In this document: piece after piece, positions 1 to 64,000 of the stretch
Layout: each line of letters begins with the position of its first letter
Numbering within the stretch: the first letter of the stretch is position 1
Source of the DNA: an uncultured Ignavibacteriota bacterium
Lineage (GTDB): Bacteria; Bacteroidota; Ignavibacteria; UBA10030; UBA8401
Length of the DNA: 64,000 nucleotides
Assembly: GCA_903884005.1 (NCBI GenBank)
Contig: CAISDA010000063.1
Location: 1 to 64,000 of the forward strand
Reading direction: 5' to 3'
The notes under the pieces: generated by a model
What the model saw: the letters and a program-made list of their open reading frames with translations, nothing else
The model's database searches: none
What the model was told of the DNA's origin: nothing
Program-made: the position numbers and the translations under genes

Positions 1-87
1 AACGATGATCGTTCCACCTTTGTATTCGGTCTTCAGGACCTGTTGGCCTCGGACGCCGAAGCCGTGATAGAGCAAACTTGAGTCCAT
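1..87 (-). CDS. ISL3-family transposase, N-terminal 29 residues (cut by window edge)
   Basis: An ATG at 87 opens a minus-strand frame that stays open to base 1. The protein begins MDSSLLYHGFGVRGQQVL and continues with TEYKGG. The YHGFG-RG-(6)-TEY pattern is how ISL3-family DDE transposases typically begin, just before their zinc-binding N-terminal domain. Only the N-terminus is in the window, so it cannot be told whether the element is complete. It lies downstream of, and in the same orientation as, an AT-rich glycan cluster, which fits a mobile-element-flanked accessory locus. The identification rests on recalled family sequence, not a search. Confidence 0.65.
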   Translation of the reverse strand, partial: MDSSLLYHGFGVRGQQVLKTEYKGGTIIV

Positions 88-89
88 AG

Positions 90-114
90 CTTTTTCGCGT
101 AATTTACGAAAAAG
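90..114. repeat. Imperfect inverted repeat, possible IS terminal end
   Basis: CTTTTTC at 90-96 pairs with GAAAAAG at 108-114, and an inner GTAA/TTAC pairs across a single T, with a two-base bulge. It sits 3 bases upstream of the ISL3-type start codon, where the left terminal inverted repeat of the element could lie. Without the other end it could equally be a promoter-region hairpin. Bases 115-253 are AT-rich and hold nothing else recognisable. Confidence 0.3.
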
Positions 115-253
115 TATTCATTTTTATGAAGAACCATAATTATATGCACATTATTTTCAGAAGATCCATCAACCAGTTTCGCATATGGCTATTATAATCC
201 TTAACTCTAAAATTAGTGAGAACTCAGGCACGCAATACTATTTTGACGATCTA

Positions 254-1231
254 TTATTTCCCCTTATATAATGCATCAAATGTATGCCTCAGCGTTCGCG
301 ATTTTTTAGTATAATATCCAATCAGGTACATTAATCTGTACCGAATTCTCATTTCTTTGAATTTTAAAAAATAATATTCCGGTAGAAATGTCACCATCCA
401 AGCCAAGCCCAATTTTGAATGTAGAAATACATCCACACCACCCAAATTCCAATATTGCCTAGCCTTTTTTTTCTCTCCATAAAAAAATTCACGCCATCCA
501 CGATAAATGGCTTCCTCTGTTGAGTTTGTAATCCCGAAATTTAATTGAAGATTATCGTAATACGGTTGCTGGATTGCATACACGACTTGTTGCTTATAAG
601 TGATATTATTTGACAATGAGTCTTCCCTATAACGTAAGAACATCAATATTTCGGGAATAACATAATATTCAACCATCGGATTTATTTTTAACCACGTCTG
701 GTATTCTTCGAAGGCATCTACGACTGCATTGAAGTATCCACCATTGCTTTCAAATGCATTTTTGTTGCACATTACGCCTGGATGACAAATATAGCTGTAG
801 AGTAGCATTCCTTTTTTAATCTCAGCGGAGTCGGTCGGCGTACGGACACAATAATCGATATTCCCATCCGAAAATATTGCATACCATGATGATAGGATCG
901 TGTTTTTCGGAAGCTGTTTCAATATTGCCAGTTGCTTTTCGAAGCGCCACGGGACACAAAGATCATCTGCGTCCATGATCGCAAGATAGATAGTTGCAGC
1001 CTTGTCTAACCCAAAATTCAAACATGGCGTTCTTCCTCTGTGATCAAGTTTCCATAATTCGATCCGGTCATCGTGTATCGACGAAATAATGTCGATCGTT
1101 CGATCGGTTGAACCGTCATCGACAATAATCAACACAAAATCGTCAAACGATTGTGCCAAGACGCTTCGTATTGATTGTTCAATATACGCTGCTGCATTAT
1201 ATGCAGTCATTAGTACAGAAAGAGTTGGCAT
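254..1231 (-). CDS. Family 2 glycosyltransferase
   Basis: GT2 enzyme of 325 residues, expected to add a sugar from a nucleotide donor during surface-polysaccharide synthesis on the cytoplasmic side of the membrane. The N-terminus shows the GT-A core: SVLMTAYNAAAYI at the start, the VDDGSTD nucleotide-binding motif near residues 37-43, and the metal-binding MDADDL near 85-90. Towards the C-terminus a hydrophobic, tyrosine-rich stretch suggests membrane association. It is the last gene of the minus-strand glycan cluster, 41 bases after the preceding gene. The ribosome-binding site is weak and the base composition is AT-rich compared with the region after 9000. Donor and acceptor cannot be told. 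Confidence 0.85.
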   Translation of the reverse strand: MPTLSVLMTAYNAAAYIEQSIRSVLAQSFDDFVLIIVDDGSTDRTIDIISSIHDDRIELWKLDHRGRTPCLNFGLDKAATIYLAIMDADDLCVPWRFEKQLAILKQLPKNTILSSWYAIFSDGNIDYCVRTPTDSAEIKKGMLLYSYICHPGVMCNKNAFESNGGYFNAVVDAFEEYQTWLKINPMVEYYVIPEILMFLRYREDSLSNNITYKQQVVYAIQQPYYDNLQLNFGITNSTEEAIYRGWREFFYGEKKKARQYWNLGGVDVFLHSKLGLAWMVTFLPEYYFLKFKEMRIRYRLMYLIGYYTKKSRTLRHTFDALYKGK

Positions 1232-1272
1232 ATAACATCAAACTCAATAATATTATATAAAAACTTGTTTGT

Positions 1273-2712
1273 TTATTTAGTCGTCAAGTATTCACTCGCT
1301 ATCTCTACAAATCGGGGGAACGATACTGTGCTCCCAAAATAAAACTCATACATTTTTTTTCGAGGCTCCTCACTTACAGGAGCAGCAATGGCCGCGGAAA
1401 TGACTTCACCCACATCTTGTAACCGCTGAATATGGCGACCTGCCCCCCACAGTTCAAAATCGGTATGCACATTCCCTACGCTATCAGCGATATAGACAAG
1501 CGGAATGTCCGTCCTGAGCAGTTCCATAGACAAAGTTGTATCTTCCGAAAATAAAATTTCGACAGCAGGGAGAATTGCGTCCATCTTTCCTGTATATAAT
1601 TCAAGACCGTTCGGGAATGATGAGAAAACATCCGAAGGATGGGGTTTCACCAATAGTGTTTTGCCTTCGGTGTTGTTGTGCATATACTCGTTAATCGCAT
1701 TCAACATTGAAACTGTATATTCAATCGACCGAGAAGCCGTTTCCTGTAAAGGTCTCTTGTATGCCTGCATCATATATACCCAATAATGGCGGAGTGGTGC
1801 AGAACGAATAGTACGGTACGAACCAATCACCGGATTACCGGAAACGAATATCTTCCTGGGTTGATGCGATGATATCTCTTGTATCCGTTTCTTCTGCTGC
1901 TCTCCCCAGACGATGGCGATATCGGAGTACACTGTTCGCAAGAGATGAGTGTAAAGAGGGACAGCATGATTGAAACATATCGTGGGTACCCCGATCTTCC
2001 GGCAACATAGTGTGAATATGATGCTCTCACCAGTATTATCGATATCCTGCGCTAAACAGACAATGTTTTTTCCCCCTGGGGAAAGATTAATAAGCCGATC
2101 AAAGGAGGCCTCAATGGTTGAATACGAATTCCACAAATGCCTTGCTTCATCAGGCAAGGAGAATGAGTTAAAATAGCGGGCGGCGAGTGTTTGGCACTCC
2201 ATTGCAAATGATTGATACGCGGATTTTTCGTGTGCAGGAGCCAACGCATACAACATATGGGGATAGCAAAAGACATCATGTGAGAATATGCTCATTATAT
2301 CATATATGATACTGAAATGAACAACTGATGCTTTTTCAGATCTTCCCCATCGACGCAAAACTTTAATGTATTCACGACTGAGCAATCTATCAGGCATGAA
2401 CGACGAGAGAATAATTTTATCATATCTTATCAGGGGATAAACGATCAACCATTTAAGTATCCAAAAAACATAATATATGCTGTGCTTCACTATCGACCAA
2501 ACGGATTTGAACCTTCCGAATGGCTCACGAATAATTGAATGCGAGAGACCATTACCAGTATCCGTTTTCAGCGCCTGATAGAGATCCTTCACAATATGAT
2601 GCGTCATCGCTAGACGGAGGCTCCGATGATTGCTCCATTCGGCTGCCTCTTCCCAGTCGCGAATAAATGATTCAATTTTTTTATCGAATTCGTTATTTGT
2701 GTTGGAATCCAT
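1273..2712 (-). CDS. GT-B-like surface-glycan protein (CDP-glycerol glycerophosphotransferase/epimerase-like fold)
   Basis: A 479-residue protein not recognised by name. The C-terminal half has hallmarks of the GT-B/UDP-GlcNAc-epimerase-like fold seen in capsule and teichoic-acid enzymes: VWGEQQ followed by FVSGNP, then LLVKPHPSD, then a loop with SEDTTLSMELL and PLVYI, which normally holds the nucleotide diphosphate. The N-terminal half is helical, with an aromatic hydrophobic stretch near residues 75-95 that may touch the membrane. It sits between a GT4 and a GT2 gene in the polysaccharide cluster, so a transferase role is inferred from context. The stretch 2713-2909 upstream is AT-rich and shows no gene. 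Confidence 0.5.
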   Translation of the reverse strand: MDSNTNNEFDKKIESFIRDWEEAAEWSNHRSLRLAMTHHIVKDLYQALKTDTGNGLSHSIIREPFGRFKSVWSIVKHSIYYVFWILKWLIVYPLIRYDKIILSSFMPDRLLSREYIKVLRRWGRSEKASVVHFSIIYDIMSIFSHDVFCYPHMLYALAPAHEKSAYQSFAMECQTLAARYFNSFSLPDEARHLWNSYSTIEASFDRLINLSPGGKNIVCLAQDIDNTGESIIFTLCCRKIGVPTICFNHAVPLYTHLLRTVYSDIAIVWGEQQKKRIQEISSHQPRKIFVSGNPVIGSYRTIRSAPLRHYWVYMMQAYKRPLQETASRSIEYTVSMLNAINEYMHNNTEGKTLLVKPHPSDVFSSFPNGLELYTGKMDAILPAVEILFSEDTTLSMELLRTDIPLVYIADSVGNVHTDFELWGAGRHIQRLQDVGEVISAAIAAPVSEEPRKKMYEFYFGSTVSFPRFVEIASEYLTTK

Positions 2713-2909
2713 ACATTTCAGAAGTGTTAATGCAAGAAGGCATCGACAATATTATAAAAACGGATTTGATGCGTTATTTTGATTAGCATTTTTTTCAATA
2801 TCCCTCAAATTATTAGTCCGAATGTCTTCCGTAATGAATTTTCGTATAACCCCAGTAACACATTACGGCATTCGTGTGTTACCTGGGATATACTATCGAG
2901 AATAAAAAG

Positions 2910-4142
2910 CTACTGTAGGTTCAGGCAACGCGAATATATTTTTTCATATTGGCTTACCATATACTCGCTCGACATGGATGAGTCTATTTTTTGTTTATTC
3001 TTTACATCCTCCTCATTTTCCATATGATTCAAGCATATTTCAATAGCTTCAATGCTGATCTCCGGTAGAAGGGTGCCATTAACCCCATTTCTGATCATTT
3101 CACGATTTCCTCCATTGTTACTTACAATAACATAACAACCGGATGCCAATGCCTCTAAAATCACCATATCATAGACAACGTACGTTCCAGGCATCACTAA
3201 ACAGCAACATTGCTTCATAAAACGAATAACATCATCATTTTGAACATTAAAAAGGAACTTCACATTCCCATTCATTTTAAGGCGAGACACCAGGTTTCGC
3301 AGTGCCTCAGTTTCTTTCATGGGAGCTGTGCTGATATTGACAACGAATAACTTTTCCTTCCTAACGGCATTGTGGCGATAAACGGCCTCGATCAACAAAT
3401 CGATATTTTTAAATGTGATATGATTAGCGACATTCAGGACGATACGCGCCCCGGCGGGTATCCCGTATGTCTCCCGGAAACCCAAGGGGACATTGATCTT
3501 CGAGATTTTTTCAATATCTATCCCGTTGTAAATTATCTCTATATTGTCGTTTTTTAGCACATTGGGGAATTTTGTCTCAACGAACATTTCATAGGCTGCA
3601 CGACTCGGAAAGGTTACAACGTCTGCCACATTAAATGCATTGGTTTCAATTTCATCGAATATGTCGAGACGTTTCTTCGAAAAAAAATTATTGCTAAGAG
3701 AGTTGCGCATCTCGTGAACATATGCCCCCTTATTATGTAGTGTGAGTATCTTTTTAATACCAGGAGTAGACAACCAATGAAAGAACCCAAGTGGGTGATG
3801 TGCATGGATGATATCAGGAGTAACGCGAGAACAAATCGATTGAAAATATTTTTGCCGCTTCCATGCATGAATAGGATAATACGATGGATGCGTCACGATC
3901 CGGCGGAAAAGAGAGTTATTTTTAAATATGGATGACCCGATTTTTTTCGCCATTCTTTTTTCGGATCCGTATCGATCATATGCCGTTTCGTCATTCATCG
4001 TCGCATGCAAATCATAGGACAGATAACGCACCGAATACGCATCATGATTCAGGCATTTATTTATTTCATAAATGATTTTATTGGAGCCTCCGCAATTTGA
4101 CGCGGGAAATCCGGTATCGGTTGTCAAATAAAGATTGATCAT
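2910..4142 (-). CDS. Family 4 (GT-B) glycosyltransferase
   Basis: A 410-residue retaining glycosyltransferase. The N-terminal acceptor domain contains HAHHPLGFFHWL and LTLHNKGAY. The C-terminal donor domain starts with RIVLNVANHITFKNIDLLIEA, and its sugar-nucleotide loop reads LVMPGTYVVYDMVILEALASG, with the expected E-x(7)-E-type end although the usual SxxEGFG is degenerate. The family builds capsule, O-antigen and exopolysaccharide chains from nucleotide sugars. It lies 14 bases downstream of glf on the same strand and is probably co-transcribed, so a galactofuranosyl or other hexosyl donor is possible but unproven. Confidence 0.8.
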   Translation of the reverse strand: MINLYLTTDTGFPASNCGGSNKIIYEINKCLNHDAYSVRYLSYDLHATMNDETAYDRYGSEKRMAKKIGSSIFKNNSLFRRIVTHPSYYPIHAWKRQKYFQSICSRVTPDIIHAHHPLGFFHWLSTPGIKKILTLHNKGAYVHEMRNSLSNNFFSKKRLDIFDEIETNAFNVADVVTFPSRAAYEMFVETKFPNVLKNDNIEIIYNGIDIEKISKINVPLGFRETYGIPAGARIVLNVANHITFKNIDLLIEAVYRHNAVRKEKLFVVNISTAPMKETEALRNLVSRLKMNGNVKFLFNVQNDDVIRFMKQCCCLVMPGTYVVYDMVILEALASGCYVIVSNNGGNREMIRNGVNGTLLPEISIEAIEICLNHMENEEDVKNKQKIDSSMSSEYMVSQYEKIYSRCLNLQ

Positions 4143-4156
4143 TGCGCTCTGAAAAT

Positions 4157-5266
4157 TTATAAATTTCTCCGTAAGGATCGAGCCAAAGCAATAGAGCTGT
4201 CGACCACCTCGTGCATGCTCACATACCGATATGTCCCTAACCGTCCAGCAAACCGCATTCGGGGATACAGGGTTTTCGCAAGATCGTTGTACAGCTGCAA
4301 GATAGCGAGATCGTTCGCCAACCGTTTTGGATAGTATGGCGTATCTATCACACTCGTCTCCTTGCTGAACTCCGTAAAAACCACTGTTGATTCATGGCGT
4401 TCCCATGGTGAAAACCATTTATGTTCATGGATGCGCGTATGTAATGAATCCTCACAGAAGTTCATGACGCCATTGCCCAAATAATTTCCCTCAGCGATCC
4501 TCTTTTTAAAATACACCGTCCTATACCCCAGGCGTCCATATTGATAGTCGAAATATTTGTCAATCGAACCCGTATACACTATTGAGTAGTAGCCCTTCAC
4601 GATCGAATGATCAAAAGGTGTGTTTACTGCCACCTTTATATTGGTGTGATCGAGCATTCTCCCCATCATCTCTGTATACCCGAACTTGGGTATCCCCTGA
4701 TATGCATCAGTGAAATAATTGTCATCATACGTGTATCGGATCGGGATACGCTTGAAGATCTCGGCGCTCAACGCATCCGGTTGACATCCCCATTGTTTCA
4801 CAGTGTACGATTTAAAGAAATTCTCATAAAGATCAGGACCGATGGTCGCAAGCGCCTGTTCTTCAAAATTATTCGGCTCGCCTTCGAACTTGATGCATTG
4901 GGAAGCAAGAAAGTCTTTGGCCTCGCTCGGCGACATCTTCCTGCGGAAATATTGGTTAATCGTCAATAAATTTATAGGCATGCTAAAAATGCCAGCAGAT
5001 GTCGTCGCCATGACCCGATTGATAAAGGGGATGAATTCTGCGAATTTATTCACATACTCCCACGCCTCCTTATTGTTTGTATGAAATATATGCGGGCCAT
5101 GAATGTGCTGCATGATACCTGTATCAGGACACCGTTCGGTATGACAATTTCCGCCGATATGGGGACGTAGTTCGATAACATCAATTGAGTATCCGCCGTA
5201 TTCCGCTAATTCGCGGGCAACAACGCAACCTGTTAAACCTGCTCCGACAATCAATATTTTTTTCAT
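4157..5266 (-). CDS. glf: UDP-galactopyranose mutase
   Basis: Flavoenzyme converting UDP-galactopyranose to UDP-galactofuranose, the donor for galactofuranose-containing glycans. The ATG at 5266 (MKKILIVGAGLTG) is preferred over one five codons upstream because it places the GxGxxG FAD-binding motif at the usual distance from the N-terminus. Further family marks are HIGGNCHTE near residue 37, GPHIFHTNN near 56, YTGSIDKYFDYQYGRLGYR in the middle and GRLGTYRYVSMHEVVDSS near the end. The length of 369 residues is normal for the bacterial enzyme. It acts in the cytoplasm. Its presence predicts that this cluster's polysaccharide contains galactofuranose. Confidence 0.92.
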   Translation of the reverse strand: MKKILIVGAGLTGCVVARELAEYGGYSIDVIELRPHIGGNCHTERCPDTGIMQHIHGPHIFHTNNKEAWEYVNKFAEFIPFINRVMATTSAGIFSMPINLLTINQYFRRKMSPSEAKDFLASQCIKFEGEPNNFEEQALATIGPDLYENFFKSYTVKQWGCQPDALSAEIFKRIPIRYTYDDNYFTDAYQGIPKFGYTEMMGRMLDHTNIKVAVNTPFDHSIVKGYYSIVYTGSIDKYFDYQYGRLGYRTVYFKKRIAEGNYLGNGVMNFCEDSLHTRIHEHKWFSPWERHESTVVFTEFSKETSVIDTPYYPKRLANDLAILQLYNDLAKTLYPRMRFAGRLGTYRYVSMHEVVDSSIALARSLRRNL

Positions 5267-5433
5267 AAATCGGGACGTCATGGTTAATACGTGATTATTG
5301 CTACCTCCGATAAGTCATTTTTTGACCGTTGACTGTGTGTTGGTATGTGAAATACCACACATAATTTTGGAAGCATATGATATCGGGTTAGCAGCATCCC
5401 TTTTAATCCCAACAGTACCGCAAGGATCAATTA

Positions 5434-6366
5434 TTATGGTTCTCTTTGGCTTCTTAGAGCGAGAAGAAGGTAGTGATTGTTGGTAATAATATCCAACACG
5501 CCCAACAAGACTCCCATTGTATTGTCTAAATTTGATCGACTCATAAAAATAATACTTCGGCTGCTATGTATTAAAATCGATCCAATAATAGACCACCAAA
5601 ATGCGCATAAAAATTTGATCCCATGCAAATTTTTCCTAACATAATAATATCGATGCACCGCTTCACTTCTATACCAATCTTTGGACGATTGTCTTTCAGT
5701 TTCTGACTGGGTGTGGATAAGTTTCGCATTCGGAGTAATGACGAGCGAGTAACGACGAGATACACGATATGAGAAATCTATATCCTCGCCCAACGAATAT
5801 CCCTGAAGATTATTATCAAATTCAAATGTATTGAATATTATTTTTCGATAGCTCATCGAAAATCCGCCTAAGCATTCTGCAGTTATATCTGTTTTAGGAT
5901 CAGAAATTGATGAAGGCCTGAAGGATGGTAGAATAACAGCTCGTTTGGACGAGTCCAGAAAAAACATTTTTCGCCAAATTGATATTTTTTTTGGATTATT
6001 GCTAATAATTACTCCTCCAACGCCGCCTATAATCTCAACATCGTTATTTTGAAACAATTTTTCAATGGCTGCAAAATATAGTTTTTCTAAAATCACATCA
6101 TCATCTATAAAATGGACAATTTCTGTATCAACCAACAAATGTTTTACGCCAAAATTTCGTTGACGCGCCAAATTCGGAATACTTTTCAGATAAAGAATTG
6201 AAAGCATTGATTGATACTTAATCGACAATTCATTCGTCTCCTGAGTTTCACTGGCATCGACTATTATTATTCTCTTCGGGAGAACATCCTGTTGCTGGAT
6301 TGACTCCAGACATACTTGCAGGTCTGCCGCTCGGTTTTTAGTGCAAATGATTAACTCAGAATTCAT
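5434..6366 (-). CDS. Family 2 glycosyltransferase
   Basis: A 310-residue GT-A glycosyltransferase, distinct from the one at 254-1231. Motifs are LIICTKNRAADL at the N-terminus, IIIVDASETQETNE for the nucleotide site, NLARQRNFGV, then the metal-binding FIDDDV near residue 88 and GEDIDFSYR near 196, where the catalytic-base region of GT2 enzymes lies. One hydrophobic segment near residues 250-275 could anchor it to the membrane. It is AT-rich like its neighbours and part of the minus-strand glycan cluster. Bases 5267-5433 between it and glf hold no gene. The sugar specificity is unknown. Confidence 0.82.
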   Translation of the reverse strand: MNSELIICTKNRAADLQVCLESIQQQDVLPKRIIIVDASETQETNELSIKYQSMLSILYLKSIPNLARQRNFGVKHLLVDTEIVHFIDDDVILEKLYFAAIEKLFQNNDVEIIGGVGGVIISNNPKKISIWRKMFFLDSSKRAVILPSFRPSSISDPKTDITAECLGGFSMSYRKIIFNTFEFDNNLQGYSLGEDIDFSYRVSRRYSLVITPNAKLIHTQSETERQSSKDWYRSEAVHRYYYVRKNLHGIKFLCAFWWSIIGSILIHSSRSIIFMSRSNLDNTMGVLLGVLDIITNNHYLLLALRSQREP

Positions 6367-6435
6367 AAGGGTGGTTCATGTGTATATCATTGAAAATTGG
6401 CATGGACCAATTCTTCGATCATAGATTCATAAATG

Positions 6436-7440
6436 CTATCGGAACTTATCTAAAAGCATAGTTTTATACTTTAAGTATAACTCCTTATTAACAAATTGCG
6501 TGTTAATATTTATCTTACGTGATTTTAAATTAATATCATTACTCGAAAATTTTCCATGTGTATATAGTAACACGACGAACAGTTCAATCAATCCATCCAT
6601 TCTGCATGCGCTACTCATGTCCTTGGCCGCGTTATCAACGAATACTACCGGTGTTTCTAAACTAAGACATGGCAATGCACAATGTATTTTAGATGTAACC
6701 ACAAGTTTGGCGGTTGCATACTTTTCAATGAGCACCTCCGCCTGATAAAATTTTTCATCTTCGGTGTTGAATTCTTGCTCCCGATACCGATGCGTCAGAT
6801 AGTGAGCACCAACAAGCATGTCAGGATCAAATACTTTCGAGTACTGCATATAAAACAATGCGGTTATCAACTTTTTTTTGATTGCTCCAAAAGGAAATAG
6901 TTTGGCGCTGATAATAGAAATTCGGCGATAATTGAAGGCTAGCACCCATAAGGATTTCATTAATTCAGTAATTTTTTTCGAATACTCAAAATATGGGTCT
7001 ACAAAATATATCGTATCATTTCTATTATTTCCCTTATAGTGCTCTCCCAGCGTCAGTGTCAAACAACCGGCGAAATACGCCTCGATGTTTTTTTCATTGA
7101 GAACTCGGACCGTTTGAAAATCTCGACAAGCGATAGGTTCATGTCGTTTAAAATATTTTAATGATTTGCCGTTGTTCAAGAGTGCATACGCTTTTGTATT
7201 CAGATGAAAAGACACAAACATCGGCTCTATGGATTCACTAGGCGGCCAATGAAGTGGTTCATGCATAAACCACCCATTCATAATCAAACGAACTTTTTCA
7301 CCGCAGTATTCATCCAACCGTTCCCTGTTGAGAAAAATATCGATATTTCCAAGAAATTGTTTTGATGCCAGACTTTGGATATAATCGCCGATATTTATAT
7401 AGCCTTCGTACGGTTGATATATTAACAATGCATTTTTCAT
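6436..7440 (-). CDS. Polysaccharide pyruvyl transferase family protein
   Basis: A 334-residue protein of the polysaccharide pyruvyl transferase (PF04230-type) family. Members add ketal pyruvate or act as glycosyltransferases in capsule assembly. Seen in the sequence: an N-terminus of the form ALLIYQPYEGYINIGDYIQSLA, family-like INGWFMHEPLHWPPS near residues 54-68, an ARD-type segment ACRDFQTVRVL, YFAGCLTLTL, and a late segment VVTSKIHCALPCLSLETPVVF that carries the characteristic S-x-x-H-x-x-I/L-x-x-L pattern. It starts 3 bases after the flippase gene ends, implying co-translation. Transfer of pyruvate itself is an inference; some members have other roles. Confidence 0.75.
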   Translation of the reverse strand: MKNALLIYQPYEGYINIGDYIQSLASKQFLGNIDIFLNRERLDEYCGEKVRLIMNGWFMHEPLHWPPSESIEPMFVSFHLNTKAYALLNNGKSLKYFKRHEPIACRDFQTVRVLNEKNIEAYFAGCLTLTLGEHYKGNNRNDTIYFVDPYFEYSKKITELMKSLWVLAFNYRRISIISAKLFPFGAIKKKLITALFYMQYSKVFDPDMLVGAHYLTHRYREQEFNTEDEKFYQAEVLIEKYATAKLVVTSKIHCALPCLSLETPVVFVDNAAKDMSSACRMDGLIELFVVLLYTHGKFSSNDINLKSRKININTQFVNKELYLKYKTMLLDKFR

Positions 7441-7443
7441 ACG

Positions 7444-8973
7444 CTAGTGTTTGCCATCGAATTTAAGTATAAACTTACTCCATGGAGAAGTAAAAATAAT
7501 CCGTTCGTAGTCGTTCATTCCGAATCGCCATACAGCGGGAAGATAGATAATCGAAAAAATGCATATTTTAATTCCTAATGAGAGAAGGCTACCGCTTTTA
7601 TATGCAAAGTTTAAAAAGATTCCAACGGGCATGACAATTAGAATCGGAACCGTCATACGAAATATTTCACGCCAAAAGCGAATAATATCGAGATGGAGAC
7701 GTTTATAATAATATACATTAATCGTGATCACGTGTCCTATGATGATCGAACCTGATATCCCCAGCGCGCACCCTATCCCTCCACACGTCTTAGCCAAGGG
7801 GATGGTGACGATCAAGTTTAGAAGCGCTATGGCAACGTATAAATATGATCGAAATTTTTGCCGATTACGGGCTTGAAGAATAATAATGCCCATATTCTGT
7901 ACGAGTGGTATTGTTAGCGGGAACATAATAATCAGCGAAAAAAGATACACCTGGGAATATTCAGCTCCTATCCAAAGTAAGACGAATTCTTTGCCGAACA
8001 AGATAAATCCACAGAAGATGAAAGCGGTGATGAGATATTCAATTCTGCCGACCCGTATAAACAAATTGGAAAGTTCGAGATCCGACACATTTTGCGCTAC
8101 CATAGCTGTCACCTTGGGCAGGAACACTCCCATGATTGCGCCCGAAAAAGACATGTAGTATGTACTCAATTGGACCGTGATCGCAAACACGGCGACTGCG
8201 GCTGTCCCGACCTGAATGCCAAGTACGAATTGGCCGCTGTTCCAATAGATCCGGTCAACAACGACACTTAAAAAAATAAAGAACGAATATCCGGCAATTT
8301 CCTTTAGAAATATCCAATCCAATTTTTCAAAAGTCAAACGGATTTTTAATCGTACGAAGCAATACCAAACATTAACCAACAAGATTGCCAGATTTAATAT
8401 TGCGGTGAGGACGATCATTCCCACAGATTTATATCCCAACAAGAGCAATGGAATCATAATCAACGGGTTGAGTATGATACGTCCGATATTGATCAGTCTC
8501 TGAAATGTGAAGCATTCATAGGCCGTATTTATTGATCCAAAAACACTCAGCGGGAATGATATTGCAACGCTGATAACGACGAAGAGGGTCATGATCCTGG
8601 CATTGCCCATTTCAACAGCATTCATAGCAAAGCCGAATATGTGCTCCGCGTTGAAATACAAGCCTAGACCGGCAACTAAAGCGACAACGCCAATTACGCT
8701 GTAGACCTTAAAAAACAAACCAAACAACGCATATTGTTCCGCAATCTTCCCTTCAGCCCTGAATTTTGCGGTGTACCGCACAACCGCATTTCCTAGCCCG
8801 AAATCCATCATAGTCAAGTAGGCCATGACGGATATAGCAAGCGAGTAGAGGCCAAACTCAGATTGACCGATTTTTCGGAGTAAAAACGGAGTATATAGCA
8901 ATCCAATGACATTGTTTAATCCGAGTGAAACGTAAGCGAGCAAAGCTCCCGCTTTAAGCTGATTGATAGCCAC
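7444..8973 (-). CDS. Wzx-type polysaccharide flippase (MATE/MVF superfamily)
   Basis: Integral membrane protein of 509 residues with about 12-14 hydrophobic segments. It has the Wzx/PST opening VSLGLNNVIGLLYTPFLLRKIG followed by FGLYSL and DFGLGNAVVRYTA. It would flip undecaprenyl-linked oligosaccharide across the inner membrane. The GTG at 8973 (MAINQLKAG) is chosen as start: an in-frame ATG at 9018 lies inside the hairpin terminator of the preceding EF-G gene and would add 15 residues foreign to the family. It is the first gene of the minus-strand glycan cluster. Base composition drops to AT-rich here compared with the EF-G gene. Confidence 0.85.
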   Translation of the reverse strand: MAINQLKAGALLAYVSLGLNNVIGLLYTPFLLRKIGQSEFGLYSLAISVMAYLTMMDFGLGNAVVRYTAKFRAEGKIAEQYALFGLFFKVYSVIGVVALVAGLGLYFNAEHIFGFAMNAVEMGNARIMTLFVVISVAISFPLSVFGSINTAYECFTFQRLINIGRIILNPLIMIPLLLLGYKSVGMIVLTAILNLAILLVNVWYCFVRLKIRLTFEKLDWIFLKEIAGYSFFIFLSVVVDRIYWNSGQFVLGIQVGTAAVAVFAITVQLSTYYMSFSGAIMGVFLPKVTAMVAQNVSDLELSNLFIRVGRIEYLITAFIFCGFILFGKEFVLLWIGAEYSQVYLFSLIIMFPLTIPLVQNMGIIILQARNRQKFRSYLYVAIALLNLIVTIPLAKTCGGIGCALGISGSIIIGHVITINVYYYKRLHLDIIRFWREIFRMTVPILIVMPVGIFLNFAYKSGSLLSLGIKICIFSIIYLPAVWRFGMNDYERIIFTSPWSKFILKFDGKH

Positions 8974-8985
8974 AAAGATTCTATC

Positions 8986-9034
8986 GAAATTTAAAATAAT
9001 AGCGGCGCACTCTGGCAAAACCGAATGCGCCGCT
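8986..9034 (-). terminator. Rho-independent terminator after the EF-G-like gene
   Basis: AGCGGCGCA at 9001-9009 and TGCGCCGCT at 9026-9034 form a 9-bp GC-rich stem with a 16-base loop. On the minus strand it is followed by ATTATTTTAAATTT. It lies 16 bases after the EF-G stop codon and separates that gene from the glycan cluster. Confidence 0.7.
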
Positions 9035-9050
9035 GTGAATGTGACCGTAA

Positions 9051-11156
9051 TTATTCTTCCCCGCTGCGCGACTTTTCGTACTCGGCGACGATCTTTTCCG
9101 TCACTTCGCGCGGCACTTCGTCGTAGTAGGAGAACTTCTGCTTGTGGATGCCGCGCCCCTGGGTCATCGAGCGGAGCGTGGTGGAATAGCGATAGAGCTC
9201 CTTCAGCGGCACCATCGCGCGAATGATCTGATGCGATCCGTCGGAGTCCATGCCCGAGATCTTGCCCCGGCGGCTCGAGAGATCGCCCATCACATCGCCC
9301 ATGTATTCTTCAGGCACGATCGCTTCCACTTCATAGATCGGCTCGAGGAGGATCGGCTTCGCTTCCTTGAAGCCTTTCTTGAATGCCTGCGATGCCGCAA
9401 TGCGGAAGGACATATCGTCCGAGTCGACATCGTGGTACGATCCGAAGTGCAGCGTGGCCTTCACGTCGATCACGTGGTAGCCGGCGATGACGCCGTGCTC
9501 GAGCACGTCGCGTATGCCCTTCTCGATCGCGGGGACGAAACGGCCCGGCACAACGCCGCCGACGATCGCATCCTCAAATTCGAAACCGACGCCGCGAGGC
9601 TGCGGTTCGACCTTCAGCACGACATGGCCATACTGCCCTCTGCCTCCCGATTGCTTCTTGTGCTTGAATTCGGCATGCGGAACGATCCCGCGGATCGTTT
9701 CCTTGAACGGTATGCGGGGTTCGATCGTGTCCACATCGACGCCGAACTTTTCCTTCAGACGCCGGATGATGATCGCCAGATGCAGTTCGCCTTGTCCGGA
9801 AATGACCGTCTGCTTGATCTCGGGGTCGACCTTTACAAGGAATGTCGGATCTTCTTCGTGCAGCGAATGGAGCCCCTGGCCGATCTTGTCTTCCTCGCCC
9901 TTGATCTTCGCGAGGATCGCGGCGCTGATCACGGGATCGGGAAATACGATGGGGGGATAGATCACCGGGAACCCTTTGACGCTCAGGGTATTATTCGTAT
10001 GCGTATCTTTCAGCTTCACCGTCGCACCGATATCGCCAGCCACGACCTTCGTCATTTCCTTGCGTTCCTTGCCGTTCATCATGAACAATTGACCGAGCCG
10101 TTCCGTCTTGCCGTTCGAGTCGTTGATCATATCCAGGCCGGCGGTGATCGTGCCGGACATCACGCGAAAGAACGACAATTCGCCGACATGCGCTTCAGCA
10201 AGCATCTTGAAGACGAAGAGCGACGGCTGTCCGCTGGCGCTCACGGCAACGTCCATTTCTTTTTTGGTCACGTGATCCGTGCCTTTTACCGTGCCGCGTT
10301 CATTCGGCGCGGGGCAATACATTTTCACGAACTGCATCAGATTCAACACTCCGATGTTCGTCGAAGGGGATGCGCAGAAGATCGGGAATATCTTGCGGTC
10401 GCGGATGGCTTCGTGCAATCCTTTGCGGATCTCTTCATCGCCCAACGTGCCGCTTTCGAAAAATTTGTCGAGCAGCACCTCGTCCGATTCGGCGATTTTC
10501 TCTATCAGCGCTTCATGGAGCTTCGTGGCATGCTCCAGCGTTGCCGCAGGGATATCCTCTTCAACATAGGTTCCCTTGCCATTCGGCGTGAACCTCAACA
10601 GTTTCATTTTGACCACATCCACGACTCCCGTGAACGCGGCTCCCTTGCCATCCGGGAAGGCGACGATGGCTGCATCGCTGCTGAAACGGTCTTTGATCGC
10701 GGCGGTCACGGTGTCGTAGTCGCCGTTCTCGTTATCCATCTTGCTCACCACAAACAGCGCCGGCAATTTAAATTCGTCGACGTATTTCCAGACGATCTCC
10801 GTGCCGACTTCCACGCCTTCAAACGCCTTCACGAGCACGACTGCCGCATCGGACACACGCAGGCATGCCTTCACTTCGCCCGTGAAATCGGTGTATCCCG
10901 GGGTGTCGAAGATGTTGATCTTTGTGCCGTCGATGTCGGTGACGAGAAGGGATGAATTGATCGAGATCTTGCGTTCGATTTCGTCGGGATGATAATCTGA
11001 AATGGTGGTGCCGTCTTCAGGTTTACCTTGGCGGTTAGTGACGCCCGTCGCATACAACGCGGCTTCGGAGAACGACGTTTTCCCCGAGCCGCCGTGTCCA
11101 ATGAGAGCAATTGTGCGCACGTTGGCTGAGGTATATTCTTTTTGTAATTGACCCAC
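9051..11156 (-). CDS. Elongation factor G-like GTPase (EF-G paralogue, FusA2 type)
   Basis: A 701-residue translational GTPase. The GTG start at 11156 has AAAGGAG eight bases upstream; a longer frame to 11213 has no ribosome-binding site. The G domain has G1 GHGGSGKTS (residues 20-28), G3 DTPGYTDF (about 81) and G4 SKMD (about 136). It is followed by the EF-G domains II-V, including RGQYGHVVLKVEP in domain IV. Canonical EF-G has AHIDAGKTT and NKMD, so this belongs to the divergent EF-G-like group, usually a second copy with ribosome-recycling, stress or unknown roles. It is monocistronic, with its own terminator at 9001-9034. Confidence 0.85.
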   Translation of the reverse strand: MGQLQKEYTSANVRTIALIGHGGSGKTSFSEAALYATGVTNRQGKPEDGTTISDYHPDEIERKISINSSLLVTDIDGTKINIFDTPGYTDFTGEVKACLRVSDAAVVLVKAFEGVEVGTEIVWKYVDEFKLPALFVVSKMDNENGDYDTVTAAIKDRFSSDAAIVAFPDGKGAAFTGVVDVVKMKLLRFTPNGKGTYVEEDIPAATLEHATKLHEALIEKIAESDEVLLDKFFESGTLGDEEIRKGLHEAIRDRKIFPIFCASPSTNIGVLNLMQFVKMYCPAPNERGTVKGTDHVTKKEMDVAVSASGQPSLFVFKMLAEAHVGELSFFRVMSGTITAGLDMINDSNGKTERLGQLFMMNGKERKEMTKVVAGDIGATVKLKDTHTNNTLSVKGFPVIYPPIVFPDPVISAAILAKIKGEEDKIGQGLHSLHEEDPTFLVKVDPEIKQTVISGQGELHLAIIIRRLKEKFGVDVDTIEPRIPFKETIRGIVPHAEFKHKKQSGGRGQYGHVVLKVEPQPRGVGFEFEDAIVGGVVPGRFVPAIEKGIRDVLEHGVIAGYHVIDVKATLHFGSYHDVDSDDMSFRIAASQAFKKGFKEAKPILLEPIYEVEAIVPEEYMGDVMGDLSSRRGKISGMDSDGSHQIIRAMVPLKELYRYSTTLRSMTQGRGIHKQKFSYYDEVPREVTEKIVAEYEKSRSGEE

Positions 11157-11288
11157 AGTACACTCCTTTACAATGCAATTGATAAAAGAAATGAACCGTC
11201 GTGGAAAAATCATTCGCGCGGCGGCGGTGATAATTTTATGAGCGCAGCTTTACATCGGAGTATCTTGACCATTTGGGACTATGATGCG

Positions 11289-11309
11289 GGGCGAGATAAC
11301 ATCTCGCCC
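11289..11309. repeat. GGCGAGAT hairpin repeat, copy 1
   Basis: GGGCGAGAT at 11289-11297 and ATCTCGCCC at 11301-11309 form a perfect 9-bp stem with a 3-base loop, followed by TTCAATGCTGCG. Related copies occur at 14663-14681 and 33229-33248, all intergenic. The rest of 11157-11393 contains no gene I can support. Confidence 0.6.
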
Positions 11310-11393
11310 TTCAATGCTGCGTCTGCGAAACTGGTATTTTCGTGCGGCGTGGTGAGCCCCACATTCATGCACGCTACAAAGCGATTCCCTGCG

Positions 11394-11786
11394 TTATCGT
11401 TTGCGGGAGACACGGTTCAGAAAACCTGCAACCCCGCTGATGAATCCGCCTATGACGGATGCAACTTCCATCACCGGGCCTTCAATGTGGTTCTGAAGCT
11501 TGCGTTCGAACCGTGCGATGTTTTCAGTGACTGAGTGCAGTGTTTGAAGCGAATTGCGCGCCATCACCATCTGATCGTCGATGCTGTCTGTGATCGTACG
11601 GAGTTTTCCCGTCAGCGCTTCCATATTCTCAAGCACCGGAATCGCGCGCGCGCTGACTTCCTTGATGCTTACTTCTACGACACCGAGCATGTCCTTCACT
11701 TTACTGAGCACGACGACGAGATAGATCGCCAGTGCCGACAATGACAGAAGCACCACAATTTGGGCAACCAATAAAAACGATTCCAC
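11394..11786 (-). CDS. DUF948-like single-pass membrane protein
   Basis: A 130-residue protein with one N-terminal membrane segment (residues 4-28, rich in V/L/A). A long amphipathic, probably coiled-coil region with heptad-like leucine spacing (residues 30-105) follows, then a short glycine-rich hydrophobic patch GGFISGVAGFL and a basic tail. This layout matches DUF948-type proteins, often encoded beside a YtxH-domain protein, as here. Role unknown; probably a small inner-membrane envelope or stress protein. It is on the same strand as the YtxH gene, about 45 bases downstream of that gene's proximal frame. Confidence 0.6.
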   Translation of the reverse strand: MESFLLVAQIVVLLSLSALAIYLVVVLSKVKDMLGVVEVSIKEVSARAIPVLENMEALTGKLRTITDSIDDQMVMARNSLQTLHSVTENIARFERKLQNHIEGPVMEVASVIGGFISGVAGFLNRVSRKR

Positions 11787-11898
11787 GTATATCTCCTTCA
11801 GTGTATGCAGCCATCAGGAACATAGTTGCACTCATATTCGCCGTCTAACAGCGAATTCCATATGCAGCGTCTGTTCGTGTAGACGTGCCCGTGATAGA

Positions 11899-12248
11899 CT
11901 AATTTGTTTTTTCGCTGTTGCGTTTTTTCGTTTCGTTGACGCGTTCCTTCGCATCGGAAAGAATCTGCTCTGCATCGCCCAATAACGATTCGGCGCGTTT
12001 CTTCGCGTCGTCGATGAGCGTTTCGGAACGGCGCTTGCCTTCATTGATGATATCGACGGCTTTCGTCCGGGCTTCACTGACATATTCTTCCGCTTCGTCG
12101 ATGATCTCGCCTGCCTTATTTTTGATATCGGCACGGAGTTCTTTCCCGGTTTCGGCGCATATAACAATGCAATCACTGCACCGAGCATGCTGCCTGCCAA
12201 AAATCCGACCAACAGCCCTTTTTTCATTCCTTCTTCATTATTTTCCAT
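11899..12248 (-). pseudogene. YtxH-domain protein gene with a -1 frame disruption
   Basis: The frame from ATG 12248 begins MENNEEGMKKGLLVGFLAGS and reaches YAPKPGK, the standard YtxH glycine-rich membrane segment with its YAPKxGxE/R end. It then loses family character. Changing to the -1 frame right there gives PGKELRADIKNKAGEIIDEA and a long helical, Lys/Glu-rich tail ending at a TAG at 11899, about 117 codons in total, which is normal YtxH architecture. The change point is CCG GGA AAG, that is the heptamer G-GGA-AAG. Either one G was lost (mutation or assembly error) or there is a frameshift signal. The zero frame itself continues without family character to 11832. Confidence 0.7.
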
Positions 12249-12352
12249 GGCACCCTCCCCGATTCTTCCGTTAATGATTTAGACATAATGGCTACACACG
12301 GAGATTACAGAGATTTTACGCAAAAAGCAAGGTGTGTCGGCACTTGAAGAAG

Positions 12353-12387
12353 AAAAAAAAACTGCTCGGTCCGGTGACGGCGAGCAG
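12353..12387 (-). terminator. Rho-independent terminator
   Basis: On the minus strand CTGCTCG (12387-12381), a 12-base loop and CGAGCAG (12368-12362) are followed by nine T residues (12361-12353). It lies just after the 31-residue COX24-like gene and ends the HU/zinc-ribbon/COX24-like transcript. Confidence 0.85.
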
Positions 12388-12395
12388 CTTCTGTT

Positions 12396-12491
12396 CTAAC
12401 GGTTCTTCTTCTTATGACGCATCTTCCGCAGGCGTTTTTTTCGCTTGTGCGTCGCCATTTTATGACGTTTACGTTTTTTTCCGCTCGGCAT
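12396..12491 (-). CDS. AURKAIP1/COX24-domain small basic protein
   Basis: A 31-residue, extremely basic protein, MPSGKKRKRHKMATHKRK followed by KRLRKMRHKKKNR. It matches the tiny AURKAIP1/COX24 protein widespread in Bacteroidota and relatives, the bacterial counterpart of mitochondrial small-subunit protein mS38. It most likely binds ribosomal RNA. The ATG at 12491 is chosen because GAGGAGG lies about 7 bases upstream; an in-frame ATG at 12593 would add 34 unrelated residues and lacks support. It follows the zinc-ribbon/TPR gene by 13 bases and is closed by a strong terminator. Confidence 0.85.
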   Translation of the reverse strand: MPSGKKRKRHKMATHKRKKRLRKMRHKKKNR

Positions 12492-12504
12492 CGGCGTTAC
12501 CTCC

Positions 12505-13278
12505 TCACTGTAGATTTTTGTTCGTTGATGAATGTTGTGATAATAGCTGTTGTGCTCGTGCGGCAATGGGTGTAGACGGATCGACAGCCGCACAGCGGGA
12601 AAACCAGTCGTTTGATTCTTTTACTTTTTCTTGATTCAGGTACACAATTCCAAGATTGAACATCGCCGGCTGATGCGTGGGTGCGAAGCCGAGCGTCTTC
12701 TGTAATTGCACCAGCGCCTCCGCGGCATTGCCCGATTCAAAATAACAGATGGCCATGTCCACCCGAGCATCCGGATTTTTGGCGTCACTGTCGAGATATT
12801 TTTTGTAAGCGGCTATTGCGCGTGGAAACATCTTCGCGTCGTGCAGCATGTTAGCGTATGCCAGCTGCGCCTTGCTGTCGTTCGGGTTCGCCGATAAGAA
12901 CTGTTCCATCGATGCAATGCTTTGGGCCGTCGAATCGGATTGGTTCAGTTCCGTATTCTGGGGCACCACCGGCACAGGGGCGTCGTTCTTCATGTAGAGA
13001 TAGCCGAGGATGACGACCGCCGCGATCGACGCATACACATACCCGGGACGAATCTGCATCGAGAGGGCCGGCTTTGGCGTTTTCGCCTCCGCCTTGCTCT
13101 TGGGTTTCGGCGCTGCGCTGCGGATGATTACCTCAGCCTTCGGCACTTCGGGCGCAGCCGCACTGGGAGCCTTGACGGCCGCAGCCGGGTTCAGTTCACT
13201 GCCGCATCCGACACACGACTGTGCTTCCTCAGCATTTGCAATTCCGCACCATGGACAATTTTTTTTCGTCGCCGTCAC
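12505..13278 (-). CDS. Zinc-ribbon, single-pass membrane protein with TPR repeats
   Basis: A 257-residue protein. Residues 8-26 hold a zinc ribbon, CPWC and CVGC. An Ala/Pro/Lys-rich linker follows. One transmembrane segment lies near residues 78-95 (VYASIAAVVILGYLYM). The C-terminal half has at least three TPR-like helical pairs, for example AYKKYLDSDAKNPDARVDMA and PTHQPAMFNLGIVYLNQEKV. It probably scaffolds protein interactions at the membrane. The stop of the HU gene lies 2 bases upstream and the COX24-like gene 13 bases downstream, so these three look like one operon. No specific function is known. Confidence 0.75.
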   Translation of the reverse strand: MTATKKNCPWCGIANAEEAQSCVGCGSELNPAAAVKAPSAAAPEVPKAEVIIRSAAPKPKSKAEAKTPKPALSMQIRPGYVYASIAAVVILGYLYMKNDAPVPVVPQNTELNQSDSTAQSIASMEQFLSANPNDSKAQLAYANMLHDAKMFPRAIAAYKKYLDSDAKNPDARVDMAICYFESGNAAEALVQLQKTLGFAPTHQPAMFNLGIVYLNQEKVKESNDWFSRCAAVDPSTPIAARAQQLLSQHSSTNKNLQ

Positions 13279-13280
13279 TA

Positions 13281-13622
13281 TTATTCTTCCGTCGCCTCTG
13301 GCGAATTTTTCTTCGACGGTTTTTCAACCGGCGGGTGCAGCTTCATGCTCTCGTTCACCTTCGATTTCAGTTCCTTCGATACTTTGAAGAGAGGCACGAA
13401 GTGATCGTCAACCGGCACTTGCGCTCCCGTGCGCGGATTGCGAGCCATGCGGCCTTTGCGCTCTTTCACCTTAAAACTGCCGAAGCCTCGAATTTCAATA
13501 TTCCTGCCGTCGCACAGCGATTGAATGACCGTATGAATAAAGCCATCGACAACCGCTTCCGTTTCCACTTTTGTCAGGCCGGTGCCCGACGCGATCGTAT
13601 CAACGATGTCTGCTTTTGTCAC
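13281..13622 (-). CDS. HU/IHF-family DNA-binding protein
   Basis: A 113-residue nucleoid protein. It begins MTKADIVDTIASGTGLTK and contains the beta-arm signature IEIRGFGSFKVKERKGRMAR followed by NPRTGAQVPVDDHFVPLFK. Members dimerise and bend DNA non-specifically (HU) or at sites (IHF). The basic C-terminal extension, with charged and proline residues after about residue 95, is longer than in minimal HU (about 90 residues). It is the first gene of a likely operon with the zinc-ribbon protein. A second HU paralogue is at 35312-35599. Confidence 0.9.
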   Translation of the reverse strand: MTKADIVDTIASGTGLTKVETEAVVDGFIHTVIQSLCDGRNIEIRGFGSFKVKERKGRMARNPRTGAQVPVDDHFVPLFKVSKELKSKVNESMKLHPPVEKPSKKNSPEATEE

Positions 13623-13640
13623 AGCGGGTCTCCTGAACGT

Positions 13641-14543
13641 TTAAGGTTGCGTAATAGAGTATTGAAGCAGTGGATGGTTGAGAAGTTCATTTTTTAAGCC
13701 GACAACTTCATTCTTCACATTGCCAAACAACATATCCGATATTTTTTCTTTTTTCTTCTCACGTATCGTGGCCGGCATGCCTTTGATGTTCGCCAGTTTG
13801 CCGGCGATCACTATGGCGTCTTCATAGGTGCCGAGCGTATCGACAAGGCCCAATTCATACGCCCGCTTGCCCGTGTATACTCTGCCGTCGGCGAGCGTCT
13901 TTACAAGATCCAGGGGAAGTTTTCGCTCGCTCGACACGACTGCGACGAACTGTCCGTAGACGTCGTCGATCATTTCCTGAAAATATTTTTTGTCTTCCTC
14001 TGTCGGCGCGCGCATCGGCGAGCCGGCATCTTTTAATTTCCCGCTTTTGATCGTCGTGGAGCTCACACCGATCTTGGCGAGCAGCTGATTGTAGTGAATA
14101 AACTGCGAGATCACACCGATGCTTCCGGTGATCGTTCCGGGATTGGCAACAATTTTATTCGCTCCGCACGACACATAATAGCCGCCGCTTGCAGCCATCG
14201 CCCCCATGGACACGACAACGGGCTTTCCCGAGTTGCGCGTCTTTTTCACTTCTTCATAAATTTCCTGGCTGGCCGCGACGCCTCCGCCCGGCGATTCGAC
14301 GCGGAAGACGATCGCCTTCACTGCGCTGTTCTCGCGGTATTTCTTGAACAGACGCACGGTATTTTCCGACGAGACGATCGGCTCTTTCAGTTCGATGAGA
14401 GCGATCGTGCCATTGCTGCCCGACGCCACCTCTTCGTTTTCGTCATCGTGGAAAATGTAATACATGATGGAGAACATCACAATCACGAACACGAGAAAAA
14501 GCGCGGATAAGATACCGAAAATCCATTTTGAAGTTGTTGTCAC
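13641..14543 (-). CDS. sppA: Signal peptide peptidase SppA (short form)
   Basis: Membrane-anchored serine protease that degrades cleaved signal peptides and membrane protein fragments. One N-terminal membrane segment lies at residues 7-30. The catalytic core follows: VESPGGGVAAS (oxyanion region, about 82), MGAMAASGGYYV with nucleophile Ser119, then GSIGVI and the lysine-bearing KSGKLKDAGSP near 166-176, which supplies the general-base Lys. At 300 residues it is the single-domain type as in Bacillus, not the 618-residue Escherichia form. It lies 18 bases upstream of the HU gene on the same strand. Confidence 0.92.
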   Translation of the reverse strand: MTTTSKWIFGILSALFLVFVIVMFSIMYYIFHDDENEEVASGSNGTIALIELKEPIVSSENTVRLFKKYRENSAVKAIVFRVESPGGGVAASQEIYEEVKKTRNSGKPVVVSMGAMAASGGYYVSCGANKIVANPGTITGSIGVISQFIHYNQLLAKIGVSSTTIKSGKLKDAGSPMRAPTEEDKKYFQEMIDDVYGQFVAVVSSERKLPLDLVKTLADGRVYTGKRAYELGLVDTLGTYEDAIVIAGKLANIKGMPATIREKKKEKISDMLFGNVKNEVVGLKNELLNHPLLQYSITQP

Positions 14544-14662
14544 GGCGTCCCGGTAGTGTCAGTCTAACTTATTGAAATGAATATAATTATAAGAAAATTG
14601 GAGGGGAATGTCAATCATTATTTACGAGGCGTAAAAGTGCATCCTACACATCTGCGTTGCTA

Positions 14663-14681
14663 GGCGAGATACCATCTCGCC
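14663..14681. repeat. GGCGAGAT hairpin repeat, copy 2
   Basis: GGCGAGAT at 14663-14670 and ATCTCGCC at 14674-14681 form an 8-bp stem with a 3-base loop, followed by CTACAGTGCTGCG. Same family as copies at 11289 and 33229; it sits upstream of a palindromic REP-like repeat in the same gap. Confidence 0.6.
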
Positions 14682-14742
14682 CTACAGTGCTGCGAATATG
14701 CAAATAGTGACGAATGGTAACCCAGCGTACTCATGAATAGCT

Positions 14743-14826
14743 GTCATTCTGAGCGCTAGCGAAGAATCTTGCATTGTCGTAGCAACCGGCCAGATTCTTC
14801 AGTCGCTCAAGCTCCTTCAGAATGAC
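14743..14826. repeat. REP-like palindromic repeat, copy A (GTCATTCTGAG family)
   Basis: An 84-base imperfect palindrome with outer arms GTCATTCTGAG and CTTCAGAATGAC and inner arms around GAAGAATCTTGC and AGATTCTTCAGTCGCT. Copies B (within 23279-23475) and C (within 30493-30690) are clear relatives. Homology to the longer copies may continue to the GTTAC end near 14850. Fills the sppA-htpX gap (14544-14889), in which I see no gene. Confidence 0.75.
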
Positions 14827-14889
14827 AATGATTTTATGGCATGCTAAGTTACGAGGAATGACCGTGTCGTACCGACATGCGCTTCGGCA

Positions 14890-15744
14890 TTATGCCGTGC
14901 GGCCGTAGACCATCGCCTCGAGCCGGGCAACGCGCTCTTCCATGGGCGGATGAGTGCTAAAGAGCCTCATGACTCCCCCGCCGCTCAACGGATTAACGAT
15001 GAACATATGTGCAGTGGAGGGATTCGCATCCATCGGAATGATTTCTGCACGCGCCTCTAATTTTTTCAGCGCTCCGGCCAATAGGAGCGGATTGCCGGCA
15101 TACTCCGCCCCGGCTTCATCCGCTAAAAACTCCCGCGAACGGGATATCGCCATCTGTATCAGCAGTGCCGCGATCGGCGCAACGATGATCATCACAATGC
15201 TTGCGATCGGACTGCCGCCTTCATCGTCATCCGAACGGCGTCCGCCGAATATCATTGCCCATTGCGCCATATGCGCTACCATGGAAATGGCGCCGGCAAA
15301 TGTTGCAGCGATCGTTCCGATGAGTATATCCCGGTGCTTCACATGCCCAAGTTCGTGCCCGATCACGCCACGCAGTTCGTCGATCGTGAGCAGACGCAAA
15401 ATTCCCTCCGTCACCGCCACCGCCGCATGATTCGGATCGCGCCCGGTTGCAAACGCATTGGGCTGCTCGCCCTCAATGATGTAGAGTTTCGGCATCGGCA
15501 GGTCCGCGCGCGCGACCAACTCGCGTGTGATACGGTATAAGTCCGGGTGCTCGCTCTCCGCAACTTCCTGAGCGCCATACATTCTCAGCACGATCTTGTC
15601 GCTGAACCAGTAACTGCCGAAGTTCATCACTACCGCAAACAGGAACGCCATCATCATTCCGCCCTGCCCGCCAAGGAAATATCCCACCGACACCACCAGC
15701 ACTGTCATTAGCGACATTAAAAACGCTGTTTTCATCGAATTCAT
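14890..15744 (-). CDS. htpX: Zinc metalloprotease HtpX
   Basis: M48B membrane protease that degrades misfolded inner-membrane proteins. The ATG at 15744 is preceded by ACAGGAGACGAAATA and gives a 284-residue protein of normal HtpX length; an upstream frame to 15855 lacks this signal. Two N-terminal membrane segments are followed by GHELGHVKH (HExxH zinc motif), further membrane segments, [15 protein letters not shown] with the third zinc ligand, and [15 protein letters not shown] at the end. It stands alone between intergenic regions. HtpX genes are often stress-induced, but no operator is evident here. Confidence 0.95.
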
Positions 15745-16044
15745 TATTTCGTCTCCTGTTATTCTGTTTGCATATTCAGTCTTACGAAACAGAATACATT
15801 CAGTTTCACATTTCCCGGTATCATGTAAGAGTACGATGAAATATGCGAATTCCAACCATAAAATTCAACCCGGCCGGGAAAGGCACATTCACTATTTCCC
15901 GCCGGCGGAGATCGGCCGCATGCAATCCAGCAATTCAGCAACGTCAACTGTTGCAATACCGGACATAAAATCGGACATGGCGTACGGAAGGATCAATCAT
16001 GCCCGTATGAATGAGGGATCCGTGGTTAACGGAATTGCCGGGGA
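15745..16044. other. Intergenic stretch without a recognised gene
   Basis: About 300 bases upstream of htpX and downstream of the first LPP20-like gene. Short frames on either strand lack ribosome-binding sites and homology. It presumably contains the htpX promoter, but I cannot assign -35 and -10 boxes with confidence. Confidence 0.4.
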
Positions 16045-16785
16045 CTATTGAGGCATCGAGACGAGCACGTAAAATATTTTTTTCTTCAGATCGCGCCATC
16101 GGGCGACGACGCGAATATTGCGGAGCTCGGCGGCGAAGTCATTGTGCCGAAGGTCCTGCCCTTCCTTTTCATCAAGTTTTTGACGCCCGACAACCTGTGT
16201 TCCCACCTGCCTGGCAAGCGCAAGGCGGGCGGTGCGCTCGGCAAGTTCCCATGAACTTGTTTCATAATAATATTCCTGCGCCGTACCGACGGCGAAGTCC
16301 GTCTTCGGTTTGGAGGGCAGCGCTTCAACCCATGCGGGCATTCGGACCGATCCGATGAAAATCTTCGCCCTCATCGCGTTGCTCAGTTCGATCGTCGAAT
16401 CTCCCGCCAATGTGATCGTCTTTTTTTTGTCGTGATAGGCATCGAGTATGCGGAATTCGCCCTGAATGCGTTCCGACAGCAGGGTGTCATACCGAACGCT
16501 GATATCCGACCCCATCCACGCGTTTCCCCCCTCGGTGGACCAGAATGTCTCACCTCCGATGACGGAACAAGAGGCGTACATTGCATACGCCGTGCATCCA
16601 AGACGAAATGCATAGCGCGCCGCGCTGTCTGGAATCCGGGCAGGTTGCACATACCCGACGCCGATCCGGGCGGACTGGATCTCACCCTGGTACAAAAACC
16701 AGCGCGGGTACGTCTGTGCCTGCGCGCGGCAGGGATAGATACTTGCAATAACGGCAATACAATACATCCAACGGAAATTCATCAT
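16045..16785 (-). CDS. Secreted LPP20-like protein
   Basis: A 246-residue exported protein. The start at 16785 gives MMNFRWMYCIAVIASIYPCRA with an A-Q-A type signal peptidase site. The body shows two LPP20-like repeats: RWFLYQGEIQSARIGVGYVQPA near residue 28, and a fuller one, MPAWVEALPSKPKTDFAVGTAQEYY with a following AERTARLALARQV, near 150-195. LPP20-type domains are found in Helicobacter Lpp20 and in FCB and spirochaete envelope proteins; function is poorly defined. It is the last of three such genes in tandem (16045-19040). Confidence 0.6.
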   Translation of the reverse strand: MMNFRWMYCIAVIASIYPCRAQAQTYPRWFLYQGEIQSARIGVGYVQPARIPDSAARYAFRLGCTAYAMYASCSVIGGETFWSTEGGNAWMGSDISVRYDTLLSERIQGEFRILDAYHDKKKTITLAGDSTIELSNAMRAKIFIGSVRMPAWVEALPSKPKTDFAVGTAQEYYYETSSWELAERTARLALARQVGTQVVGRQKLDEKEGQDLRHNDFAAELRNIRVVARWRDLKKKIFYVLVSMPQ

Positions 16786-16842
16786 ACACGTATGCTCAGG
16801 ACCCGGCGTCCGCACTTGGTGGACACAACTGCGCCGGGTTAC

Positions 16843-16874
16843 AAAAAACCCCCAGTGTCTTTCGATACCGGGGG
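16843..16874 (-). terminator. Rho-independent terminator between LPP20-like genes
   Basis: On the minus strand CCCCC (16874-16870) followed by GGTATC, a GAAA loop, and the complementary GACACTGGGGG form an 11-position stem, then TTTTTT (16848-16843). A second GC-rich hairpin, ACCCGGCG / CGCCGGGT, occupies 16801-16840 without a T-run. Placed 20 bases after the LPP20-like lipoprotein gene. Confidence 0.85.
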
Positions 16875-16893
16875 CACGGGAAACGTCCCGTTG

Positions 16894-17472
16894 TTATTTC
16901 GCGTTTTCTTTTTTGAATTGCTCGTACTTTTCAACATCAGCATCCATTTCCTTGTAGACCTGTGTTGCGCGGAACCGCGTATACAGCTGTTCCTTCTTTT
17001 GCACCTGTGCTTTGAACGCTTCCTGGGCTGCACCGAGGGGATACTGCACGAGCACATACGCGCGCCACATCTTGCCATCCTTCACGATCTTCTTGTTGAT
17101 CTCTTTCGATCCGGTCAGGCTTGTGGAGACAACGGTCTTCGATGCCTGCGTGAACTGATCCAATAATTGCGCATCCTCGCCGACGCCCGTTTCTTCCTGG
17201 AACCGTTTCTGGATACCCTGAATTTTGGTTTCTACCTGGCGCCCGATACCGGTCCGTCCGGCCTGAACGGCCTTGTCGACGGCGAGCTGCATATCCTGCG
17301 ATGTTGCTGTTGCCGGCTCGTACAGGAAATTGGGGTCTTCCGGTTTGTTCAAATACCAATCGGGAATATCGCCTTCAGTCGTTGTTTGCATCGTCTGTTT
17401 GCTTCCTCCTCCACACGACATGACAAGGACCATGAGAAATGCTGCTGCAAAAAACTGTGTAAGTGTGCGCAT
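16894..17472 (-). CDS. LPP20-like lipoprotein
   Basis: A 192-residue lipoprotein. The ATG at 17472 has GGAGG five bases upstream and gives the signal MRTLTQFFAAAFLMVLVMSC with a lipobox ending in Cys20; an upstream extension to 17658 is unsupported. The mature part contains IPDWYLNKPEDPNFLYEPAT, the WY-NPP-type opening of LPP20 domains, then AVDKAVQAGRTGIGRQVE and a long charged C-terminal coiled coil. Its start and lipobox differ from the neighbouring paralogues, so the trio may sit in different envelope compartments. Function unknown. Confidence 0.7.
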   Translation of the reverse strand: MRTLTQFFAAAFLMVLVMSCGGGSKQTMQTTTEGDIPDWYLNKPEDPNFLYEPATATSQDMQLAVDKAVQAGRTGIGRQVETKIQGIQKRFQEETGVGEDAQLLDQFTQASKTVVSTSLTGSKEINKKIVKDGKMWRAYVLVQYPLGAAQEAFKAQVQKKEQLYTRFRATQVYKEMDADVEKYEQFKKENAK

Positions 17473-17672
17473 ATAACCTCCGAGTAGTGAGACGAATTGA
17501 ATCGCGTGATTTATGGTGGTGTATCGATAGCATCGTGTGCACTGGGTACAATGTGTGAATATAAGAACATTTATTGCAAATAAAAATACCCCCGTGATTC
17601 CGGTCACTTCAGCCGTTGTCTTCGGCCGAACACCTCCCCCTCGTCTTCCCCGGCACACCCGTTCCCGATTCG

Positions 17673-19040
17673 CTATTTCCTGTATTTTTCCAGCAGCAGC
17701 GGTATCACTTCGGTCTTCAGGACCGATGCGGCTTCGTCCAGGGCTTTCATTCCCGCCTTCTCGTACGTATCGCTGATGCCTTTCATATTCGACACCGAAT
17801 TTTTGTAGATCTCATCGCCGGTGCTCAAATCGATGACCGATACCGTGGCATCGGCAAAGGCAACACAGAGCCCGTGAGTTTCAGAACCGCGCCGTGAATC
17901 GGCCGTGATGTCGATCGAAATGGCGGCGGCCGATTGCTGCTTCGTGAACGAAAATCCTTCGCTCGACAGCATTCCCTTCAGCGCGGGTTCGATGCGGGGC
18001 AGTCGCAAGGGACTGCCGAATTGCGTTTCCTGCGTCTTAACGTACACGGAGATACCCGCAACGTTCAAAATGATCTTCGCGCTCGGCACGGAAAATCCCC
18101 TGGCAAGCGCGCTCAACACGCTGTCGCTCCCCAGCATCGGCGACAGGTCGATCCGTGCGCCGATCATCTGCAGTTTGTCCGTCGCCGTGATCTTTGCCAC
18201 ACGCGTCGCTGCGACCCCCAACTGGTCTGTTGCGGACGATGGAACCAACTCGCCCGCCCCGCGCAGGAATGAAAACCGAACGGGCAGCATCGACACCGGC
18301 GCCTGCTGTCCGCGGGCATTGGCATAATGCACCGAAAATTCCACCGGACCCCTGACCGGTTTGCCGATCTGCGCTTCGAGAGGCGAAATTTTCGGCTCTA
18401 TCTCGATCGCATTCAGCGTGGTCTGCAGCGACTGTACGATTTCGTTGACAAGAAATATTTTTTTTCCGTTGTATGACGCCTCTACCGGCTCCACGAGATA
18501 CTTGCCGACGGCGGAAAGCGCCAGCAGATACGACCGCACCGCATCGGCCGCCTTGTCGTCATTCTCGCTTGCCTTCGCCTTCGTAAAATAATCCAGCGCA
18601 AGAGACGCAGCCTGCTGCATCTTTGCGCGCCGGAGGCGGTTGTATTCCTCTATGTTCAATCGCAGATAGGTCCACGACTGCGACTCGGTCTCGTATGTAT
18701 CGACAGTCTCTACGCCTTCCAACTCCGCCGATGTGGATGAACGGAGCTGCGCCTGATAGTCGTCTGTGATCTTTCCCATCTGTTCCGAGATCCGGCTGAT
18801 CTGTTCGCCCGATATCAACACCGTGATCTGCGATGCTATGTCGTTCAGCGCCGCATGCTTCGTGCGGGCGAGGTACGCTTCGGGGTTCCCCCGCTTTTCA
18901 GCCGTACCGATGCCGATGTAATATCCCGGTACGGAGGGACGTTTTTCGACCCACGACGGTATTCCCGCATGGGCGCATGCAGAGGCCAGCACGGCACTCA
19001 CGACGGCGATGTGCAGCAGCTGGGAGCAATAAGTGCGCAT
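17673..19040 (-). CDS. Large LPP20-like secreted protein
   Basis: A 455-residue exported protein beginning MRTYCSQLLHIAVVSAVLAS; it has CAHAG after the hydrophobic core, so either signal peptidase I or II cleavage is possible. Residues 27-150 form an LPP20-like domain (IPSWVEKRPSVPGYYIGIGT, then ARTKHAALNDIASQITV). The middle is a helical stretch and an immunoglobulin-like region. The last 120 residues resemble FlgO/CsgG-like nucleotide-fold lipoproteins in layout (SIDITADSRRG, VIDLSTGDEIYK), which is a weak resemblance only. Start codon is 4 bases downstream of the M48 peptidase stop. Confidence 0.6.
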   Translation of the reverse strand: MRTYCSQLLHIAVVSAVLASACAHAGIPSWVEKRPSVPGYYIGIGTAEKRGNPEAYLARTKHAALNDIASQITVLISGEQISRISEQMGKITDDYQAQLRSSTSAELEGVETVDTYETESQSWTYLRLNIEEYNRLRRAKMQQAASLALDYFTKAKASENDDKAADAVRSYLLALSAVGKYLVEPVEASYNGKKIFLVNEIVQSLQTTLNAIEIEPKISPLEAQIGKPVRGPVEFSVHYANARGQQAPVSMLPVRFSFLRGAGELVPSSATDQLGVAATRVAKITATDKLQMIGARIDLSPMLGSDSVLSALARGFSVPSAKIILNVAGISVYVKTQETQFGSPLRLPRIEPALKGMLSSEGFSFTKQQSAAAISIDITADSRRGSETHGLCVAFADATVSVIDLSTGDEIYKNSVSNMKGISDTYEKAGMKALDEAASVLKTEVIPLLLEKYRK

Positions 19041-19044
19041 GAGA

Positions 19045-20247
19045 TCAGATCCCGGATGTATATTTTTTGAAACGATCGGTGAATTGTTTTTTGGGTTCGG
19101 GCGACCATCGTTCCGCTGAAATGGTCTGCCGCACTTTTACCACCCGATCGCGAACGTCATCGCCCGTCATAAAATTGGAGGCGAAGATGTCCGTCGTTTT
19201 TTCGAGCGGTTCCTCCATCCGCACCAGCAGCGGCTGCAGAGCCGTTTGATCGTACCCGGCACGCTTCAAATACGTCATCGCAAGCTGGTCCGCTTCAAAT
19301 TCATAGGAGATAAGGCGGGGACGCATGACATTGTCGTATGCCTCATCGGCAAATGAATCCAGTTCTTTCTCGTCGCTGCTTTTTTCCTCTCCGACCTCCT
19401 CATCCAGTTCAGCAAAGGCCTCCTCTGCATGGATCTTCGGCGTGCGTATATGAAGTTCTTTTATTCCATGACGCTGTATGATGTGGCCCATCTCGTGCCC
19501 GATGAGCGCCGCAAGCTCCGCCTCATTCGTGCATTGTTTCAACAAGCCGTCGGTGATGAAAATGTATCCTCCGGGACACGACAGGGCGTTCACCTTTTGA
19601 TCGGCCAGGATCGCGACGCGGAATGTCACGTCGTATGCGCGCGTGTATTTGGCCAGATAGTTCGCGATCAAATTCACGTAGGCTGTGGCCACCTTATTGT
19701 CCAGCAATCCCTGTGCGGCGACTCGCTGAGCGATGCCGAGGCCGATCGCATCTTCGTGGAACGTCAGATCGAATGGCTTCTCCACACGCATATACCCGCG
19801 GAACTGCTGCACCGAAAAGCTGCGTTCAAACGCGTCCATGTCCTCCGGGCCGAATGACCGCGATTCGTATTTGTTTAATGTTTCTTCGCTCTGTGTGCCT
19901 TCGGGCACATATTTCTTTGCGAACCCTTTTACCGCCGCCGCAAGTTCCGCTCGCGACGCGCGCGAGGTCGTCTTGCCTTTTGTCAGCGCATCGGGGCGCT
20001 GGTCGCTCCGTTTTGCAAAACTGTTTTCCGACAGCCAGCCGACATCCTTCGCGCCCGTTTTCACCTTTACCCAGCTTCCCTTGTGTTCGAGCACGTACAC
20101 TGCAACATTGGCTTCGATCGTCGCAATGACATCGTAATACGAGGCGGGCCCTTCCCGCACATAATTAACCGGCTGCGTCGTCTTCATCTGCTCGGCGGCG
20201 GTAATCAAAGTGCAGCAGAGAGCAACTACAAGTATCATTGTTTTCAT
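19045..20247 (-). CDS. Secreted M48-family metalloprotease with N-terminal SH3b domain
   Basis: A 400-residue exported peptidase. The ATG at 20247 follows GGAGG and gives a signal MKTMILVVALCCTLITAA. Residues about 25-80 form a bacterial SH3 domain (NYVREGPASYYDVIATI, GSWVKVKTGAKDVGWLSE), usually a peptidoglycan- or ligand-binding module. The M48 domain shows IGHEMGHIIQRH (HExxH at about 251-255) and RLISYEFEADQLAMTYL, with the third zinc-ligand Glu. It is likely a BepA-like periplasmic outer-membrane quality-control protease. It is in a tight row with the LPP20 genes (4 bases to the next) and 45 bases from the CHASE2 cyclase. Confidence 0.85.
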   Translation of the reverse strand: MKTMILVVALCCTLITAAEQMKTTQPVNYVREGPASYYDVIATIEANVAVYVLEHKGSWVKVKTGAKDVGWLSENSFAKRSDQRPDALTKGKTTSRASRAELAAAVKGFAKKYVPEGTQSEETLNKYESRSFGPEDMDAFERSFSVQQFRGYMRVEKPFDLTFHEDAIGLGIAQRVAAQGLLDNKVATAYVNLIANYLAKYTRAYDVTFRVAILADQKVNALSCPGGYIFITDGLLKQCTNEAELAALIGHEMGHIIQRHGIKELHIRTPKIHAEEAFAELDEEVGEEKSSDEKELDSFADEAYDNVMRPRLISYEFEADQLAMTYLKRAGYDQTALQPLLVRMEEPLEKTTDIFASNFMTGDDVRDRVVKVRQTISAERWSPEPKKQFTDRFKKYTSGI

Positions 20248-20292
20248 CGAAGCCTCCAATAATTGGTATTCGAATCCATGTATCTCATCCCC

Positions 20293-22431
20293 CTACTTCG
20301 CCTTCATCGTATACACGCCGTCCCAATCCGCGCCGGGCGGCGTCTGCATGAACTCTCGGCACCGCGCGACGTACATCACGGACGGCGGATCGTTCGGCAC
20401 CATGATCGCCGCTTTTTCGAAGAGGGCGATCGCGTCGGTCCATCGCTGGGATCGGTACATCTCTAACGCGGCCTGAAATGTGTCCATTCCTGCGACCATC
20501 GCATCGGCGGCTTCCTCCCGAGTGCAGACGATCTCGAATATTTTAATGGGATGCTGCTTCCCTTTCACGCGGATCATATCCAGTTCGCGCAGCAGAAATT
20601 CTTTCGCGGCGGCCGCAGCCGTAAATTCGCTGATCATGAGCGACGTGCCGTAGAACTTATTCACGCCTTCGAGCCTCGATGCCAGGTTCACCGTGTCCCC
20701 GATGGCCGTGTATTCCATCCGGAGGCTGCTGCCGATGCTGCCGACGATCATCTTCCCGCTGTTCACGCCGATACGCGTCGAGAACACAGGGTCGCCCTTC
20801 GCGCGCGCTTCCTTCGTCAGCTTCTCGATGGACCGATGGAACTCATACGCGCCCCTGCAGGCCTGCAATGCGTGGTCCTCGCTCCTGACCGGTGCGCCGA
20901 AGAGCACCATCACCGCATCCCCGATAAATTTATCGATTGTTCCGTTGTATTTCAAATAGATTTTCGTGGCGCCCGCAAAGTACTCGTTTAAAAAGGCAAC
21001 CAACTCGCGCGGCGATTTTTTTTCGGAGATCGACGTGAAGCCCTCGATATCCGAGAACAACACTGTGGCCTCGACTTCAACGCCGCTCACGCCGGCATCA
21101 TCCGGACTCGCGGCCAATTGACGGACGATATGCGGGTTCACATACCGCCCGAACATCTTCTGCATCTGCCGCTTCGCTCGTCCTTCGGTGGCATAACTCC
21201 ACCCGAGAGCGATCACAAACGTCATCACGGCCGTGCTCATGGGAAACACCACCGGCAGAAGATAGAGCATCCGTGCAAACAACTCGAACGCAGTCAGCCA
21301 ATAGACAAGGAGGATGCCGACAGTCAACGCGGACACGGTCCACACTTTAGGATCGTACGTTGCTATGGACGCGATGATAATCGTCAACACGATCGCGATC
21401 GCCCACACACTCGTTTGCGAAGCGGCCTGTACAATATGCCCCTGCAGAAAATTGCTCATTGCTGTGGCATGGATCTCGACGCCGGGATACGGTTCCTCCG
21501 GTGTGAAGGGGGTATTGCGCAGATCAAAAAGTCCCGGAGCATTGGCACCGACGAACACGATCTTATCTTTGAAGACGGACCCTGGAACATCCACACTCTG
21601 GTGCTTCAGCTCTTTCATCGCGCTGACAATGACAGCGTGTAGTGAATAATACCGGAACACACCGTCCGGTCCGCCCTTGCCATAATAATAGAGAAGGAAT
21701 GGAGATCGCAGATTCGGAACATCCGATCCGCGCATGTCTTTAAATACCTGGAACGACAATGTGTACAGCGGCCTGCCGAGATACTCATAGACCAGCGGCA
21801 GACGTCGGCAGACCCCGTCTTCATCGGGGAAAATATTCACCACGCCCACACCGGCCGCCCCCGTCTGCATCTGCATCAGCGGCGCATACGTCTTGTCGAA
21901 TCGATACTGCTCGGTGATGTGGACCGGTGCAGGCACCGGCGCAGCGATCAGCGTATCTCCCTGCTGGTCGGCATCGTACGCCGTTGTTAGCTGCGCGCCA
22001 AGATAGACATGGCGGCCGTCGCGGATCGATTCTGCGAATGTTTTGTCATTCTCCGCGCCGACCGACCCTACACGGTCTTCATCCGGTTCGTTGAAATGGA
22101 AATCATAGACGAGAGCCCGTGCCCCGCCGTTCATGACATACTGTGTGGCCAGCGCATAAAAATCGCGCGGCCAGGGCCAGCTGCTGTGCCGTTTTTTAAA
22201 ATATTGAAGACTGTTCTGATCGATGGTGAGTATGACGATGGATGTGTCGGCAGACCTGTTATGACGCGAATATTTCAGACGAAGGTCATACGACGACAAT
22301 TCCGTTGCCGTGCCGAGATACGTGAGGCTGAAGAGCCAGGCGCACACGATCCCGAACGCCCCCGAAAACAGGAAGCGCACTTGTTTCGTGAAGAGATATC
22401 GCCGAAGTGTGTCGCTGACGGCGCGCGGCAA
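20293..22431 (-). CDS. CHASE2-domain adenylate cyclase (class III)
   Basis: A 712-residue membrane receptor cyclase. After an N-terminal membrane segment (residues 20-40) comes an extracytoplasmic CHASE2 sensor domain (for example IVILTIDQNSLQ, SSWPWPRDFYA, RALVYDFHF, DKIVFVGANAPGLFDLRNTP). Then come three membrane segments near 340-410 and a class III catalytic domain with VLFSDIEGFTS and DKFIGDAVMVLFGAP, which provide both metal-binding aspartates. The Lys of DKF and the later AIGDTVNLASRLEG favour ATP over GTP as substrate. A short TPR-like tail follows. It makes cAMP in response to an unknown periplasmic signal. It lies 45 bases upstream of the M48 peptidase gene. Confidence 0.88.
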   Translation of the reverse strand: MPRAVSDTLRRYLFTKQVRFLFSGAFGIVCAWLFSLTYLGTATELSSYDLRLKYSRHNRSADTSIVILTIDQNSLQYFKKRHSSWPWPRDFYALATQYVMNGGARALVYDFHFNEPDEDRVGSVGAENDKTFAESIRDGRHVYLGAQLTTAYDADQQGDTLIAAPVPAPVHITEQYRFDKTYAPLMQMQTGAAGVGVVNIFPDEDGVCRRLPLVYEYLGRPLYTLSFQVFKDMRGSDVPNLRSPFLLYYYGKGGPDGVFRYYSLHAVIVSAMKELKHQSVDVPGSVFKDKIVFVGANAPGLFDLRNTPFTPEEPYPGVEIHATAMSNFLQGHIVQAASQTSVWAIAIVLTIIIASIATYDPKVWTVSALTVGILLVYWLTAFELFARMLYLLPVVFPMSTAVMTFVIALGWSYATEGRAKRQMQKMFGRYVNPHIVRQLAASPDDAGVSGVEVEATVLFSDIEGFTSISEKKSPRELVAFLNEYFAGATKIYLKYNGTIDKFIGDAVMVLFGAPVRSEDHALQACRGAYEFHRSIEKLTKEARAKGDPVFSTRIGVNSGKMIVGSIGSSLRMEYTAIGDTVNLASRLEGVNKFYGTSLMISEFTAAAAAKEFLLRELDMIRVKGKQHPIKIFEIVCTREEAADAMVAGMDTFQAALEMYRSQRWTDAIALFEKAAIMVPNDPPSVMYVARCREFMQTPPGADWDGVYTMKAK

Positions 22432-22570
22432 TGCAATGCGAAGGATGAGATACCCCCGATGGACACTCGATGAATGGACGTCAGAGGAAGAAAAGAATAT
22501 TTTTTATAAAAAGCAACCAGCCTCTGTGGTGCAGCCTATTTTGCAGCATCGGCCGGCACGGCGGAGCTCG

Positions 22571-23239
22571 TCAGCTCGCCAATGGATCATGCAACGAATG
22601 GATCACGAACGTCCGCCGATGGATCGGACAGTAGCCGTATTTCACGATCGCTTCGATGTGGGCGCTTGTGCCGTAGCCTTTATGCTTGGCAAAATGGTAA
22701 ACGGGATAGAGTGCGTCCAGTTCTACCATCATCCTGTCCCGTGTGACCTTGGCGACAATAGACGCAGCGGCAATAGAATGGGAGCGGGCGTCGCCTTTGA
22801 TGATGTTATGGACGGGAAATTCCGCGTGGCGGAAAAAATTGCCGTCCACCAGCAATTGCTCCGGCACGACCTGAAGCTGTGCGATCGCAATGCTCATCGC
22901 CAGCATCGAGGCCTGGAGTATGTTGATGCGGTCGATCTCTTCATGGCCCACGATCCCGACGCCGACAGCCGCAGCCTTCTCGTGTATGGCGAGGAACAGC
23001 AGTTCGCGTTTTTTTTCAGTCAGCTTCTTCGAATCGTTCACGCCGTCGATCACCAGTCCCCGCGGGAATATCACAGCGGCCGCGACGACGGGGCCGGCCA
23101 GGGGGCCGCGGCCCGCTTCATCCACACCGGCTATATGGACGATCCCCTGCATCCAATACTGCTGTTCAAACTGAAGAAGCACGTGTGTGTGCGCTTGTGC
23201 TTCGTGCATATTTTTCGTTGGCGGCTGTGTATTGTTCAT
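22571..23239 (-). CDS. rnhB: Ribonuclease HII
   Basis: Cytoplasmic endonuclease that removes RNA from RNA-DNA hybrids and misincorporated ribonucleotides. The 222-residue protein shows IAGVDEAGRGPLAGPVVAAA near residues 37-56 with the catalytic Asp-Glu pair, GVNDSKKL, and DARSHSIAAASIVAKVTRDR with the third carboxylate, then HKGYGT and HRRTF near the C-terminus. An N-terminal extension of about 35 residues (His/Gln-rich) precedes the core. It is flanked by a 139-base gap before the cyclase and by a 198-bp repeat upstream. Confidence 0.93.
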   Translation of the reverse strand: MNNTQPPTKNMHEAQAHTHVLLQFEQQYWMQGIVHIAGVDEAGRGPLAGPVVAAAVIFPRGLVIDGVNDSKKLTEKKRELLFLAIHEKAAAVGVGIVGHEEIDRINILQASMLAMSIAIAQLQVVPEQLLVDGNFFRHAEFPVHNIIKGDARSHSIAAASIVAKVTRDRMMVELDALYPVYHFAKHKGYGTSAHIEAIVKYGYCPIHRRTFVIHSLHDPLAS

Positions 23240-23278
23240 CGATAAAATTGTTCCATTTTGATGCGCTTAATAGTTTCG

Positions 23279-23475
23279 TAACTACTCAGTGTGCACAAAA
23301 ATCATAGACATCCTGAGGTAAGGCATCTCGGCTGCGCCAAGAATCTTCATGCATATGACATTAGTACTATGTCATTCTGAGCGCAAGCGAAGAATCGTGC
23401 ATCGTGATAGCAGCCGGCGAGATTCTTCGGTCGCTCGAGCTCCCTCAGAATGACAGGTATTATAGATTACGCTGA
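23279..23475. repeat. About 198-bp MITE/REP-like repeat, copy B
   Basis: Starts TAACTACTCAGTGTGCAC and ends GATTACGCTGA. It contains an 84-base GTCATTCTGAG palindrome (23371-23454), preceded by a section with AGAATCTTCATGCATATGACA. Nearly the whole element reappears in reverse complement at 30493-30690, including both ends. TCAGYGT is shared by the two ends, weakly resembling terminal inverted repeats. It fills the rnhB-UbiA gap. Confidence 0.8.
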
Positions 23476-23490
23476 ATAGATACCATCTTT

Positions 23491-24321
23491 CTATCCTAGA
23501 TAGATGGCGATAAGCCCGACGATCATATCGTATTTGATGATCGTGCTCAGGCGATGAAGATTGGCGACAGAAGCATCCCTCCAGAGTGAATAGATCACAT
23601 AGGTCAGCACCGTGATCATGCCGAAGCCGACAAAAAGAAAATATTTCCACGTGTACATGCCCAAGGCGAACGGATAGACCGCGGCACCGATGAGCGAGAC
23701 TAAAAACAGCGTCGCAGCGGCGGCGCCTGCCGTCAACCCGTACTTCACAGGCAGCGTCATCGCGCCATTTCGGCGGTCCCCTTCCACGTCCTCCATGTCC
23801 TTGATGATCTCGCGGCCGACATTGAGCAGCATGGCGAACAGCGCGGGAAGCAGCGCCCGATCCATGTTTCCGACCGTTGCGCCGCCATAGAGAAATGCGA
23901 GCCCGGTCATGAAGCCGACGGCAAGGTTGCCGAGAAGGACTGTCCGCTTCAACACCGCGCTGTAAAAATAAATGAAAAGGACGGCGAAGAGGGCAATGTA
24001 TTGCGCCGCGGGGGGAAGCAGGAAACCGAACGCAAGTCCGACGGCATTCAGGATCATATAGAGCAGCTTCGCGTGCTCCAACGGCACAGACCCGTTTGCC
24101 AGAGGCCTGTCCGGCTTGTTGACCTTGTCTATGTCGATGTCAAGAACGTCGTTGACCACCATGCCGCCGGCGCCGATGAAGGCTCCGGAACATGCCGCCC
24201 CGGCGATCGCCGCCCATTGGGCGCCGGTGCCGCCGGAGAGCAGCGAGGCGACACCGATGGAAAAAAACGTGATGACAAAATTCGACGGGCGCAGCAACTG
24301 TATGTAAGGTTTCATCATCAT
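23491..24321 (-). CDS. UbiA-family prenyltransferase (DGGGP synthase-like)
   Basis: Polytopic membrane enzyme of 276 residues with about eight to nine membrane segments and two Asp-rich motifs: NDVLDIDIDKVNKPDRPLA (residues about 57-75) and REIIKDMEDVEGDRRNGAM (about 166-184). The second, with its KD-ED--GD--GA pattern, is the version seen in geranylgeranylglyceryl-phosphate geranylgeranyltransferase of archaea and FCB bacteria; menaquinone and heme UbiA enzymes differ. The natural substrate is not proven. Its start codon overlaps the stop of the BamA-like gene by one base (TAATG), so the two are translationally coupled. Confidence 0.78.
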   Translation of the reverse strand: MMMKPYIQLLRPSNFVITFFSIGVASLLSGGTGAQWAAIAGAACSGAFIGAGGMVVNDVLDIDIDKVNKPDRPLANGSVPLEHAKLLYMILNAVGLAFGFLLPPAAQYIALFAVLFIYFYSAVLKRTVLLGNLAVGFMTGLAFLYGGATVGNMDRALLPALFAMLLNVGREIIKDMEDVEGDRRNGAMTLPVKYGLTAGAAAATLFLVSLIGAAVYPFALGMYTWKYFLFVGFGMITVLTYVIYSLWRDASVANLHRLSTIIKYDMIVGLIAIYLG

Positions 24322-25934
24322 TAGAATTCGTTCACAACGCCGAAATGAATTTTACCGCTGCTGAATGTGTCGCCTCTTCCAAGCGCGTAACTGACGCCGA
24401 GAATGCCCAGCGCTGTTTCAAGCCGCGTGCCGATGCCGACGCCGGAGAGCAGCTTTTCCTGCCCGGCAATGCCGCTCCCCGCCTGATCGGGCCGGGAAAA
24501 ATATCCGGCATCGATGAATGTGAAGACATGCGAAAGCCGGCCCGTCAGAAACCGGTACTCGAACGAGGTCCATGCCACGCGCGAACCGAAAAACTGGCAC
24601 TCCCGATATCCCCGTACGGTGTTCGATCCGCCGAACGGATACATGTCGCTGAGTTCAAGCACGGACGACGCAGCCTGTTTTCCATGCACGCCCAGGGCAA
24701 ACACATGCCGCCGCCACGGCATAGTATAGAGATCGACATCCACTGCAATGCGGCTTGTAAAATAATTTTTTGCGTCCACCGCCGCTATATATTGCGCGGG
24801 GCCGGTAATTTTTTTTGTCCCGCTCTGGTAACTCGTGCTGTATCTCAGCCCGGACGTGGGAGACCGCATGTTGTCGCGCGTGTCGTATTTGATCTCTCCG
24901 CCCAGGATCAGCGACGAACTCTCATATACTGAAAATTGCTGAATGTCGGATGAAGGATAGATGGACTCGGAATTCACCGTGCCGGACAGGGTCAATTCAT
25001 CGGTCAGATTATAATCGGCCCGGGCGGAAACGATGCTCTTCACATAGAGCGAATCCTGCTTCCGCTGGAAATACCCTGCGCCGATGTCCACCGGCAGCTG
25101 CAGGAACCAGGGCTCGGTGTAATGCAGTTCCAATTCCTGCGTCGAGGCTGTTTCGCGCTGCCACCTCGCCCCCAGTTTTCGGCCGGTGCCGAATATGTTT
25201 TTCATCACCAGCGATACGGTCCCGGTCACATATCCGTTCTCCCCCGCCGCCGCCGCGGGAACATAGCCCAACACTCCGTCGAACGACGTTGCGCTCCCTT
25301 CCTGCACAGTGCAGAGCAGCCCGCCGTTGCGAAGTGCGCTTGCCGACGAAGCCGTATCGTTCAACAGATATAATTGAATATCACCGACCGACGAAAACAG
25401 CTGCAGCCGGTCCAGGCGGCGGCGCAGCCGATCCACTTTCGATTGGGAAAAATATTCACCTGCACGCAGCCTCGCTTCGCGGATCAGAACATTGCCCTGC
25501 GTTCCCGTATTTCCCTGCACCGTCATTTCGCGAAGCACAACGCGCGCACCCTCGCGTATAGAGAACACCAGTGCTGCATGGGGCGCAGACATCGTATCGT
25601 CCAGCGTGATGCCGATGCGGATTTCCGCAAACGGAAATCCGAGTTCGGCATACTGCGAGAGCATCGCCTGAATGTCGCGCTCTATAGTCGATTGTTCGAG
25701 CGGGGAACCCTCGGATATTTCCGCCAGCCGTCGCAGCGATGCATCACTTACGGCTGCATTTCCTTCAAACCGGACTGACGAAACGATGGGAAGCGTGTCT
25801 TGCGAAAAAGAGGCGCAGGAAAGAAGAACAATCACGGCACAGCATCGACTGAACAACGAGACGGACGAAATGAAATGCCATCGGCTTCTGCCGCGCCGAA
25901 CCGAACACCGCATATCAACATCAGGCTTGCCCAT
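24321..25934 (-). CDS. BamA/TamA-family outer-membrane protein
   Basis: A 537-residue Omp85-superfamily protein. A signal-like segment (CCAVIVLLSCASFS) is followed by two POTRA-like modules (VSSVRFEGNAAVSDASLRRL near 50; VLREMTVQGNTGTQGNVLI near 130). A 16-strand beta-barrel then carries LGGEIKYDTRDNMRSPTSGL and FGGSNTVRGYRECQFFGSR, the latter matching the conserved VRGY of the L6 loop. It ends in the aromatic residue Phe expected of outer-membrane barrels. It is shorter than BamA (five POTRA) and more like a TamA or two-POTRA assembly or secretion factor. It overlaps both neighbours by one base. Confidence 0.82.
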   Translation of the reverse strand: MGKPDVDMRCSVRRGRSRWHFISSVSLFSRCCAVIVLLSCASFSQDTLPIVSSVRFEGNAAVSDASLRRLAEISEGSPLEQSTIERDIQAMLSQYAELGFPFAEIRIGITLDDTMSAPHAALVFSIREGARVVLREMTVQGNTGTQGNVLIREARLRAGEYFSQSKVDRLRRRLDRLQLFSSVGDIQLYLLNDTASSASALRNGGLLCTVQEGSATSFDGVLGYVPAAAAGENGYVTGTVSLVMKNIFGTGRKLGARWQRETASTQELELHYTEPWFLQLPVDIGAGYFQRKQDSLYVKSIVSARADYNLTDELTLSGTVNSESIYPSSDIQQFSVYESSSLILGGEIKYDTRDNMRSPTSGLRYSTSYQSGTKKITGPAQYIAAVDAKNYFTSRIAVDVDLYTMPWRRHVFALGVHGKQAASSVLELSDMYPFGGSNTVRGYRECQFFGSRVAWTSFEYRFLTGRLSHVFTFIDAGYFSRPDQAGSGIAGQEKLLSGVGIGTRLETALGILGVSYALGRGDTFSSGKIHFGVVNEF

Positions 25935-27238
25935 TATTTGGCGCGCTGAAGCAGGTCGTAAATCGGTGTGATCAATTTGTAATCTCCGAACCCGGTGTCA
26001 TCCACAAACACCACGGTCCTGTTATAGTCATAATACGACCATACTTCATACGGCTTCGAATCGATGTCGAAGGGATGGCGCTCAACATTGTTCGGAGAAC
26101 CGAGCAGGATGAACACCATTCCCATATCGGTCCTCCACCCGGCGAGGTAATGCGAAAAATGCTCGTTCGCATATTCGACGCGCGAATAATATTCCTCCAT
26201 GAATTCGTTCCGCTTCGTGTCCGGACTCGGGTCGCGCCGCTGCCAGAACTCGGTGAACAATTTTTGCTTTTCTTCGTTCGTTTTCGCGTCTATCATGTCG
26301 TTGTATTCTTTATCCTTGGCGATATAGCGCAGCTGCCGTATTGCGAGGTCCAGATCGGTGATGCTGAACGGCAAATTGCCCCACCGGGCCACGAATGTTT
26401 TTTTCCTCAGCCCGCTTTGGATCTCACCGTCGGCGCCAGGCTTCAACGAGCGGTTCTCGATCGTGAGCGTGTATGCACCCGACGAGAATTGCGCCGTATC
26501 CAGTTTCTCGATGACCTGAGTTTTCCTGCCCGAGAGCTTATGCAGCACGCGCTGTAAAAACACATTCTCGTGCTTGGCGGCCGAGATCGAATAGAGGGAT
26601 TCCACGGAATCGGTTCCCCCGCCGTTATACAATTCGTAAAACACATACAGTCCGTTGACAACATCGGCGACGTTGCCCGAAATATTCGGCACCATGTTCA
26701 GCCGCCCCTTATCGCTTGTCACGCGGCTGATGAGCATCACATCGCTCATGGTCAACGATGGAACGGCGTAGTTATCCACCACGACCTTCCTCACGATTGT
26801 TGCCGTCTTCTTCGACTCATTGTCGTGCACTTGCGCGCGCAGCATGTACGTGCCGGGGAGCAGGTCGAAGGAACGCTGCGTCAAATTGTAGGCTGAACGC
26901 CTTTCCGTTTCTTCGTACGTCTCGTGGCGGATCTCTTCGGTCCATGTTTTTTCGGCAATGGAGGCATTCTCTTCGGTCATGATATTCACCGACGCTTCAT
27001 ACTGTGCCTTATATCCCGGGTTCAACGCCACAAACCGGATAACGTCGTACGGTACGTGAATATAGACGTCCAGCCGTGAATGAGTGGAATCGTTCGAGGC
27101 GAAACTGAGGGCATCCAGGTAGAATTCGGGAATGTCGCTTCCCTGCACGGGCTTTCGCGCTTCAACCTGTGCAAACGCTGCAGACCATACTCCACACAGA
27201 ATGATGAAAATATATGTCGTCCGTAGTTTCATTGGCAA
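25934..27238 (-). CDS. GWxTD-domain secreted protein
   Basis: A 434-residue exported protein with signal LRTTYIFIILCGVWSAAFA. The C-terminal GWxTD domain, named after its motif, appears as AGWRTDMGMVFILLGSPNNV followed by KPYEVWSYYDYNRTVVFVD. Before it lie two beta-rich segments. Such proteins are common in Acidobacteria and the Chlorobi/Bacteroidota group, and no reaction is known. It is the first gene of a coupled trio with the BamA-like protein and the UbiA enzyme (each overlapping by one base). It follows rimO by 5 bases, which puts it in a longer operon with rimO, cdsA and a CPBP protease. Confidence 0.85.
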   Translation of the reverse strand: MPMKLRTTYIFIILCGVWSAAFAQVEARKPVQGSDIPEFYLDALSFASNDSTHSRLDVYIHVPYDVIRFVALNPGYKAQYEASVNIMTEENASIAEKTWTEEIRHETYEETERRSAYNLTQRSFDLLPGTYMLRAQVHDNESKKTATIVRKVVVDNYAVPSLTMSDVMLISRVTSDKGRLNMVPNISGNVADVVNGLYVFYELYNGGGTDSVESLYSISAAKHENVFLQRVLHKLSGRKTQVIEKLDTAQFSSGAYTLTIENRSLKPGADGEIQSGLRKKTFVARWGNLPFSITDLDLAIRQLRYIAKDKEYNDMIDAKTNEEKQKLFTEFWQRRDPSPDTKRNEFMEEYYSRVEYANEHFSHYLAGWRTDMGMVFILLGSPNNVERHPFDIDSKPYEVWSYYDYNRTVVFVDDTGFGDYKLITPIYDLLQRAK

Positions 27239-27243
27239 TGAAA

Positions 27244-28545
27244 TTAGCTGACCACATCTCCGTAAAGATCGTACTCTACGGCATCCGTTACAGTAACATT
27301 AACAAATTCTCCGGGCGTTAAGTGTCGCCCTTCAGGCGGCGTGATGTAGATCTCGTTGTCGATCTCCGGTGCATCCCACTCCGTCCGTCCAACGACCGCG
27401 CCCTCTTCTTCCCGGACAACTAGTGTGCGCACAACGCTGCCGATCCTCGCCTGATTCGTGTCGAGAGAGATCTCCCGCTGCACGTCCATTAAATACGTCT
27501 TGCGCCGTTCCTTTTCCGTTTCGGGAATCGGATCGCCGAGGCCGAAGGCTCCGGTATCGTCTTCCTGCGAATACGTGAAGATACCGAGACGCTCGAAACG
27601 AACGGCTTTCAGGAACGCAGCGAGTTCTTCCACATCCCGCTCCGTCTCGTTCGGATAGCCGGTGATGAGCGTCGTGCGCAGTCCGATCCCCGGAACAGCG
27701 AGGCGAATCGTTTCTATGAGAGACTCAAGCGTTCGTTTTGTGACGCCGCGCCGCATGGACTTCAGCACGTGGTCCGAACAATGCTGTATCGGCATGTCGA
27801 GATAGCGGCAGATATTCGCATGATCGGCCATCACCGGCAGCACCTCCAGCGGAAATTTCGCTGGATAGGCGTACATCAACCGTATCCACTCCAGCTCACG
27901 CACCGATGAGAGCGAAGTCAATAGCGATGCCAGCGACCGTTCACCATAGATGTCCAATCCGTAATACGTCGTGTCCTGGCCGATCACGATGAGTTCCTTC
28001 ACTCCCTTCGCCGTCAGCCGCATCACTTCAGACATAACCTCGCCCACGGGTCTCGAACGGTGGACTCCCCGCATGATCGGAATGGCACAGAACGAACAGG
28101 GATTGTCGCAACCCTCCGATATTTTCAGATAGGCCGAATACTCGGGCGTCGACAGCGCGCGTTCGCCGAGCAGCTCCCGCTTGAATTCGGCCCCGAGCGC
28201 ATTGAGAATATTCGACAGCTCATTCGATCCGAAAAATTGATCGACCTCGGGAATCTCCTTTGCGAGTTCCGCATGATAGCGTTCCGAGAGGCAGCCCATG
28301 ACGAACACTTTGTCGAGTTTTTTCTTTTTCTTCAGCTCGACGGCTTCAAGGATCGTGTCGATCGATTGTTTCTTCGCATCCCCGATGAACCCGCACGTGT
28401 TGATGACGGCAATATCGGCCGATGCCGGCTCGTTCGTTATTTCAAAATGATTCCCGCGCAATTGGCCTTCAAGCACTTCCGAGTCGACGGTGTTCTTTGC
28501 ACATCCCAATGTCACAATATGGATCTTCTGTTTCTTCGTCTTCAT
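27244..28545 (-). CDS. rimO: Ribosomal protein S12 methylthiotransferase RimO
   Basis: Radical-SAM enzyme that adds a methylthio group to the conserved Asp of ribosomal protein S12. The N-terminal UPF0004 domain carries the three auxiliary-cluster cysteines in LGCAKN, NTCGFIG and MGCLSERY. The radical-SAM motif is SEGCDNPCSFCAIPIMRG (CxxxCxxC). A TRAM domain occupies the last 65 residues. The start MKTKKQKIHIVTLGCAKNTVD puts the first cysteine near residue 15, as usual for RimO. RimO is preferred over MiaB because of length (433) and the LGCAKNxVDSE signature. Confidence 0.93.
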   Translation of the reverse strand: MKTKKQKIHIVTLGCAKNTVDSEVLEGQLRGNHFEITNEPASADIAVINTCGFIGDAKKQSIDTILEAVELKKKKKLDKVFVMGCLSERYHAELAKEIPEVDQFFGSNELSNILNALGAEFKRELLGERALSTPEYSAYLKISEGCDNPCSFCAIPIMRGVHRSRPVGEVMSEVMRLTAKGVKELIVIGQDTTYYGLDIYGERSLASLLTSLSSVRELEWIRLMYAYPAKFPLEVLPVMADHANICRYLDMPIQHCSDHVLKSMRRGVTKRTLESLIETIRLAVPGIGLRTTLITGYPNETERDVEELAAFLKAVRFERLGIFTYSQEDDTGAFGLGDPIPETEKERRKTYLMDVQREISLDTNQARIGSVVRTLVVREEEGAVVGRTEWDAPEIDNEIYITPPEGRHLTPGEFVNVTVTDAVEYDLYGDVVS

Positions 28546-28564
28546 TCCGCCGCCGGTGAGTAAG

Positions 28565-29530
28565 TTACGATAACACTACAAAGTCAATATAAAGATACAA
28601 AATAGGAGCGACAAATATCAAACTGTCGAACCGGTCCAGCACGCCTCCGTGTCCCGGAATGAGCGAGGAGGAATCCTTGATGCCCGCGTCGCGCTTGAGG
28701 GCCGATTCCACAAGGTCGCCGATCTGTCCGAACACGCCGATGATGATGCCGATGACGGCCGCCTGATGCACCGCCATATAGGGCAGCACGAGCCGCTGCA
28801 TGACGAGCATCGTGATCACTGCGCCGAAAAATCCCCATACGGCGCCTTCCCATGTTTTATTCGGACTGATGCGCGCGAAGAGTTTGTGCTTCCCCATCGT
28901 CCTGCCGCCAACATACGCCATCGTATCACACATCCACAGCGATACAAAAATGGAGATGATCGTCCACCCGCCCCATGCGTATGTCGTCGCCCGCACCGCA
29001 TCATCGGACAACGGTGAAAGACCGTTGGTGTGCGCCAAGGCCAGCGACAGAGGAAACTCCATTCCGTAGAGCTCGCGCAGGCCGAGCAGCGTTCCTAAAA
29101 AGACACCCACATAGACGATCCCCATGATCGTCGCTCCCGCATTGGCGATCACCGACCCCTTGTTGCGGAACAGTTCCACCAGGAATACGATCACAAGAGT
29201 GAGGAAAAACAGCGTGACGAATAACTGCAATTTCGTGAGCAGCGATACTCCGCCCCGATCGATGAAATACGGCAGAATAACATATTGCAGATGCTCGTGA
29301 AAAAATGCGAGAAAGATGCAGAGGATGCCTGCGATGCCGATTCCCCGCTGCGGCGACGCCCCCTTGGCTTCGGTCATTGCATAGAACTCGCGCAGGGCGA
29401 GCACGCCAATGCCCGCCGTCAATGCGAAGAACCACCACCCGCCTTTAGATCCTGCTAAAAGCAATGCAGGGATGCCGAAAAAGGCGACTGCAATGCGCAA
29501 TGTAAGATTGGAATAGTGCCGTGTCGTCAT
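28565..29530 (-). CDS. cdsA: Phosphatidate cytidylyltransferase CdsA
   Basis: Membrane enzyme making CDP-diacylglycerol (or CDP-archaeol in organisms with such lipids) from CTP and the phosphatidic acid. The 321-residue protein has eight or more membrane segments and the C-terminal signature GDLVESALKRDAGIKDSSSL followed by PGHGGVLDRFDS, which holds the metal- and CTP-binding residues; FARISPNKTWEGAVWGFFGA precedes it. It overlaps the CPBP protease gene by four bases (ATGA) and lies 19 bases before rimO. An extended N-terminal hydrophobic region makes it longer than typical 270-residue forms. Confidence 0.93.
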   Translation of the reverse strand: MTTRHYSNLTLRIAVAFFGIPALLLAGSKGGWWFFALTAGIGVLALREFYAMTEAKGASPQRGIGIAGILCIFLAFFHEHLQYVILPYFIDRGGVSLLTKLQLFVTLFFLTLVIVFLVELFRNKGSVIANAGATIMGIVYVGVFLGTLLGLRELYGMEFPLSLALAHTNGLSPLSDDAVRATTYAWGGWTIISIFVSLWMCDTMAYVGGRTMGKHKLFARISPNKTWEGAVWGFFGAVITMLVMQRLVLPYMAVHQAAVIGIIIGVFGQIGDLVESALKRDAGIKDSSSLIPGHGGVLDRFDSLIFVAPILYLYIDFVVLS

Positions 29531-30462
29531 GGGAGTTCCGCCTGATGTGTGTCTAGTGAATGGGTGACAGTCCTGTACGCGTTGAACGAGAGCACGAAGA
29601 TCACCCCAGCAACAGCCATGACGCCAAGCACGTATCCCGGCGGCACTGTCACCTCGCCGCCATCGAGCATGAACGTTCCGCTGGGGTGCTGCTGCTGCCA
29701 GAAAAATCCGATCGCCGAGATCCCGTTGTTCACGAAGTGGGCGATGATGGGAATGATGAGCGTCTTCGACCGATATCGCACATAGCTGAAGAGTATTCCG
29801 AGCACCGTCAACGGAACCAGGAGAAACGGATTGAGGTGGTACATCGCGAAAATGACGCCCGTCAGCACGAAGCCCATGCGCGGAGTCGACGCGAGCGAAA
29901 TATTTTCCTGCACCAGGCCGCGGAAAAAAATTTCCTCGCAGATCGCCGGCGTGACCGCCACCACGAGCATCACGAACAACAATTCGGGAACCGACTGCGC
30001 TTCACCGAGCAGCTTCACCGCCTCCTCGATCGCCCGCTTCACGGTTTCCACGATCTCGCGCATGCCCGCCGGAAGCGGCAGTTGATCCTGAAAATACAGA
30101 TATCCTTCAAGCACCTGCTGCAGAGACACGACGCAGAGTATGACGAGGATCAACTCGGCCGCACTCGGCACGCGAAGAGGGATCGCGGCGCGCAGGGTTC
30201 CGTGCTGATGCTTGATCAAAAGCAAAGCGGGAATGAGCAGGAAGATGAATTGCGACACCATCGTCGCCGCCCGAATGCCGAAGACGGTGCTGCGCGTGAT
30301 CTGGGCGCCGAAGAGAAAAAACGTCGCCGCTCCGCCCAGGCCCTGGTAGAGAATAAAAATGAGCACCAGCGCAATGATGACGAAAGGGATCGGCGAATAT
30401 TTCAACTTTCGCTGTTCCGCAGCCGGCGCCGGTTGGCCGGCAGGAAGCGTCTCTTCAGTCAT
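29527..30462 (-). CDS. CPBP-family intramembrane glutamic endopeptidase
   Basis: A 311-residue Rce1/CPBP (formerly Abi) membrane protease with about eight membrane segments. The three catalytic motifs are present: EEIFFRGLVQE, a middle His in FAMYHLNPF and a final His in IAHFVNNG. Bacterial members process peptides or take part in bacteriocin immunity; the substrate here is unknown. It is the first gene of the cdsA-rimO-GWxTD run, overlapping cdsA by four bases. The promoter must lie within or beyond the repeat-bearing gap at 30463-30720. Confidence 0.88.
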   Translation of the reverse strand: MTEETLPAGQPAPAAEQRKLKYSPIPFVIIALVLIFILYQGLGGAATFFLFGAQITRSTVFGIRAATMVSQFIFLLIPALLLIKHQHGTLRAAIPLRVPSAAELILVILCVVSLQQVLEGYLYFQDQLPLPAGMREIVETVKRAIEEAVKLLGEAQSVPELLFVMLVVAVTPAICEEIFFRGLVQENISLASTPRMGFVLTGVIFAMYHLNPFLLVPLTVLGILFSYVRYRSKTLIIPIIAHFVNNGISAIGFFWQQQHPSGTFMLDGGEVTVPPGYVLGVMAVAGVIFVLSFNAYRTVTHSLDTHQAELP

Positions 30463-30492
30463 TCGATCCTATAGGAATATTTCGTTTGTAAC

Positions 30493-30690
30493 TCAGCGTA
30501 ATCTATAATCCCTGTCATTCTGAGGGAGCTCGAGCGACCGGAGAATCTAGCCAACTGCTAACACGATGCACGATTCTTCGCTTGCGCTCAGAATGACAGA
30601 GTACTTATGTCATATGCATGAAGATTCTTGACCTTGGTCAAGACGAGAACCTCAGGATGACAATTATTTTGGTGCACACTGAGTAATTAC
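30493..30690. repeat. About 198-bp MITE/REP-like repeat, copy C (inverted relative to copy B)
   Basis: Begins TCAGCGTAATCTATAATCC and ends GTGCACACTGAGTAATTAC. Read on the minus strand it aligns almost end to end with 23279-23475. Differences cluster in the CATCCTGAGG section and in the loop of the GTCATTCTGAG palindrome. Situated in the gap upstream of the CPBP-cdsA operon and downstream of the DUF3108 gene. Confidence 0.8.
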
Positions 30691-30720
30691 TATCGTTTTA
30701 CATAATCACGATTGACGATG

Positions 30721-31500
30721 TTATTTTGTCTTCGATGTGAGGGGCCCCGAGAGTCCGTAATACTCGCGCAGTTCGGCGGTGATGGAGCCGACAAGAACCT
30801 TCGTGCTCACCTTCACCGGCATCTTGATGTCGTCATCGGTCATCCAGAGCACGATCCGGCCCTCGCTCTTGAACAGTCCGCCTTCCTGCACCATCGGTTC
30901 CACGATGATGCACTTGAACGTCCCCGCATCGACGTCGATGGTTTCGCGTCCTAAATATTTCACCGCCAGCGGATATGTCTTGTCCTTATAAAAATTATTC
31001 AGCATCACCTTCTCACCCGGACGCGATTTTGTATAATCGAGCGTGCGCGCATAATAGAAGGCTGATAAAATGTCATGCACGTAGGAGGGAATCGGGAAAT
31101 TTCCTTCCGTCGTTTTGGCCACATGCGAGCGCTGATCGAAGATGGCGCTGAAGTCGCGCGAGTACCTGCCTTCTCTGATGTGCTGCTCAAAGCGCCACGG
31201 GAATATTCCCGTCACATCAAGGTATGTCTCGTATCGATCCGTCACCGAAAAAAAGAACGAGAAGGTCGGTGTGGATTGGACGGTAAACTGTACCTGCATG
31301 CACTGATTCCCCTCCACCCATTCATAGGCCGGTATCATCATCACCGCTTCGCCTGCAGTGATGAACCCGTAGTTCAGCGAAAAAACCAGGCGTTCGCCGA
31401 TGCCGAAGGCCGTTTGGCTTTTCGATACCTGCGCTTCTGCTGTGAGGCCGGCGAACGCCGCGACAGCGATCATAATACATCGATACAGGGACGTCATCAT
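30721..31500 (-). CDS. DUF3108 secreted protein
   Basis: A 259-residue exported protein with signal LYRCIMIAVAAFAGLTAEA. The mature part matches DUF3108: IGERLVFSLNYGFITAGEA near residue 33, DRYETYLDVTGIFPWRFEQH, SYVHDILSAFYYART, and a lipocalin-like ending with VLWMTDDDIKMPVKVSTK. These beta-barrel periplasmic or outer-membrane proteins are common in the FCB group; function is unknown. Its start overlaps the stop of the GT9 gene by four bases, so it is translated with the glycosyltransferase, suggesting an envelope-glycan link. Confidence 0.8.
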   Translation of the reverse strand: MMTSLYRCIMIAVAAFAGLTAEAQVSKSQTAFGIGERLVFSLNYGFITAGEAVMMIPAYEWVEGNQCMQVQFTVQSTPTFSFFFSVTDRYETYLDVTGIFPWRFEQHIREGRYSRDFSAIFDQRSHVAKTTEGNFPIPSYVHDILSAFYYARTLDYTKSRPGEKVMLNNFYKDKTYPLAVKYLGRETIDVDAGTFKCIIVEPMVQEGGLFKSEGRIVLWMTDDDIKMPVKVSTKVLVGSITAELREYYGLSGPLTSKTK

Positions 31501-32543
31501 TGCACCCCGCCTCCTAGGAGAAGTTCGGAAATTCCCTCTTCAACGGCATCGACGGAAATTTGATTCATGCACACGTCTGACCTGCAGGGTCCTCCCTTGC
31601 ACAGCGGACACGCCGCCCGGTCGGGTTGGAATATTTTTTTCTTCGCCGTCCACGGCCCCCAGCGCACCGGACTGCATTGCACGATCGGCGGATAGAATCC
31701 GACGACCGGCGTGCCTGCAGCAGCCGCAATATGCAGCGGCCCGGTGGAATTCGAGACGAATACGCGAGCTCTTCGCAGCAGCGCCGCCAATTCAGTGAGA
31801 GACAGGAGCCCCGCACACTCGGCGGGCGCCGAGGTCATCCCCAACGCGACGCGGTGAACGAGATCCCGCTCATTCGCGCCTCCGGTGACAACGACAGGCA
31901 TATTCATCCGCGTGCGAATGCGCTCTCCGAGCGCCGCAAAATTTTCAGCGCTCCAGTCTCGCGCCGAGCCGCCGCTGCCGGGATGCAGCACGATGAAGCC
32001 GTCGGTGCTCCCGATCCCGTGCGAGGCGAGGAACGCCGTTACCTTTTCATCGGCAGGGACTGTGGAAGGCAGTTCGAAGTGCGGGACGTGAGCCGACGCA
32101 TCGATGCCCAGGACGGAGAGCAGCGATAGATTGTACTCGAGCTCATGTTTTTTTCCGTCTTTTCGGTGCTCGTAAATTTTGGTCGTGAACAGGAATGAAT
32201 ACCACCGATAGCCCGTACCGATGCGCATCGGGATCCCTGCTGCGAAAGCCAGGAGAGCAAGACGGAACCTGGGGTACGGCAGAATGACCGCATCGAAGCC
32301 CCTCGCCCGGAGCACACGCGCCGCACGAAGAAATGATGCCGCGCCAGTGGGCGCTTCATACAGAAGGATGTCGTCCACACAAGAATGTCCGTCCAGAAGT
32401 TCGCGCGTGTACGACTGCACCATGACCGTGATGGACGCTGCGGGAAATTGTTGTTTGATGAGCGGCAGCATTGGCAGCGACAGCATCACGTCCCCGATCC
32501 GGTCCGTGCGTATGAGCAGTATGTTACGGAGATTCAAGGACAC
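31497..32543 (-). CDS. Family 9 glycosyltransferase (heptosyltransferase-like)
   Basis: A 348-residue GT9 enzyme of the type that adds ADP-heptose or related sugars to lipopolysaccharide core. N-terminal ILLIRTDRIGDVMLSLPMLP holds the family Asp near residue 17. The C-terminal donor site includes IVLHPGSGGSARDWSAENFA and NSTGPLHIAAAAGTPVVGFY. A Cys-rich tail (ACPLCKGGPCRSDVC) near the end is typical of this group in FCB bacteria. Acts at the cytoplasmic face of the inner membrane. Seven bases separate it from the upstream VanX-like gene. Confidence 0.88.
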   Translation of the reverse strand: MSLNLRNILLIRTDRIGDVMLSLPMLPLIKQQFPAASITVMVQSYTRELLDGHSCVDDILLYEAPTGAASFLRAARVLRARGFDAVILPYPRFRLALLAFAAGIPMRIGTGYRWYSFLFTTKIYEHRKDGKKHELEYNLSLLSVLGIDASAHVPHFELPSTVPADEKVTAFLASHGIGSTDGFIVLHPGSGGSARDWSAENFAALGERIRTRMNMPVVVTGGANERDLVHRVALGMTSAPAECAGLLSLTELAALLRRARVFVSNSTGPLHIAAAAGTPVVGFYPPIVQCSPVRWGPWTAKKKIFQPDRAACPLCKGGPCRSDVCMNQISVDAVEEGISELLLGGGVQ

Positions 32544-32550
32544 TCAGGCA

Positions 32551-33165
32551 TTACTCCAGTGGTTCGTCCAGTACGCCGAATTGTTCAGCCGATTGAAAAT
32601 CGAAGTGCCACCATTCGGACCGGATGGGGAGAAAACCGTGCCGCATCATCGCAGCTTTCAGCAATTGCCGATTCCGCAGCTGCACCGGAGGAAGATCCAT
32701 GAATTCCTGGCCGGCTCGTTCCGAAAAGCTGTCGTATCCGGTCGGCATCTCCAGTTCGACGCCGAGCGAATCGACGAGCGTCAGATCCACTGCCGCGCCG
32801 CGGTTGTGGCGCGAACCCTTTTGCGGGTTCGCCACAAAATTTTCGTCGGGCACGATCGCCCACAATTTTCTTTGAATCGACAGCGGACGGTACGCGTCGT
32901 AGATCTTCAGGCACATTCCCTGTGCGCGCACATCGTGCTGCACCGCGCTCAAACTTTCAGCCGCCACTCGGCGAAGTTTTGCGATCGGGGCCGGATAGAG
33001 CACCGTATGCGTGAAATTATTCGCGGTGGCATAGCGGATATCGAGTGTGATCGTCGAATCGACTGCGAGCACATTCACCAGGCCGCCCGATCCCTGATCC
33101 TGCGCGACGGCGCGAAGACCGAGCATGGACAACATACAGCCGAATACGAATGATCGGTGCAGCAT
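32551..33165 (-). CDS. VanX-like D-alanyl-D-alanine dipeptidase (M15)
   Basis: A 204-residue exported zinc dipeptidase with signal RSFVFGCMLSMLGLRAVA. Family marks are LDIRYATANNFTHTVLYP near residue 42, DAYRPLSIQRKLW, SRHNRGAAVDLTL (SxHxxGxAxD zinc motif) and SEWWHFDFQ (ExxWH), giving the His-Asp-His zinc set and catalytic Glu. Secreted VanX-like enzymes in Gram-negative bacteria recycle D-Ala-D-Ala from peptidoglycan and do not imply vancomycin resistance; no VanH/VanA-type genes are nearby. Confidence 0.9.
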   Translation of the reverse strand: MLHRSFVFGCMLSMLGLRAVAQDQGSGGLVNVLAVDSTITLDIRYATANNFTHTVLYPAPIAKLRRVAAESLSAVQHDVRAQGMCLKIYDAYRPLSIQRKLWAIVPDENFVANPQKGSRHNRGAAVDLTLVDSLGVELEMPTGYDSFSERAGQEFMDLPPVQLRNRQLLKAAMMRHGFLPIRSEWWHFDFQSAEQFGVLDEPLE

Positions 33166-33228
33166 GCGACATCCTTCCTATGCAAATGAGAGCAACTCCC
33201 TCGTCACTCACGCGCCTCCGGCGCCCTG

Positions 33229-33248
33229 AGGGAGATAACATCTCGCCC
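33229..33248. repeat. GGCGAGAT hairpin repeat, copy 3 (degenerate arm)
   Basis: GAGGGAGAT, a short spacer, and ATCTCGCCC ending at 33248, followed by TACATCGCGCC. The 5' arm has one or two mismatches relative to copies 1 and 2. Located between the reductase and the dipeptidase genes. Confidence 0.5.
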
Positions 33249-33280
33249 TACATCGCGCCAATGCAACGACTGCGAAGTAC

Positions 33281-34450
33281 TTACGAGACGAATACTTTTG
33301 CCACGTCCAGCAGCATCGACGGCTGGTTCCACAAAGCGGCGCGAAAGATGCCGCCGAGCGTGCGCTTCGATTCGGGCAGTGTCAGCGCCGAATCGCAGAT
33401 GTTGTTCAATGTCTCATCCGAAAATCCTGAGACGGCTTCTTTGATATTGTAGAACACATCATGCCGCCACCCTAGCCGCTTGTTCCAGCGTTTCTCATAT
33501 TCGGAGAGATGCGCACGACTGTGCTCGCGGACCGATTCGGCCGCCACTTCACCCGCCAGCATGCCGCCGATCATGCCCGAGATGATCCCGCCTCCCGAAA
33601 CCGGATTGACCTGATGCCCCGCGTCGCCGACAAGCATGACATTGTTTTTAACGAGTGTGCTGCATGTTCGTGCGCACGGCACGCCGCCGGCGATGTGCGT
33701 CAGCACGGCTGCATGCGGAAATTTAACGCGGACAAATTCTTCAAGATACCGGATCGCCGATTTTTTCTTCGCTTCTTCTACACTCAGGCCGAGGCCCACA
33801 TTGGCGGTGTTCTTCCCTTTCGGAAACACCCACAAATATCCGCCGGGAGAAACAGCGTCGCCGAAATAAAAATCGAGCACATCCTGTTCCACGTCGATGC
33901 CCGCGATCGTCATCTGCGCGCAGCTTTCCATGTCCCGTATGTGCGTGGTCGTGTCGATGCCGGCCCACTTGCCCACGCGCGATTCCACGCCGTCGGCCGC
34001 GATCACAATGCCGGCCCGTATGTCCACGTTCACGTCCTTGATCAACGCACGCACGCCGCATGCTGCTCCGCTTTCGTCGCGAAGCAGATCGTGCACGTAT
34101 GCCTTGGTGATGATTTCAGCACCGGCGCTTGCGGCAAGCTTTGCGAGTTCGTAATCGAACAGCCTCCGCTCCAGCACATATCCCGCGCCGTCGAGCCGCG
34201 GGATCACACTCTTGCCGTTCGGTGCGACCAGACGGAATTTTGTGACCGTCGCTGCGATCCACTTCGGATCCGGCTCAATGAACTGGACGACGCCTTCGTG
34301 ACTGACGGCTTCTCCGCAGCGAACCGGATATCCAACATCCCTGTCTTTTTCAAGGATGAGCACCGAAGCACCGCCCGAGGCGGCGTAGCGCGCCGCTGTC
34401 GTACCGGCCGGCCCCGCGCCGACGACGATCACATCATACTGTGCTCTCAT
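33281..34450 (-). CDS. Geranylgeranyl reductase-family flavoprotein
   Basis: A 389-residue FAD-dependent oxidoreductase of the GGR family. FAD-binding YDVIVVGAGPAGTTAARYAA opens the protein. The family hallmark YPVRCGEAVS appears near residue 42, and GDAGHQVNPVSGGGIISGM near 280 is the second FAD motif. The reaction is stepwise saturation of isoprenoid chains on lipids, quinones or chlorophyll precursors. It overlaps a 2[4Fe-4S] ferredoxin gene by four bases, so that ferredoxin is a plausible electron donor. With the DGGGP-synthase-like UbiA at 23491 it could act on ether lipids; that is inference. Confidence 0.88.
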   Translation of the reverse strand: MRAQYDVIVVGAGPAGTTAARYAASGGASVLILEKDRDVGYPVRCGEAVSHEGVVQFIEPDPKWIAATVTKFRLVAPNGKSVIPRLDGAGYVLERRLFDYELAKLAASAGAEIITKAYVHDLLRDESGAACGVRALIKDVNVDIRAGIVIAADGVESRVGKWAGIDTTTHIRDMESCAQMTIAGIDVEQDVLDFYFGDAVSPGGYLWVFPKGKNTANVGLGLSVEEAKKKSAIRYLEEFVRVKFPHAAVLTHIAGGVPCARTCSTLVKNNVMLVGDAGHQVNPVSGGGIISGMIGGMLAGEVAAESVREHSRAHLSEYEKRWNKRLGWRHDVFYNIKEAVSGFSDETLNNICDSALTLPESKRTLGGIFRAALWNQPSMLLDVAKVFVS

Positions 34451-34674
34451 AGGACGATCTCCTTCGGCAGATCACTGATACCGTCTCGGTGGAATTCAAT
34501 CACTTCCCAGGGACAAGCCCAGACGCATTTTTTGCAGTTGGTGCAGCGGTCTTCGAGAATCGAAATCTTGGATTCCATCAATTCGATCGCATCTTCAGGA
34601 CACACGCCCACGCAGCATCCGCAATAATCGCATTTACCGGGACGGAGATATATCATCAAAAACGGCTTCGCCAT
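34447..34674 (-). CDS. 2[4Fe-4S] ferredoxin
   Basis: A 75-residue bacterial-type ferredoxin with two cluster motifs, CDYCGCCVGVCP and CTNCKKCVWACP, about 28 residues apart. Cytoplasmic electron carrier. The stop/start overlap with the geranylgeranyl reductase gene (four bases) implies a dedicated redox partner. Seven bases separate it from the FKBP gene upstream. Residues 1-14 form a short N-terminal extension (PFLMIYLRPGK) typical of ferredoxins paired with GGR. Confidence 0.92.
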   Translation of the reverse strand: MAKPFLMIYLRPGKCDYCGCCVGVCPEDAIELMESKISILEDRCTNCKKCVWACPWEVIEFHRDGISDLPKEIVL

Positions 34675-34681
34675 AATTTTC

Positions 34682-35092
34682 TTATTTGATGATCGCCAGC
34701 AATTCTATGTCGAATATCAACGTCGCATTGGGGGGAATGACGCCGCCCGCGCCGCGTGCTCCGTATCCGAGTTCCGAAGGGATTGTGAATTTCGATTTGC
34801 CCCCGACCTTCAGTGTCGCAAGAGCGTCTTCCCATCCCTGTATCACCTGGCCTCTGCCATAGCGATACGAGAACGGCTCGTTCCTGTCTGTCGAACTGTC
34901 GAATTTCGTACCGTCTTCAAGCCAGCCCGTGTAATGCACTGAAACTGAATCGCCTTGTTTCGGCGATGCTCCGGTTCCTTCTTTGATCACTTCCCACGTC
35001 ACACCGTTTGCCGTCATCTGAACCTTCTTTCTGCACCCCGTTGCACACAGTGCAAGCATGAGCGCCAGTATAATGATAGATTGTGTTTTCAC
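34682..35092 (-). CDS. FKBP-type peptidyl-prolyl isomerase lipoprotein
   Basis: A 136-residue periplasm-facing lipoprotein with signal MKTQSIIILALMLALCATGC (lipobox Cys20). The FKBP domain shows GDSVSVHYTGWLEDGTKFDS, FSYRYGRGQVIQGWEDAL, IPSELGYGARGAGG and IPPNATLIFDIELL, retaining most of the proline-isomerase pocket (Tyr, Phe, Asp, Ile-Trp). It is the first gene of the FKBP-ferredoxin-reductase run; the stretch 35093-35232 upstream probably contains the promoter. Confidence 0.92.
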   Translation of the reverse strand: MKTQSIIILALMLALCATGCRKKVQMTANGVTWEVIKEGTGASPKQGDSVSVHYTGWLEDGTKFDSSTDRNEPFSYRYGRGQVIQGWEDALATLKVGGKSKFTIPSELGYGARGAGGVIPPNATLIFDIELLAIIK

Positions 35093-35232
35093 AATGAGAT
35101 TTCCCGCTCATAGTTCATTCTAAATAATAATGAAAAGTTCCGCGTATTCCTAAATTTTTCTCGGAGGAAAATTCGCCCGGTCAGTGTGTCATCCTCCACG
35201 GCATCACTGCGGTACATCCGCCTGCACCGGAC

Positions 35233-35283
35233 AAAAAAAAATCCCACGTTCATGCCCGATCATATGGACCGGGCACGAACATG
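35233..35283 (-). terminator. Rho-independent terminator after the HU gene
   Basis: On the minus strand CATGTTCGTGCCCG (35283-35270), an 11-base loop and CGGGCATGAACGTG (35258-35245) form a 14-bp stem with two G-T pairs, followed by GGA and nine T residues. Ends the HU-family gene transcript. Confidence 0.9.
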
Positions 35284-35311
35284 AGATAAACAATCGGCTG
35301 CATTGACTCGG

Positions 35312-35599
35312 TTACTTCAACTCGAGAATGGCATCCTTCGCCGCTTTTGCAACTTTAAATTTCACGACCTTCTTCGCAGGTATCTGTATCGTTTCGCCGG
35401 TCGCCGGATTTCTGCCCTGACGTGCTTTGCGATCAACAAGAACAAGTTTTCCAATACCGGGTATCGTAAACTGGTGAGGTGCCTGGGCATAGGCCAATTG
35501 CGCTAACTCTTCGAACAATTCATTGACAACTTTTTTCTTCAGATCAAATTTCTGCGCGAAATGATCTGCGATCTGGCTCTTGGTCATCGATTTTGCCAT
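35312..35599 (-). CDS. HU-family DNA-binding protein
   Basis: A 95-residue nucleoid-associated protein. The ATG at 35599 is chosen because GGGAG lies upstream and it yields MAKSMTKSQIADHFAQKFDL; a longer frame to 35668 adds 23 unrelated residues. The beta-arm signature is GIGKLVLVDRKARQGRNPAT. The 'IPAKKVVKFKVAKAAKDAI' C-terminus resembles HU paralogues with a high isoelectric point. It is monocistronic, with a strong terminator. The AT-rich gap to 35801 must carry divergent promoters for this gene and the next plus-strand gene. Confidence 0.92.
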   Translation of the reverse strand: MAKSMTKSQIADHFAQKFDLKKKVVNELFEELAQLAYAQAPHQFTIPGIGKLVLVDRKARQGRNPATGETIQIPAKKVVKFKVAKAAKDAILELK

Positions 35600-35800
35600 T
35601 GCAAAACTCCCTACGATGGTGGATGGATGGTGTACATACAACGTGATGGTCGACAGTAAACTGTGCAAATATAGAGAATTGCTATGTAAAATTCCAAATA
35701 TTCTTTGATTTATTTAAAAAATATTTTTTTGGAATTTTTTAAGCGCCCGGAGTGTTTTATGCCATGAACCCACAATGCTCACATCCATGAAGGAACCCAT

Positions 35801-36202
35801 ATGAAACAATTCATTTTGTCCGTTGTGCTTGCCACATTCTTCAGTGTGAATGCGATGGCACAGAACACAAAAACTGTCACCGGATACCTCGTCGATAAAA
35901 TGTGCGGGTCCGGCATTGTAAAAAAAGGACCGGCCGAGGCGATGCTGAAGGCGGCTAAACATACACGCGAGTGCGCGCTCGAACCCGGCTGCGCTGAAAG
36001 CGGATACGGCGTTGTGACCGATGGAAAATTCGTTAAATTCGACGAAAATGGGGACAAAAAGGCAAAAGAGTTGCTGACGAAATCCACACTGAAGGACCAT
36101 ATTCTGGTGGAAGTCAGTGGAAACATGCAGGGCGATGTTTTGACTGTTGGTGCTCTGAAAGAAACATCAATGCAAAAGAAGAAGCCCGTCAAAAAGATGT
36201 AG
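35801..36202 (+). CDS. Small secreted protein of unknown function (DUF5818-like)
   Basis: A 133-residue exported protein with signal MKQFILSVVLATFFSVNAMA and AAGGAAC before the ATG. The mature part reads GYLVDKMCGSG, HTRECALEPGCAESGYGVV, then DGKFVKFDENGDKKA and a beta-rich end, with a lysine-rich tail. The pattern (GYLVD-CG, four Cys, GYGVVTDGKF) recurs in small periplasmic proteins of Acidobacteria and the FCB group; binding function is unknown. It is the first plus-strand gene after a long minus-strand block. A GC hairpin (36215-36241) lies just downstream, without a T-run. Confidence 0.7.
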   Translation: MKQFILSVVLATFFSVNAMAQNTKTVTGYLVDKMCGSGIVKKGPAEAMLKAAKHTRECALEPGCAESGYGVVTDGKFVKFDENGDKKAKELLTKSTLKDHILVEVSGNMQGDVLTVGALKETSMQKKKPVKKM

Positions 36203-36548
36203 CATCACGACAAAGGCACCGGCGCCCTTCCCGGCCGGTGCTGCCCGATCGAACGTTCCCGCCGCCGGCTCATCCGTATCACATTGCAATGCACACAAAA
36301 TTTGAGTATTTTGTATTATTCATTTTTATGCGCGAAAGACTTCGCGGCATGATATTATTTTTTTTCTTGCTCTTGCTGATAATGACACATCCCGCCGCCA
36401 TCCGTTCCGGGATATGCCATTATCAACAATGCCCGTGAATTCGATGACTCTGTCCTCCACCCGGCTATGCCAACGAGAACCCTATGCGGACAGCCTCGCT
36501 ATTTTCGTTTTCACTCGAACGCACAGCCGGACCACACACCGTACTTTT
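36203..36548 (+). other. Leader region between the small secreted protein and the TPR gene
   Basis: 346 bases. It begins with a GC-rich inverted repeat (GCACCGG...CCGGTGC at 36215-36241). A frame continuous with the TPR gene reaches back to 36414 but lacks a signal peptide and a ribosome-binding site, so I treat it as untranslated. An AT-rich stretch at 36340-36390 may hold the promoter. Confidence 0.4.
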
Positions 36549-39500
36549 ATGAAGACTCTTAGAATTCTCGCATTGGTTTGCCTTGTTACTGCGCTTTCAT
36601 TCGCACAGAGCACCAAAGAAAATGCGGATTTGAAATTGGCAATGAACCTCTATAACGACAAGATGTACGATCTTGCGATGGAGCAGTTCAGGCAATTCAT
36701 TACCAATCACCCGCAGAGCGCCCAGGTGAGCGACGCACGCTTCTATCTCGGTCTCACGCAGCGTGCGGCCGGAAAGCTCGACGACGCGCGTTCGACATTT
36801 CAAAATTTTGCGCTGAGCTATGCCGATAATCCGAAGGCACCCGAAGCATTCTGGTATGTCGGAGAATTATATGCGGAAGAAAAAAAATTCGCGGATGCAG
36901 CATCGGCATTCGAACGGATCAAGGTCTTTTATCCCAAGAGCAGCTACGCGGCAAAGGGACTGCTGACTGCGGCGGAATATTTTGAGAAAGCCGACGACAC
37001 GGAGAATGCAGTCAAGGCGCTCAACTCGCTGTTCGCCGATTACCCTTCGCATGAATTGATACCGGCCGGCCATTTGCACCTGGGCAGGCTGTATTTGAAA
37101 CAGAACAACTATGCCGCCGCAAAGAGCGAGTTGTCTTCGGCCTCCGAGGCGGATGTGGACATGGCATTGAAGGCGTCGGTGCTGTTTCAACTGGGAAAAC
37201 TCGCCGAACAGACCGGCAATCCGCTCGAGGCCGAAAAATTTTATCGCACCGTTTTCGACAATGCAGCGTCGCCTGCTGTGACCGTTGCAGAATCGCGAAT
37301 CGCACTGGCAACGCTGCTCACGGCCGCCGGCCGCCCGTCCGAAGCAACAGAGCAATTGAAAAAAGTCACGATCGATTCAACGAAAGTCCCGCGGGCGCAG
37401 AAGAGCCAGATCCTCTTCGCGTTAGCGCGCGCCTATGAAACGCAGCACGACACGAAGCGAGCCGCCGAGTACTGGGAACGGTATCTCGCCGCCCCGAGCG
37501 AGGCGACGGATTCGGCGTTCGCATTGCTTCATGCAGCCAACGCCTATGCCGGTGCCAATGATGCCAAGCGGGCGCTCGCCCGGTACGCGATGGCCATCGA
37601 TCGTTCGACGTCGCCTGTGGAAACGAAGGAGGCGCTGCTGCGAAGCGCGATGCTCTCCGCATCGCAGGGCGACAACGCGTCCGCGTCCGCCTCGTACCAG
37701 CGTTTCGCTGAAACGGCACCGGCAGACGACGACGCACCCGAAGCACTCTATCGCGCCGCATCGCTCTTGCGAACGCCGCTTCACGAGCCGGTGCGCGCCG
37801 CCGGCCTCTTCAAAAAATTTATCGCCGCCTATCCGCACTCGGCGCTGGCGGACGACGCGGTGTTTACGCTTGCCCTGTGTCTTGAAGAGCAGGACAAACC
37901 CGAGCAGGCGAAGGAACTCTACGACGAGATCCTCCAGCAGTATCCTGCAAGCGATTTTACGGAACAGTCGCGTGCGCGCAGAGAATCGCTCCGCCAGATT
38001 TCCGCGTCCGACAAGAACGAAACGCTCACGCAGCTCGGTCTCATCCTGGGCGACATGATCTCCGACCGCCCCAAGGCCGAACTCGCCATGCGGCTCGGCG
38101 ATCTCTATAATGACAGACTCCGCGATTACTCACTGGCCGCAAAACAGTATGCATCGGTTGAGGCGCTTGCCGGCGATGCATCGGCCAAGGAGCTCGCGTC
38201 GTACAAACGCGTGCTCGCCCTGATGAAGGCGAGCGAACGGGACACCGCAACCCTGGCCAAAGCGAACGCCGCCATTGCCGACTATCTGCTGCGTCCGCAC
38301 AGCAAGAAATATTTTGAAGATGCATCCTTCGATCTCTTTGCGCTCCAGTCGCGCACACTCTCCGCCGACGCGCTCATCACAGCTGCGCGGTTGCTGATCT
38401 CCGAGCATCCGGACAATCCCCGTCTCGCCGAAGCGCGCCTGCGCCTCGCACGGGCACTCGAGACGAAAGGCAGCATTGAAGAATCGATCGTCATCTATCG
38501 CGCGATCTGCGCGTTCCATCCGTCTTCCGCCGAAGCCGAAGAAGCAACTGCCCGGCTCGGCATACAGCTCGCGCATTTTGGGCGGCCCGATACCGGCATC
38601 ACGGCGATGAATTCATACCTCCGCTCCTATCCGAAAGGCGCATGGACCGCCGAGGTGCTCCGCGAAAAAGGGAACGCCCAGTTGAGTTCGGGCGGCAATG
38701 CGGACGCCGTGAAGACGTTCGAAAAACTTCGGGCCGATGTATATTACACGCGGGCGGCATCCGCTGCGGCCGGAGACCTTGCACGCGCCTACCGCCGCGC
38801 CGGATCGTTCGATAAGGCCATCGCCCTCTACCGCGCCGAAGAGCGAAAACTCTCTTCCCCGTTGTTCCCAGACAATGTGCGCCGCGCATCGCTGATGCTA
38901 AGTCTCGCGCGCACATTCGATGAGTCGGGCCAGGCAACGCTCGCCTCGGCGGCGTATTCATCATTCGTCAGGGAATATTCCGCACACGATTCCACAGCGG
39001 CAGTGCTCTATCGACTTGCGTTCATTGAACAGGAGAACGGCCACGCAGAGTCGGCAATACATTATCTCGAGAAATCCGTCGCCTCGAGCCGCACTACCGA
39101 CAACACTAAAAAACTCGCCGACCTGCTCTTTCTTAACGCCCGGTATCCGAAGGCGCTTGCCGAGTACCAGCAACTGCTGTCGCTCTTGGATGACCCGGAC
39201 GCACGCCGGCAGACGGAGCGCCGCATCATCACCTCCCTCTTCCGCAGCGACAAGGTCAAGGATGCGGGACTGAAGATCGCCGCATACGAGAAAGCCTACG
39301 ACAACGACGAGGACGCCGATGCCGAATTCACGTTCGAACAGGCGATGGTTGACTTCCGCGCCGAACGCTATACAGAGGCCCTCTCCAAGCTTCACAAATT
39401 TCCGTCGAAATACGAGCGCACGTCGTTCGTGGACAAGAGCGTCTTCTGGTGCGGAAAAATTTATGAGGCGACAAACCAGCCCGACAGCGCGCTCGCCAAT

Positions 39501-40172
39501 TACGGCCGCGTGCTCCAATCGTTCCCGAATTCGGACATGTTGCCAAAAACATTCCTGGCGCTCGGCAATATCTTGTACTTCCGCGAACAGTACGACGACG
39601 CCATCAAATATTACCGGCTGGTCGTGGATAAACCGGCAACAGCACCCGACCTGGTCCCGTTCGCAATGAACAATCTCATCGAAGCATACAAGGAAGTCGG
39701 ACAGAACGAGCTCGCGCTAGACCTCACGCGCAAGTTCATCGAACACTATCCAATGCACGAGACGATACAGAATAAAAAGATCGACCTCGGTGTGCTCTAT
39801 CAAAAACTCGGCTACTACGACAGGGCCATCGTGCAGCTGCAGGCGATGCTCGAAACAACGGACAAGGATCTGGAATCGGAGATTCGGTATTATTTGGGAG
39901 AGACCTATTTCAACAAGGGCGATTTCCAGCAGGCGACCCTCGAATTTCTGAAGGTCCCGTATCTTGTGAATAAGAGAACGAAAATAGACTGGACTCCCAA
40001 TTCGTATTACATGGCGGGACAGTCGTACGAGAAAATGGGCAAGCCCGAACAGGCGCTCAACATGTACCAGCAGATCGTGGACAAGCCCGGCATCGATCCG
40101 ACATTTAAAACGGCGGCGCAGAAGGAGATCGCGCGCGTGAAAGGCGGCGGCGGCACCGGAACAGTACAATAA
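36549..40172 (+). CDS. Large secreted TPR-repeat protein
   Basis: A 1207-residue exported protein. The ATG at 36549 gives the signal MKTLRILALVCLVTALSFAQ; a frame extending to 36414 does not. The whole mature protein consists of TPR/Sel1-like helical repeats in the 'tol-pal YbgF' style, for example FRQFITNHPQSAQVSDARFY, FERIKVFYPKSSYAAKGLL and LQSFPNSDMLPKTFLALGN. More than 20 units are visible. The tail is a glycine-rich GGGGTGTVQ. Long periplasmic TPR proteins like this act as scaffolds in envelope or gliding machinery in related bacteria, which is inference here. Upstream of a 421-residue unknown protein and obgE. Confidence 0.82.
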   Translation: MKTLRILALVCLVTALSFAQSTKENADLKLAMNLYNDKMYDLAMEQFRQFITNHPQSAQVSDARFYLGLTQRAAGKLDDARSTFQNFALSYADNPKAPEAFWYVGELYAEEKKFADAASAFERIKVFYPKSSYAAKGLLTAAEYFEKADDTENAVKALNSLFADYPSHELIPAGHLHLGRLYLKQNNYAAAKSELSSASEADVDMALKASVLFQLGKLAEQTGNPLEAEKFYRTVFDNAASPAVTVAESRIALATLLTAAGRPSEATEQLKKVTIDSTKVPRAQKSQILFALARAYETQHDTKRAAEYWERYLAAPSEATDSAFALLHAANAYAGANDAKRALARYAMAIDRSTSPVETKEALLRSAMLSASQGDNASASASYQRFAETAPADDDAPEALYRAASLLRTPLHEPVRAAGLFKKFIAAYPHSALADDAVFTLALCLEEQDKPEQAKELYDEILQQYPASDFTEQSRARRESLRQISASDKNETLTQLGLILGDMISDRPKAELAMRLGDLYNDRLRDYSLAAKQYASVEALAGDASAKELASYKRVLALMKASERDTATLAKANAAIADYLLRPHSKKYFEDASFDLFALQSRTLSADALITAARLLISEHPDNPRLAEARLRLARALETKGSIEESIVIYRAICAFHPSSAEAEEATARLGIQLAHFGRPDTGITAMNSYLRSYPKGAWTAEVLREKGNAQLSSGGNADAVKTFEKLRADVYYTRAASAAAGDLARAYRRAGSFDKAIALYRAEERKLSSPLFPDNVRRASLMLSLARTFDESGQATLASAAYSSFVREYSAHDSTAAVLYRLAFIEQENGHAESAIHYLEKSVASSRTTDNTKKLADLLFLNARYPKALAEYQQLLSLLDDPDARRQTERRIITSLFRSDKVKDAGLKIAAYEKAYDNDEDADAEFTFEQAMVDFRAERYTEALSKLHKFPSKYERTSFVDKSVFWCGKIYEATNQPDSALANYGRVLQSFPNSDMLPKTFLALGNILYFREQYDDAIKYYRLVVDKPATAPDLVPFAMNNLIEAYKEVGQNELALDLTRKFIEHYPMHETIQNKKIDLGVLYQKLGYYDRAIVQLQAMLETTDKDLESEIRYYLGETYFNKGDFQQATLEFLKVPYLVNKRTKIDWTPNSYYMAGQSYEKMGKPEQALNMYQQIVDKPGIDPTFKTAAQKEIARVKGGGGTGTVQ

Positions 40173-40256
40173 TTTTTACCGGCGCAGCAGCATCGAAACG
40201 ACATACGCGGACTGTAACTCTCGATTTTTTCATATCGCACAATAGACTGCCAACGC

Positions 40257-41522
40257 ATGTTTGACAAGGAAACAGACCAATTCTTCCAGCTTCTTCGGTT
40301 GAACACGATCGGCGAGGCTTCATCCATCGGACTACGCTCGATTCTTGAATCGAATATTCCGGGAAACGTGAAAACATTTTTCCGCGCCGACGTCAAATGG
40401 CTCCGCACGCAGGAGAAAGCGAAGGAAATCCGTTCGTCAAAATTTCCCTTTGCGGCTCCCGAGCTGCGCCTGCTGGAAGAGCAGATCGACCTGCTGCTCA
40501 TCAATAATTATACGTTCAGCAGGAAAGAGTTCGACGCCACTGCAGACAAGTGCATTCATTTTTTATTGAATTTTCTCTGCCGGCCGGAGTGGACGCTGCA
40601 AAGTTTCTTCTTCGACACCTCGATACGCATCACGACCGAAGAAATGCTGTCGAAACTTCGCTATTGCTCCGACTACCCGTATTACAGGGCGATCCTGTCG
40701 AAGTATGCGGAGACCCGGCAGCGTACGGATGTCGGCAGCGAAGAAATGAAACGCCTCCTGTCCACGATCGACGACGAGGTCTGCGGCACTGCCACGGCCG
40801 CCGAACTGGCCTACATCGCAAAACCGATGTTCGATTTCCTCGGAACGATCCGCGCCTCGATGCAGCCCCCCCTTTCGGCACGCGTGCCGGTGCGGGCGCT
40901 CATCTATTTTTACGAGGACAAGCGGCTCGCACCGATCGCAGCCGCACTGAGTGCCGTACGCGATAGCGACAACGGATTTCAATTGACATTCCCCATGCTC
41001 GAGATGGTGATCGAGGCTGTATCGGCCGGGAGTGCAGTTCCCGACCTCGCGGCACTGTCTGAAACTGCGACGCCTGACACCATGCAGGAGAACGCTGCAG
41101 AGCCCCTCGAGCCGTACGTCGGCACGGGCGTGATGCCGGATGACATGGAATATCCGGGCGGAGTGAATGAGACGGAAGCACCAACTGTGCTTCAATCTGA
41201 AACGAGACAGGCCGCCATGGAGCACGCCGATGAGCCTCTCAGGATGTTCGGCGAGACGGAAACAGAACAGGACGAGTTGACGGTCATGCTCCCGCCGCAG
41301 TTTACCGAGAACGACAAGACGGCCATCACCAACGCGCTGTTTGGAGGCGATGCTGCGCTCTTTGACGCCGCGGTCGATACGGCGGTGAATGCCGCAGCAT
41401 GGAACGAGGCCATTGCGTCGCTGGACGTTTTTTTTGAGCAGCAGTCAATCGACCCGTTCACGAAAGAAGCAATGATGTTCACAAATATTTTAGAATCGTG
41501 GCACAGGACATTCAAAAAATGA
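40257..41522 (+). CDS. Conserved hypothetical protein
   Basis: A 421-residue cytoplasmic-looking protein (no signal peptide, no membrane segment) that I do not recognise. The N-terminal 270 residues look helical, with motifs such as FFRADVKWLRTQEKAKEIR and FDFLGTIRASM. Residues 280-345 are acidic and low in complexity (many E, T, P). A C-terminal segment VMLPPQFTENDKTAITNALF is followed by a second helical part ending FTNILESWHRTFKK. It lies 84 bases after the TPR gene and 50 bases before obgE on the same strand, so may be co-transcribed with them. Confidence 0.6.
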   Translation: MFDKETDQFFQLLRLNTIGEASSIGLRSILESNIPGNVKTFFRADVKWLRTQEKAKEIRSSKFPFAAPELRLLEEQIDLLLINNYTFSRKEFDATADKCIHFLLNFLCRPEWTLQSFFFDTSIRITTEEMLSKLRYCSDYPYYRAILSKYAETRQRTDVGSEEMKRLLSTIDDEVCGTATAAELAYIAKPMFDFLGTIRASMQPPLSARVPVRALIYFYEDKRLAPIAAALSAVRDSDNGFQLTFPMLEMVIEAVSAGSAVPDLAALSETATPDTMQENAAEPLEPYVGTGVMPDDMEYPGGVNETEAPTVLQSETRQAAMEHADEPLRMFGETETEQDELTVMLPPQFTENDKTAITNALFGGDAALFDAAVDTAVNAAAWNEAIASLDVFFEQQSIDPFTKEAMMFTNILESWHRTFKK

Positions 41523-41572
41523 CAGTGTCCGCACCGGTTTACACGTACAAGCAAAGAAGGGCGTAACGTTTT

Positions 41573-42565
41573 ATGTTTATAGATTCCGCAAAAATTTTGG
41601 TCCGTTCAGGCAAGGGCGGCGATGGCATCATCCATTGGCGCAGGGAAAAATATATTCCCAAAGGCGGCCCCGACGGCGGCAACGGCGGCGACGGCGGCGA
41701 TGTGATCCTGCGCGCAAACAAACAACTCAATACGCTGCTCGATTTCCGCTACAAGAGGAAATTCGAGGCAAAGAACGGCAACCCGGGTGAAGGATCGAAT
41801 TGTGAAGGGCGCTCTGCCGAAAACGTGATCGTGAACGTCCCCTGCGGCACTCTCGTGCGCAATCATGAAACAGGCGAGATCATGGCGGACCTGACCGTGA
41901 ACGCCGAAGAATTCATCATCGCGCATGGCGGCCGCGGTGGCAAGGGCAACTGGGTCTTCAAAACGTCGACGAACCAGGCGCCGCGCATCTGCACGCCCGG
42001 CGTGCCGGGCCAGGAATACACGCTCGATCTCGAACTGAAGCTTCTGGCCGACATCGGTCTTGTCGGATTTCCGAATGCCGGAAAGTCCACACTCATCTCG
42101 GTCATCTCTGCGGCAAAACCGAAGATCGCAAACTATCCCTTCACCACGCTTGCCCCGCAATTGGGCATGGTGTATTTCAAGCCAAGCAAGAGCTTTGTGG
42201 TCGCGGATATTCCAGGCCTCATCGAAGGGGCGCATGACGGGAAGGGACTCGGCCTTCAATTCCTGAAGCACATCGAACGCACGAAGGCCCTCGTGTATCT
42301 GATCGACTGCACGAGCGAAACGATCAAAGAGGACTACAAGATTCTTTTCAACGAATTGAAGCAGTTCAAAGCGGAACTTCCCAAAAAGCAGACCATCATC
42401 GCCTTGACGAAGCTCGACATCGCCGACGAGGATGTGCGCAAGGCGATCAAAAAGATCAAATTCCCCAAAGGCACTCCTGTCTTCCACATCTCGGCCATTA
42501 CCGGCGAGGGCATCGAAGACATCAAGGAAGCCATGTGGAAGATCGTCTCGCAGGACAGCGAATAA
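41573..42565 (+). CDS. obgE: GTPase ObgE/CgtA
   Basis: Essential ribosome-assembly GTPase of 330 residues. The glycine-rich Obg fold spans residues 1-158 (SGKGGDGIIHWRREKYIPKG, GGPDGGNGGDGGDV). The G domain follows with GFPNAGKSTLIS (G1), FTTLAPQLG (G2), DIPGLIEGAHDGKGLG (G3), TKLD (G4) and SAITGEG (G5). There is no C-terminal OCT domain, as in many FCB-group Obg proteins. GGKGNWVFKTSTNQAPR in the Obg fold is a mild variant of the usual GGxGNxxFxTSTNxAPR. A purine-rich ribosome-binding site lies upstream, and a strong terminator follows. Confidence 0.95.
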   Translation: MFIDSAKILVRSGKGGDGIIHWRREKYIPKGGPDGGNGGDGGDVILRANKQLNTLLDFRYKRKFEAKNGNPGEGSNCEGRSAENVIVNVPCGTLVRNHETGEIMADLTVNAEEFIIAHGGRGGKGNWVFKTSTNQAPRICTPGVPGQEYTLDLELKLLADIGLVGFPNAGKSTLISVISAAKPKIANYPFTTLAPQLGMVYFKPSKSFVVADIPGLIEGAHDGKGLGLQFLKHIERTKALVYLIDCTSETIKEDYKILFNELKQFKAELPKKQTIIALTKLDIADEDVRKAIKKIKFPKGTPVFHISAITGEGIEDIKEAMWKIVSQDSE

Positions 42566-42588
42566 CCGCTGCGCGCCGCCCTGTGTGG

Positions 42589-42641
42589 ATCCGTCATTGA
42601 CACCCGTTATTGCACCACGGGTATCGATGACGGATTTTTTT
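42589..42641 (+). terminator. Rho-independent terminator after obgE
   Basis: ATCCGTCAT (42589-42597) pairs with ATGACGGAT (42627-42635), with an inner ACCCGT/ACGGGT stem, followed by TTTTTT. It ends the plus-strand TPR-obgE block and faces the oppositely transcribed membrane-protein gene. Confidence 0.9.
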
Positions 42642-42685
42642 ATTGCCGGTGATGTTCACCCTGCACTTATTCCAACCGGTCACGA

Positions 42686-43717
42686 TTACACAGGGGCGGT
42701 GCGGAATCGCTCAGGAATTTTGTAGCCGAGATACGTGCCGGAACTGATCCCCATGAGCAGCAAAATGGAGCCGTCGAATTCAGGCATGCGCATCTCGGTG
42801 AAGACCGTATACAAAAAGACCACCGCAAGCACGATCGTCCACCCCGCCATTTGAAACCTGTGGATGCAGACGCCATGGTCATCCGATAGGATGTCGAAGA
42901 TGAAATTATCCGACCGCTCCGGCGCACCGCCCGATGTTCGATTCGTGTCGATCGCGGCACCGCCAAGCGCCGTCGCGGCGCTGATGCCCAGCATAACGAC
43001 GACCGAAACCGGCATCGTGTCGATCCTCCCCGTTTCCACCCACAGCATGAGGAAAGAAACGATAACGATGAAAAACCAGAGCGCCATCTGCGTCCGCGAC
43101 AGGCTGTACGGTTTCCTTCCGGCGGACGGACCTGTACCGGCGTCGCGCAGCAGATCGCTCTTAAAGGCGACAATGTGGAAGAGCAGGAACAGGAATACGG
43201 CCAGCGCGATGCAGAAAAAGAAGATCGGCCTGCGAATCAGCACAAGCGAAAAATTCGGCAGCACGGTCGGCATACCGGCCGCGAGACTTCCATTTTCAAG
43301 TCCCGCAGTGACGGATACATCCTGCGTGAAGAAATGATCGCGGCCGCGCGTCTGCAAATAGTTGTCCCACAGCGCCCGCGCAGGGCCCGACGATTGCAGT
43401 TGGAACGACAGTTCGCCTCTCTCCGCGATGATCGCCGACGGAGCGGCACCGCGCAGCGGTATCCCGTCGATGAAGAGCGCCACCGGCGACCGTTCCTTAG
43501 CCGACCGCTCGAGCAGCGCGCGAAGGAGCTCTACGCGCAGCGTCACCACCTCGTCCAGCCCTGCGGCAGACGGGCGTGTCTGATTCCCCGATGATATCGA
43601 AAGAAGTTTCGGAAGCGAATCCAGACGTGCCGGCGCGGCGCCGTCCGGAACGCCGTCTCTCGAAACGAGACGGCAGGTGGAAGCGATCAAGAGCAGCATG
43701 GACAAAAATATTTTCAT
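42686..43717 (-). CDS. Uncharacterised membrane protein
   Basis: A 343-residue protein with signal-like MKIFLSMLLLIASTCRLVS. It has an extracytoplasmic beta-rich region (residues about 45-155, SPVALFIDGIPLRGAAPS), and four membrane segments (near 160-180, 212-232, 240-262, 290-330) ending ILLLMGISSGTYLGYKIPER. A similar multi-helix end occurs in hypothetical proteins of several phyla, but I know no function. The ATG at 43717 is preferred, with a G-run (complement of CCCCCCCC) upstream as a Shine-Dalgarno-like site. It is downstream of the papain-like peptidase on the same strand, separated by 56 bases. Confidence 0.65.
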   Translation of the reverse strand: MKIFLSMLLLIASTCRLVSRDGVPDGAAPARLDSLPKLLSISSGNQTRPSAAGLDEVVTLRVELLRALLERSAKERSPVALFIDGIPLRGAAPSAIIAERGELSFQLQSSGPARALWDNYLQTRGRDHFFTQDVSVTAGLENGSLAAGMPTVLPNFSLVLIRRPIFFFCIALAVFLFLLFHIVAFKSDLLRDAGTGPSAGRKPYSLSRTQMALWFFIVIVSFLMLWVETGRIDTMPVSVVVMLGISAATALGGAAIDTNRTSGGAPERSDNFIFDILSDDHGVCIHRFQMAGWTIVLAVVFLYTVFTEMRMPEFDGSILLLMGISSGTYLGYKIPERFRTAPV

Positions 43718-43773
43718 CACAGCCCCCCCCGTGATGTTCGATTGCTTTCTGTGAACCGATGCGGCCATCACAT

Positions 43774-44694
43774 TCATGCCCGCACAGCTTTATTCAACAT
43801 GTTGTTTCGCGCCGCGGGGGATTCCATAAAGTCCCCTGTTTCGACCCATTCATGTTTCAGTATGCACCACCAGTCGTCGGCCAATCCTGATTTCACATAT
43901 TCGTACGGCAGCCATCCGTACCCATGGTCACCCCAGGATTCACCCCATGAGTTGCGGATAAGAAATGCGCCCTTCGTCTCCGACGATCCTGCCGTGCGAT
44001 TTTTTATCCTCATTGAATCATCGTATCCGAATGCGGCAACTGCATGCCCGCCTGCCACCTTCTCTCCCGCACTGGGATACGGGATCCTGCCGCTTGTCGA
44101 TGCCTGATCGACCGAATTGTACACCGTGAATCCGAACATCACCGGCACACCGCCCGCGATCGCAGATTTTATATGTGCCAGCAGTCCATCGCGCGTTACG
44201 GCAGGAGTGTCGAGCCTGCAATACTTAAGGGTCTGATAATTCTGCGCAAAGGCATAACAGAACGACGTCGGCTCCTTGTCGAATTTTTCGCTGTTGTATT
44301 CCCAATATTCCTCCGGCGGAACGCCAAAGAGCACCAGCGCTCCGAGCGTGGAACGTAGAAAAGCGCCCGTGTCCCCGGTCCAATGCAGCATGGTGCGCGT
44401 TGTCTTGTAGAGGAAGAGACGCGATGCGTCGAGATGCTTGCCGAACGCCTTGCGTTCGCTGTATTCGAGCACTCCGATGGCGGCATGCGCAGTGCACGAA
44501 CCGAGGGCCCCCTGGTCTTCTACGGGCGAACACCATTCACGAAAATCGGCGGATGCGATCGACGCGAGGTTCCCATTATGCGGTATGTGGATTTTTTGGA
44601 AGATCGGCTTGATGTGTGCGTGTCCGGATGTGTAGTCGCGGAAATCGGGATAGTCGCGCAGCCATCCCATACCGTGTGCGGTGCGGTTGTTCAT
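43774..44694 (-). CDS. Papain-like (C1) cysteine peptidase
   Basis: A 306-residue C1A peptidase. The catalytic set is complete: Gln and Cys in VEDQGALGSCTAHAAIG, His in AGGHAVAAFGYDDS and Asn in LIRNSWGESWGDHGYG. Unlike most bacterial papain-like enzymes it has no signal peptide from the preferred ATG at 44694 (MNNRTAHGMGWLRDYPDF), where GGGGGGG precedes the start codon. The WLRDYPDFRDYT opening is a recurring N-terminus of cytosolic or non-classically exported C1 peptidases, and there is no propeptide. It is probably co-transcribed with the membrane protein downstream. Upstream, 44695-44966 contains no gene. Confidence 0.88.
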   Translation of the reverse strand: MNNRTAHGMGWLRDYPDFRDYTSGHAHIKPIFQKIHIPHNGNLASIASADFREWCSPVEDQGALGSCTAHAAIGVLEYSERKAFGKHLDASRLFLYKTTRTMLHWTGDTGAFLRSTLGALVLFGVPPEEYWEYNSEKFDKEPTSFCYAFAQNYQTLKYCRLDTPAVTRDGLLAHIKSAIAGGVPVMFGFTVYNSVDQASTSGRIPYPSAGEKVAGGHAVAAFGYDDSMRIKNRTAGSSETKGAFLIRNSWGESWGDHGYGWLPYEYVKSGLADDWWCILKHEWVETGDFMESPAARNNMLNKAVRA

Positions 44695-44966
44695 GTATCC
44701 CCCCCGTGGAATAGATGACGTAGTGTTCACCCCCTCGGATATCCCCCTCTCTATATTATCTGGATTTTAAAACTATTTTCTGCCAAAGTCAACATTCACG
44801 TTATCACTTTCCCGTCACTTTCCCGTCATCACATTCCAATCCTCACATTCCGATCATCGCCGAACCCCTTTTTCGGTCCTTGCCTCCGCAGAAGTTTGCG
44901 GCAGCACAGAATTTTTTCTTGCCTCACCAAATTAAAAATCGTATATTGATATACTATTTTTGACAC

Positions 44967-45040
44967 GGCGGGGTAGCTCAGCTGGTTAGAGCGTCGGAAT
45001 CATAATCCGTAGGTCGTGGGTTCGAGTCCCTCCCCCGCTA
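44967..45040 (+). tRNA. tRNA-Met (anticodon CAT)
   Basis: A 74-base cloverleaf: acceptor GGCGGGG/CCCCGCT (one G-T pair), D-arm GCTC/GAGC, anticodon loop ATCATAA with CAT, variable AGGTC, T-loop TTCGAGT, discriminator A. CCA is not encoded (CTT follows). The first anticodon-stem pair and one T-stem pair are T-T mismatches, so the fold is slightly imperfect; elongator Met is the simplest reading, as initiator features (C1-A72 mismatch, GGG/CCC stem) are absent. A -10-like TATACT lies at 44950-44955. Could also be tRNA-Ile2 with lysidine; the GC-type acceptor is not decisive. Confidence 0.88.
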
Positions 45041-45055
45041 CTTCTGAAATGACAA

Positions 45056-45089
45056 CTGGCGATCCACAAGGGTCGCCAGCTCTGTTTTT
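45056..45089 (+). terminator. Rho-independent terminator after the tRNA gene
   Basis: CTGGCGA and TCGCCAG enclose an inner TCC/GGG and an ACAA loop, followed by CTCTGTTTTTC. Placed 15 bases after the tRNA. Confidence 0.75.
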
Positions 45090-45222
45090 CACGACCCGCT
45101 ATTCTGCTGCTGACAACTCGGCCTTCCTGCGCTGCATTCATCATCCACCCTTCCTCTGCATAAAGCTGCTGCATGGAGGAATCCACAACCGGAATTTTTC
45201 GAAGTTGGTGCCGCAGGTCTCG

Positions 45223-45441
45223 ATGGAATTTGTGGAGCGGGTGCAGGCAGCACCGATGCCGGTTCCGGCGTCAATGAAATCAGCTGAAGGTGTTCCACCC
45301 CAGGACAATCTGAAAGCGATCATGCTGCAGTGCGTGAAGGACGCAACTGACATCGTTCGAGATTCGGGTGTGCAGCTTGGGAATGATGAGTTGCAGAAAA
45401 TTGCGGTGTCGTTGTTTATTCAGAGGGCGAAAGCGGCATAG
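45223..45441 (+). CDS. Small hypothetical protein
   Basis: A frame of 72 residues from ATG 45223 (MEFVERVQAAPMPVPASM). Its second half looks like a compact helical domain: NLKAIMLQCVKDATDIVRDS followed by DELQKIAVSLFIQRAKAA. The start is uncertain; GTG 45208 and TTG 45205 are in frame, and a GGAGG at 45175 is too far from all of them. A strong terminator directly after the stop argues for a real transcript. The long frame back to 45016 runs into the tRNA and is rejected. I do not recognise the family; phage or plasmid-like small proteins look similar. Confidence 0.5.
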   Translation: MEFVERVQAAPMPVPASMKSAEGVPPQDNLKAIMLQCVKDATDIVRDSGVQLGNDELQKIAVSLFIQRAKAA

Positions 45442-45450
45442 TTATCAGAA

Positions 45451-45480
45451 CAGCCCCGGTGGATTGGGGCTGTTTTTTTT
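45451..45480 (+). terminator. Rho-independent terminator
   Basis: CAGCCCC and GGGGCTG with an 8-base loop, then eight T residues. A second, weaker hairpin (AACCCG/CGGGTT at 45489-45514) beside it may end the convergent minus-strand gene. Confidence 0.9.
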
Positions 45481-45524
45481 CGGCAGTAAACCCGCCAAGC
45501 ATCTGACGGGTTCGTTTGAACGAG

Positions 45525-47813
45525 CTATTTCATGACCGTCAATCGTTTCACGTCCGAAAAGCTCCCGGCATCCAATCTGTAAAAGTAAATTCCACTGGAG
45601 AGCCGTGAAGCGTCAAACGCTGCCATATAGGATCCCGGCGCCATCGTTTCGTTCACGAGCACGGCGACTTCTCTGCCGAGCAGGTCGAACACTTTCAGGG
45701 ACACAAGCGATGCCGACGCGATTGAATAGTTGATGACGGTGGTTGGGTTGAAGGGGTTCGGATAATTCTGCGAGAGTGCGAATACGGCGGGTGTGGCAAC
45801 AATTGACACTACGACTTCTTTTGAATATTCGAACTTCCCGTCGCGGTCGATCTGTTTCAAGCGATATACGATGTTCCCGGTTGCCGCGTTATCAGAATAC
45901 CTGTACGACTGCGGCGCGTTCGTTGTGCCATGTCCTTCCACGAAACCGACCTTGGTCCAACTGCTTGTCGACTTTCGTTCGATGTCGAAACCGTAGTTGT
46001 TCGCTTCTGTTGCGGTGTTCCAGTTCAGCGTCACACCGTTTTTTGCGGATGATGCGGTGAAAGCGGTGAGCTCGACCGGCAAAATACCGGCATTGCTCCA
46101 CCATTCATAAGCACCGATATCGACCGCTCCGTTTCTGCCTGCGCCGCGCTGATCTGTCGTAGGAGCACCGGTGGCCGTGCCGGCATCGATGGCAAAACTT
46201 CCGCTTGTAAGCGCCAGAGTCTGAGTTCCGTTCGCACTATTGTTGTCCGCAAGCGATGCGGACACATTCAAACTTCCGCTGACTGCCTCATTATATTTAT
46301 TCCAGGATCCCTTTGCTGCTCCCAGATAATTGTGGCTGTAGAGTATGTCACTCGTTTGATTGAAATACCAGTTGCTCGGAGAATTCGAATAAGACTGGTT
46401 TTGCACAATATTATTTCCGACGTCAGTCAAATAAACCCCACTATAAACATAATAATCGACCGTTCCATTGCCGGCTAAAATAGTATTTTTGATAATTAGA
46501 GTGCCATAATTCGCATACAGTCCGTCACCGGATTGAGTTGCCGTATTGTTTGCAATGGTGCAATTCGTTATTGTCATCGTCAACGACACGGGCACGTAAA
46601 TTCCTCCGCCATTGTCTGAGGCGGAATTGCCGGTAATGGTTGAATTCTTCAACTCCATTGTTCCGTTACCCATACAACCGCCGCCATTGCCATCAGCAGC
46701 GGAATTATTTTTGATCGTGCACCCGTTAATAAATGCCGTTCCATTGCTATAGAAACCGCCGCCGCTAGTGCTGGTGTTATCACAGACCGTCGAATTCGAT
46801 AATGTCAATGTTCCAGTGCTATAAATTCCTCCCCCCGGATTCCCGACAACGTTACCGTAGCGAATGGTAAGGTCTGTTATTGTTGCAGTCACTCCCGTCG
46901 GCACTGTAAATACTCTGGCAGAAGCGATACCGGCACTGGCTGCAGCTTGTACAATAGTAGTGGCTGCGCTTTGACCATGGATGGTGACATCACTTGCTAC
47001 TTGAAGAGAATTCTCTGTATAGGTTCCGGCGTTGATCTGTATCACGTCGCCGTTACCCGATGCCGCAAGCGCCGCCGCGATCGTTGTGTAATCTCCTCCG
47101 CTGGCGGCAACGATGTATTGCTGAACAAAATTTACCACCAAATTAGTTTTTGTCGAATTCAAAACGACAGATGCGTTGTTACTGCTGAAAGCGGAGTTTT
47201 GGAATGTGAAGGTCAGATTCGAAACATCGTTGACACTCGCATGACTTGACGTGGTGCCGGTGAGACTGGCCGTCAATGTTACGTCATCGACTTTTGTGAT
47301 GACCGCTGTTAATCCGGCCGGAACATTGGTAACGGTCACTTTACTTCCGCTCACAAAATTATCACCCGCTGTACCGGTAAAAGTCAGTCCGCCATAATTA
47401 TTGCAGGTAATGGTAATTGTATTGCCCATTGCCCCGTTATTTGCCGAAGATTCCTGGAAAACAGAAACACTGTATAAAATGTTGGGACCTTCCAGTAAAA
47501 CAGAAGGAGCCGGAGACTGTCCATACATAACTCTTGTCCATCCTGTCGACGGAGGAGTGACGCCGCTTGCATCGGTATAATAATATGTTCTCGTCTCCAT
47601 ATTATTCCATATTTCCCAGCGGGCTGGTCCGTTGTTATTATATTTTAGATAGTAATCTGTCGCACCTAATTGGTATTGAGGTTTACTATTATACGTACCA
47701 GACTCGGTATATGTCCCATTTACGGCTGAGGTCCCGGCCCCGGAGACCACGTAATTCGCCCCGTACGCAATATCTGCAAGCAAAACGACCAAAATCAGTA
47801 ATGTTGTTTTCAA
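45525..47813 (-). CDS. Secreted beta-helix protein with choice-of-anchor Q region and T9SS tail
   Basis: A 762-residue secreted protein. The TTG at 47813 is the start: AAAGGAG precedes it by eight bases and it opens a clean signal peptide (MKTTLLILVVLLADIAYGA). After a beta-rich N-terminal part comes a right-handed beta-helix (about 240-510) with repeats like GGGIYSTGTLTLSNSTVCDN and GGGFYSNGTAFINGCTIKNN. Then comes the choice-of-anchor Q type segment FAIDAGTATGAPTTDQRGAG and VDIGAYEW. The last 90 residues are a T9SS sorting domain (NYPNPFNPTTVINYSIASAS ... GIYFYRLDAGSF). Probably a surface polysaccharide-binding or adhesion protein. Confidence 0.85.
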   Translation of the reverse strand: MKTTLLILVVLLADIAYGANYVVSGAGTSAVNGTYTESGTYNSKPQYQLGATDYYLKYNNNGPARWEIWNNMETRTYYYTDASGVTPPSTGWTRVMYGQSPAPSVLLEGPNILYSVSVFQESSANNGAMGNTITITCNNYGGLTFTGTAGDNFVSGSKVTVTNVPAGLTAVITKVDDVTLTASLTGTTSSHASVNDVSNLTFTFQNSAFSSNNASVVLNSTKTNLVVNFVQQYIVAASGGDYTTIAAALAASGNGDVIQINAGTYTENSLQVASDVTIHGQSAATTIVQAAASAGIASARVFTVPTGVTATITDLTIRYGNVVGNPGGGIYSTGTLTLSNSTVCDNTSTSGGGFYSNGTAFINGCTIKNNSAADGNGGGCMGNGTMELKNSTITGNSASDNGGGIYVPVSLTMTITNCTIANNTATQSGDGLYANYGTLIIKNTILAGNGTVDYYVYSGVYLTDVGNNIVQNQSYSNSPSNWYFNQTSDILYSHNYLGAAKGSWNKYNEAVSGSLNVSASLADNNSANGTQTLALTSGSFAIDAGTATGAPTTDQRGAGRNGAVDIGAYEWWSNAGILPVELTAFTASSAKNGVTLNWNTATEANNYGFDIERKSTSSWTKVGFVEGHGTTNAPQSYRYSDNAATGNIVYRLKQIDRDGKFEYSKEVVVSIVATPAVFALSQNYPNPFNPTTVINYSIASASLVSLKVFDLLGREVAVLVNETMAPGSYMAAFDASRLSSGIYFYRLDAGSFSDVKRLTVMK

Positions 47814-47997
47814 CGCGGTTTCTCCTTTTTGAGACGAACGATTTGATGTATTTGGGAAACGATTTGCTGTATTCAGGCAGAACATTGCCGCTATCTTGTC
47901 TTTATCCAAAAGCATGCCATCCAAAGATCGTGCTGCAACGTGATGCAAGGAAGAATGAAGAATTGCCTCGAATTACCACCCGCCCTTTGTTCACACA

Positions 47998-48117
47998 TTG
48001 CTCGTTCACGAGTACGGCTACTTCCCTGCCGAGCAGATCACACACTTTCAACGTGACATGTGATGCCGATGCGATCGAATAGCCGATGACCGTGGCCGGG
48101 TTGAACTGAGTCGCCAA
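47998..48117 (-). pseudogene. T9SS tail fragment
   Basis: The frame reads TQFNPATVIGYSIASASHVT and then LLGREVAVLVNEQ, a piece of the FNPxTxIxYSI-to-VNE section of a T9SS tail, but the YPNP before it and the remaining G-YFYRL end are missing. It lies directly upstream of the beta-helix gene and is similar at the DNA level to that gene's own tail. A non-functional relic. Confidence 0.75.
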
Positions 48118-48340
48118 TACTACGTCCGAAAGCCGATGGACTTACCTGGAGCTCACCCTGAGTATTGCAATAATCACGCCATAAATTAATGACCAAATTC
48201 GCGCTGAATTCGATGGTCGGAAATAATTTGTGTAAATCCCGATTGACACAGCGCTCATAATAGTTCCAGTTCGCGGGGACGTTTCGGAAGGATTATCCGA
48301 TGGTCTCAGTACAAGTGTTGGGGACGGTTAATGGAGGGCT

Positions 48341-48469
48341 GGCTGTGGTGGGATTGAAGGGATTGGTATAGTTCTGCGACAGCACGAACACAGCCGGTGC
48401 GGTAACTATTGTTACCTCGACTTCTTTTAAATATTCAAACTTCCCATCGCGGTCGATCTGTTTCAGACG
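48341..48469 (-). pseudogene. T9SS tail fragment (upstream half)
   Basis: The frame gives RLKQIDRDGKFEYLKEVEV, then VLSQNYTNPFNPTTA, the linker and start of a T9SS tail, and then loses similarity. About 220 bases separate it from the second fragment at 47998-48117. Both could be halves of one interrupted tail, or remnants of two genes. The stretch 48118-48340 between them shows nothing recognisable. Confidence 0.7.
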
Positions 48470-48599
48470 TTAGGCGAATCTTTAGATTTTATGAATTACG
48501 ATTACGATTTGCAGACCTCGACTATCGCCGCGCGTCATTGAAGAATAAACGAAAAACCTGATTTTTTTCAGACCACGTCCGGCCCGTTTGTATGGCATT

Positions 48600-48944
48600 T
48601 CAGGTTTGCCACATTCCGGACAAGTTTCGGTACTCAAAATATTCGCACACAGGATGATTCTTCTCTTTGTCAGTCAGACTTGCTTTATCCTTTTTAACAT
48701 ATGCGTCAAGAAACCAGATTTCACCTCGAAGGTCAACATAGTAGCAAATGATTCTTGCGCCTCCGCTTTTCCCTCTTCCCCTTACAGCCATTCGAATTTT
48801 TCTTGCACCACCGGCACCTTTTTCGATTTTGCCCTTCGTTGGATTAAGGAGCAATTCATCCTGCAACCGATATAGATCGTCAAGAATGTCTAACTTGTCG
48901 ACTTTGTCGACAAACTCGGGGGTTTCTATGAATACAATATCCAT
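48600..48944 (-). CDS. RelE/HigB-like toxin, orphan
   Basis: A 114-residue protein of the RelE/HigB superfamily: MDIVFIETPEFVDKVDKL at the start, GAGGARKIRMAVRGRGKSGG in the RNA-binding core, IICYYVDLRGEIWFLDAYVK and ASLTDKEK near the end. In functional relatives the last residues form a helix; here the tail after TDKEK (NHPVCEYFEYRNLSGMWQT) looks altered, suggesting a truncation or frame change. HigB-type toxins are normally followed by an XRE antitoxin; none is seen downstream. The gene is read from a sigma-70-like promoter with almost no leader (see 48950-48978). Confidence 0.75.
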   Translation of the reverse strand: MDIVFIETPEFVDKVDKLDILDDLYRLQDELLLNPTKGKIEKGAGGARKIRMAVRGRGKSGGARIICYYVDLRGEIWFLDAYVKKDKASLTDKEKNHPVCEYFEYRNLSGMWQT

Positions 48945-48949
48945 AAATT

Positions 48950-48978
48950 ATTATACGGTATTACCGTATCGGTTGCAA
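48950..48978 (-). promoter_or_regulatory. Promoter with palindromic operator, near-leaderless
   Basis: Minus strand: -35 TTGCAA (48978-48973), a 17-base spacer, -10 TATAAT (48955-48950), then only five bases to the toxin ATG. The transcript would start at or next to the start codon. ATACGGTA-T-TACCGTAT (48953-48969) is a perfect 17-base palindrome covering the spacer and part of the -10, positioned as an autoregulatory operator. Confidence 0.6.
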
Positions 48979-49392
48979 GTGGAAATTATTCGCCATTTGG
49001 TTGCAGCAACACGGAAAGCGTGGTCATGAAAAGATACTTGCGCCTCCATACCCGCCAATACGCCGTAATCGTAATCACAGCCTGCAACATGCAAGCATTA
49101 TCGCATTATTGAATTACGATTGTGACTACGACTACGATTACGATAACGGATCATAGCGGGGTTTCGTAGTTATGGAACAGTGTGTCATTAGTAAATGCGC
49201 TATCCCCCCGCTAGACATAGTAAATCCTTGTAATCGTTTCCGGTTACAAGGATTTTGTATTTTTTAAGGGGAACACGAATCAGTTCAATTTGGGGCCGGG
49301 AGTTGGGACCGCCCAATGGAAAAAATTCTGTTGGGTGATATTATGGCGTTTTATAATCGTACCGAATATGCCGATAATGACAAGGGCACGCC
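48979..49392. other. Intergenic stretch with short repeats and a hairpin
   Basis: No gene seen. It holds a run of TACGAY-type hexamers (about 49110-49145, GACTACGACTACGATTACGATAACG), with a related GATTACGATT motif near 48496. A 12-bp stem (AAATCCTTGTAA / TTACAAGGATTT, 49222-49255) followed by TTTGTATTTTTT could end plus-strand transcription. Confidence 0.4.
49222..49266 (+). terminator. Hairpin terminator-like structure
   Basis: AAATCCTTGTAA (49222-49233) and TTACAAGGATTT (49244-49255) form a 12-bp stem with a 10-base loop, followed by TTGTATTTTTT. No plus-strand gene lies just upstream, so its role is unclear. Confidence 0.5.
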
Positions 49393-49427
49393 TTGACAAA
49401 ATGAATCAAAACGAATATATTATATTC
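49393..49427 (+). promoter_or_regulatory. Consensus promoter and palindromic operator of the RHH-RelE operon
   Basis: TTGACA (49393-49398), a 17-base spacer, and TATATT (49416-49421). GAATATA-T-TATATTC (49413-49427) is a perfect 15-base palindrome overlapping the -10, a position typical for repression by a ribbon-helix-helix antitoxin. The antitoxin ATG is at 49451. Confidence 0.65.
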
Positions 49428-49450
49428 AAATAAACCTAATAGGTGTACAC

Positions 49451-49696
49451 ATGCCGAAAGTAGTGACATTGCGATTGACCGACGATCTCTATCACCTTTT
49501 TAGCCATTATGCGAAAGATGATAACCGAACTCTGTCAAATTTTATTGAAACTGCAGCGAAAAAATATATCGAACAGAATATCGAGTATGCAGATGAATAC
49601 GAGATGAAAGAAATTACGAATAATGCCGGCTTAAATGAAAGCCTTAAGCGTGGGTATAAAGATGCGAAGAATAAAAAAGGTCAATTCGTTGCCTGA
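49451..49696 (+). CDS. Ribbon-helix-helix antitoxin
   Basis: An 81-residue protein. Residues 1-45 fit a CopG/MetJ-type DNA-binding fold: VVTLRLTDDLYHLFSHYAKD, then NRTLSNFIETAAKKYI. The charged C-terminal half (ADEYEMKEITNN, KRGYKDAKNKKG) would wrap the toxin. The promoter and palindrome directly upstream fit autoregulation. Its stop overlaps the toxin reading frame by eight bases, a translational coupling common in type II toxin-antitoxin operons. Confidence 0.8.
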   Translation: MPKVVTLRLTDDLYHLFSHYAKDDNRTLSNFIETAAKKYIEQNIEYADEYEMKEITNNAGLNESLKRGYKDAKNKKGQFVA

Positions 49697-49964
49697 CTAT
49701 AAGATATTTGAAACTACTGAATTTATCCATTGCATTGATTCAGTGCCACGGAAGGATAAAGAATTCTTACGGAAGAAATTATCGGGCTATGTGTATCCCC
49801 AGCTAAAAACAGAACCGCATTTCGGCACAAACATTAAAAAATTGCATGGGTATGAACCAAACACATGGCGCTACCGAATTGGTAAGTATCGGATTTTTTT
49901 TATCATTGAAAAACGAATTGTCAGCATCATTTCAATGGATCAAAGAAAAGATGCATACTTATAG
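49689..49964 (+). CDS. RelE/ParE-family toxin
   Basis: A 91-residue protein from TTG 49689 (MPDYKIFETTEFIHC), inside the last codons of the antitoxin, with AAAAAAGG upstream. ATG 49662 is an in-frame alternative. Family features are LRKKLSGYVYPQLKTEPHFG, KLHGYEPNTWRYRIGKYRIF and IISMDQRKDAYL; RYRIG-YRI and a terminal R-K-AY are the usual RelE signature. Such toxins usually cleave ribosome-bound mRNA or poison gyrase; which applies cannot be told. A decayed relative of the 3' end is at 61094-61175. Confidence 0.82.
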   Translation: MPDYKIFETTEFIHCIDSVPRKDKEFLRKKLSGYVYPQLKTEPHFGTNIKKLHGYEPNTWRYRIGKYRIFFIIEKRIVSIISMDQRKDAYL

Positions 49965-50133
49965 AAGAGTGGAAGTTCTCTGAAAATTAGGGCGCCCTGG
50001 TCCGAATCCCCCGACTGACGTTTCCTGCAAACTCTGTATCTTGTCCCCGCTTCCGTGTACCGGCATGCCACGCCAGCGGCTATTCGGTTAACCGCAGAGA
50101 ATCACCACTGTTGGGACTTGGAGCAGCGCGCAC

Positions 50134-50614
50134 TCACTTTGTCAATACCATTTTCCTTGCGGCGGTAAACGTTCCCGCGTTGATCGTGTACACGTACAGT
50201 CCGCTGGAAAATTGTGTGCCGTCGAACTGAGCGGTGTAGCTTCCTGGTTCTTTCGTTTCATTCACGAGCGTCGCGACCTCTTTGCCGAGAATGTCATAGA
50301 CATTCAACGTCACACGACTGGTCACGGGTATTTGATATTGAATCGTTGTGGCCGGGTTGAAGGGATTCGGATAGTTTTGGGCGAGGCCGAATACTGTCGG
50401 AACCGAAACCCGTGCCTCCACTTCCTTCGAATAGGCAAACGTTCCAAACTGATATTGAACTGCACCAGCATGGAGTTGGCGGCATTGTTCACTCCCGCCG
50501 TTGTATTTTTTCCCGCCACCTTGCCGCCGGTCACGGTAAGGTTGTTTGCCGTTGCGATGGTGAATGCGGCCGCAAGAATGGCGGGACAACTATTTTATGG
50601 AGCAGTGAATTCAT
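50134..50614 (-). pseudogene. Decayed T9SS-secreted protein gene
   Basis: The start ATG at 50614 (MNSLLHKIVV) leads, after one frame change, to a normal signal peptide core ILAAAFTIATA and then NNLTVTGGKVAGKNTTAGVN. After a second frame change the T9SS tail follows: FGTFAYSKEVEARV, NYPNPFNPATTIQYQIPVTS and GLYVYTINAGTFTAARKMVL, ending at 50134. Only about 50 residues of mature protein remain between signal and tail, so most of the body has been deleted. At least two frame changes make it non-functional, barring sequencing errors. Confidence 0.75.
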
Positions 50615-50679
50615 CAGTATTTTCTCTTTGATTTTTCATTGACGCTTGTTCACCATATCTTGATGGTCGCAGCCGAATT

Positions 50680-51514
50680 GTTGATGTATTCGTACATATC
50701 AGTATCATGGCACTTTGGTGGCGGCGCCAAGCTTTGTATTGGCATTCCACTGATTAAAGTCCAACGCTGTCACCTGAGCGTCCAGATTCATGTCGTCTGC
50801 AACGCATCCTGTCTGGCCGGCTTTGGTATTCGAGTTCCAGGTGTTAAAATCGAGCGCAGTAATTTGACCGTCCCTATTTGAATCACCGGAAAACAATCCG
50901 AACACTCCGCCCGCCAATGCGGCCATTGGGCCGCTTCCATACGCTTGCGCCTGTGCGGTCGTGAAGTTATACAGAACGCTCGCGCCAGTAAGTGGAACCG
51001 CCGAAGCACTCATGATTGCCAGATGATTTCGATGCCGCACCACAATGTAGTAGCTGCCTGCGTTTACCGACACCGTGAGCAAACTCGTGCCATCGATATC
51101 GACGATCGTACCATCGTTTTTCACAAATGCCGCTACCTCGGCAACTTTGGTATTTGCCGCGGTTCCCGTTCGGAGTTCAACAAGAATCCAATCGACAATA
51201 GTGACATTCGGAATGCTGCCGACGGTTCTTGCGGTATATTCGTATGTCGCTGCCGGATACTCCGTTTCAGATGTCAGGGGGAGCAATCCGCTGCTGTTGA
51301 GAGTTGTCGTCATTATTCCGGCATTAAACGGACCCTGCAGAAATATTTGAGCGTTCACAACCGTTGCATTGCCCTTTACGTTAGGATAGTTTGTACCGAG
51401 GATTTGCCAGATTGGCGTGGTAAAATCCCATGCTTCAGTCAGGCCGGCACTCGTAGCAGTATTCGTAAATGTCGATGCTGTTTTCATCTGCACGGTGGTC
51501 TTGCCTGTGCCGCC
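50680..51514. repeat. 835-bp duplicated segment, copy 1
   Basis: From GTTGATGTATT at 50680 to GTGCCGCC at 51514. It matches 55108-55942 at equal length (835 bases), without gaps at the ends compared, differing by scattered substitutions. It encodes the constant C-terminal part (about 270 residues including the dockerin) of two secreted proteins plus 25 bases beyond the stop. Confidence 0.85.
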
Positions 51515-53806
51515 GGCAGGACTCGTTGAGATTGTTGAAGCGTCCATATCCCAGAATGAATTCGTTACAGTTCCACCACTAATAGCTCCAATAAATCCCC
51601 CGGTAGACGACGCACCTGTGACGCTGCCTGTCGAGTAACATTTGTCAATGCTTGCGGCAACAGAATTGCCAACGAAACCACCGCAGTTCGTATACCCTGT
51701 GCAGTTGACACTTCCTGTCGCATAGCTGTTAGTGACTGCAGCACTGGTCCCTTCAGGCGTGTATAATTTTCCCACCAGTCCCCCACCATATCCGTGGCTG
51801 GAAGTGACATTAACTGTAGAAAAGCACTGATCGACAGTTGAATTGTCTATCTCACCCGCAAGCCCGCCGGTGTATCCATAACCATTAACCGTTCCCGTAG
51901 TGGAACAATATTTGAGACTCGTTGTGGCGTTTTGTGACCACCCTGCAAATCCGCCCGTCATTACATGTCCTTGAATATTTACCCCGGTTAGTTTGAGATT
52001 GCTGATTACGGCGCCATTGATAACTCCGAAAAATCCAATGTGGTCTGTCGTGCCCCGGTTGATAGATACATTGGAGATAGTATATCCCCCCCCCTCGTAA
52101 TTCCCTGTAAATTTAGTAGTGCTATTTCCTATTGGAGACCAGCCTTCATTAGTTCCTGTACTTGTTGCATCATTGGGGTCAGTATACAGGTTCCCGTCGC
52201 TGTTATCATCGGCGTCATCCCAATATTGTGTCTGGGAAGCGTCGATATTCGTAGTCTGAATAAAGTATTTATTCCACAGAGCCGGATTCTGACAGATGTA
52301 ACTCAGACAGGCCAGCGATGATACCTGGAAAGGATCTCCCAACGTTCCGTTGCCTGCACCCGGATACGTCGTAAAACTCACAACGTTGCCGTAGGTGGTT
52401 CCGGCGGAATTAGTAACATAAGCGCGGACATAATATTTTGTATTCGAAGTGAGACCAGTCATTGAAGAAGTGAAAGCCCCCGTCGATGCAGCTGCTCCCT
52501 GTGCGGTTTTGCTATCCGACGTGGTCGGTGTCCCGGATGTGTTCCAGCAGATGCCGTACTGCGTCGGATTCGGAGATCCGATTTCGGTAATATTGCCGTT
52601 TCCTGTTGCAGATATGGAACCGGGATTTGTCGCAGCTTGAGTGGTAACGGTCGCCGTGTAATCGGCTCGTTGAAATATCATGACTCTGTTGTTAAATGGA
52701 TCTGAAACTAAAAGTTGGTTATTCGTATTATCGAATGTCATGCCATACGCTCCTTGATCGCTAAATGTACTTTGAGTTAAACCTCCGCCATACCATGTGA
52801 AGGTTCCCAATCCCAATACATTATCAGCATTGGCTCCATTACTCTTACTCGCGGCATTGTTATAAATTAGAATACGAGTATTGGCATAATCTGCAAGGTA
52901 CAGCCTTCCGGCATTATCTCCGGTGATCCAGCCGTAGATATTGTTAAAGTAAAACGAAGACTGAGTTGGAGGATCAGCATTGTTGCCCGACAGCACGCCG
53001 CCGGCCGCTATTCCGTTTGCCGCCGGGTGATCAAAACGAAGGATGCGGTTGTTGTATGAATCTGCTACCCAAACGATCGTGCTGCTTCCGGTCCCCGCAA
53101 CGTACACATCGCCCGGTGAATACATTTGCGAGGTTGATGATCCGGAAGTCGAAACCCCAAAACCAGATTGTCCCAGAACCAGGTCTGCGCTTGCCCCGGT
53201 AGGCTTACTATTGACATCGTTGAATTTCACAACACGATTGTTATTACAATCGGCGACCCACATATTTCCGCTCGCATCGATACAAATATCACTAATATTA
53301 TTTTCTAGATAAAGTTGATTCGCCGCATTGCCAATATCTTTCGCTGTATAATTTGACTGCCCTACTACGACGGAAGCATTAGGAGCATCGCTTGAAACTG
53401 AATATGCATTGTCAAATTTCAGTATTCTATTGTTTGTCGCGTCACAGACCCACAGTGCCCCTCCATACACCGCTACACCATACACGCCTGCGAATCCATT
53501 TTGACTGAGTGCAGAGACGCCGGTTCCAAATACTCTTTCAGCCGTGGGATTATTTGACGTGATCGGATAGGAGTAGCGCAATACGCGGTAATTTATATAA
53601 TCATTGACATACATTTTATTATTGACCAGGTCCAGCGCAACGTTTTGCGGACGGTTTAATTGCTGCATCCCGTTTCCGTAAGTGTTGTGAGTAAAATCGG
53701 CCTGCCCAATCACATATAATGCATTCTGACCATTAGTCCATTGTGCCTGGGCATCGATTCCGGCGAGCACAAGGATCATCATCGCTACAATCAATCGTTT
53801 CATCAA
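50705..53806 (-). CDS. Secreted NHL-propeller, GLUG-repeat protein with C-terminal dockerin-like module
   Basis: A 1033-residue secreted protein. Signal MMKRLIVAMMILVLAGIDAQA is followed by about six NHL repeats forming a propeller (residues about 20-385, NRPQNVALDLVNNKMYVNDY, VWVADSYNNRILRF). An Fn3/Ig-like domain follows (about 385-485), then GLUG-type repeats (about 560-790, YSTGSVTGASSTGGFIGAIS). The last 60 residues are a dockerin-like pair of calcium loops: GDSNRDGQITALDF and DDMNLDAQVTALDF (D-x-N-x-D-G/A-x-I/V-x3-D). There is no T9SS tail. It is paralogous to the protein at 55133 in everything but the propeller. Confidence 0.8.
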   Translation of the reverse strand: MMKRLIVAMMILVLAGIDAQAQWTNGQNALYVIGQADFTHNTYGNGMQQLNRPQNVALDLVNNKMYVNDYINYRVLRYSYPITSNNPTAERVFGTGVSALSQNGFAGVYGVAVYGGALWVCDATNNRILKFDNAYSVSSDAPNASVVVGQSNYTAKDIGNAANQLYLENNISDICIDASGNMWVADCNNNRVVKFNDVNSKPTGASADLVLGQSGFGVSTSGSSTSQMYSPGDVYVAGTGSSTIVWVADSYNNRILRFDHPAANGIAAGGVLSGNNADPPTQSSFYFNNIYGWITGDNAGRLYLADYANTRILIYNNAASKSNGANADNVLGLGTFTWYGGGLTQSTFSDQGAYGMTFDNTNNQLLVSDPFNNRVMIFQRADYTATVTTQAATNPGSISATGNGNITEIGSPNPTQYGICWNTSGTPTTSDSKTAQGAAASTGAFTSSMTGLTSNTKYYVRAYVTNSAGTTYGNVVSFTTYPGAGNGTLGDPFQVSSLACLSYICQNPALWNKYFIQTTNIDASQTQYWDDADDNSDGNLYTDPNDATSTGTNEGWSPIGNSTTKFTGNYEGGGYTISNVSINRGTTDHIGFFGVINGAVISNLKLTGVNIQGHVMTGGFAGWSQNATTSLKYCSTTGTVNGYGYTGGLAGEIDNSTVDQCFSTVNVTSSHGYGGGLVGKLYTPEGTSAAVTNSYATGSVNCTGYTNCGGFVGNSVAASIDKCYSTGSVTGASSTGGFIGAISGGTVTNSFWDMDASTISTSPAGGTGKTTVQMKTASTFTNTATSAGLTEAWDFTTPIWQILGTNYPNVKGNATVVNAQIFLQGPFNAGIMTTTLNSSGLLPLTSETEYPAATYEYTARTVGSIPNVTIVDWILVELRTGTAANTKVAEVAAFVKNDGTIVDIDGTSLLTVSVNAGSYYIVVRHRNHLAIMSASAVPLTGASVLYNFTTAQAQAYGSGPMAALAGGVFGLFSGDSNRDGQITALDFNTWNSNTKAGQTGCVADDMNLDAQVTALDFNQWNANTKLGAATKVP

Positions 53807-53931
53807 TATTTTCCTTCCCTAACGGCTTGTGTAATATGAGTTTTCACAAAAAACGATACACTTAACATCCGTAGAAGTGCGCAGAGACCCGCTTCAAGCA
53901 CCCGTCGGCACATGCACCATTTCGATTGCGA

Positions 53932-55074
53932 TCACTTCATAATGGTCAACCGCTTCACATCCGAAAAACTTCCAGCAACCAACCGATAAAAATATACACC
54001 GCTGGAGAGACGTGATGCGTCAAGCGTTGCCGTGTAATTGCCAGGCGACAACTGTCCGTTCACCAACACTGCGACTTCGCTTCCGAGCATGTCATAGACT
54101 TTCAACGCAACATTCGATGCCGATGCGATCGAATAGTTGATGACCGTGGTCGGGTTGAAAGGATTCGGATAATTTTGCGACATTGTGAATACATACGGAA
54201 CTTCCATTGTTCCCGACACTTCGGGCGAGTATTTGAATGCCCCGTTCTGATCGATTTGCTTTAAGCGATAGAAATATTTTCCGCTCTTCGTAAGTTTGTC
54301 GGTATATGAGTACTCTTTGGGCGCATTGGAGGTTCCGGCGCCATCGACATAACCGACTTTCGTCCAGAGTCCGGGCGTTTGTGTGGATCCGCTTGAAGCC
54401 CGTTCAACATCAAAGCCGGCGTTATTTGTTTCTGTTGCCGTTTTCCAATTCAGATCGACACCACACCGGCTCGGAGTTGCCGTGAAGCTCGTCAGTTCGA
54501 CCGGAAGAGCAACGGCCGTTATGTTTACGGGAGCAGACATCGTTTGAGCGAGAATAGTCCCCGACGTGTTGGAATTATTGTGAGAGTCAAATAGTCCCAC
54601 CGTCAACGATCCTGTGGCGATAGAGAGGTTGGTTGCAACGAGATTGTTGGAAATTGTAAAATGAATCGTTGCCAATGTCTGATACGACGAAGTGAGATCA
54701 AACCCCGCTGGCGTTCCGTCGAAATTTTGATTTATGGATGAACCGGAAACTGCTAATCTCACATACGGTCCACCAGGAACATTGTTTAAGGAACGGCTGT
54801 AATTGCCGCCAATCGTGGCTTCATATATTCCTGACACAACGGTTCCTCCAAGGATTATCGGAGCGATATGTGCAGCAGTATAGTTGACATCAAGTGTTAT
54901 CGATCCGATCGTATTGTTAGCCGTCAGGTTAGTACCTTTTGCTTGAATTGCTACGTCAAAGGCCCCGCCGTTCGTGCCTGCGTTTGCAGTAACGATGATT
55001 TTCGTTTCAATTGTTGTCTGCGCAACCAGGTTCACACTTGCAAACACCAGAAGTCCAAAGAAGAAATTTTTCAT
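53932..55074 (-). CDS. Secreted cohesin-like protein with T9SS tail
   Basis: A 380-residue secreted protein from ATG 55074 (GGAGA upstream), signal MKNFFFGLLVFASVNLVAQ. Residues about 20-195 form one beta-sandwich reminiscent of cohesin/carbohydrate-binding folds: GAFDVAIQAKGTNLTANNTI, then GSITLDVNYTAAHIAPII and SYQTLATIHFTISNNLVATN. A short linker domain follows (LPVELTSFTATPSRCGVDLN, repeated in many FCB proteins), then the T9SS tail (YPNPFNPTTVINYSIASASN ... GVYFYRLVAGSF). It lies between two dockerin-terminated proteins. The cohesin label is a fold guess from sequence pattern only. Confidence 0.7.
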   Translation of the reverse strand: MKNFFFGLLVFASVNLVAQTTIETKIIVTANAGTNGGAFDVAIQAKGTNLTANNTIGSITLDVNYTAAHIAPIILGGTVVSGIYEATIGGNYSRSLNNVPGGPYVRLAVSGSSINQNFDGTPAGFDLTSSYQTLATIHFTISNNLVATNLSIATGSLTVGLFDSHNNSNTSGTILAQTMSAPVNITAVALPVELTSFTATPSRCGVDLNWKTATETNNAGFDVERASSGSTQTPGLWTKVGYVDGAGTSNAPKEYSYTDKLTKSGKYFYRLKQIDQNGAFKYSPEVSGTMEVPYVFTMSQNYPNPFNPTTVINYSIASASNVALKVYDMLGSEVAVLVNGQLSPGNYTATLDASRLSSGVYFYRLVAGSFSDVKRLTIMK

Positions 55075-55107
55075 ATGGTATATCTCCAATAAAGTTAAGT
55101 TGGAAGG

Positions 55108-55942
55108 GTTGATGTATTGGTGCATGTCATTATCAAGGCATTTTGGTGGCGGCGCCAAGCTTTGTATTGGCATTCCACTGATTAAAGTCCAACGCTGTCA
55201 CCTGAGCGTCCAGATTCATGTCGTCTGCAACGTATCCTGTCTGGCCGGCTTTGGTATTCGAGTTCCAGGTGTTAAAATCGAGCGCAGTAATTTGACCGTC
55301 CCTATTTGAATCACCGGAAAACAATCCGAACACTCCGCCCGCCAATGCCGCCATTGCGCTCGACCCATACGCTTGCGCCTGTGCGGTCGTGAAATTATAC
55401 AGAGCGCTCGTGCCAGTAAGTGGAACCGCCGAAGCGCTCATGATTGCCAGATGATTTCGATGCCGCACCACAATGTAGTAGCTGCCTGCGTTTACCGGCA
55501 CCGTGAGCAAACTCGTGCCATCGATATCGACAATCGTACCATCATTTTTCACAAATGCCGCTACCTCGGCAACTTTTGTATTTGCCGCGGTTCCCGTCCG
55601 GAGTTCAACAAGAACCCAATCGACAATAGTGGCATTGGGAATGCTGCCGACGGTTCTTGCGGTATATCCGTATGTCGCGGCCGGATACCCCGTTTCAGAT
55701 GTCAGGGGGAGCAATCCGCCGCTGTTGAGAGTTGTCGTCATCGTTCCGGCATTAAACGGACCCTGCAGAAATATTTGAGCGTTCACAACCGTTGCATTGC
55801 CCTTCAGGTTAGGATAGTTTGTACCGAGGATTTGCCAGAGTGGCGTGGTAAAATCCCATGCTTCAGTCAGGCCGGCACTCGTAGCGGTATTCGTAAATGT
55901 CGATGTTGTTTTCATCTGCACGGTGGTCTTGCCTGTGCCGCC
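55108..55942. repeat. 835-bp duplicated segment, copy 2
   Basis: Counterpart of 50680-51514. The homology of the proteins continues beyond this at lower identity (through the GLUG repeats up to the YPGAG-GT-GDPFQVSSL segment). Confidence 0.85.
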
Positions 55943-57814
55943 ATCGCTGGAAACTTGTCCGGAAGTTTGATTATCCCAAAATGAATTCGTTACAGTGAGT
56001 CGTCCTGCATTATCATTAATTCCAATAAATCCGCCTACAGAAGATGAAACACTTACCAAACCGGTCGAGTAACATTTGTCAATAGTGGATGTTGCAGCAT
56101 TGCCCACGAAACCACCGCGGTAAGACGTCCCGCCGGTTACACTGCCGGTCGCATAGCTGTTGCTGATCGTAGCATTGGTTACCGATCCCGCAAATCCTCC
56201 GCAATTTACACTTGTCGAAGTCACTGAGACTGTCGAGTAGCACTGATCAACAGTCGGAAGAACTTCCATCCCTCCGGCAAATCCGCCGATGTATCCAGTA
56301 CCGCTCACCGTCCCGGTACTTGAGCATTTGGTCATTGTTGTACCACTATTTACTCCCACAAATCCGCCTGAATAAGCACCGCCGGTAACACTCACCGCCG
56401 TGAGGCTGAGATTGCTGATGGTTCCTCCGGAGGTGTATCCAAACAATCCGATACGGCTGGTTGAACCCCGGTTGATAGTTACATTGGAGATAGTATATCC
56501 CCCCCCGTCGTAATTCCCTGTAAATTTTGTAGTGCTATTTCCTATTGGAGACCATCCTTCATTATTTCCGGCGCTTGTTAAATCATTAGGATCATTGTAT
56601 ATGTTGCCATCAAGGTTATCATCGGCGTCGTCCCAGTACTGTGTCTGGGAAGCGTCGATATTCGCGGTCTGAATGAAATATTTATCCCACGCGCCCGGAT
56701 TCTGACAGATGTAACTCAGGCACGCAAGGGACGATACCTGAAAAGGATCTCCCGATGTACCGCTGCCCGCACCCGGATAGGTAGTAGAATAATATACCCT
56801 GCCGCCGTTGTTTATAGCAAAAGCTTTACTTCCGTCCGAACTTATGGGGACTGCAAGCCATTTACCGTTTATATTTCCGGCAGGCTGTGTTTCACTCCAG
56901 TTGGCCCCGCTGTTAGTCGAGAAATATAACCTTGATGTATTGAAGTCCCCTTGGTCCACGCCCGCAAACAGTTTGGTTCCATCTGAACTTATTGAGACTG
57001 ATCTCCAGTACCCGTGATTATATCCGAACGGTTGTGTCTCATTCCAGCTGGCTCCGCTGTTTGTTGATATATATACTCTGCCGCCAGAGCCATAGGCTGC
57101 CGCGATTATTTTCGTTCCGTCCGAACTTATAGAAGATGCAGCCCAACTTCCTGTAGTGGCAGCTCCGCCAGGTGTTGTTTCAGTCCAACTGCCTCCGCCG
57201 TCAGTTGATAAATAGATCTTCCCGGAACCACCATATCCAGCAATTATTTTTGTTCCGTCCGAACTCATAGAAGTTGTACGCCACAATTCGAGATTATTTC
57301 CGGCAGGCTGTGTTTCAGTCCAGCTGCTTCCATAGTTTGTTGATATATAAATTCTGCCGAGGTTGGGGGAAATCGTGCTTTGATATCCAGCAATTATTCT
57401 TGCACCGTCAGAACTCATGGATATTGTCGTCCAAGAATAGTCGCCAGCTCCCCTGGGTTGTGTTTCAGCCCAATTGCTTCCCCCGTTTGTTGATATGTAT
57501 AATCTGCCAGGATCCATTCCTACAATTATTTTCGTTCCATCTGAGCTTATTGCGGAGCTATTCCACTCTACACTGACATTTCCGACAGGTTGGGTCTCAC
57601 TCCAGCTTCTACCCCCGTTAGTTGACAAGTATAATCTGCCGCCGAACACTCCCGCAATTATTTTCATACCGTCGGGACTCATAGAAGCTGTGCCCCAATT
57701 ATAGTTGGCAACTCCGGCCGGTTGTCTTTCATTCCAGATGAGGGCCTGGCTATAAGCGGCCGATTGACAGATAAAGAGAAAAGTGAGCAATAGTTTGGAA
57801 TAGGTGCATTTCAT
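55133..57814 (-). CDS. Secreted BNR-repeat, GLUG-repeat protein with C-terminal dockerin-like module
   Basis: An 893-residue secreted protein. Signal MKCTYSKLLLTFLFICQSAA is followed by about seven BNR/sialidase-type repeats of about 45 residues (ISSDGTKIIAGVDPGRLYIS pattern with STNGG-SW-ETQP) forming a propeller, residues about 25-345. Then come GLUG repeats (about 430-640, NSYATGSVTGGTSYRGGFVG) and the C-terminal dockerin-like pair GDSNRDGQITALDF / DDMNLDAQVTALDF. No T9SS tail. From YPGAGSGTSGDPFQVSSLAC onward it is homologous to the protein at 50705, while the N-terminal propeller is unrelated. BNR repeats alone do not prove sialidase activity; the catalytic residues are not evident. Confidence 0.8.
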   Translation of the reverse strand: MKCTYSKLLLTFLFICQSAAYSQALIWNERQPAGVANYNWGTASMSPDGMKIIAGVFGGRLYLSTNGGRSWSETQPVGNVSVEWNSSAISSDGTKIIVGMDPGRLYISTNGGSNWAETQPRGAGDYSWTTISMSSDGARIIAGYQSTISPNLGRIYISTNYGSSWTETQPAGNNLELWRTTSMSSDGTKIIAGYGGSGKIYLSTDGGGSWTETTPGGAATTGSWAASSISSDGTKIIAAAYGSGGRVYISTNSGASWNETQPFGYNHGYWRSVSISSDGTKLFAGVDQGDFNTSRLYFSTNSGANWSETQPAGNINGKWLAVPISSDGSKAFAINNGGRVYYSTTYPGAGSGTSGDPFQVSSLACLSYICQNPGAWDKYFIQTANIDASQTQYWDDADDNLDGNIYNDPNDLTSAGNNEGWSPIGNSTTKFTGNYDGGGYTISNVTINRGSTSRIGLFGYTSGGTISNLSLTAVSVTGGAYSGGFVGVNSGTTMTKCSSTGTVSGTGYIGGFAGGMEVLPTVDQCYSTVSVTSTSVNCGGFAGSVTNATISNSYATGSVTGGTSYRGGFVGNAATSTIDKCYSTGLVSVSSSVGGFIGINDNAGRLTVTNSFWDNQTSGQVSSDGGTGKTTVQMKTTSTFTNTATSAGLTEAWDFTTPLWQILGTNYPNLKGNATVVNAQIFLQGPFNAGTMTTTLNSGGLLPLTSETGYPAATYGYTARTVGSIPNATIVDWVLVELRTGTAANTKVAEVAAFVKNDGTIVDIDGTSLLTVPVNAGSYYIVVRHRNHLAIMSASAVPLTGTSALYNFTTAQAQAYGSSAMAALAGGVFGLFSGDSNRDGQITALDFNTWNSNTKAGQTGYVADDMNLDAQVTALDFNQWNANTKLGAATKMP

Positions 57815-57995
57815 GGTTTGCTATGCCCTTCAATTATTTTGTCGTGTAAAAATTATGAATTGAACGATTTCGGTCTATTTCGTTTTCCTGATTTTGATCT
57901 CTTGGGCGCGCCAGCACTCCTCGTTATGGTCAAGCAGCATCAGTACCCTCGCATTCGTAGAAAGCACATGTATCTGCTTTACACATCCTCCCGAT
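57815..57995. other. Intergenic stretch without a recognised gene
   Basis: 181 bases between the BNR protein and the receiver-like gene. Short frames present in it have no supported start or homology. Confidence 0.4.
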
Positions 57996-58382
57996 TCATC
58001 CTTGCACGGCGCAGCGGTGTTCCATTATCGTGCGAATGTGCCGCTCTATCTCTCGCTTTCCGGAAGACCGGGGAATGGCACCGTTTGCCCCCTCGTTCAC
58101 CGCGCTATCGCAGAAGCATGCTTCCGGGTAATCCGATAGCACAAGTATGATCATTGTAGGGAATTGCCGCCGGATCTGTTTCAGCACGGCATATCCAATG
58201 TCGACGTCTATGGACAGCAGCACGAGGTCGATGCGATGTTTCGCCATGCTGCGAATAATGTCGTCAACCGTATCGGCATCCGTTAACACGGTGAAGTCGG
58301 CGATTTGGCTCAGCGCAAGATGCAAACTTTCCCGGTGCAGAAGGTTCTTTTCGACGATGATGATGTTCGTTTTTCGCTTCAT
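57996..58382 (-). CDS. Degenerate receiver-domain (pseudo-receiver) protein
   Basis: A 128-residue protein with the fold pattern of a CheY-like receiver: TNIIIVEKNLLHRESLHLAL, IDLVLLSIDVDIGYAVLKQI, MIILVLSDYPEACF and GANGAIPRSSGKREI. The active site is lost. The acidic pair is E11-K12, the phosphorylatable Asp position is Ser57, and the conserved Lys is Arg105. It cannot be a normal phospho-receiver, and there is no output domain. It lies some 300 bases downstream of the NarL-type regulator gene on the same strand. It may act as a phosphorylation-independent partner or be decaying. Confidence 0.75.
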   Translation of the reverse strand: MKRKTNIIIVEKNLLHRESLHLALSQIADFTVLTDADTVDDIIRSMAKHRIDLVLLSIDVDIGYAVLKQIRRQFPTMIILVLSDYPEACFCDSAVNEGANGAIPRSSGKREIERHIRTIMEHRCAVQG

Positions 58383-58459
58383 CGATTAATTCCCCGTAAA
58401 ATTCAGGAGAAAGCTACGCATAGCAACGAAGAATGTAAATAGGAAAAACCCTTGTTTTT

Positions 58460-58481
58460 AACCAAGGGTAAACCCTTGGTT
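58460..58481. promoter_or_regulatory. 22-bp palindrome
   Basis: AACCAAGGGT-AA-ACCCTTGGTT, a perfect inverted repeat with 10-base arms. It lies between the NarL-type regulator and the pseudo-receiver gene, upstream of the latter. A partial echo (AACCCTTGTTTTT) precedes it. It could be a regulator operator (arms suited to a dimeric HTH protein) or a transcription terminator of the minus-strand pair. Confidence 0.5.
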
Positions 58482-58598
58482 TTGCCTTTTTGATGGTATA
58501 ATGATGGTGAGATGGCCTGAATGAAGTGAATTTACGCTGCTGCAGGGCGGTTTTTGGGGGCTCTGACGGAGAGAGAGAGTTAAAAATTAGGAGGATTC

Positions 58599-58661
58599 AT
58601 GCAATCCATACAAGGGGAAACCCACGATTTTCATGAATATCGGGTGCGTGCAGATGTGTGA
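58599..58661 (+). CDS. Possible 20-residue microprotein
   Basis: ATG at 58599 with an excellent AGGAGG seven bases upstream opens MQSIQGETHDFHEYRVRADV and a stop. A TATAAT lies at 58497-58502. No family recognised. Only the ribosome-binding site speaks for it. Confidence 0.3.
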   Translation: MQSIQGETHDFHEYRVRADV

Positions 58662-58686
58662 TGAGAATAGGTAAAGCGGAATGACG

Positions 58687-59322
58687 TTATTCGATCGTTA
58701 GATGGCCGTTTCGAATAGCCCAAATGACCAATTCGGCAGCGTTGCGAACTTCCGTTTTCTCGAATAAATTCGCCCGGTGTCCTTCCACCGTCTTGGTACT
58801 GATGAAGAGTTTTTCAGCAATTTCGGTCGTGGTCAATCCGGTACAGACAAGAGCGAGCACACCCAACTCACGCTCGGTCAGTCTCTGTTCTTCATCCTTT
58901 CGAACTGTGCGGAGCGCCACCTTCTGCAAAATTTCCTGGCTGAAATACACTCCGCCACCGGATACTTCGGCAATCGCCTGCTGCAGTTCATGCTTGTTCC
59001 CCTTCTTCAGCATGAATCCCTTCACTCCCGCCCGGATCATCTGCGAATAATGAACATGGTCGGAAAACATGGTGAGGGCGATGATCTTCAGATAGGGATA
59101 CATCGAGAGCGCTCGTTGTGTCGCTTCCACGCCATCCATCCGCGGCATGTTGACGTCCATCAGCACGACATCGGGTGTGTGCGTGCCGAGCTGTTCAAGA
59201 AAAGCCTCGCCGTTGAAAGCCTCGAAGAGGATGTGATATTCAGGAATCTGCCCCAGCATGAGCACGATCCCCTCGCGAAAAAGATCGTGATCGTCGACGA
59301 CCGCGAGCGTGATGCGTTTCAT
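58687..59322 (-). CDS. NarL/LuxR-family response regulator
   Basis: A 211-residue two-component response regulator. The receiver domain has the full active site: VVDDHDLFREGI (Asp10, Asp11), VVLMDVNMPRMDG (phospho-Asp56), ALTMFSD and GFMLKKG (Lys). The C-terminal LuxR-type HTH reads LTERELGVLALVCTGLTTTE followed by KLFISTKTVEGHRANLFEK. It binds DNA as a phosphorylated dimer. Its start overlaps the histidine kinase stop by four bases, so kinase and regulator form a pair. Target genes are unknown; the palindrome at 58460 is a candidate site. Confidence 0.95.
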   Translation of the reverse strand: MKRITLAVVDDHDLFREGIVLMLGQIPEYHILFEAFNGEAFLEQLGTHTPDVVLMDVNMPRMDGVEATQRALSMYPYLKIIALTMFSDHVHYSQMIRAGVKGFMLKKGNKHELQQAIAEVSGGGVYFSQEILQKVALRTVRKDEEQRLTERELGVLALVCTGLTTTEIAEKLFISTKTVEGHRANLFEKTEVRNAAELVIWAIRNGHLTIE

Positions 59323-60593
59323 TGGTGCACCCCATCCGCGAGCGGCATTTCGATGAGTGCCGACATGCCGTGCAATGGACTGCTCTGCATCGTGATCGTG
59401 CCCCCCAACGATTGCATCCGGTTCCGCAGGCTCGTGAGCCCCATCCCATGCCCGATGCCCTCGGTTTTGCCGTCGGTGAAGCCCCGGCCGTTGTCGGTAT
59501 ACTCCGTCGTGAGCACTCCGTGTGCGATCGCACTGCGGATCGTGATCTCCGATGCGCCGGCATGCTTGATCGTGTTGTGGATCAGCTCGGTCAGCGTTCG
59601 GTACAGCGTGAGTTCCCGCTTCAAGTCGAACCGGGCGAGAGTGCCGAAGTCGGTCCTGATCCCAAGCGTTCCGCTCGATGCAATGGTGCGTGTGAACGTC
59701 TCGAGCGCGTTGACGAGTCCGAATTGTTCGAGTATATGTGGACTGATATTATGCGCGATACGGGAGACATCGTCGATTGCGGTATCGATGGCCGCTTTTA
59801 ATTTTATTTCGATCGGATCCCTCCGGGCCTGAGTTCCCGCATCGATGTAGGCCTGGAAGAACAAATTGACCGCCGAAAGAACGGGACCGATGCCGTCGTG
59901 CAGATCGGCGGCGAGCCGCTTCCGTTCAGCCTCTTCGGTGAGTATGACCGCTTCCAATATTTTCTGCTGCGCTATTTCCTTTTCATGACTTTCATGTTCC
60001 AGCGCCCGGTTGGCAGTTTCAAGATCGCCGGATTTTTTTTGGAGGTCCTCAAGGTTTTTGCGTATTTCCCGATGAAACGTGCTGAGAACATAATAGATGA
60101 CCGAACCGACCATCAGAAAGTGAAGTATCCGGACTGCAACACAGGCGAACTGACAGGCTTCAAATTTATAGTGCAGCGGGAAGAAGGACACTCTCATCAT
60201 CATCAGGACTCCGGCAAGAAGGATGACCAGAAACGATGCACCAAAGAGCACCAGAGCTTCTTTTTTCTCGGAAATGAACAGTGCATAGACTATGGCCAGC
60301 ACAAACCAGAGGCTCGACATATCGATCAATCCGAGCAGCAGGTTGTAGCAGCCCGTAATAAACAGTATAGAGATAAATGCCCAGAGTTTCGGCACGAGGG
60401 GAATTTTTTCTCTCACGAATGCCGCAGCAAATGCAACCAGTCCGAGAAGCGGAGGAAGATACCGCGGAAATTGATATTCGCTGTCACGCAATGCGAAATA
60501 AATGATGACATTCAGCGGTATCGACATCACAGCAATGAAGACGATGCTGTTGTTGGTGATGCGGTCGATGAGAGAGTACTGATCATTGTGCAT
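59319..60593 (-). CDS. Sensor histidine kinase (HisKA_3, NarX/DegS type)
   Basis: A 424-residue membrane histidine kinase. Residues 15-170 hold about six membrane segments without a large periplasmic loop, implying membrane-embedded sensing. A coiled coil (175-215) leads to HisKA_3 with the phospho-acceptor His232 in ERKRLAADLHDGIGPVLSAV. The HATPase domain has ELIHNTIKHA (N-box), DNGRGF (G1) and GHGMGLTSLRNRM (G2). It phosphorylates the regulator encoded next to it (four-base overlap). The stimulus is unknown. Confidence 0.93.
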   Translation of the reverse strand: MHNDQYSLIDRITNNSIVFIAVMSIPLNVIIYFALRDSEYQFPRYLPPLLGLVAFAAAFVREKIPLVPKLWAFISILFITGCYNLLLGLIDMSSLWFVLAIVYALFISEKKEALVLFGASFLVILLAGVLMMMRVSFFPLHYKFEACQFACVAVRILHFLMVGSVIYYVLSTFHREIRKNLEDLQKKSGDLETANRALEHESHEKEIAQQKILEAVILTEEAERKRLAADLHDGIGPVLSAVNLFFQAYIDAGTQARRDPIEIKLKAAIDTAIDDVSRIAHNISPHILEQFGLVNALETFTRTIASSGTLGIRTDFGTLARFDLKRELTLYRTLTELIHNTIKHAGASEITIRSAIAHGVLTTEYTDNGRGFTDGKTEGIGHGMGLTSLRNRMQSLGGTITMQSSPLHGMSALIEMPLADGVHQ

Positions 60594-60910
60594 CGAGGGG
60601 AGCCTTATAAGAATATCCGTGGTATTGTAATCGAGCAGGACCGAGCAATCATTTTTTTATTCGCTAACGGAGGATAAGGAAATTCAGTGGGAATGTCAAT
60701 GAAGAACCGGGTTGCTTCTTTCATTTTGGACAAACTATTTATAACGATTTACGATATTACGATCTTGAATATGATACTTCTCCCGAAAACTCTCCCACTC
60801 TGTAAGTTCGGCAACATCCACGTGGCCTTCCACCCACTCTCATCCCATTGAGTGGAGCAGTTCGCAGAAAGGCCGTTCGGCCAGGTTACATTCCCATTGG
60901 ATTATACTCA
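60594..60910. other. Intergenic stretch without a recognised gene
   Basis: 317 bases upstream of the histidine kinase. It presumably includes that gene's promoter. It has an AT-rich part (60700-60790) with TTTACGATATTACGATCTTG, echoing the TACGAY motif at 49110. No gene seen. Confidence 0.4.
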
Positions 60911-61097
60911 TTACGATTTCTTCCTGGGATGAGTTTTTCCGTGTCCGAGCACTCTCGCCGCCTGTTCCAACTGTTGTATTGTCTCTGCCTCTCCGAGGGT
61001 TTCCTTATATTCTCTGCGTCGGATCTCAAATTTTTCATACTCGGTTGTGGCGTGCTCCTCCGCCGATCTCATCATCCTTCAAATAATTTTTTGCGAC
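60911..61097 (-). pseudogene. RhuM-like protein remnant
   Basis: Reading the minus strand from 61109, TVTVAKNYLKDDEI matches the segment of virulence RhuM-family proteins that normally reads VTVAKNYLNEEEI. One frame over, RSAEEHATTEYEKFEIRRRE matches the family's C-terminal AxxxAxxEYEKFR section, and the frame runs to TAA 60911. About 55 codons that should lie between (LNRIVTMYLDYAE...) are missing. So this is the internally deleted C-terminus of a RhuM gene. Family assignment is from memory. Confidence 0.55.
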
Positions 61098-61175
61098 GGT
61101 TACTGTATTTTAAAGAGGAAAAACGAACCAATGGGTGATATTTCAATGGATCATAGAAAAAATGCATACTCATAA
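61094..61175 (+). pseudogene. RelE-type toxin 3'-end remnant
   Basis: The plus strand reads RRLLYFKEEKRTNG, then after a one-base frame change DISMDHRKNAYS and a stop at 61175. It aligns position by position with the end of the toxin at 49689-49964 (YRIFFIIEKRIVSIISMDQR followed by KDAYL). The rest of the toxin gene is absent; the left boundary abuts or overlaps the RhuM remnant on the other strand. Confidence 0.65.
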
Positions 61176-61272
61176 TGGTGTGAACTCCGTTCCCGAGTCG
61201 AACTATGGCTTGCTTGTCGCCGCCGTTCTCCGTACTATAACATCGACAATAATTTTCTTTCCGGATCCTACT

Positions 61273-62634
61273 ATGCCTTTTCGATACATCGTTCTCATCT
61301 TCATCCTGTCTCTCGCTCTCACGCACACGGCCGGCGCGCAGAATTATCCCGATCAATCCTACTCTCTCCGCATCGATTCGCTGGTTGCCAACATCGAATC
61401 CAACGACGGCTTGGTCCTCAGCGGCGACGGAAAGAAATTCATGCTCCAATCCGATCGCGTTGACGGCTCCATCATCATCAAGCCGCAGTATTCCGCATCC
61501 CCATTCAATTGGGGACTGCCCTCCTGGAACGGCACCGCGCCGAATGACAGTGGTGCATTCAAGATACAGATGCGTTTCCCATCCGGTACAGGATGGTCAT
61601 CGTGGCTGACGGTCGGATTCTGGAAGGCCAACATCTGGACTACTTACGGTTCCCTCAGCAGCGGTGTCAGCACCGTCGACTACGACAATGTGACATTTTC
61701 CTCTTACGTCAGCTCATGGCAATTCAAGATCATCATGATGCGCAAGACCGCCGCCATCGCATCGCCGACCATCAGTAAACTCAGCTTCTGCGTCAGCGAT
61801 ACACGGACGACCGCCTCACAGAATTACACCACGATCCTCGCGGACAAGCCAGCGCAGCTGTTCATCCCGACGACATTCATCTATCAATACAGTGTTGACG
61901 CCACCATCGGCGGCAGCATCTGCTCACCCACGTCTGTGTCGATGATCCTGCGCAGCTACAATATTACCGTCGATCCGCTGCAATTTGCGCGCGACACGTA
62001 CGATCCTTACTTCGGCATGTACGGCATTTGGCCGCGCGTGGTGCAAAATGCTTCGCAATACGGAGTGGACGGTGCCGTCACTCAATATCGCAGCTGGAGC
62101 CAGGCCCGCGATGTGCTGGCGAAAGGCGGACGTATCTCCATGTCTGTCGGTGCCCCGCTCTACACCGGACACCTCATCATGCTTGCCGGTTTCAATGCCG
62201 CGGGAGATCCTATCGTTCACGATCCTGCCCGGTCCGATGGGTATTCACACGTCTTCAGCAAGAGCGATCTGTCACATTCATGGTTCGATAAAGGCGGCGT
62301 TGCCTACACGTTCTACCCGGCCGGCACTTACACCTCTGTCTGGGACTTCGCCGACGGAGCGCAGGTTGCACGGGACTATCGCCTGGACCAGAACTATCCG
62401 AATCCATTCAATCCTTCCACAACGATTCGGTTCTCCGTTCCTCAGAAAGGACATGTAGGGCTGACGATTTACAATGCGATCGGTGCAGAGGTTGCCACAC
62501 TGCTGTCGCAGGAAGTTGCCGGTGGTGTACACGAGGTTGTGTGGAATGCGGGCGGATTGCCCAGCGGTATTTATTTTTATCGACTTCAGACGGGTAGCTT
62601 TGTTGAAACGAAAAGGCTTCTTTTACTGAAATAG
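61273..62634 (+). CDS. Secreted C39-like peptidase with T9SS tail
   Basis: A 453-residue secreted protein. ATG 61273 gives the signal MPFRYIVLIFILSLALTHTA; the frame extends to 61135 only because it runs through toxin remnant DNA. Residues 20-190 are a beta-rich domain. A papain-fold Peptidase_C39_2-like domain follows with Cys217 in IGGSICSPTSVSMIL, His300 in TGHLIMLAGF and Asp317 in VHDPAR, a full catalytic triad. The final 85 residues are a T9SS tail (NYPNPFNPSTTIRFSVPQKG ... GIYFYRLQTGSF). The substrate is unknown; surface attachment or release through T9SS is expected. Confidence 0.85.
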   Translation: MPFRYIVLIFILSLALTHTAGAQNYPDQSYSLRIDSLVANIESNDGLVLSGDGKKFMLQSDRVDGSIIIKPQYSASPFNWGLPSWNGTAPNDSGAFKIQMRFPSGTGWSSWLTVGFWKANIWTTYGSLSSGVSTVDYDNVTFSSYVSSWQFKIIMMRKTAAIASPTISKLSFCVSDTRTTASQNYTTILADKPAQLFIPTTFIYQYSVDATIGGSICSPTSVSMILRSYNITVDPLQFARDTYDPYFGMYGIWPRVVQNASQYGVDGAVTQYRSWSQARDVLAKGGRISMSVGAPLYTGHLIMLAGFNAAGDPIVHDPARSDGYSHVFSKSDLSHSWFDKGGVAYTFYPAGTYTSVWDFADGAQVARDYRLDQNYPNPFNPSTTIRFSVPQKGHVGLTIYNAIGAEVATLLSQEVAGGVHEVVWNAGGLPSGIYFYRLQTGSFVETKRLLLLK

Positions 62635-62964
62635 TAATTTGACGCGTGTCGGCAGCCATTAGCACCGATTCTCGAGCCGGACTCACGATTGTCGCCGCGT
62701 CGGCAAGCCACAACGATGCGCCCATATACCATTCGGCGGCAACGGAATCAAGCCTCTTCCGTCCATTCGCCACGAACTTACTATGGTTCTTCGCTGACGT
62801 CGTATGTGGGCGCTTGGCTCTTCATTGAAGCAACATGGATAGCAGATCACAAGAATCCATCATCCGCAGTGCCGCAAGATCTTTTCCGCCAAACCCGGCT
62901 GGCATTTTTCGATATATTTAACTAGTGTTTCAATTTTTCGATTTTGGACAAGAAGCGACTTCTT
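62635..62964. other. Intergenic stretch without a recognised gene
   Basis: 330 bases downstream of the peptidase gene. Frames in it lack starts and homology. It drops from GC-rich to AT-rich near 62900, where the block of toxin and ATPase remnants begins. Confidence 0.4.
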
Positions 62965-63204
62965 CTAAATCCCCCTGTCAACCGTTAAAAAATACTCGCA
63001 ATGCAATTCTACGGCACAACTGATATGCAGTGCGTCAAGAGGAGTAAATCCTAAATCGGTCAATACATTCATGTTACTTAAAATATTTTCATTTTCTTCA
63101 ACATCATACCTCGCAACACGCTTCCATTTTTCTATTTCAATTCGTTTTTCATCGTAAAGATTATTGTCATTTTCATAATCAAGAATATACGACCAGCATA
63201 CCCT
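62965..63204 (-). pseudogene. PIN-domain protein C-terminal remnant
   Basis: The minus strand reads VCWSYILDYENDNNLYDEKR, a middle part with EENENILSNMNVLTDLGF, and TPLDALHISCAVELHCEYFL followed by TVDRGI and a stop. LDALHI-CA-E--C-YFLT-D is the C-terminal signature of PIN-domain (VapC-related) proteins with the conserved metal-binding Asp residues. The first 50-60 residues, including the leading catalytic Asp, are missing, and the frame opens inside the stop region of the neighbouring DUF4143 fragment. Confidence 0.7.
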
Positions 63205-63541
63205 ATTTTTTACCTTTCAAGACGAATGGAAGATAATTGTCCCGGTTGATCAGAGACAGCAACGCCTCAGGATACGATTCCTTCCAGGATTTCGGAATCT
63301 TTATCTTCTTTTTCTCAGACCACTTCACCTCGTAACCATGTAAGACTCCGTTTTTCTCTTCGACAAGATCTATCTCCTGGCCATCGTACGTTCTCCAGAA
63401 ATACGTTTGCGTAGTCCGCTCAAGATAGGAATTTGACTTCAGGCGTTCCATCACAATATGCCCAACACAATTTACCCCGGGAAATTTCGGTGGAAGACGG
63501 TAATCATTTTTTGTGACATCGCACATGGTATGGGTGCACAT
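63203..63541 (-). pseudogene. DUF4143-containing ATPase, C-terminal fragment
   Basis: A frame of 112 residues. From about residue 25 on it matches the C-terminal DUF4143 domain of archaeal/bacterial AAA_14 ATPases: VGHIVMERLKSNSYLERTTQ, then YFWRTYDGQEIDLVEEKNGV and GYEVKWSEKKKIKIPKSWKE. The N-terminal ATPase (Walker A and B) is absent; the first 24 residues look like unrelated sequence. It ends exactly where the PIN remnant opens and begins one base after the T9SS gene's stop. Confidence 0.75.
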
Positions 63542-64000
63542 TTATTTTACATACATCATTTTCATCGTTCCTGAAAAAGAGCCAGCTGAAATTTTATAAT
63601 AATACATTCCGCTTGGGATGTGTACCCCATCAAATTTCACTTCATAATTACCGGCAGCTTGTTTCTCATGAACAAGGGTTGCAATTTCTTTTCCCAGGAC
63701 ATCATACACTTTCAACGAAACAACCCCCTCCTGAGGCAATTGATAACTAATCGTCGTACTCGGATTGAACGGGTTTGGATAATTTTGATATAGGTTGAAT
63801 GACGATGGTAAATGAATTTTCTCATCAACTCCGGTTGTATATTTTTCTATCGTGCCGCCGGGAGTTAACGACCTTCCAGAAAAAGCCGCATAGTCTTTTG
63901 GATACCTGTAGATTCTGAAGACCGAATTCATGTATTCTCCGGCATGTGCCGCATCAGGCGGTATTGTTGCCCCTTGATACAGAGGACCGGATAAGGCAAC
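63542..64000 (-). CDS. T9SS-secreted protein, C-terminal part (cut by window edge)
   Basis: The minus-strand frame is open from the window edge to a stop at 63542, at least 152 residues. The first visible part (LSGPLYQGATIPPDAAHAGE, then YMNSVFRIYRYPKDYAAFSG) is the end of an unidentified secreted protein. The tail NYPNPFNPSTTISYQLPQEG ... GMYYYKISAGSFSGTMKMMY is a T9SS sorting domain. An internal ATG at 63931 exists but the frame continues upstream without a stop, so the true start is outside the window. Function of the body cannot be judged. Confidence 0.8.
   Translation of the reverse strand, partial: VALSGPLYQGATIPPDAAHAGEYMNSVFRIYRYPKDYAAFSGRSLTPGGTIEKYTTGVDEKIHLPSSFNLYQNYPNPFNPSTTISYQLPQEGVVSLKVYDVLGKEIATLVHEKQAAGNYEVKFDGVHIPSGMYYYKISAGSFSGTMKMMYVK

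Follow-up and report, generated by a model that had tools for sequence, protein, structure and literature searches.

A conserved gene set of a CHASE2 adenylate cyclase, an SH3-M48 protease, and LPP20-type exported proteins in Ignavibacteria and beyond

The window, a 64,000-nucleotide stretch of contig CAISDA010000063.1 from an uncultured Ignavibacteriota bacterium, carries five intact, consecutive genes on the minus strand at positions 16045 to 22431, as a preliminary description had observed. The genes encode a CHASE2 adenylate cyclase (AC), an SH3-M48 metalloprotease (M48), and three LPP20-type exported proteins, here called L455, L191, and L256. The gaps between AC and M48 (45 nt) and between M48 and L455 (4 nt) are as first described, and two gaps not mentioned at the time are found before L191 (200 nt) and between L191 and L256 (108 nt). 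Two non-coding elements, a putative L191 promoter and an L191-L256 intergenic hairpin, were also found. The locus is a reduced form, as most relatives of the same family carry a larger set.

AC (20293 to 22431, minus strand) is a 712-amino-acid protein with a TTG start in which Pfam matches and conserved residues indicate a CHASE2 domain, a transmembrane region, and a class III adenylate cyclase domain. CHASE2 (PF05226) scored 170 bits against a cut-off of 26.3 and lies ahead of the output domain, as in CHASE2 receptors, and Guanylate_cyc scored 88 bits. The class III residue set is complete, with D461 and K501 present in 32 of 32 orthologues and D505, T575, N582, and R586 in 31 of 32 (one gap); we take these residues to be the two metal-binding aspartates, the substrate lysine and threonine/aspartate, and the transition-state asparagine and arginine. 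Five cNMP_binding matches, one with an internal stop, were found in the genome of the window. We conclude that AC is a class III adenylate cyclase, and we infer from its CHASE2 domain that it may sense the periplasm.

M48 (19045 to 20247, minus strand) is an exported protein of 400 amino acids in which an SH3 domain (SH3_3, 33 bits) precedes an M48 metalloprotease domain (Peptidase_M48, 71 bits) with an HEMGH zinc site. Residues H251, E252, H255, and E316 were invariant among 21 aligned sequences, and the best sequence relatives in the PDB were 3c37 and BepA (6ait). M48 resembles the periplasmic proteases BepA and LoiP in its exported catalytic domain but differs from both in its N-terminal SH3 domain and in scores far under their cut-offs (63.5 bits against an NCBIfam equivalog cut-off of 570 for BepA and 30.3 against 365 for LoiP). 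Identity with BepA was rejected on that score, as was identity with HtpX, for which the best NCBIfam score was 15.9 bits against 355.

L455 (17673 to 19040, minus strand) is predicted to consist of a signal peptide, an LPP20 domain (PF02169, 40.1 bits against a cut-off of 25.9), a helical linker, an Ig-like domain, and a C-terminal domain resembling CsgG, PelC, and the TolB N terminus. The structure model (mean pLDDT 84.8) suggested likeness to Lpp20 (5ok8), invasin (1cwv), and CsgG (6lqh), and a PDB sequence search with the L455 profile gave nothing significant (best E 0.37). An L455 relative from Fibrobacteres (L185) lies in a 15-kb locus from which the other profiled module genes are absent.

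L191 (16894 to 17472, minus strand), read through its family as a small LPP20-type lipoprotein of 192 amino acids, has a lipobox cysteine, Cys20, that was invariant in 25 of 25 aligned members. The window protein itself had no Pfam match, and its profile had no significant PDB sequence match (best E 0.21). The hhalign probability was 77% to L256 and 74% to L455. L256 (16045 to 16785, minus strand) is exported, has no visible lipobox, and matched LPP20 at 26.7 bits (cut-off, 25.9) over residues 159 to 253 of its 255-amino-acid form. Its model (pLDDT 86.9) has two similar alpha/beta halves, and L256 is possibly a tandem of two LPP20-like domains. No significant PDB fold match to the model was found (Foldseek, none at E≤0.001; VIA-align 2, one with Z 2.3), and thus the LPP20-like reading of the first half is drawn solely from the predicted order of strands and helices. 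We conclude that "LPP20-like" is a fair name for all three proteins, for L455 and L256 by Pfam and for L191 through its family, because 19 of the 25 aligned members matched LPP20 at E≤1 (best E 1.6e-8).

The short spacings had been taken to suggest joint expression, and the suggestion is supported for AC, M48, and L455 but not for the whole row, given a promoter-like element before L191 and a hairpin after it. Of 11 family stretches that include the start of L191, 9 carry the strict motif GAAACT-N1-4-TATATTC upstream of that gene. The window, one of the two without it, retains TATATTC at 17557 to 17563 (minus strand), the place of the motif in relatives, with the rest lost. Elsewhere, the strict motif occurred once in 456,700 bases (both strands), at window position 1709 on the plus strand, probably by chance because that match is antisense inside a 479-amino-acid frame. 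Visual inspection gave the CTTTCWTTT portion of the L191 motif, as well as an element preceding AC, and the different upstream elements of the two genes in relatives suggest that their expression may differ. The hairpin (16843 to 16875, minus strand) is followed by a T run like an intrinsic terminator and folds at −27.4 kcal/mol (z −2.74; 1 of 200 shuffles equally good). The nine relatives examined likewise have a hairpin with a T-rich tail after L191, the shuffle control applying to that of the window. We conclude from the pattern of these elements that L191 is probably transcribed from a promoter of its own and probably followed by a terminator before L256, and that the module probably forms two transcription units.

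The neighbourhood recurs across families, the class, and beyond, and the case in which it is confined to this genome is thereby excluded. AC lay directly upstream of M48, that is, within 700 nt, in 36 of 38 M48-anchored stretches; the distance did not exceed 169 nt except in G093 and G092, where it was about 510 nt, and one second M48 copy was without AC. In 16 of 39 M48 stretches, a span of 12 kb contained all four of AC, M48, L191, and L256; these stretches come from three families of the order, two more of the class, and a single genome that belongs to the phylum but not to the class. The four genes shared a strand in all 16 stretches and came in three different orders, which indicates that their linkage outlives reshuffling. 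In 17 of the 39 stretches, at most two of the core genes lay within 12 kb; several of these stretches are contig ends or have truncated AC frames under the cut (the 300-bit cut omits those of G090, G092, G008.C85, and G213.C76), and some are genuine separations. We conclude that the gene linkage is well supported.

L191 was present in 24 of 27 genomes with M48 versus 11 of 71 others of the order (p 4e-8 when stratified by family, a value that is indicative, as the genomes are related), counts in which copies truncated at contig ends are included (G097 for M48; G085 and G096 for L191) and which omit weak L191 matches (G026, G079, and G045). Conversely, 11 of the 35 L191 genomes of the order were without M48. 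Accidental proximity of genes with no common function would be compatible with two probable transcription units and with a membership that varies between families. We consider it very improbable, as the genes have been rejoined in several orders, always on one strand, and co-occur beyond family structure.

Same-family relatives mostly add a PrsW protease (125 bits), an MltC-type lytic transglycosylase (Mltc_N, 67 bits; SLT, 71 bits), and a PQQ propeller (PQQ_2, 92 bits), and OMP_b-brl and WD40-CsgG proteins are also among the partners. In the window's own assembly, PrsW had no match and the MltC-type partner had an SLT-domain match only. One further partner family, presumably DUF2135-like, had no Pfam match at or near cut-off. 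Another (A7, about 500 amino acids) may be transglutaminase-like, to judge by its invariant residues (Cys, His, and Asp), and gave nothing significant against Pfam in the four members scanned. LpoB directly follows L256 in G113 and G122 (149 and 137 bits) and lies five genes from L191 in G667 (109 bits). By-eye reading alone placed LpoB in G410 and G478. Helicobacter Lpp20 forms a set with HP1454 and HP1457, in which we know of no cyclase or M48. HP1457 is described as an LpoB homologue (PMC11394524). An LPP20 lipoprotein is accompanied by an LpoB-type protein in that set, as near L256 in relatives. The partners are envelope or peptidoglycan proteins, and members of the module vary between families, with peptidoglycan enzymes coming and going. 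We conclude that the five genes belong to an envelope-related functional set whose conservation extends over a large bacterial group, a conclusion that is strongly supported. Of the "envelope sensing module" proposed earlier, the functional set is thus borne out by conserved linkage and co-occurrence, and joint expression of all five genes is not.

These partners bear on the direction of signalling. If the cyclase sensed something else and cAMP set an envelope-remodelling program, the LPP20 proteins would be effectors rather than input, serving lytic transglycosylase and synthase as scaffolds or activators, with M48 as a turnover protease. The lytic transglycosylase and LpoB-type activators near L191 and L256 in relatives are consistent with that direction, as are the L191-L256 pairs that occur in several stretches without AC or M48 nearby; among the 20 of 49 matches examined, L256 was near L191 in 7 and AC-M48 in one. 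We regard the reverse direction as unlikely, since it leaves unexplained why AC-M48 is the tightest pair while peptidoglycan enzymes vary.

The nearest analogues are the NsrA-CHASE2 cyclases and FlgP/FlgQ/FlgT. In the outer-membrane flagellar rings of Campylobacter (FlgP/FlgQ) and Vibrio (FlgO/FlgP/FlgT), an LPP20/SHS2-type lipoprotein occurs with a partner of two repeats and a multidomain partner of FlgT type (PMC12222027, PMC7990780), a composition that L191, L256, and L455 may parallel. FlgP is reported as an SHS2/LPP20-type ring former, FlgQ as approximately two FlgP repeats, and FlgT as having the same fold (PMC12222027), such that L191, L256, and L455 could form a comparable motility scaffold regulated by the cyclase and protease. 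Consistent with a scaffold of this kind are the two similar halves of the L256 model, the presence of FlgT (3w1e) among the structural matches of L455, an FlgT_M match under cut-off (25.9 versus 31.2 bits) in the LpoB-type neighbour of G113, and FlhA, which is present in the window's own genome and in 18 of 27 M48 genomes versus 12 of 71 others (p 0.005 stratified by family). The FlgT match, however, fails in whole-length superposition (18.1 Å), and LPP20 is the sole Pfam domain reported in L455 at E≤1, with no FlgT domain. Moreover, 9 of the 27 M48 genomes had no FlhA match, including G093 (whole cluster, 100% completeness) and G051 (99%), and the module, unlike the rings, is linked to a cyclase and a protease. 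We set a strictly flagellar role aside on account of the genomes without an FlhA match and consider the scaffold reading quite unlikely.

The Sinorhizobium meliloti system of CyaD1, CyaD2, CyaK, NsrA, and Clr resembles the module in its CHASE2 cyclases, proposed envelope-protein input, and output through cAMP and a CRP-family regulator, and its cyclases are described as responding to a signal perceived via an outer-membrane beta-barrel protein (PMC13001267). LPP20 proteins and an M48 partner are not known to belong to that system, and the window differs in having no recognized beta-barrel gene among its five. In relatives, AC has an OMP_b-brl-type gene as its immediate neighbour in five family f6 stretches (G059, G060, G069, G070, and G071), and such a gene also lies inside the G047 cluster. 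The Burkholderia BiofilmReg operon, as described, is comparable in that a LysM-FecR envelope protein accompanies a CHASE2 sensor, but its CHASE2 domain is on a histidine kinase and that of the window is on a cyclase (PMC5192318). A cyclic-nucleotide antiphage system of the Pycsar type seems scarcely credible: PADLOC PycC models do match the protein (best E 3.3e-24), but only over its cyclase domain, the partners are envelope proteins, and among nine proteins scanned the effector model was absent and the eight non-cyclase proteins (four from the window and four from G095) matched no model. Phage origin was likewise rejected, as M48 and AC were the only ones of the five window proteins with PHROGs matches, and no match was to a family of known function.

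The reading we favor, at a little under an even chance, is that the set is a surveillance module for the envelope (peptidoglycan or outer membrane) that reports to cAMP. L191, an outer-membrane or periplasmic lipoprotein, and L256 would assemble as LPP20 proteins in the periplasm, close to the outer membrane and peptidoglycan, joined by L455 in the window's group. The cyclase, in the inner membrane, would read the state of the assembly through its periplasmic CHASE2 domain and make cAMP for cNMP-binding regulators with its cytoplasmic domain. SH3-M48 would be a periplasmic quality-control enzyme, kept close to the wall through its SH3 domain, that acts on or trims the LPP20 assembly to set or reset the signal. 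Gene content, conserved catalytic residues, linkage, and co-occurrence are established by the data; in this proposal, complex formation and the direction of signalling are inferences, and the locations and substrates of the parts are predicted.

No paper on the combination of AC, M48, and LPP20 proteins was found in the open-licence literature, in keeping with the earlier statement that the connection is not described. More tentatively, the module may represent an undescribed outer-membrane-to-cytoplasm route of Bacteroidota, in which LPP20 assemblies and SH3-M48 would monitor the integrity of the peptidoglycan or the outer membrane and signal via CHASE2 to cAMP. PrsW, lytic transglycosylase, and LpoB-type activators would then serve as outputs or accessories. 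To our knowledge, few roles have been assigned to LPP20 proteins, widespread as they are. The sensed input of CHASE2 domains is described as largely unknown, a statement made for the Burkholderia kinase (PMC5192318). By tying a CHASE2 cyclase to one defined protease and one small, conserved LPP20 lipoprotein, the set supplies named candidates for both the CHASE2 input and an LPP20 role.

Five minus-strand genes of the window encode a CHASE2 class III adenylate cyclase (AC; 20293-22431; Pfam CHASE2 and Guanylate_cyc), an exported SH3-M48 metalloprotease (M48; 19045-20247; Peptidase_M48 and SH3_3) and three LPP20-type proteins with export signals, like those of the other module proteins, read from sequence: L455 (17673-19040; Pfam LPP20), the lipoprotein L191 (16894-17472) and L256 (16045-16785; Pfam LPP20). 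The window copy of L191 gave no match in the Pfam scan, LPP20 was matched by 19 of 25 aligned members of its family, and relatives of L191 and L455 were also recovered by the L256 profile at 17-33 bits. The lipobox Cys20 of L191 was invariant (25/25 aligned), and no lipobox was seen in the L256 sequence. Each of six cyclase catalytic positions was kept in 31/32 or 32/32 AC orthologues, the remainder being gaps, and HExxH with the downstream Glu was kept in 21/21 aligned M48 sequences. A second M48 peptidase, presumably HtpX-like, follows L256 (14890-15855, minus strand) and had no tblastn match in the relatives' short loci. Upstream of AC lies an Omp85-type gene with two POTRA stretches (24321-27238, minus strand), adjoining genes for UbiA, RNase HII and a protein that we take to be GWxTD-like.

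To follow the neighborhood, 98 genomes of the order were searched with each of four module proteins, a sample of 391 genomes of the class with the M48 alignment (36 with a match) and a sample of 395 genomes of the phylum with the L191 alignment (46 with a match). The association recurred in the order, the class and the phylum; confinement to this one genome, which would have counted against the preliminary description of an envelope sensing set, is excluded. In 36 of 38 M48-anchored loci, AC was the gene immediately upstream and shared the strand of M48; one exception was at a contig edge and the other was a second M48 copy without AC. L256 came directly after L191 in 23 of 43 L191-anchored loci, and five further such loci had the order L191-AC-M48-L256. 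All of AC, M48, L191 and L256 fell within 12 kb in 16 of 39 M48 stretches (genome G640 included), with three core genes in 6 and two or fewer in 17. The four-gene stretches had all four genes on one strand in every case (16/16), came from three families of the order (f1, the window's own, f3 and f5), two of the class (f12 and f14) and one of the phylum (f53), and were ordered AC-M48-L191-L256, L191-L256-AC-M48 or L191-AC-M48-L256. L191 was present in 24 of 27 M48 genomes versus 11 of 71 others in the order (Cochran-Mantel-Haenszel P = 4e-8 stratified by family, indicative as the genomes are related). Around the three other CHASE2 cyclases of the window's own genome, profiles of M48, L191, L256, L455 and MltC found no match in 4-kb loci. 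Among 15 loci in named records with an L455 relative, 12 were Bacteroidetes/Bacteroidota/Ignavibacteriae metagenome assemblies, one was a Fibrobacteres assembly (36% identity) and two were weak Campylobacterota-type matches. We conclude that the module association and its catalytic residues are conserved.

Larger forms of the module were also found. The best-assembled f1 relatives (G088, G095 and G093) read AC-M48-PQQ propeller-MltC type-L455-PrsW-"DUF2135-like"-L191-L256, where "DUF2135-like" denotes a partner without a Pfam match at or near the cutoff; other f1 relatives had portions of this order, with single genes absent or contigs broken. In G095, the partners matched PrsW-protease (125 bits), Mltc_N and SLT (67 and 71 bits) and PQQ_2 (92 bits). 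In the window's assembly, rated 100% complete, PrsW had no match and the MltC type was matched weakly, through an SLT domain alone (34.6 bits); the window therefore represents a reduced form. In G096 (locus L040, 5737-13775), four extra genes between the MltC-type gene and L455 encode two related proteins of ~400 amino acids, a 1,458-amino-acid protein and a PEGA protein.

As in the window, L455 directly followed M48 in G075 of family f6. In five other f6 genomes (G059, G060, G069, G070 and G071), AC was divergent from an outer membrane barrel gene, after which came genes for a WD40-CsgG and an L455-like protein and, on contigs that extended far enough, in most cases L191. G007 carried L191-L256-AC-M48-MltC type-L455-like (24 bits) on one strand. 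Outside the order, L256 was followed in G113 and G122 by LpoB (149 and 137 bits), a protein of ~460-480 amino acids that Pfam did not clearly match, and an LPP20 protein (37.5 and 64.7 bits). In G667, genes of these kinds (LpoB, 109 bits; LPP20, 50 bits), interspersed with one extra gene, preceded L191. A family of ~500 amino acids occurred near L191/L256 in six further stretches plus a duplicate of one (L206 10054-11550, L209, L212, L242, L248, L250 and L251); it had invariant Cys420, His447 and Asp474 (alignment A7) and no significant Pfam match. Elsewhere in the window's own genome (C6), locus L168 encodes a distant L455-like protein (8454-9785; 44 bits) beside unannotated same-strand neighbors of 427 and 626 amino acids. 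The L455-like proteins of loci L166 and L169 also have neighbors of ~422 amino acids, alike by length.

The L455 model (pLDDT 84.8) comprised an LPP20 domain resembling Helicobacter pylori Lpp20 (5ok8; Z 9.3, 102 residues, 4.2 Å), an Ig-like domain resembling invasin (1cwv; Z 11.3, 91 residues, 2.1 Å) and a C-terminal domain resembling CsgG (6lqh; Z 10.6, 120 residues, 3.2 Å), with matches within Z 1 ranked as tied; PelC and the TolB N-domain were matched by the C-terminal domain too. Foldseek placed CsgG first (E = 4e-7); the model has >400 residues, a length at which single-domain matches can come out weak. The L256 model (pLDDT 86.9) consisted of two alpha/beta halves that resemble each other, with the Pfam LPP20 domain as the second, and had no significant match in the PDB.

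Joint expression of all five genes had been proposed from gaps of 45 and 4 nucleotides. Those gaps are correct and fit AC-M48-L455 as a predicted unit, but L191 is separated from its neighbors by 200 nucleotides before and 108 nucleotides after it. Nine f1 relatives had the strict motif GAAACT-N1-4-TATATTC ahead of their L191 gene, and the 13 scanned stretches (456,700 bases, counting both strands) contained just one further copy. Of the 11 L191 starts in these stretches, two lacked the motif: a contig-edge copy in G085 and the window, where TATATTC is kept at 17563-17557. The extended, promoter-like form CTTTCWTTT..GAAACT..TATATTC before L191 (loci L034, L035, L036, L037, L038, L039, L041, L042 and L137) possibly represents a group-specific promoter class. 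A hairpin with a T-rich tail lay 3′ of L191 in the window and nine relatives, the latter read without a shuffle control: eight of the nine motif-bearing f1 relatives and G056, where it was weakest. A different element, TTGAATTTCA, was seen by eye upstream of AC in 4 of 5 relatives and was not evident in the window. From the gaps, the L191 motif, the hairpins and the different AC element, we predict that AC-M48-L455 is transcribed as one unit and L191 as another, the latter perhaps with read-through into L256. Separately, a perfect sigma-70 consensus (TTGACA-17-TATAAT, 12/12; 14586-14614, minus strand) lies just upstream of an SppA-like gene (13641-14543); such a consensus is unusual for the window's group.

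One way in which the products could act together is if the LPP20 proteins assemble at the wall or outer membrane into a structure that is read by the CHASE2 domain of AC and worked on by SH3-M48. The genome has five cNMP_binding matches, one with an internal stop, and the resulting cAMP would act through some of them. A precedent for such envelope input is Sinorhizobium meliloti, in which a signal perceived via the outer membrane protein NsrA elicits a response from CHASE2 cyclases (PMC13001267). The LPP20 proteins also parallel FlgP, FlgQ and FlgT, described as a one-domain lipoprotein, a two-repeat protein and a multidomain protein (PMC12222027, PMC7990780). Consistent with a flagellar role, FlhA was commoner in M48 genomes (18/27 versus 12/71 others; P = 0.005 stratified), but nine of the 27 had no FlhA match; a purely flagellar role is therefore unlikely, and the module may be linked to motility. 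In the open-licence PubMed Central literature, no paper was found on CHASE2 adenylate cyclases with LPP20, CHASE2 with M48 peptidases (operon or SH3), PrsW with a lytic transglycosylase and adenylate cyclase, or Ignavibacteria LPP20 lipoproteins or adenylate cyclase-lipoprotein operons. We conclude that the envelope-linked cyclase module is real and widely conserved, with a putative role in envelope sensing.
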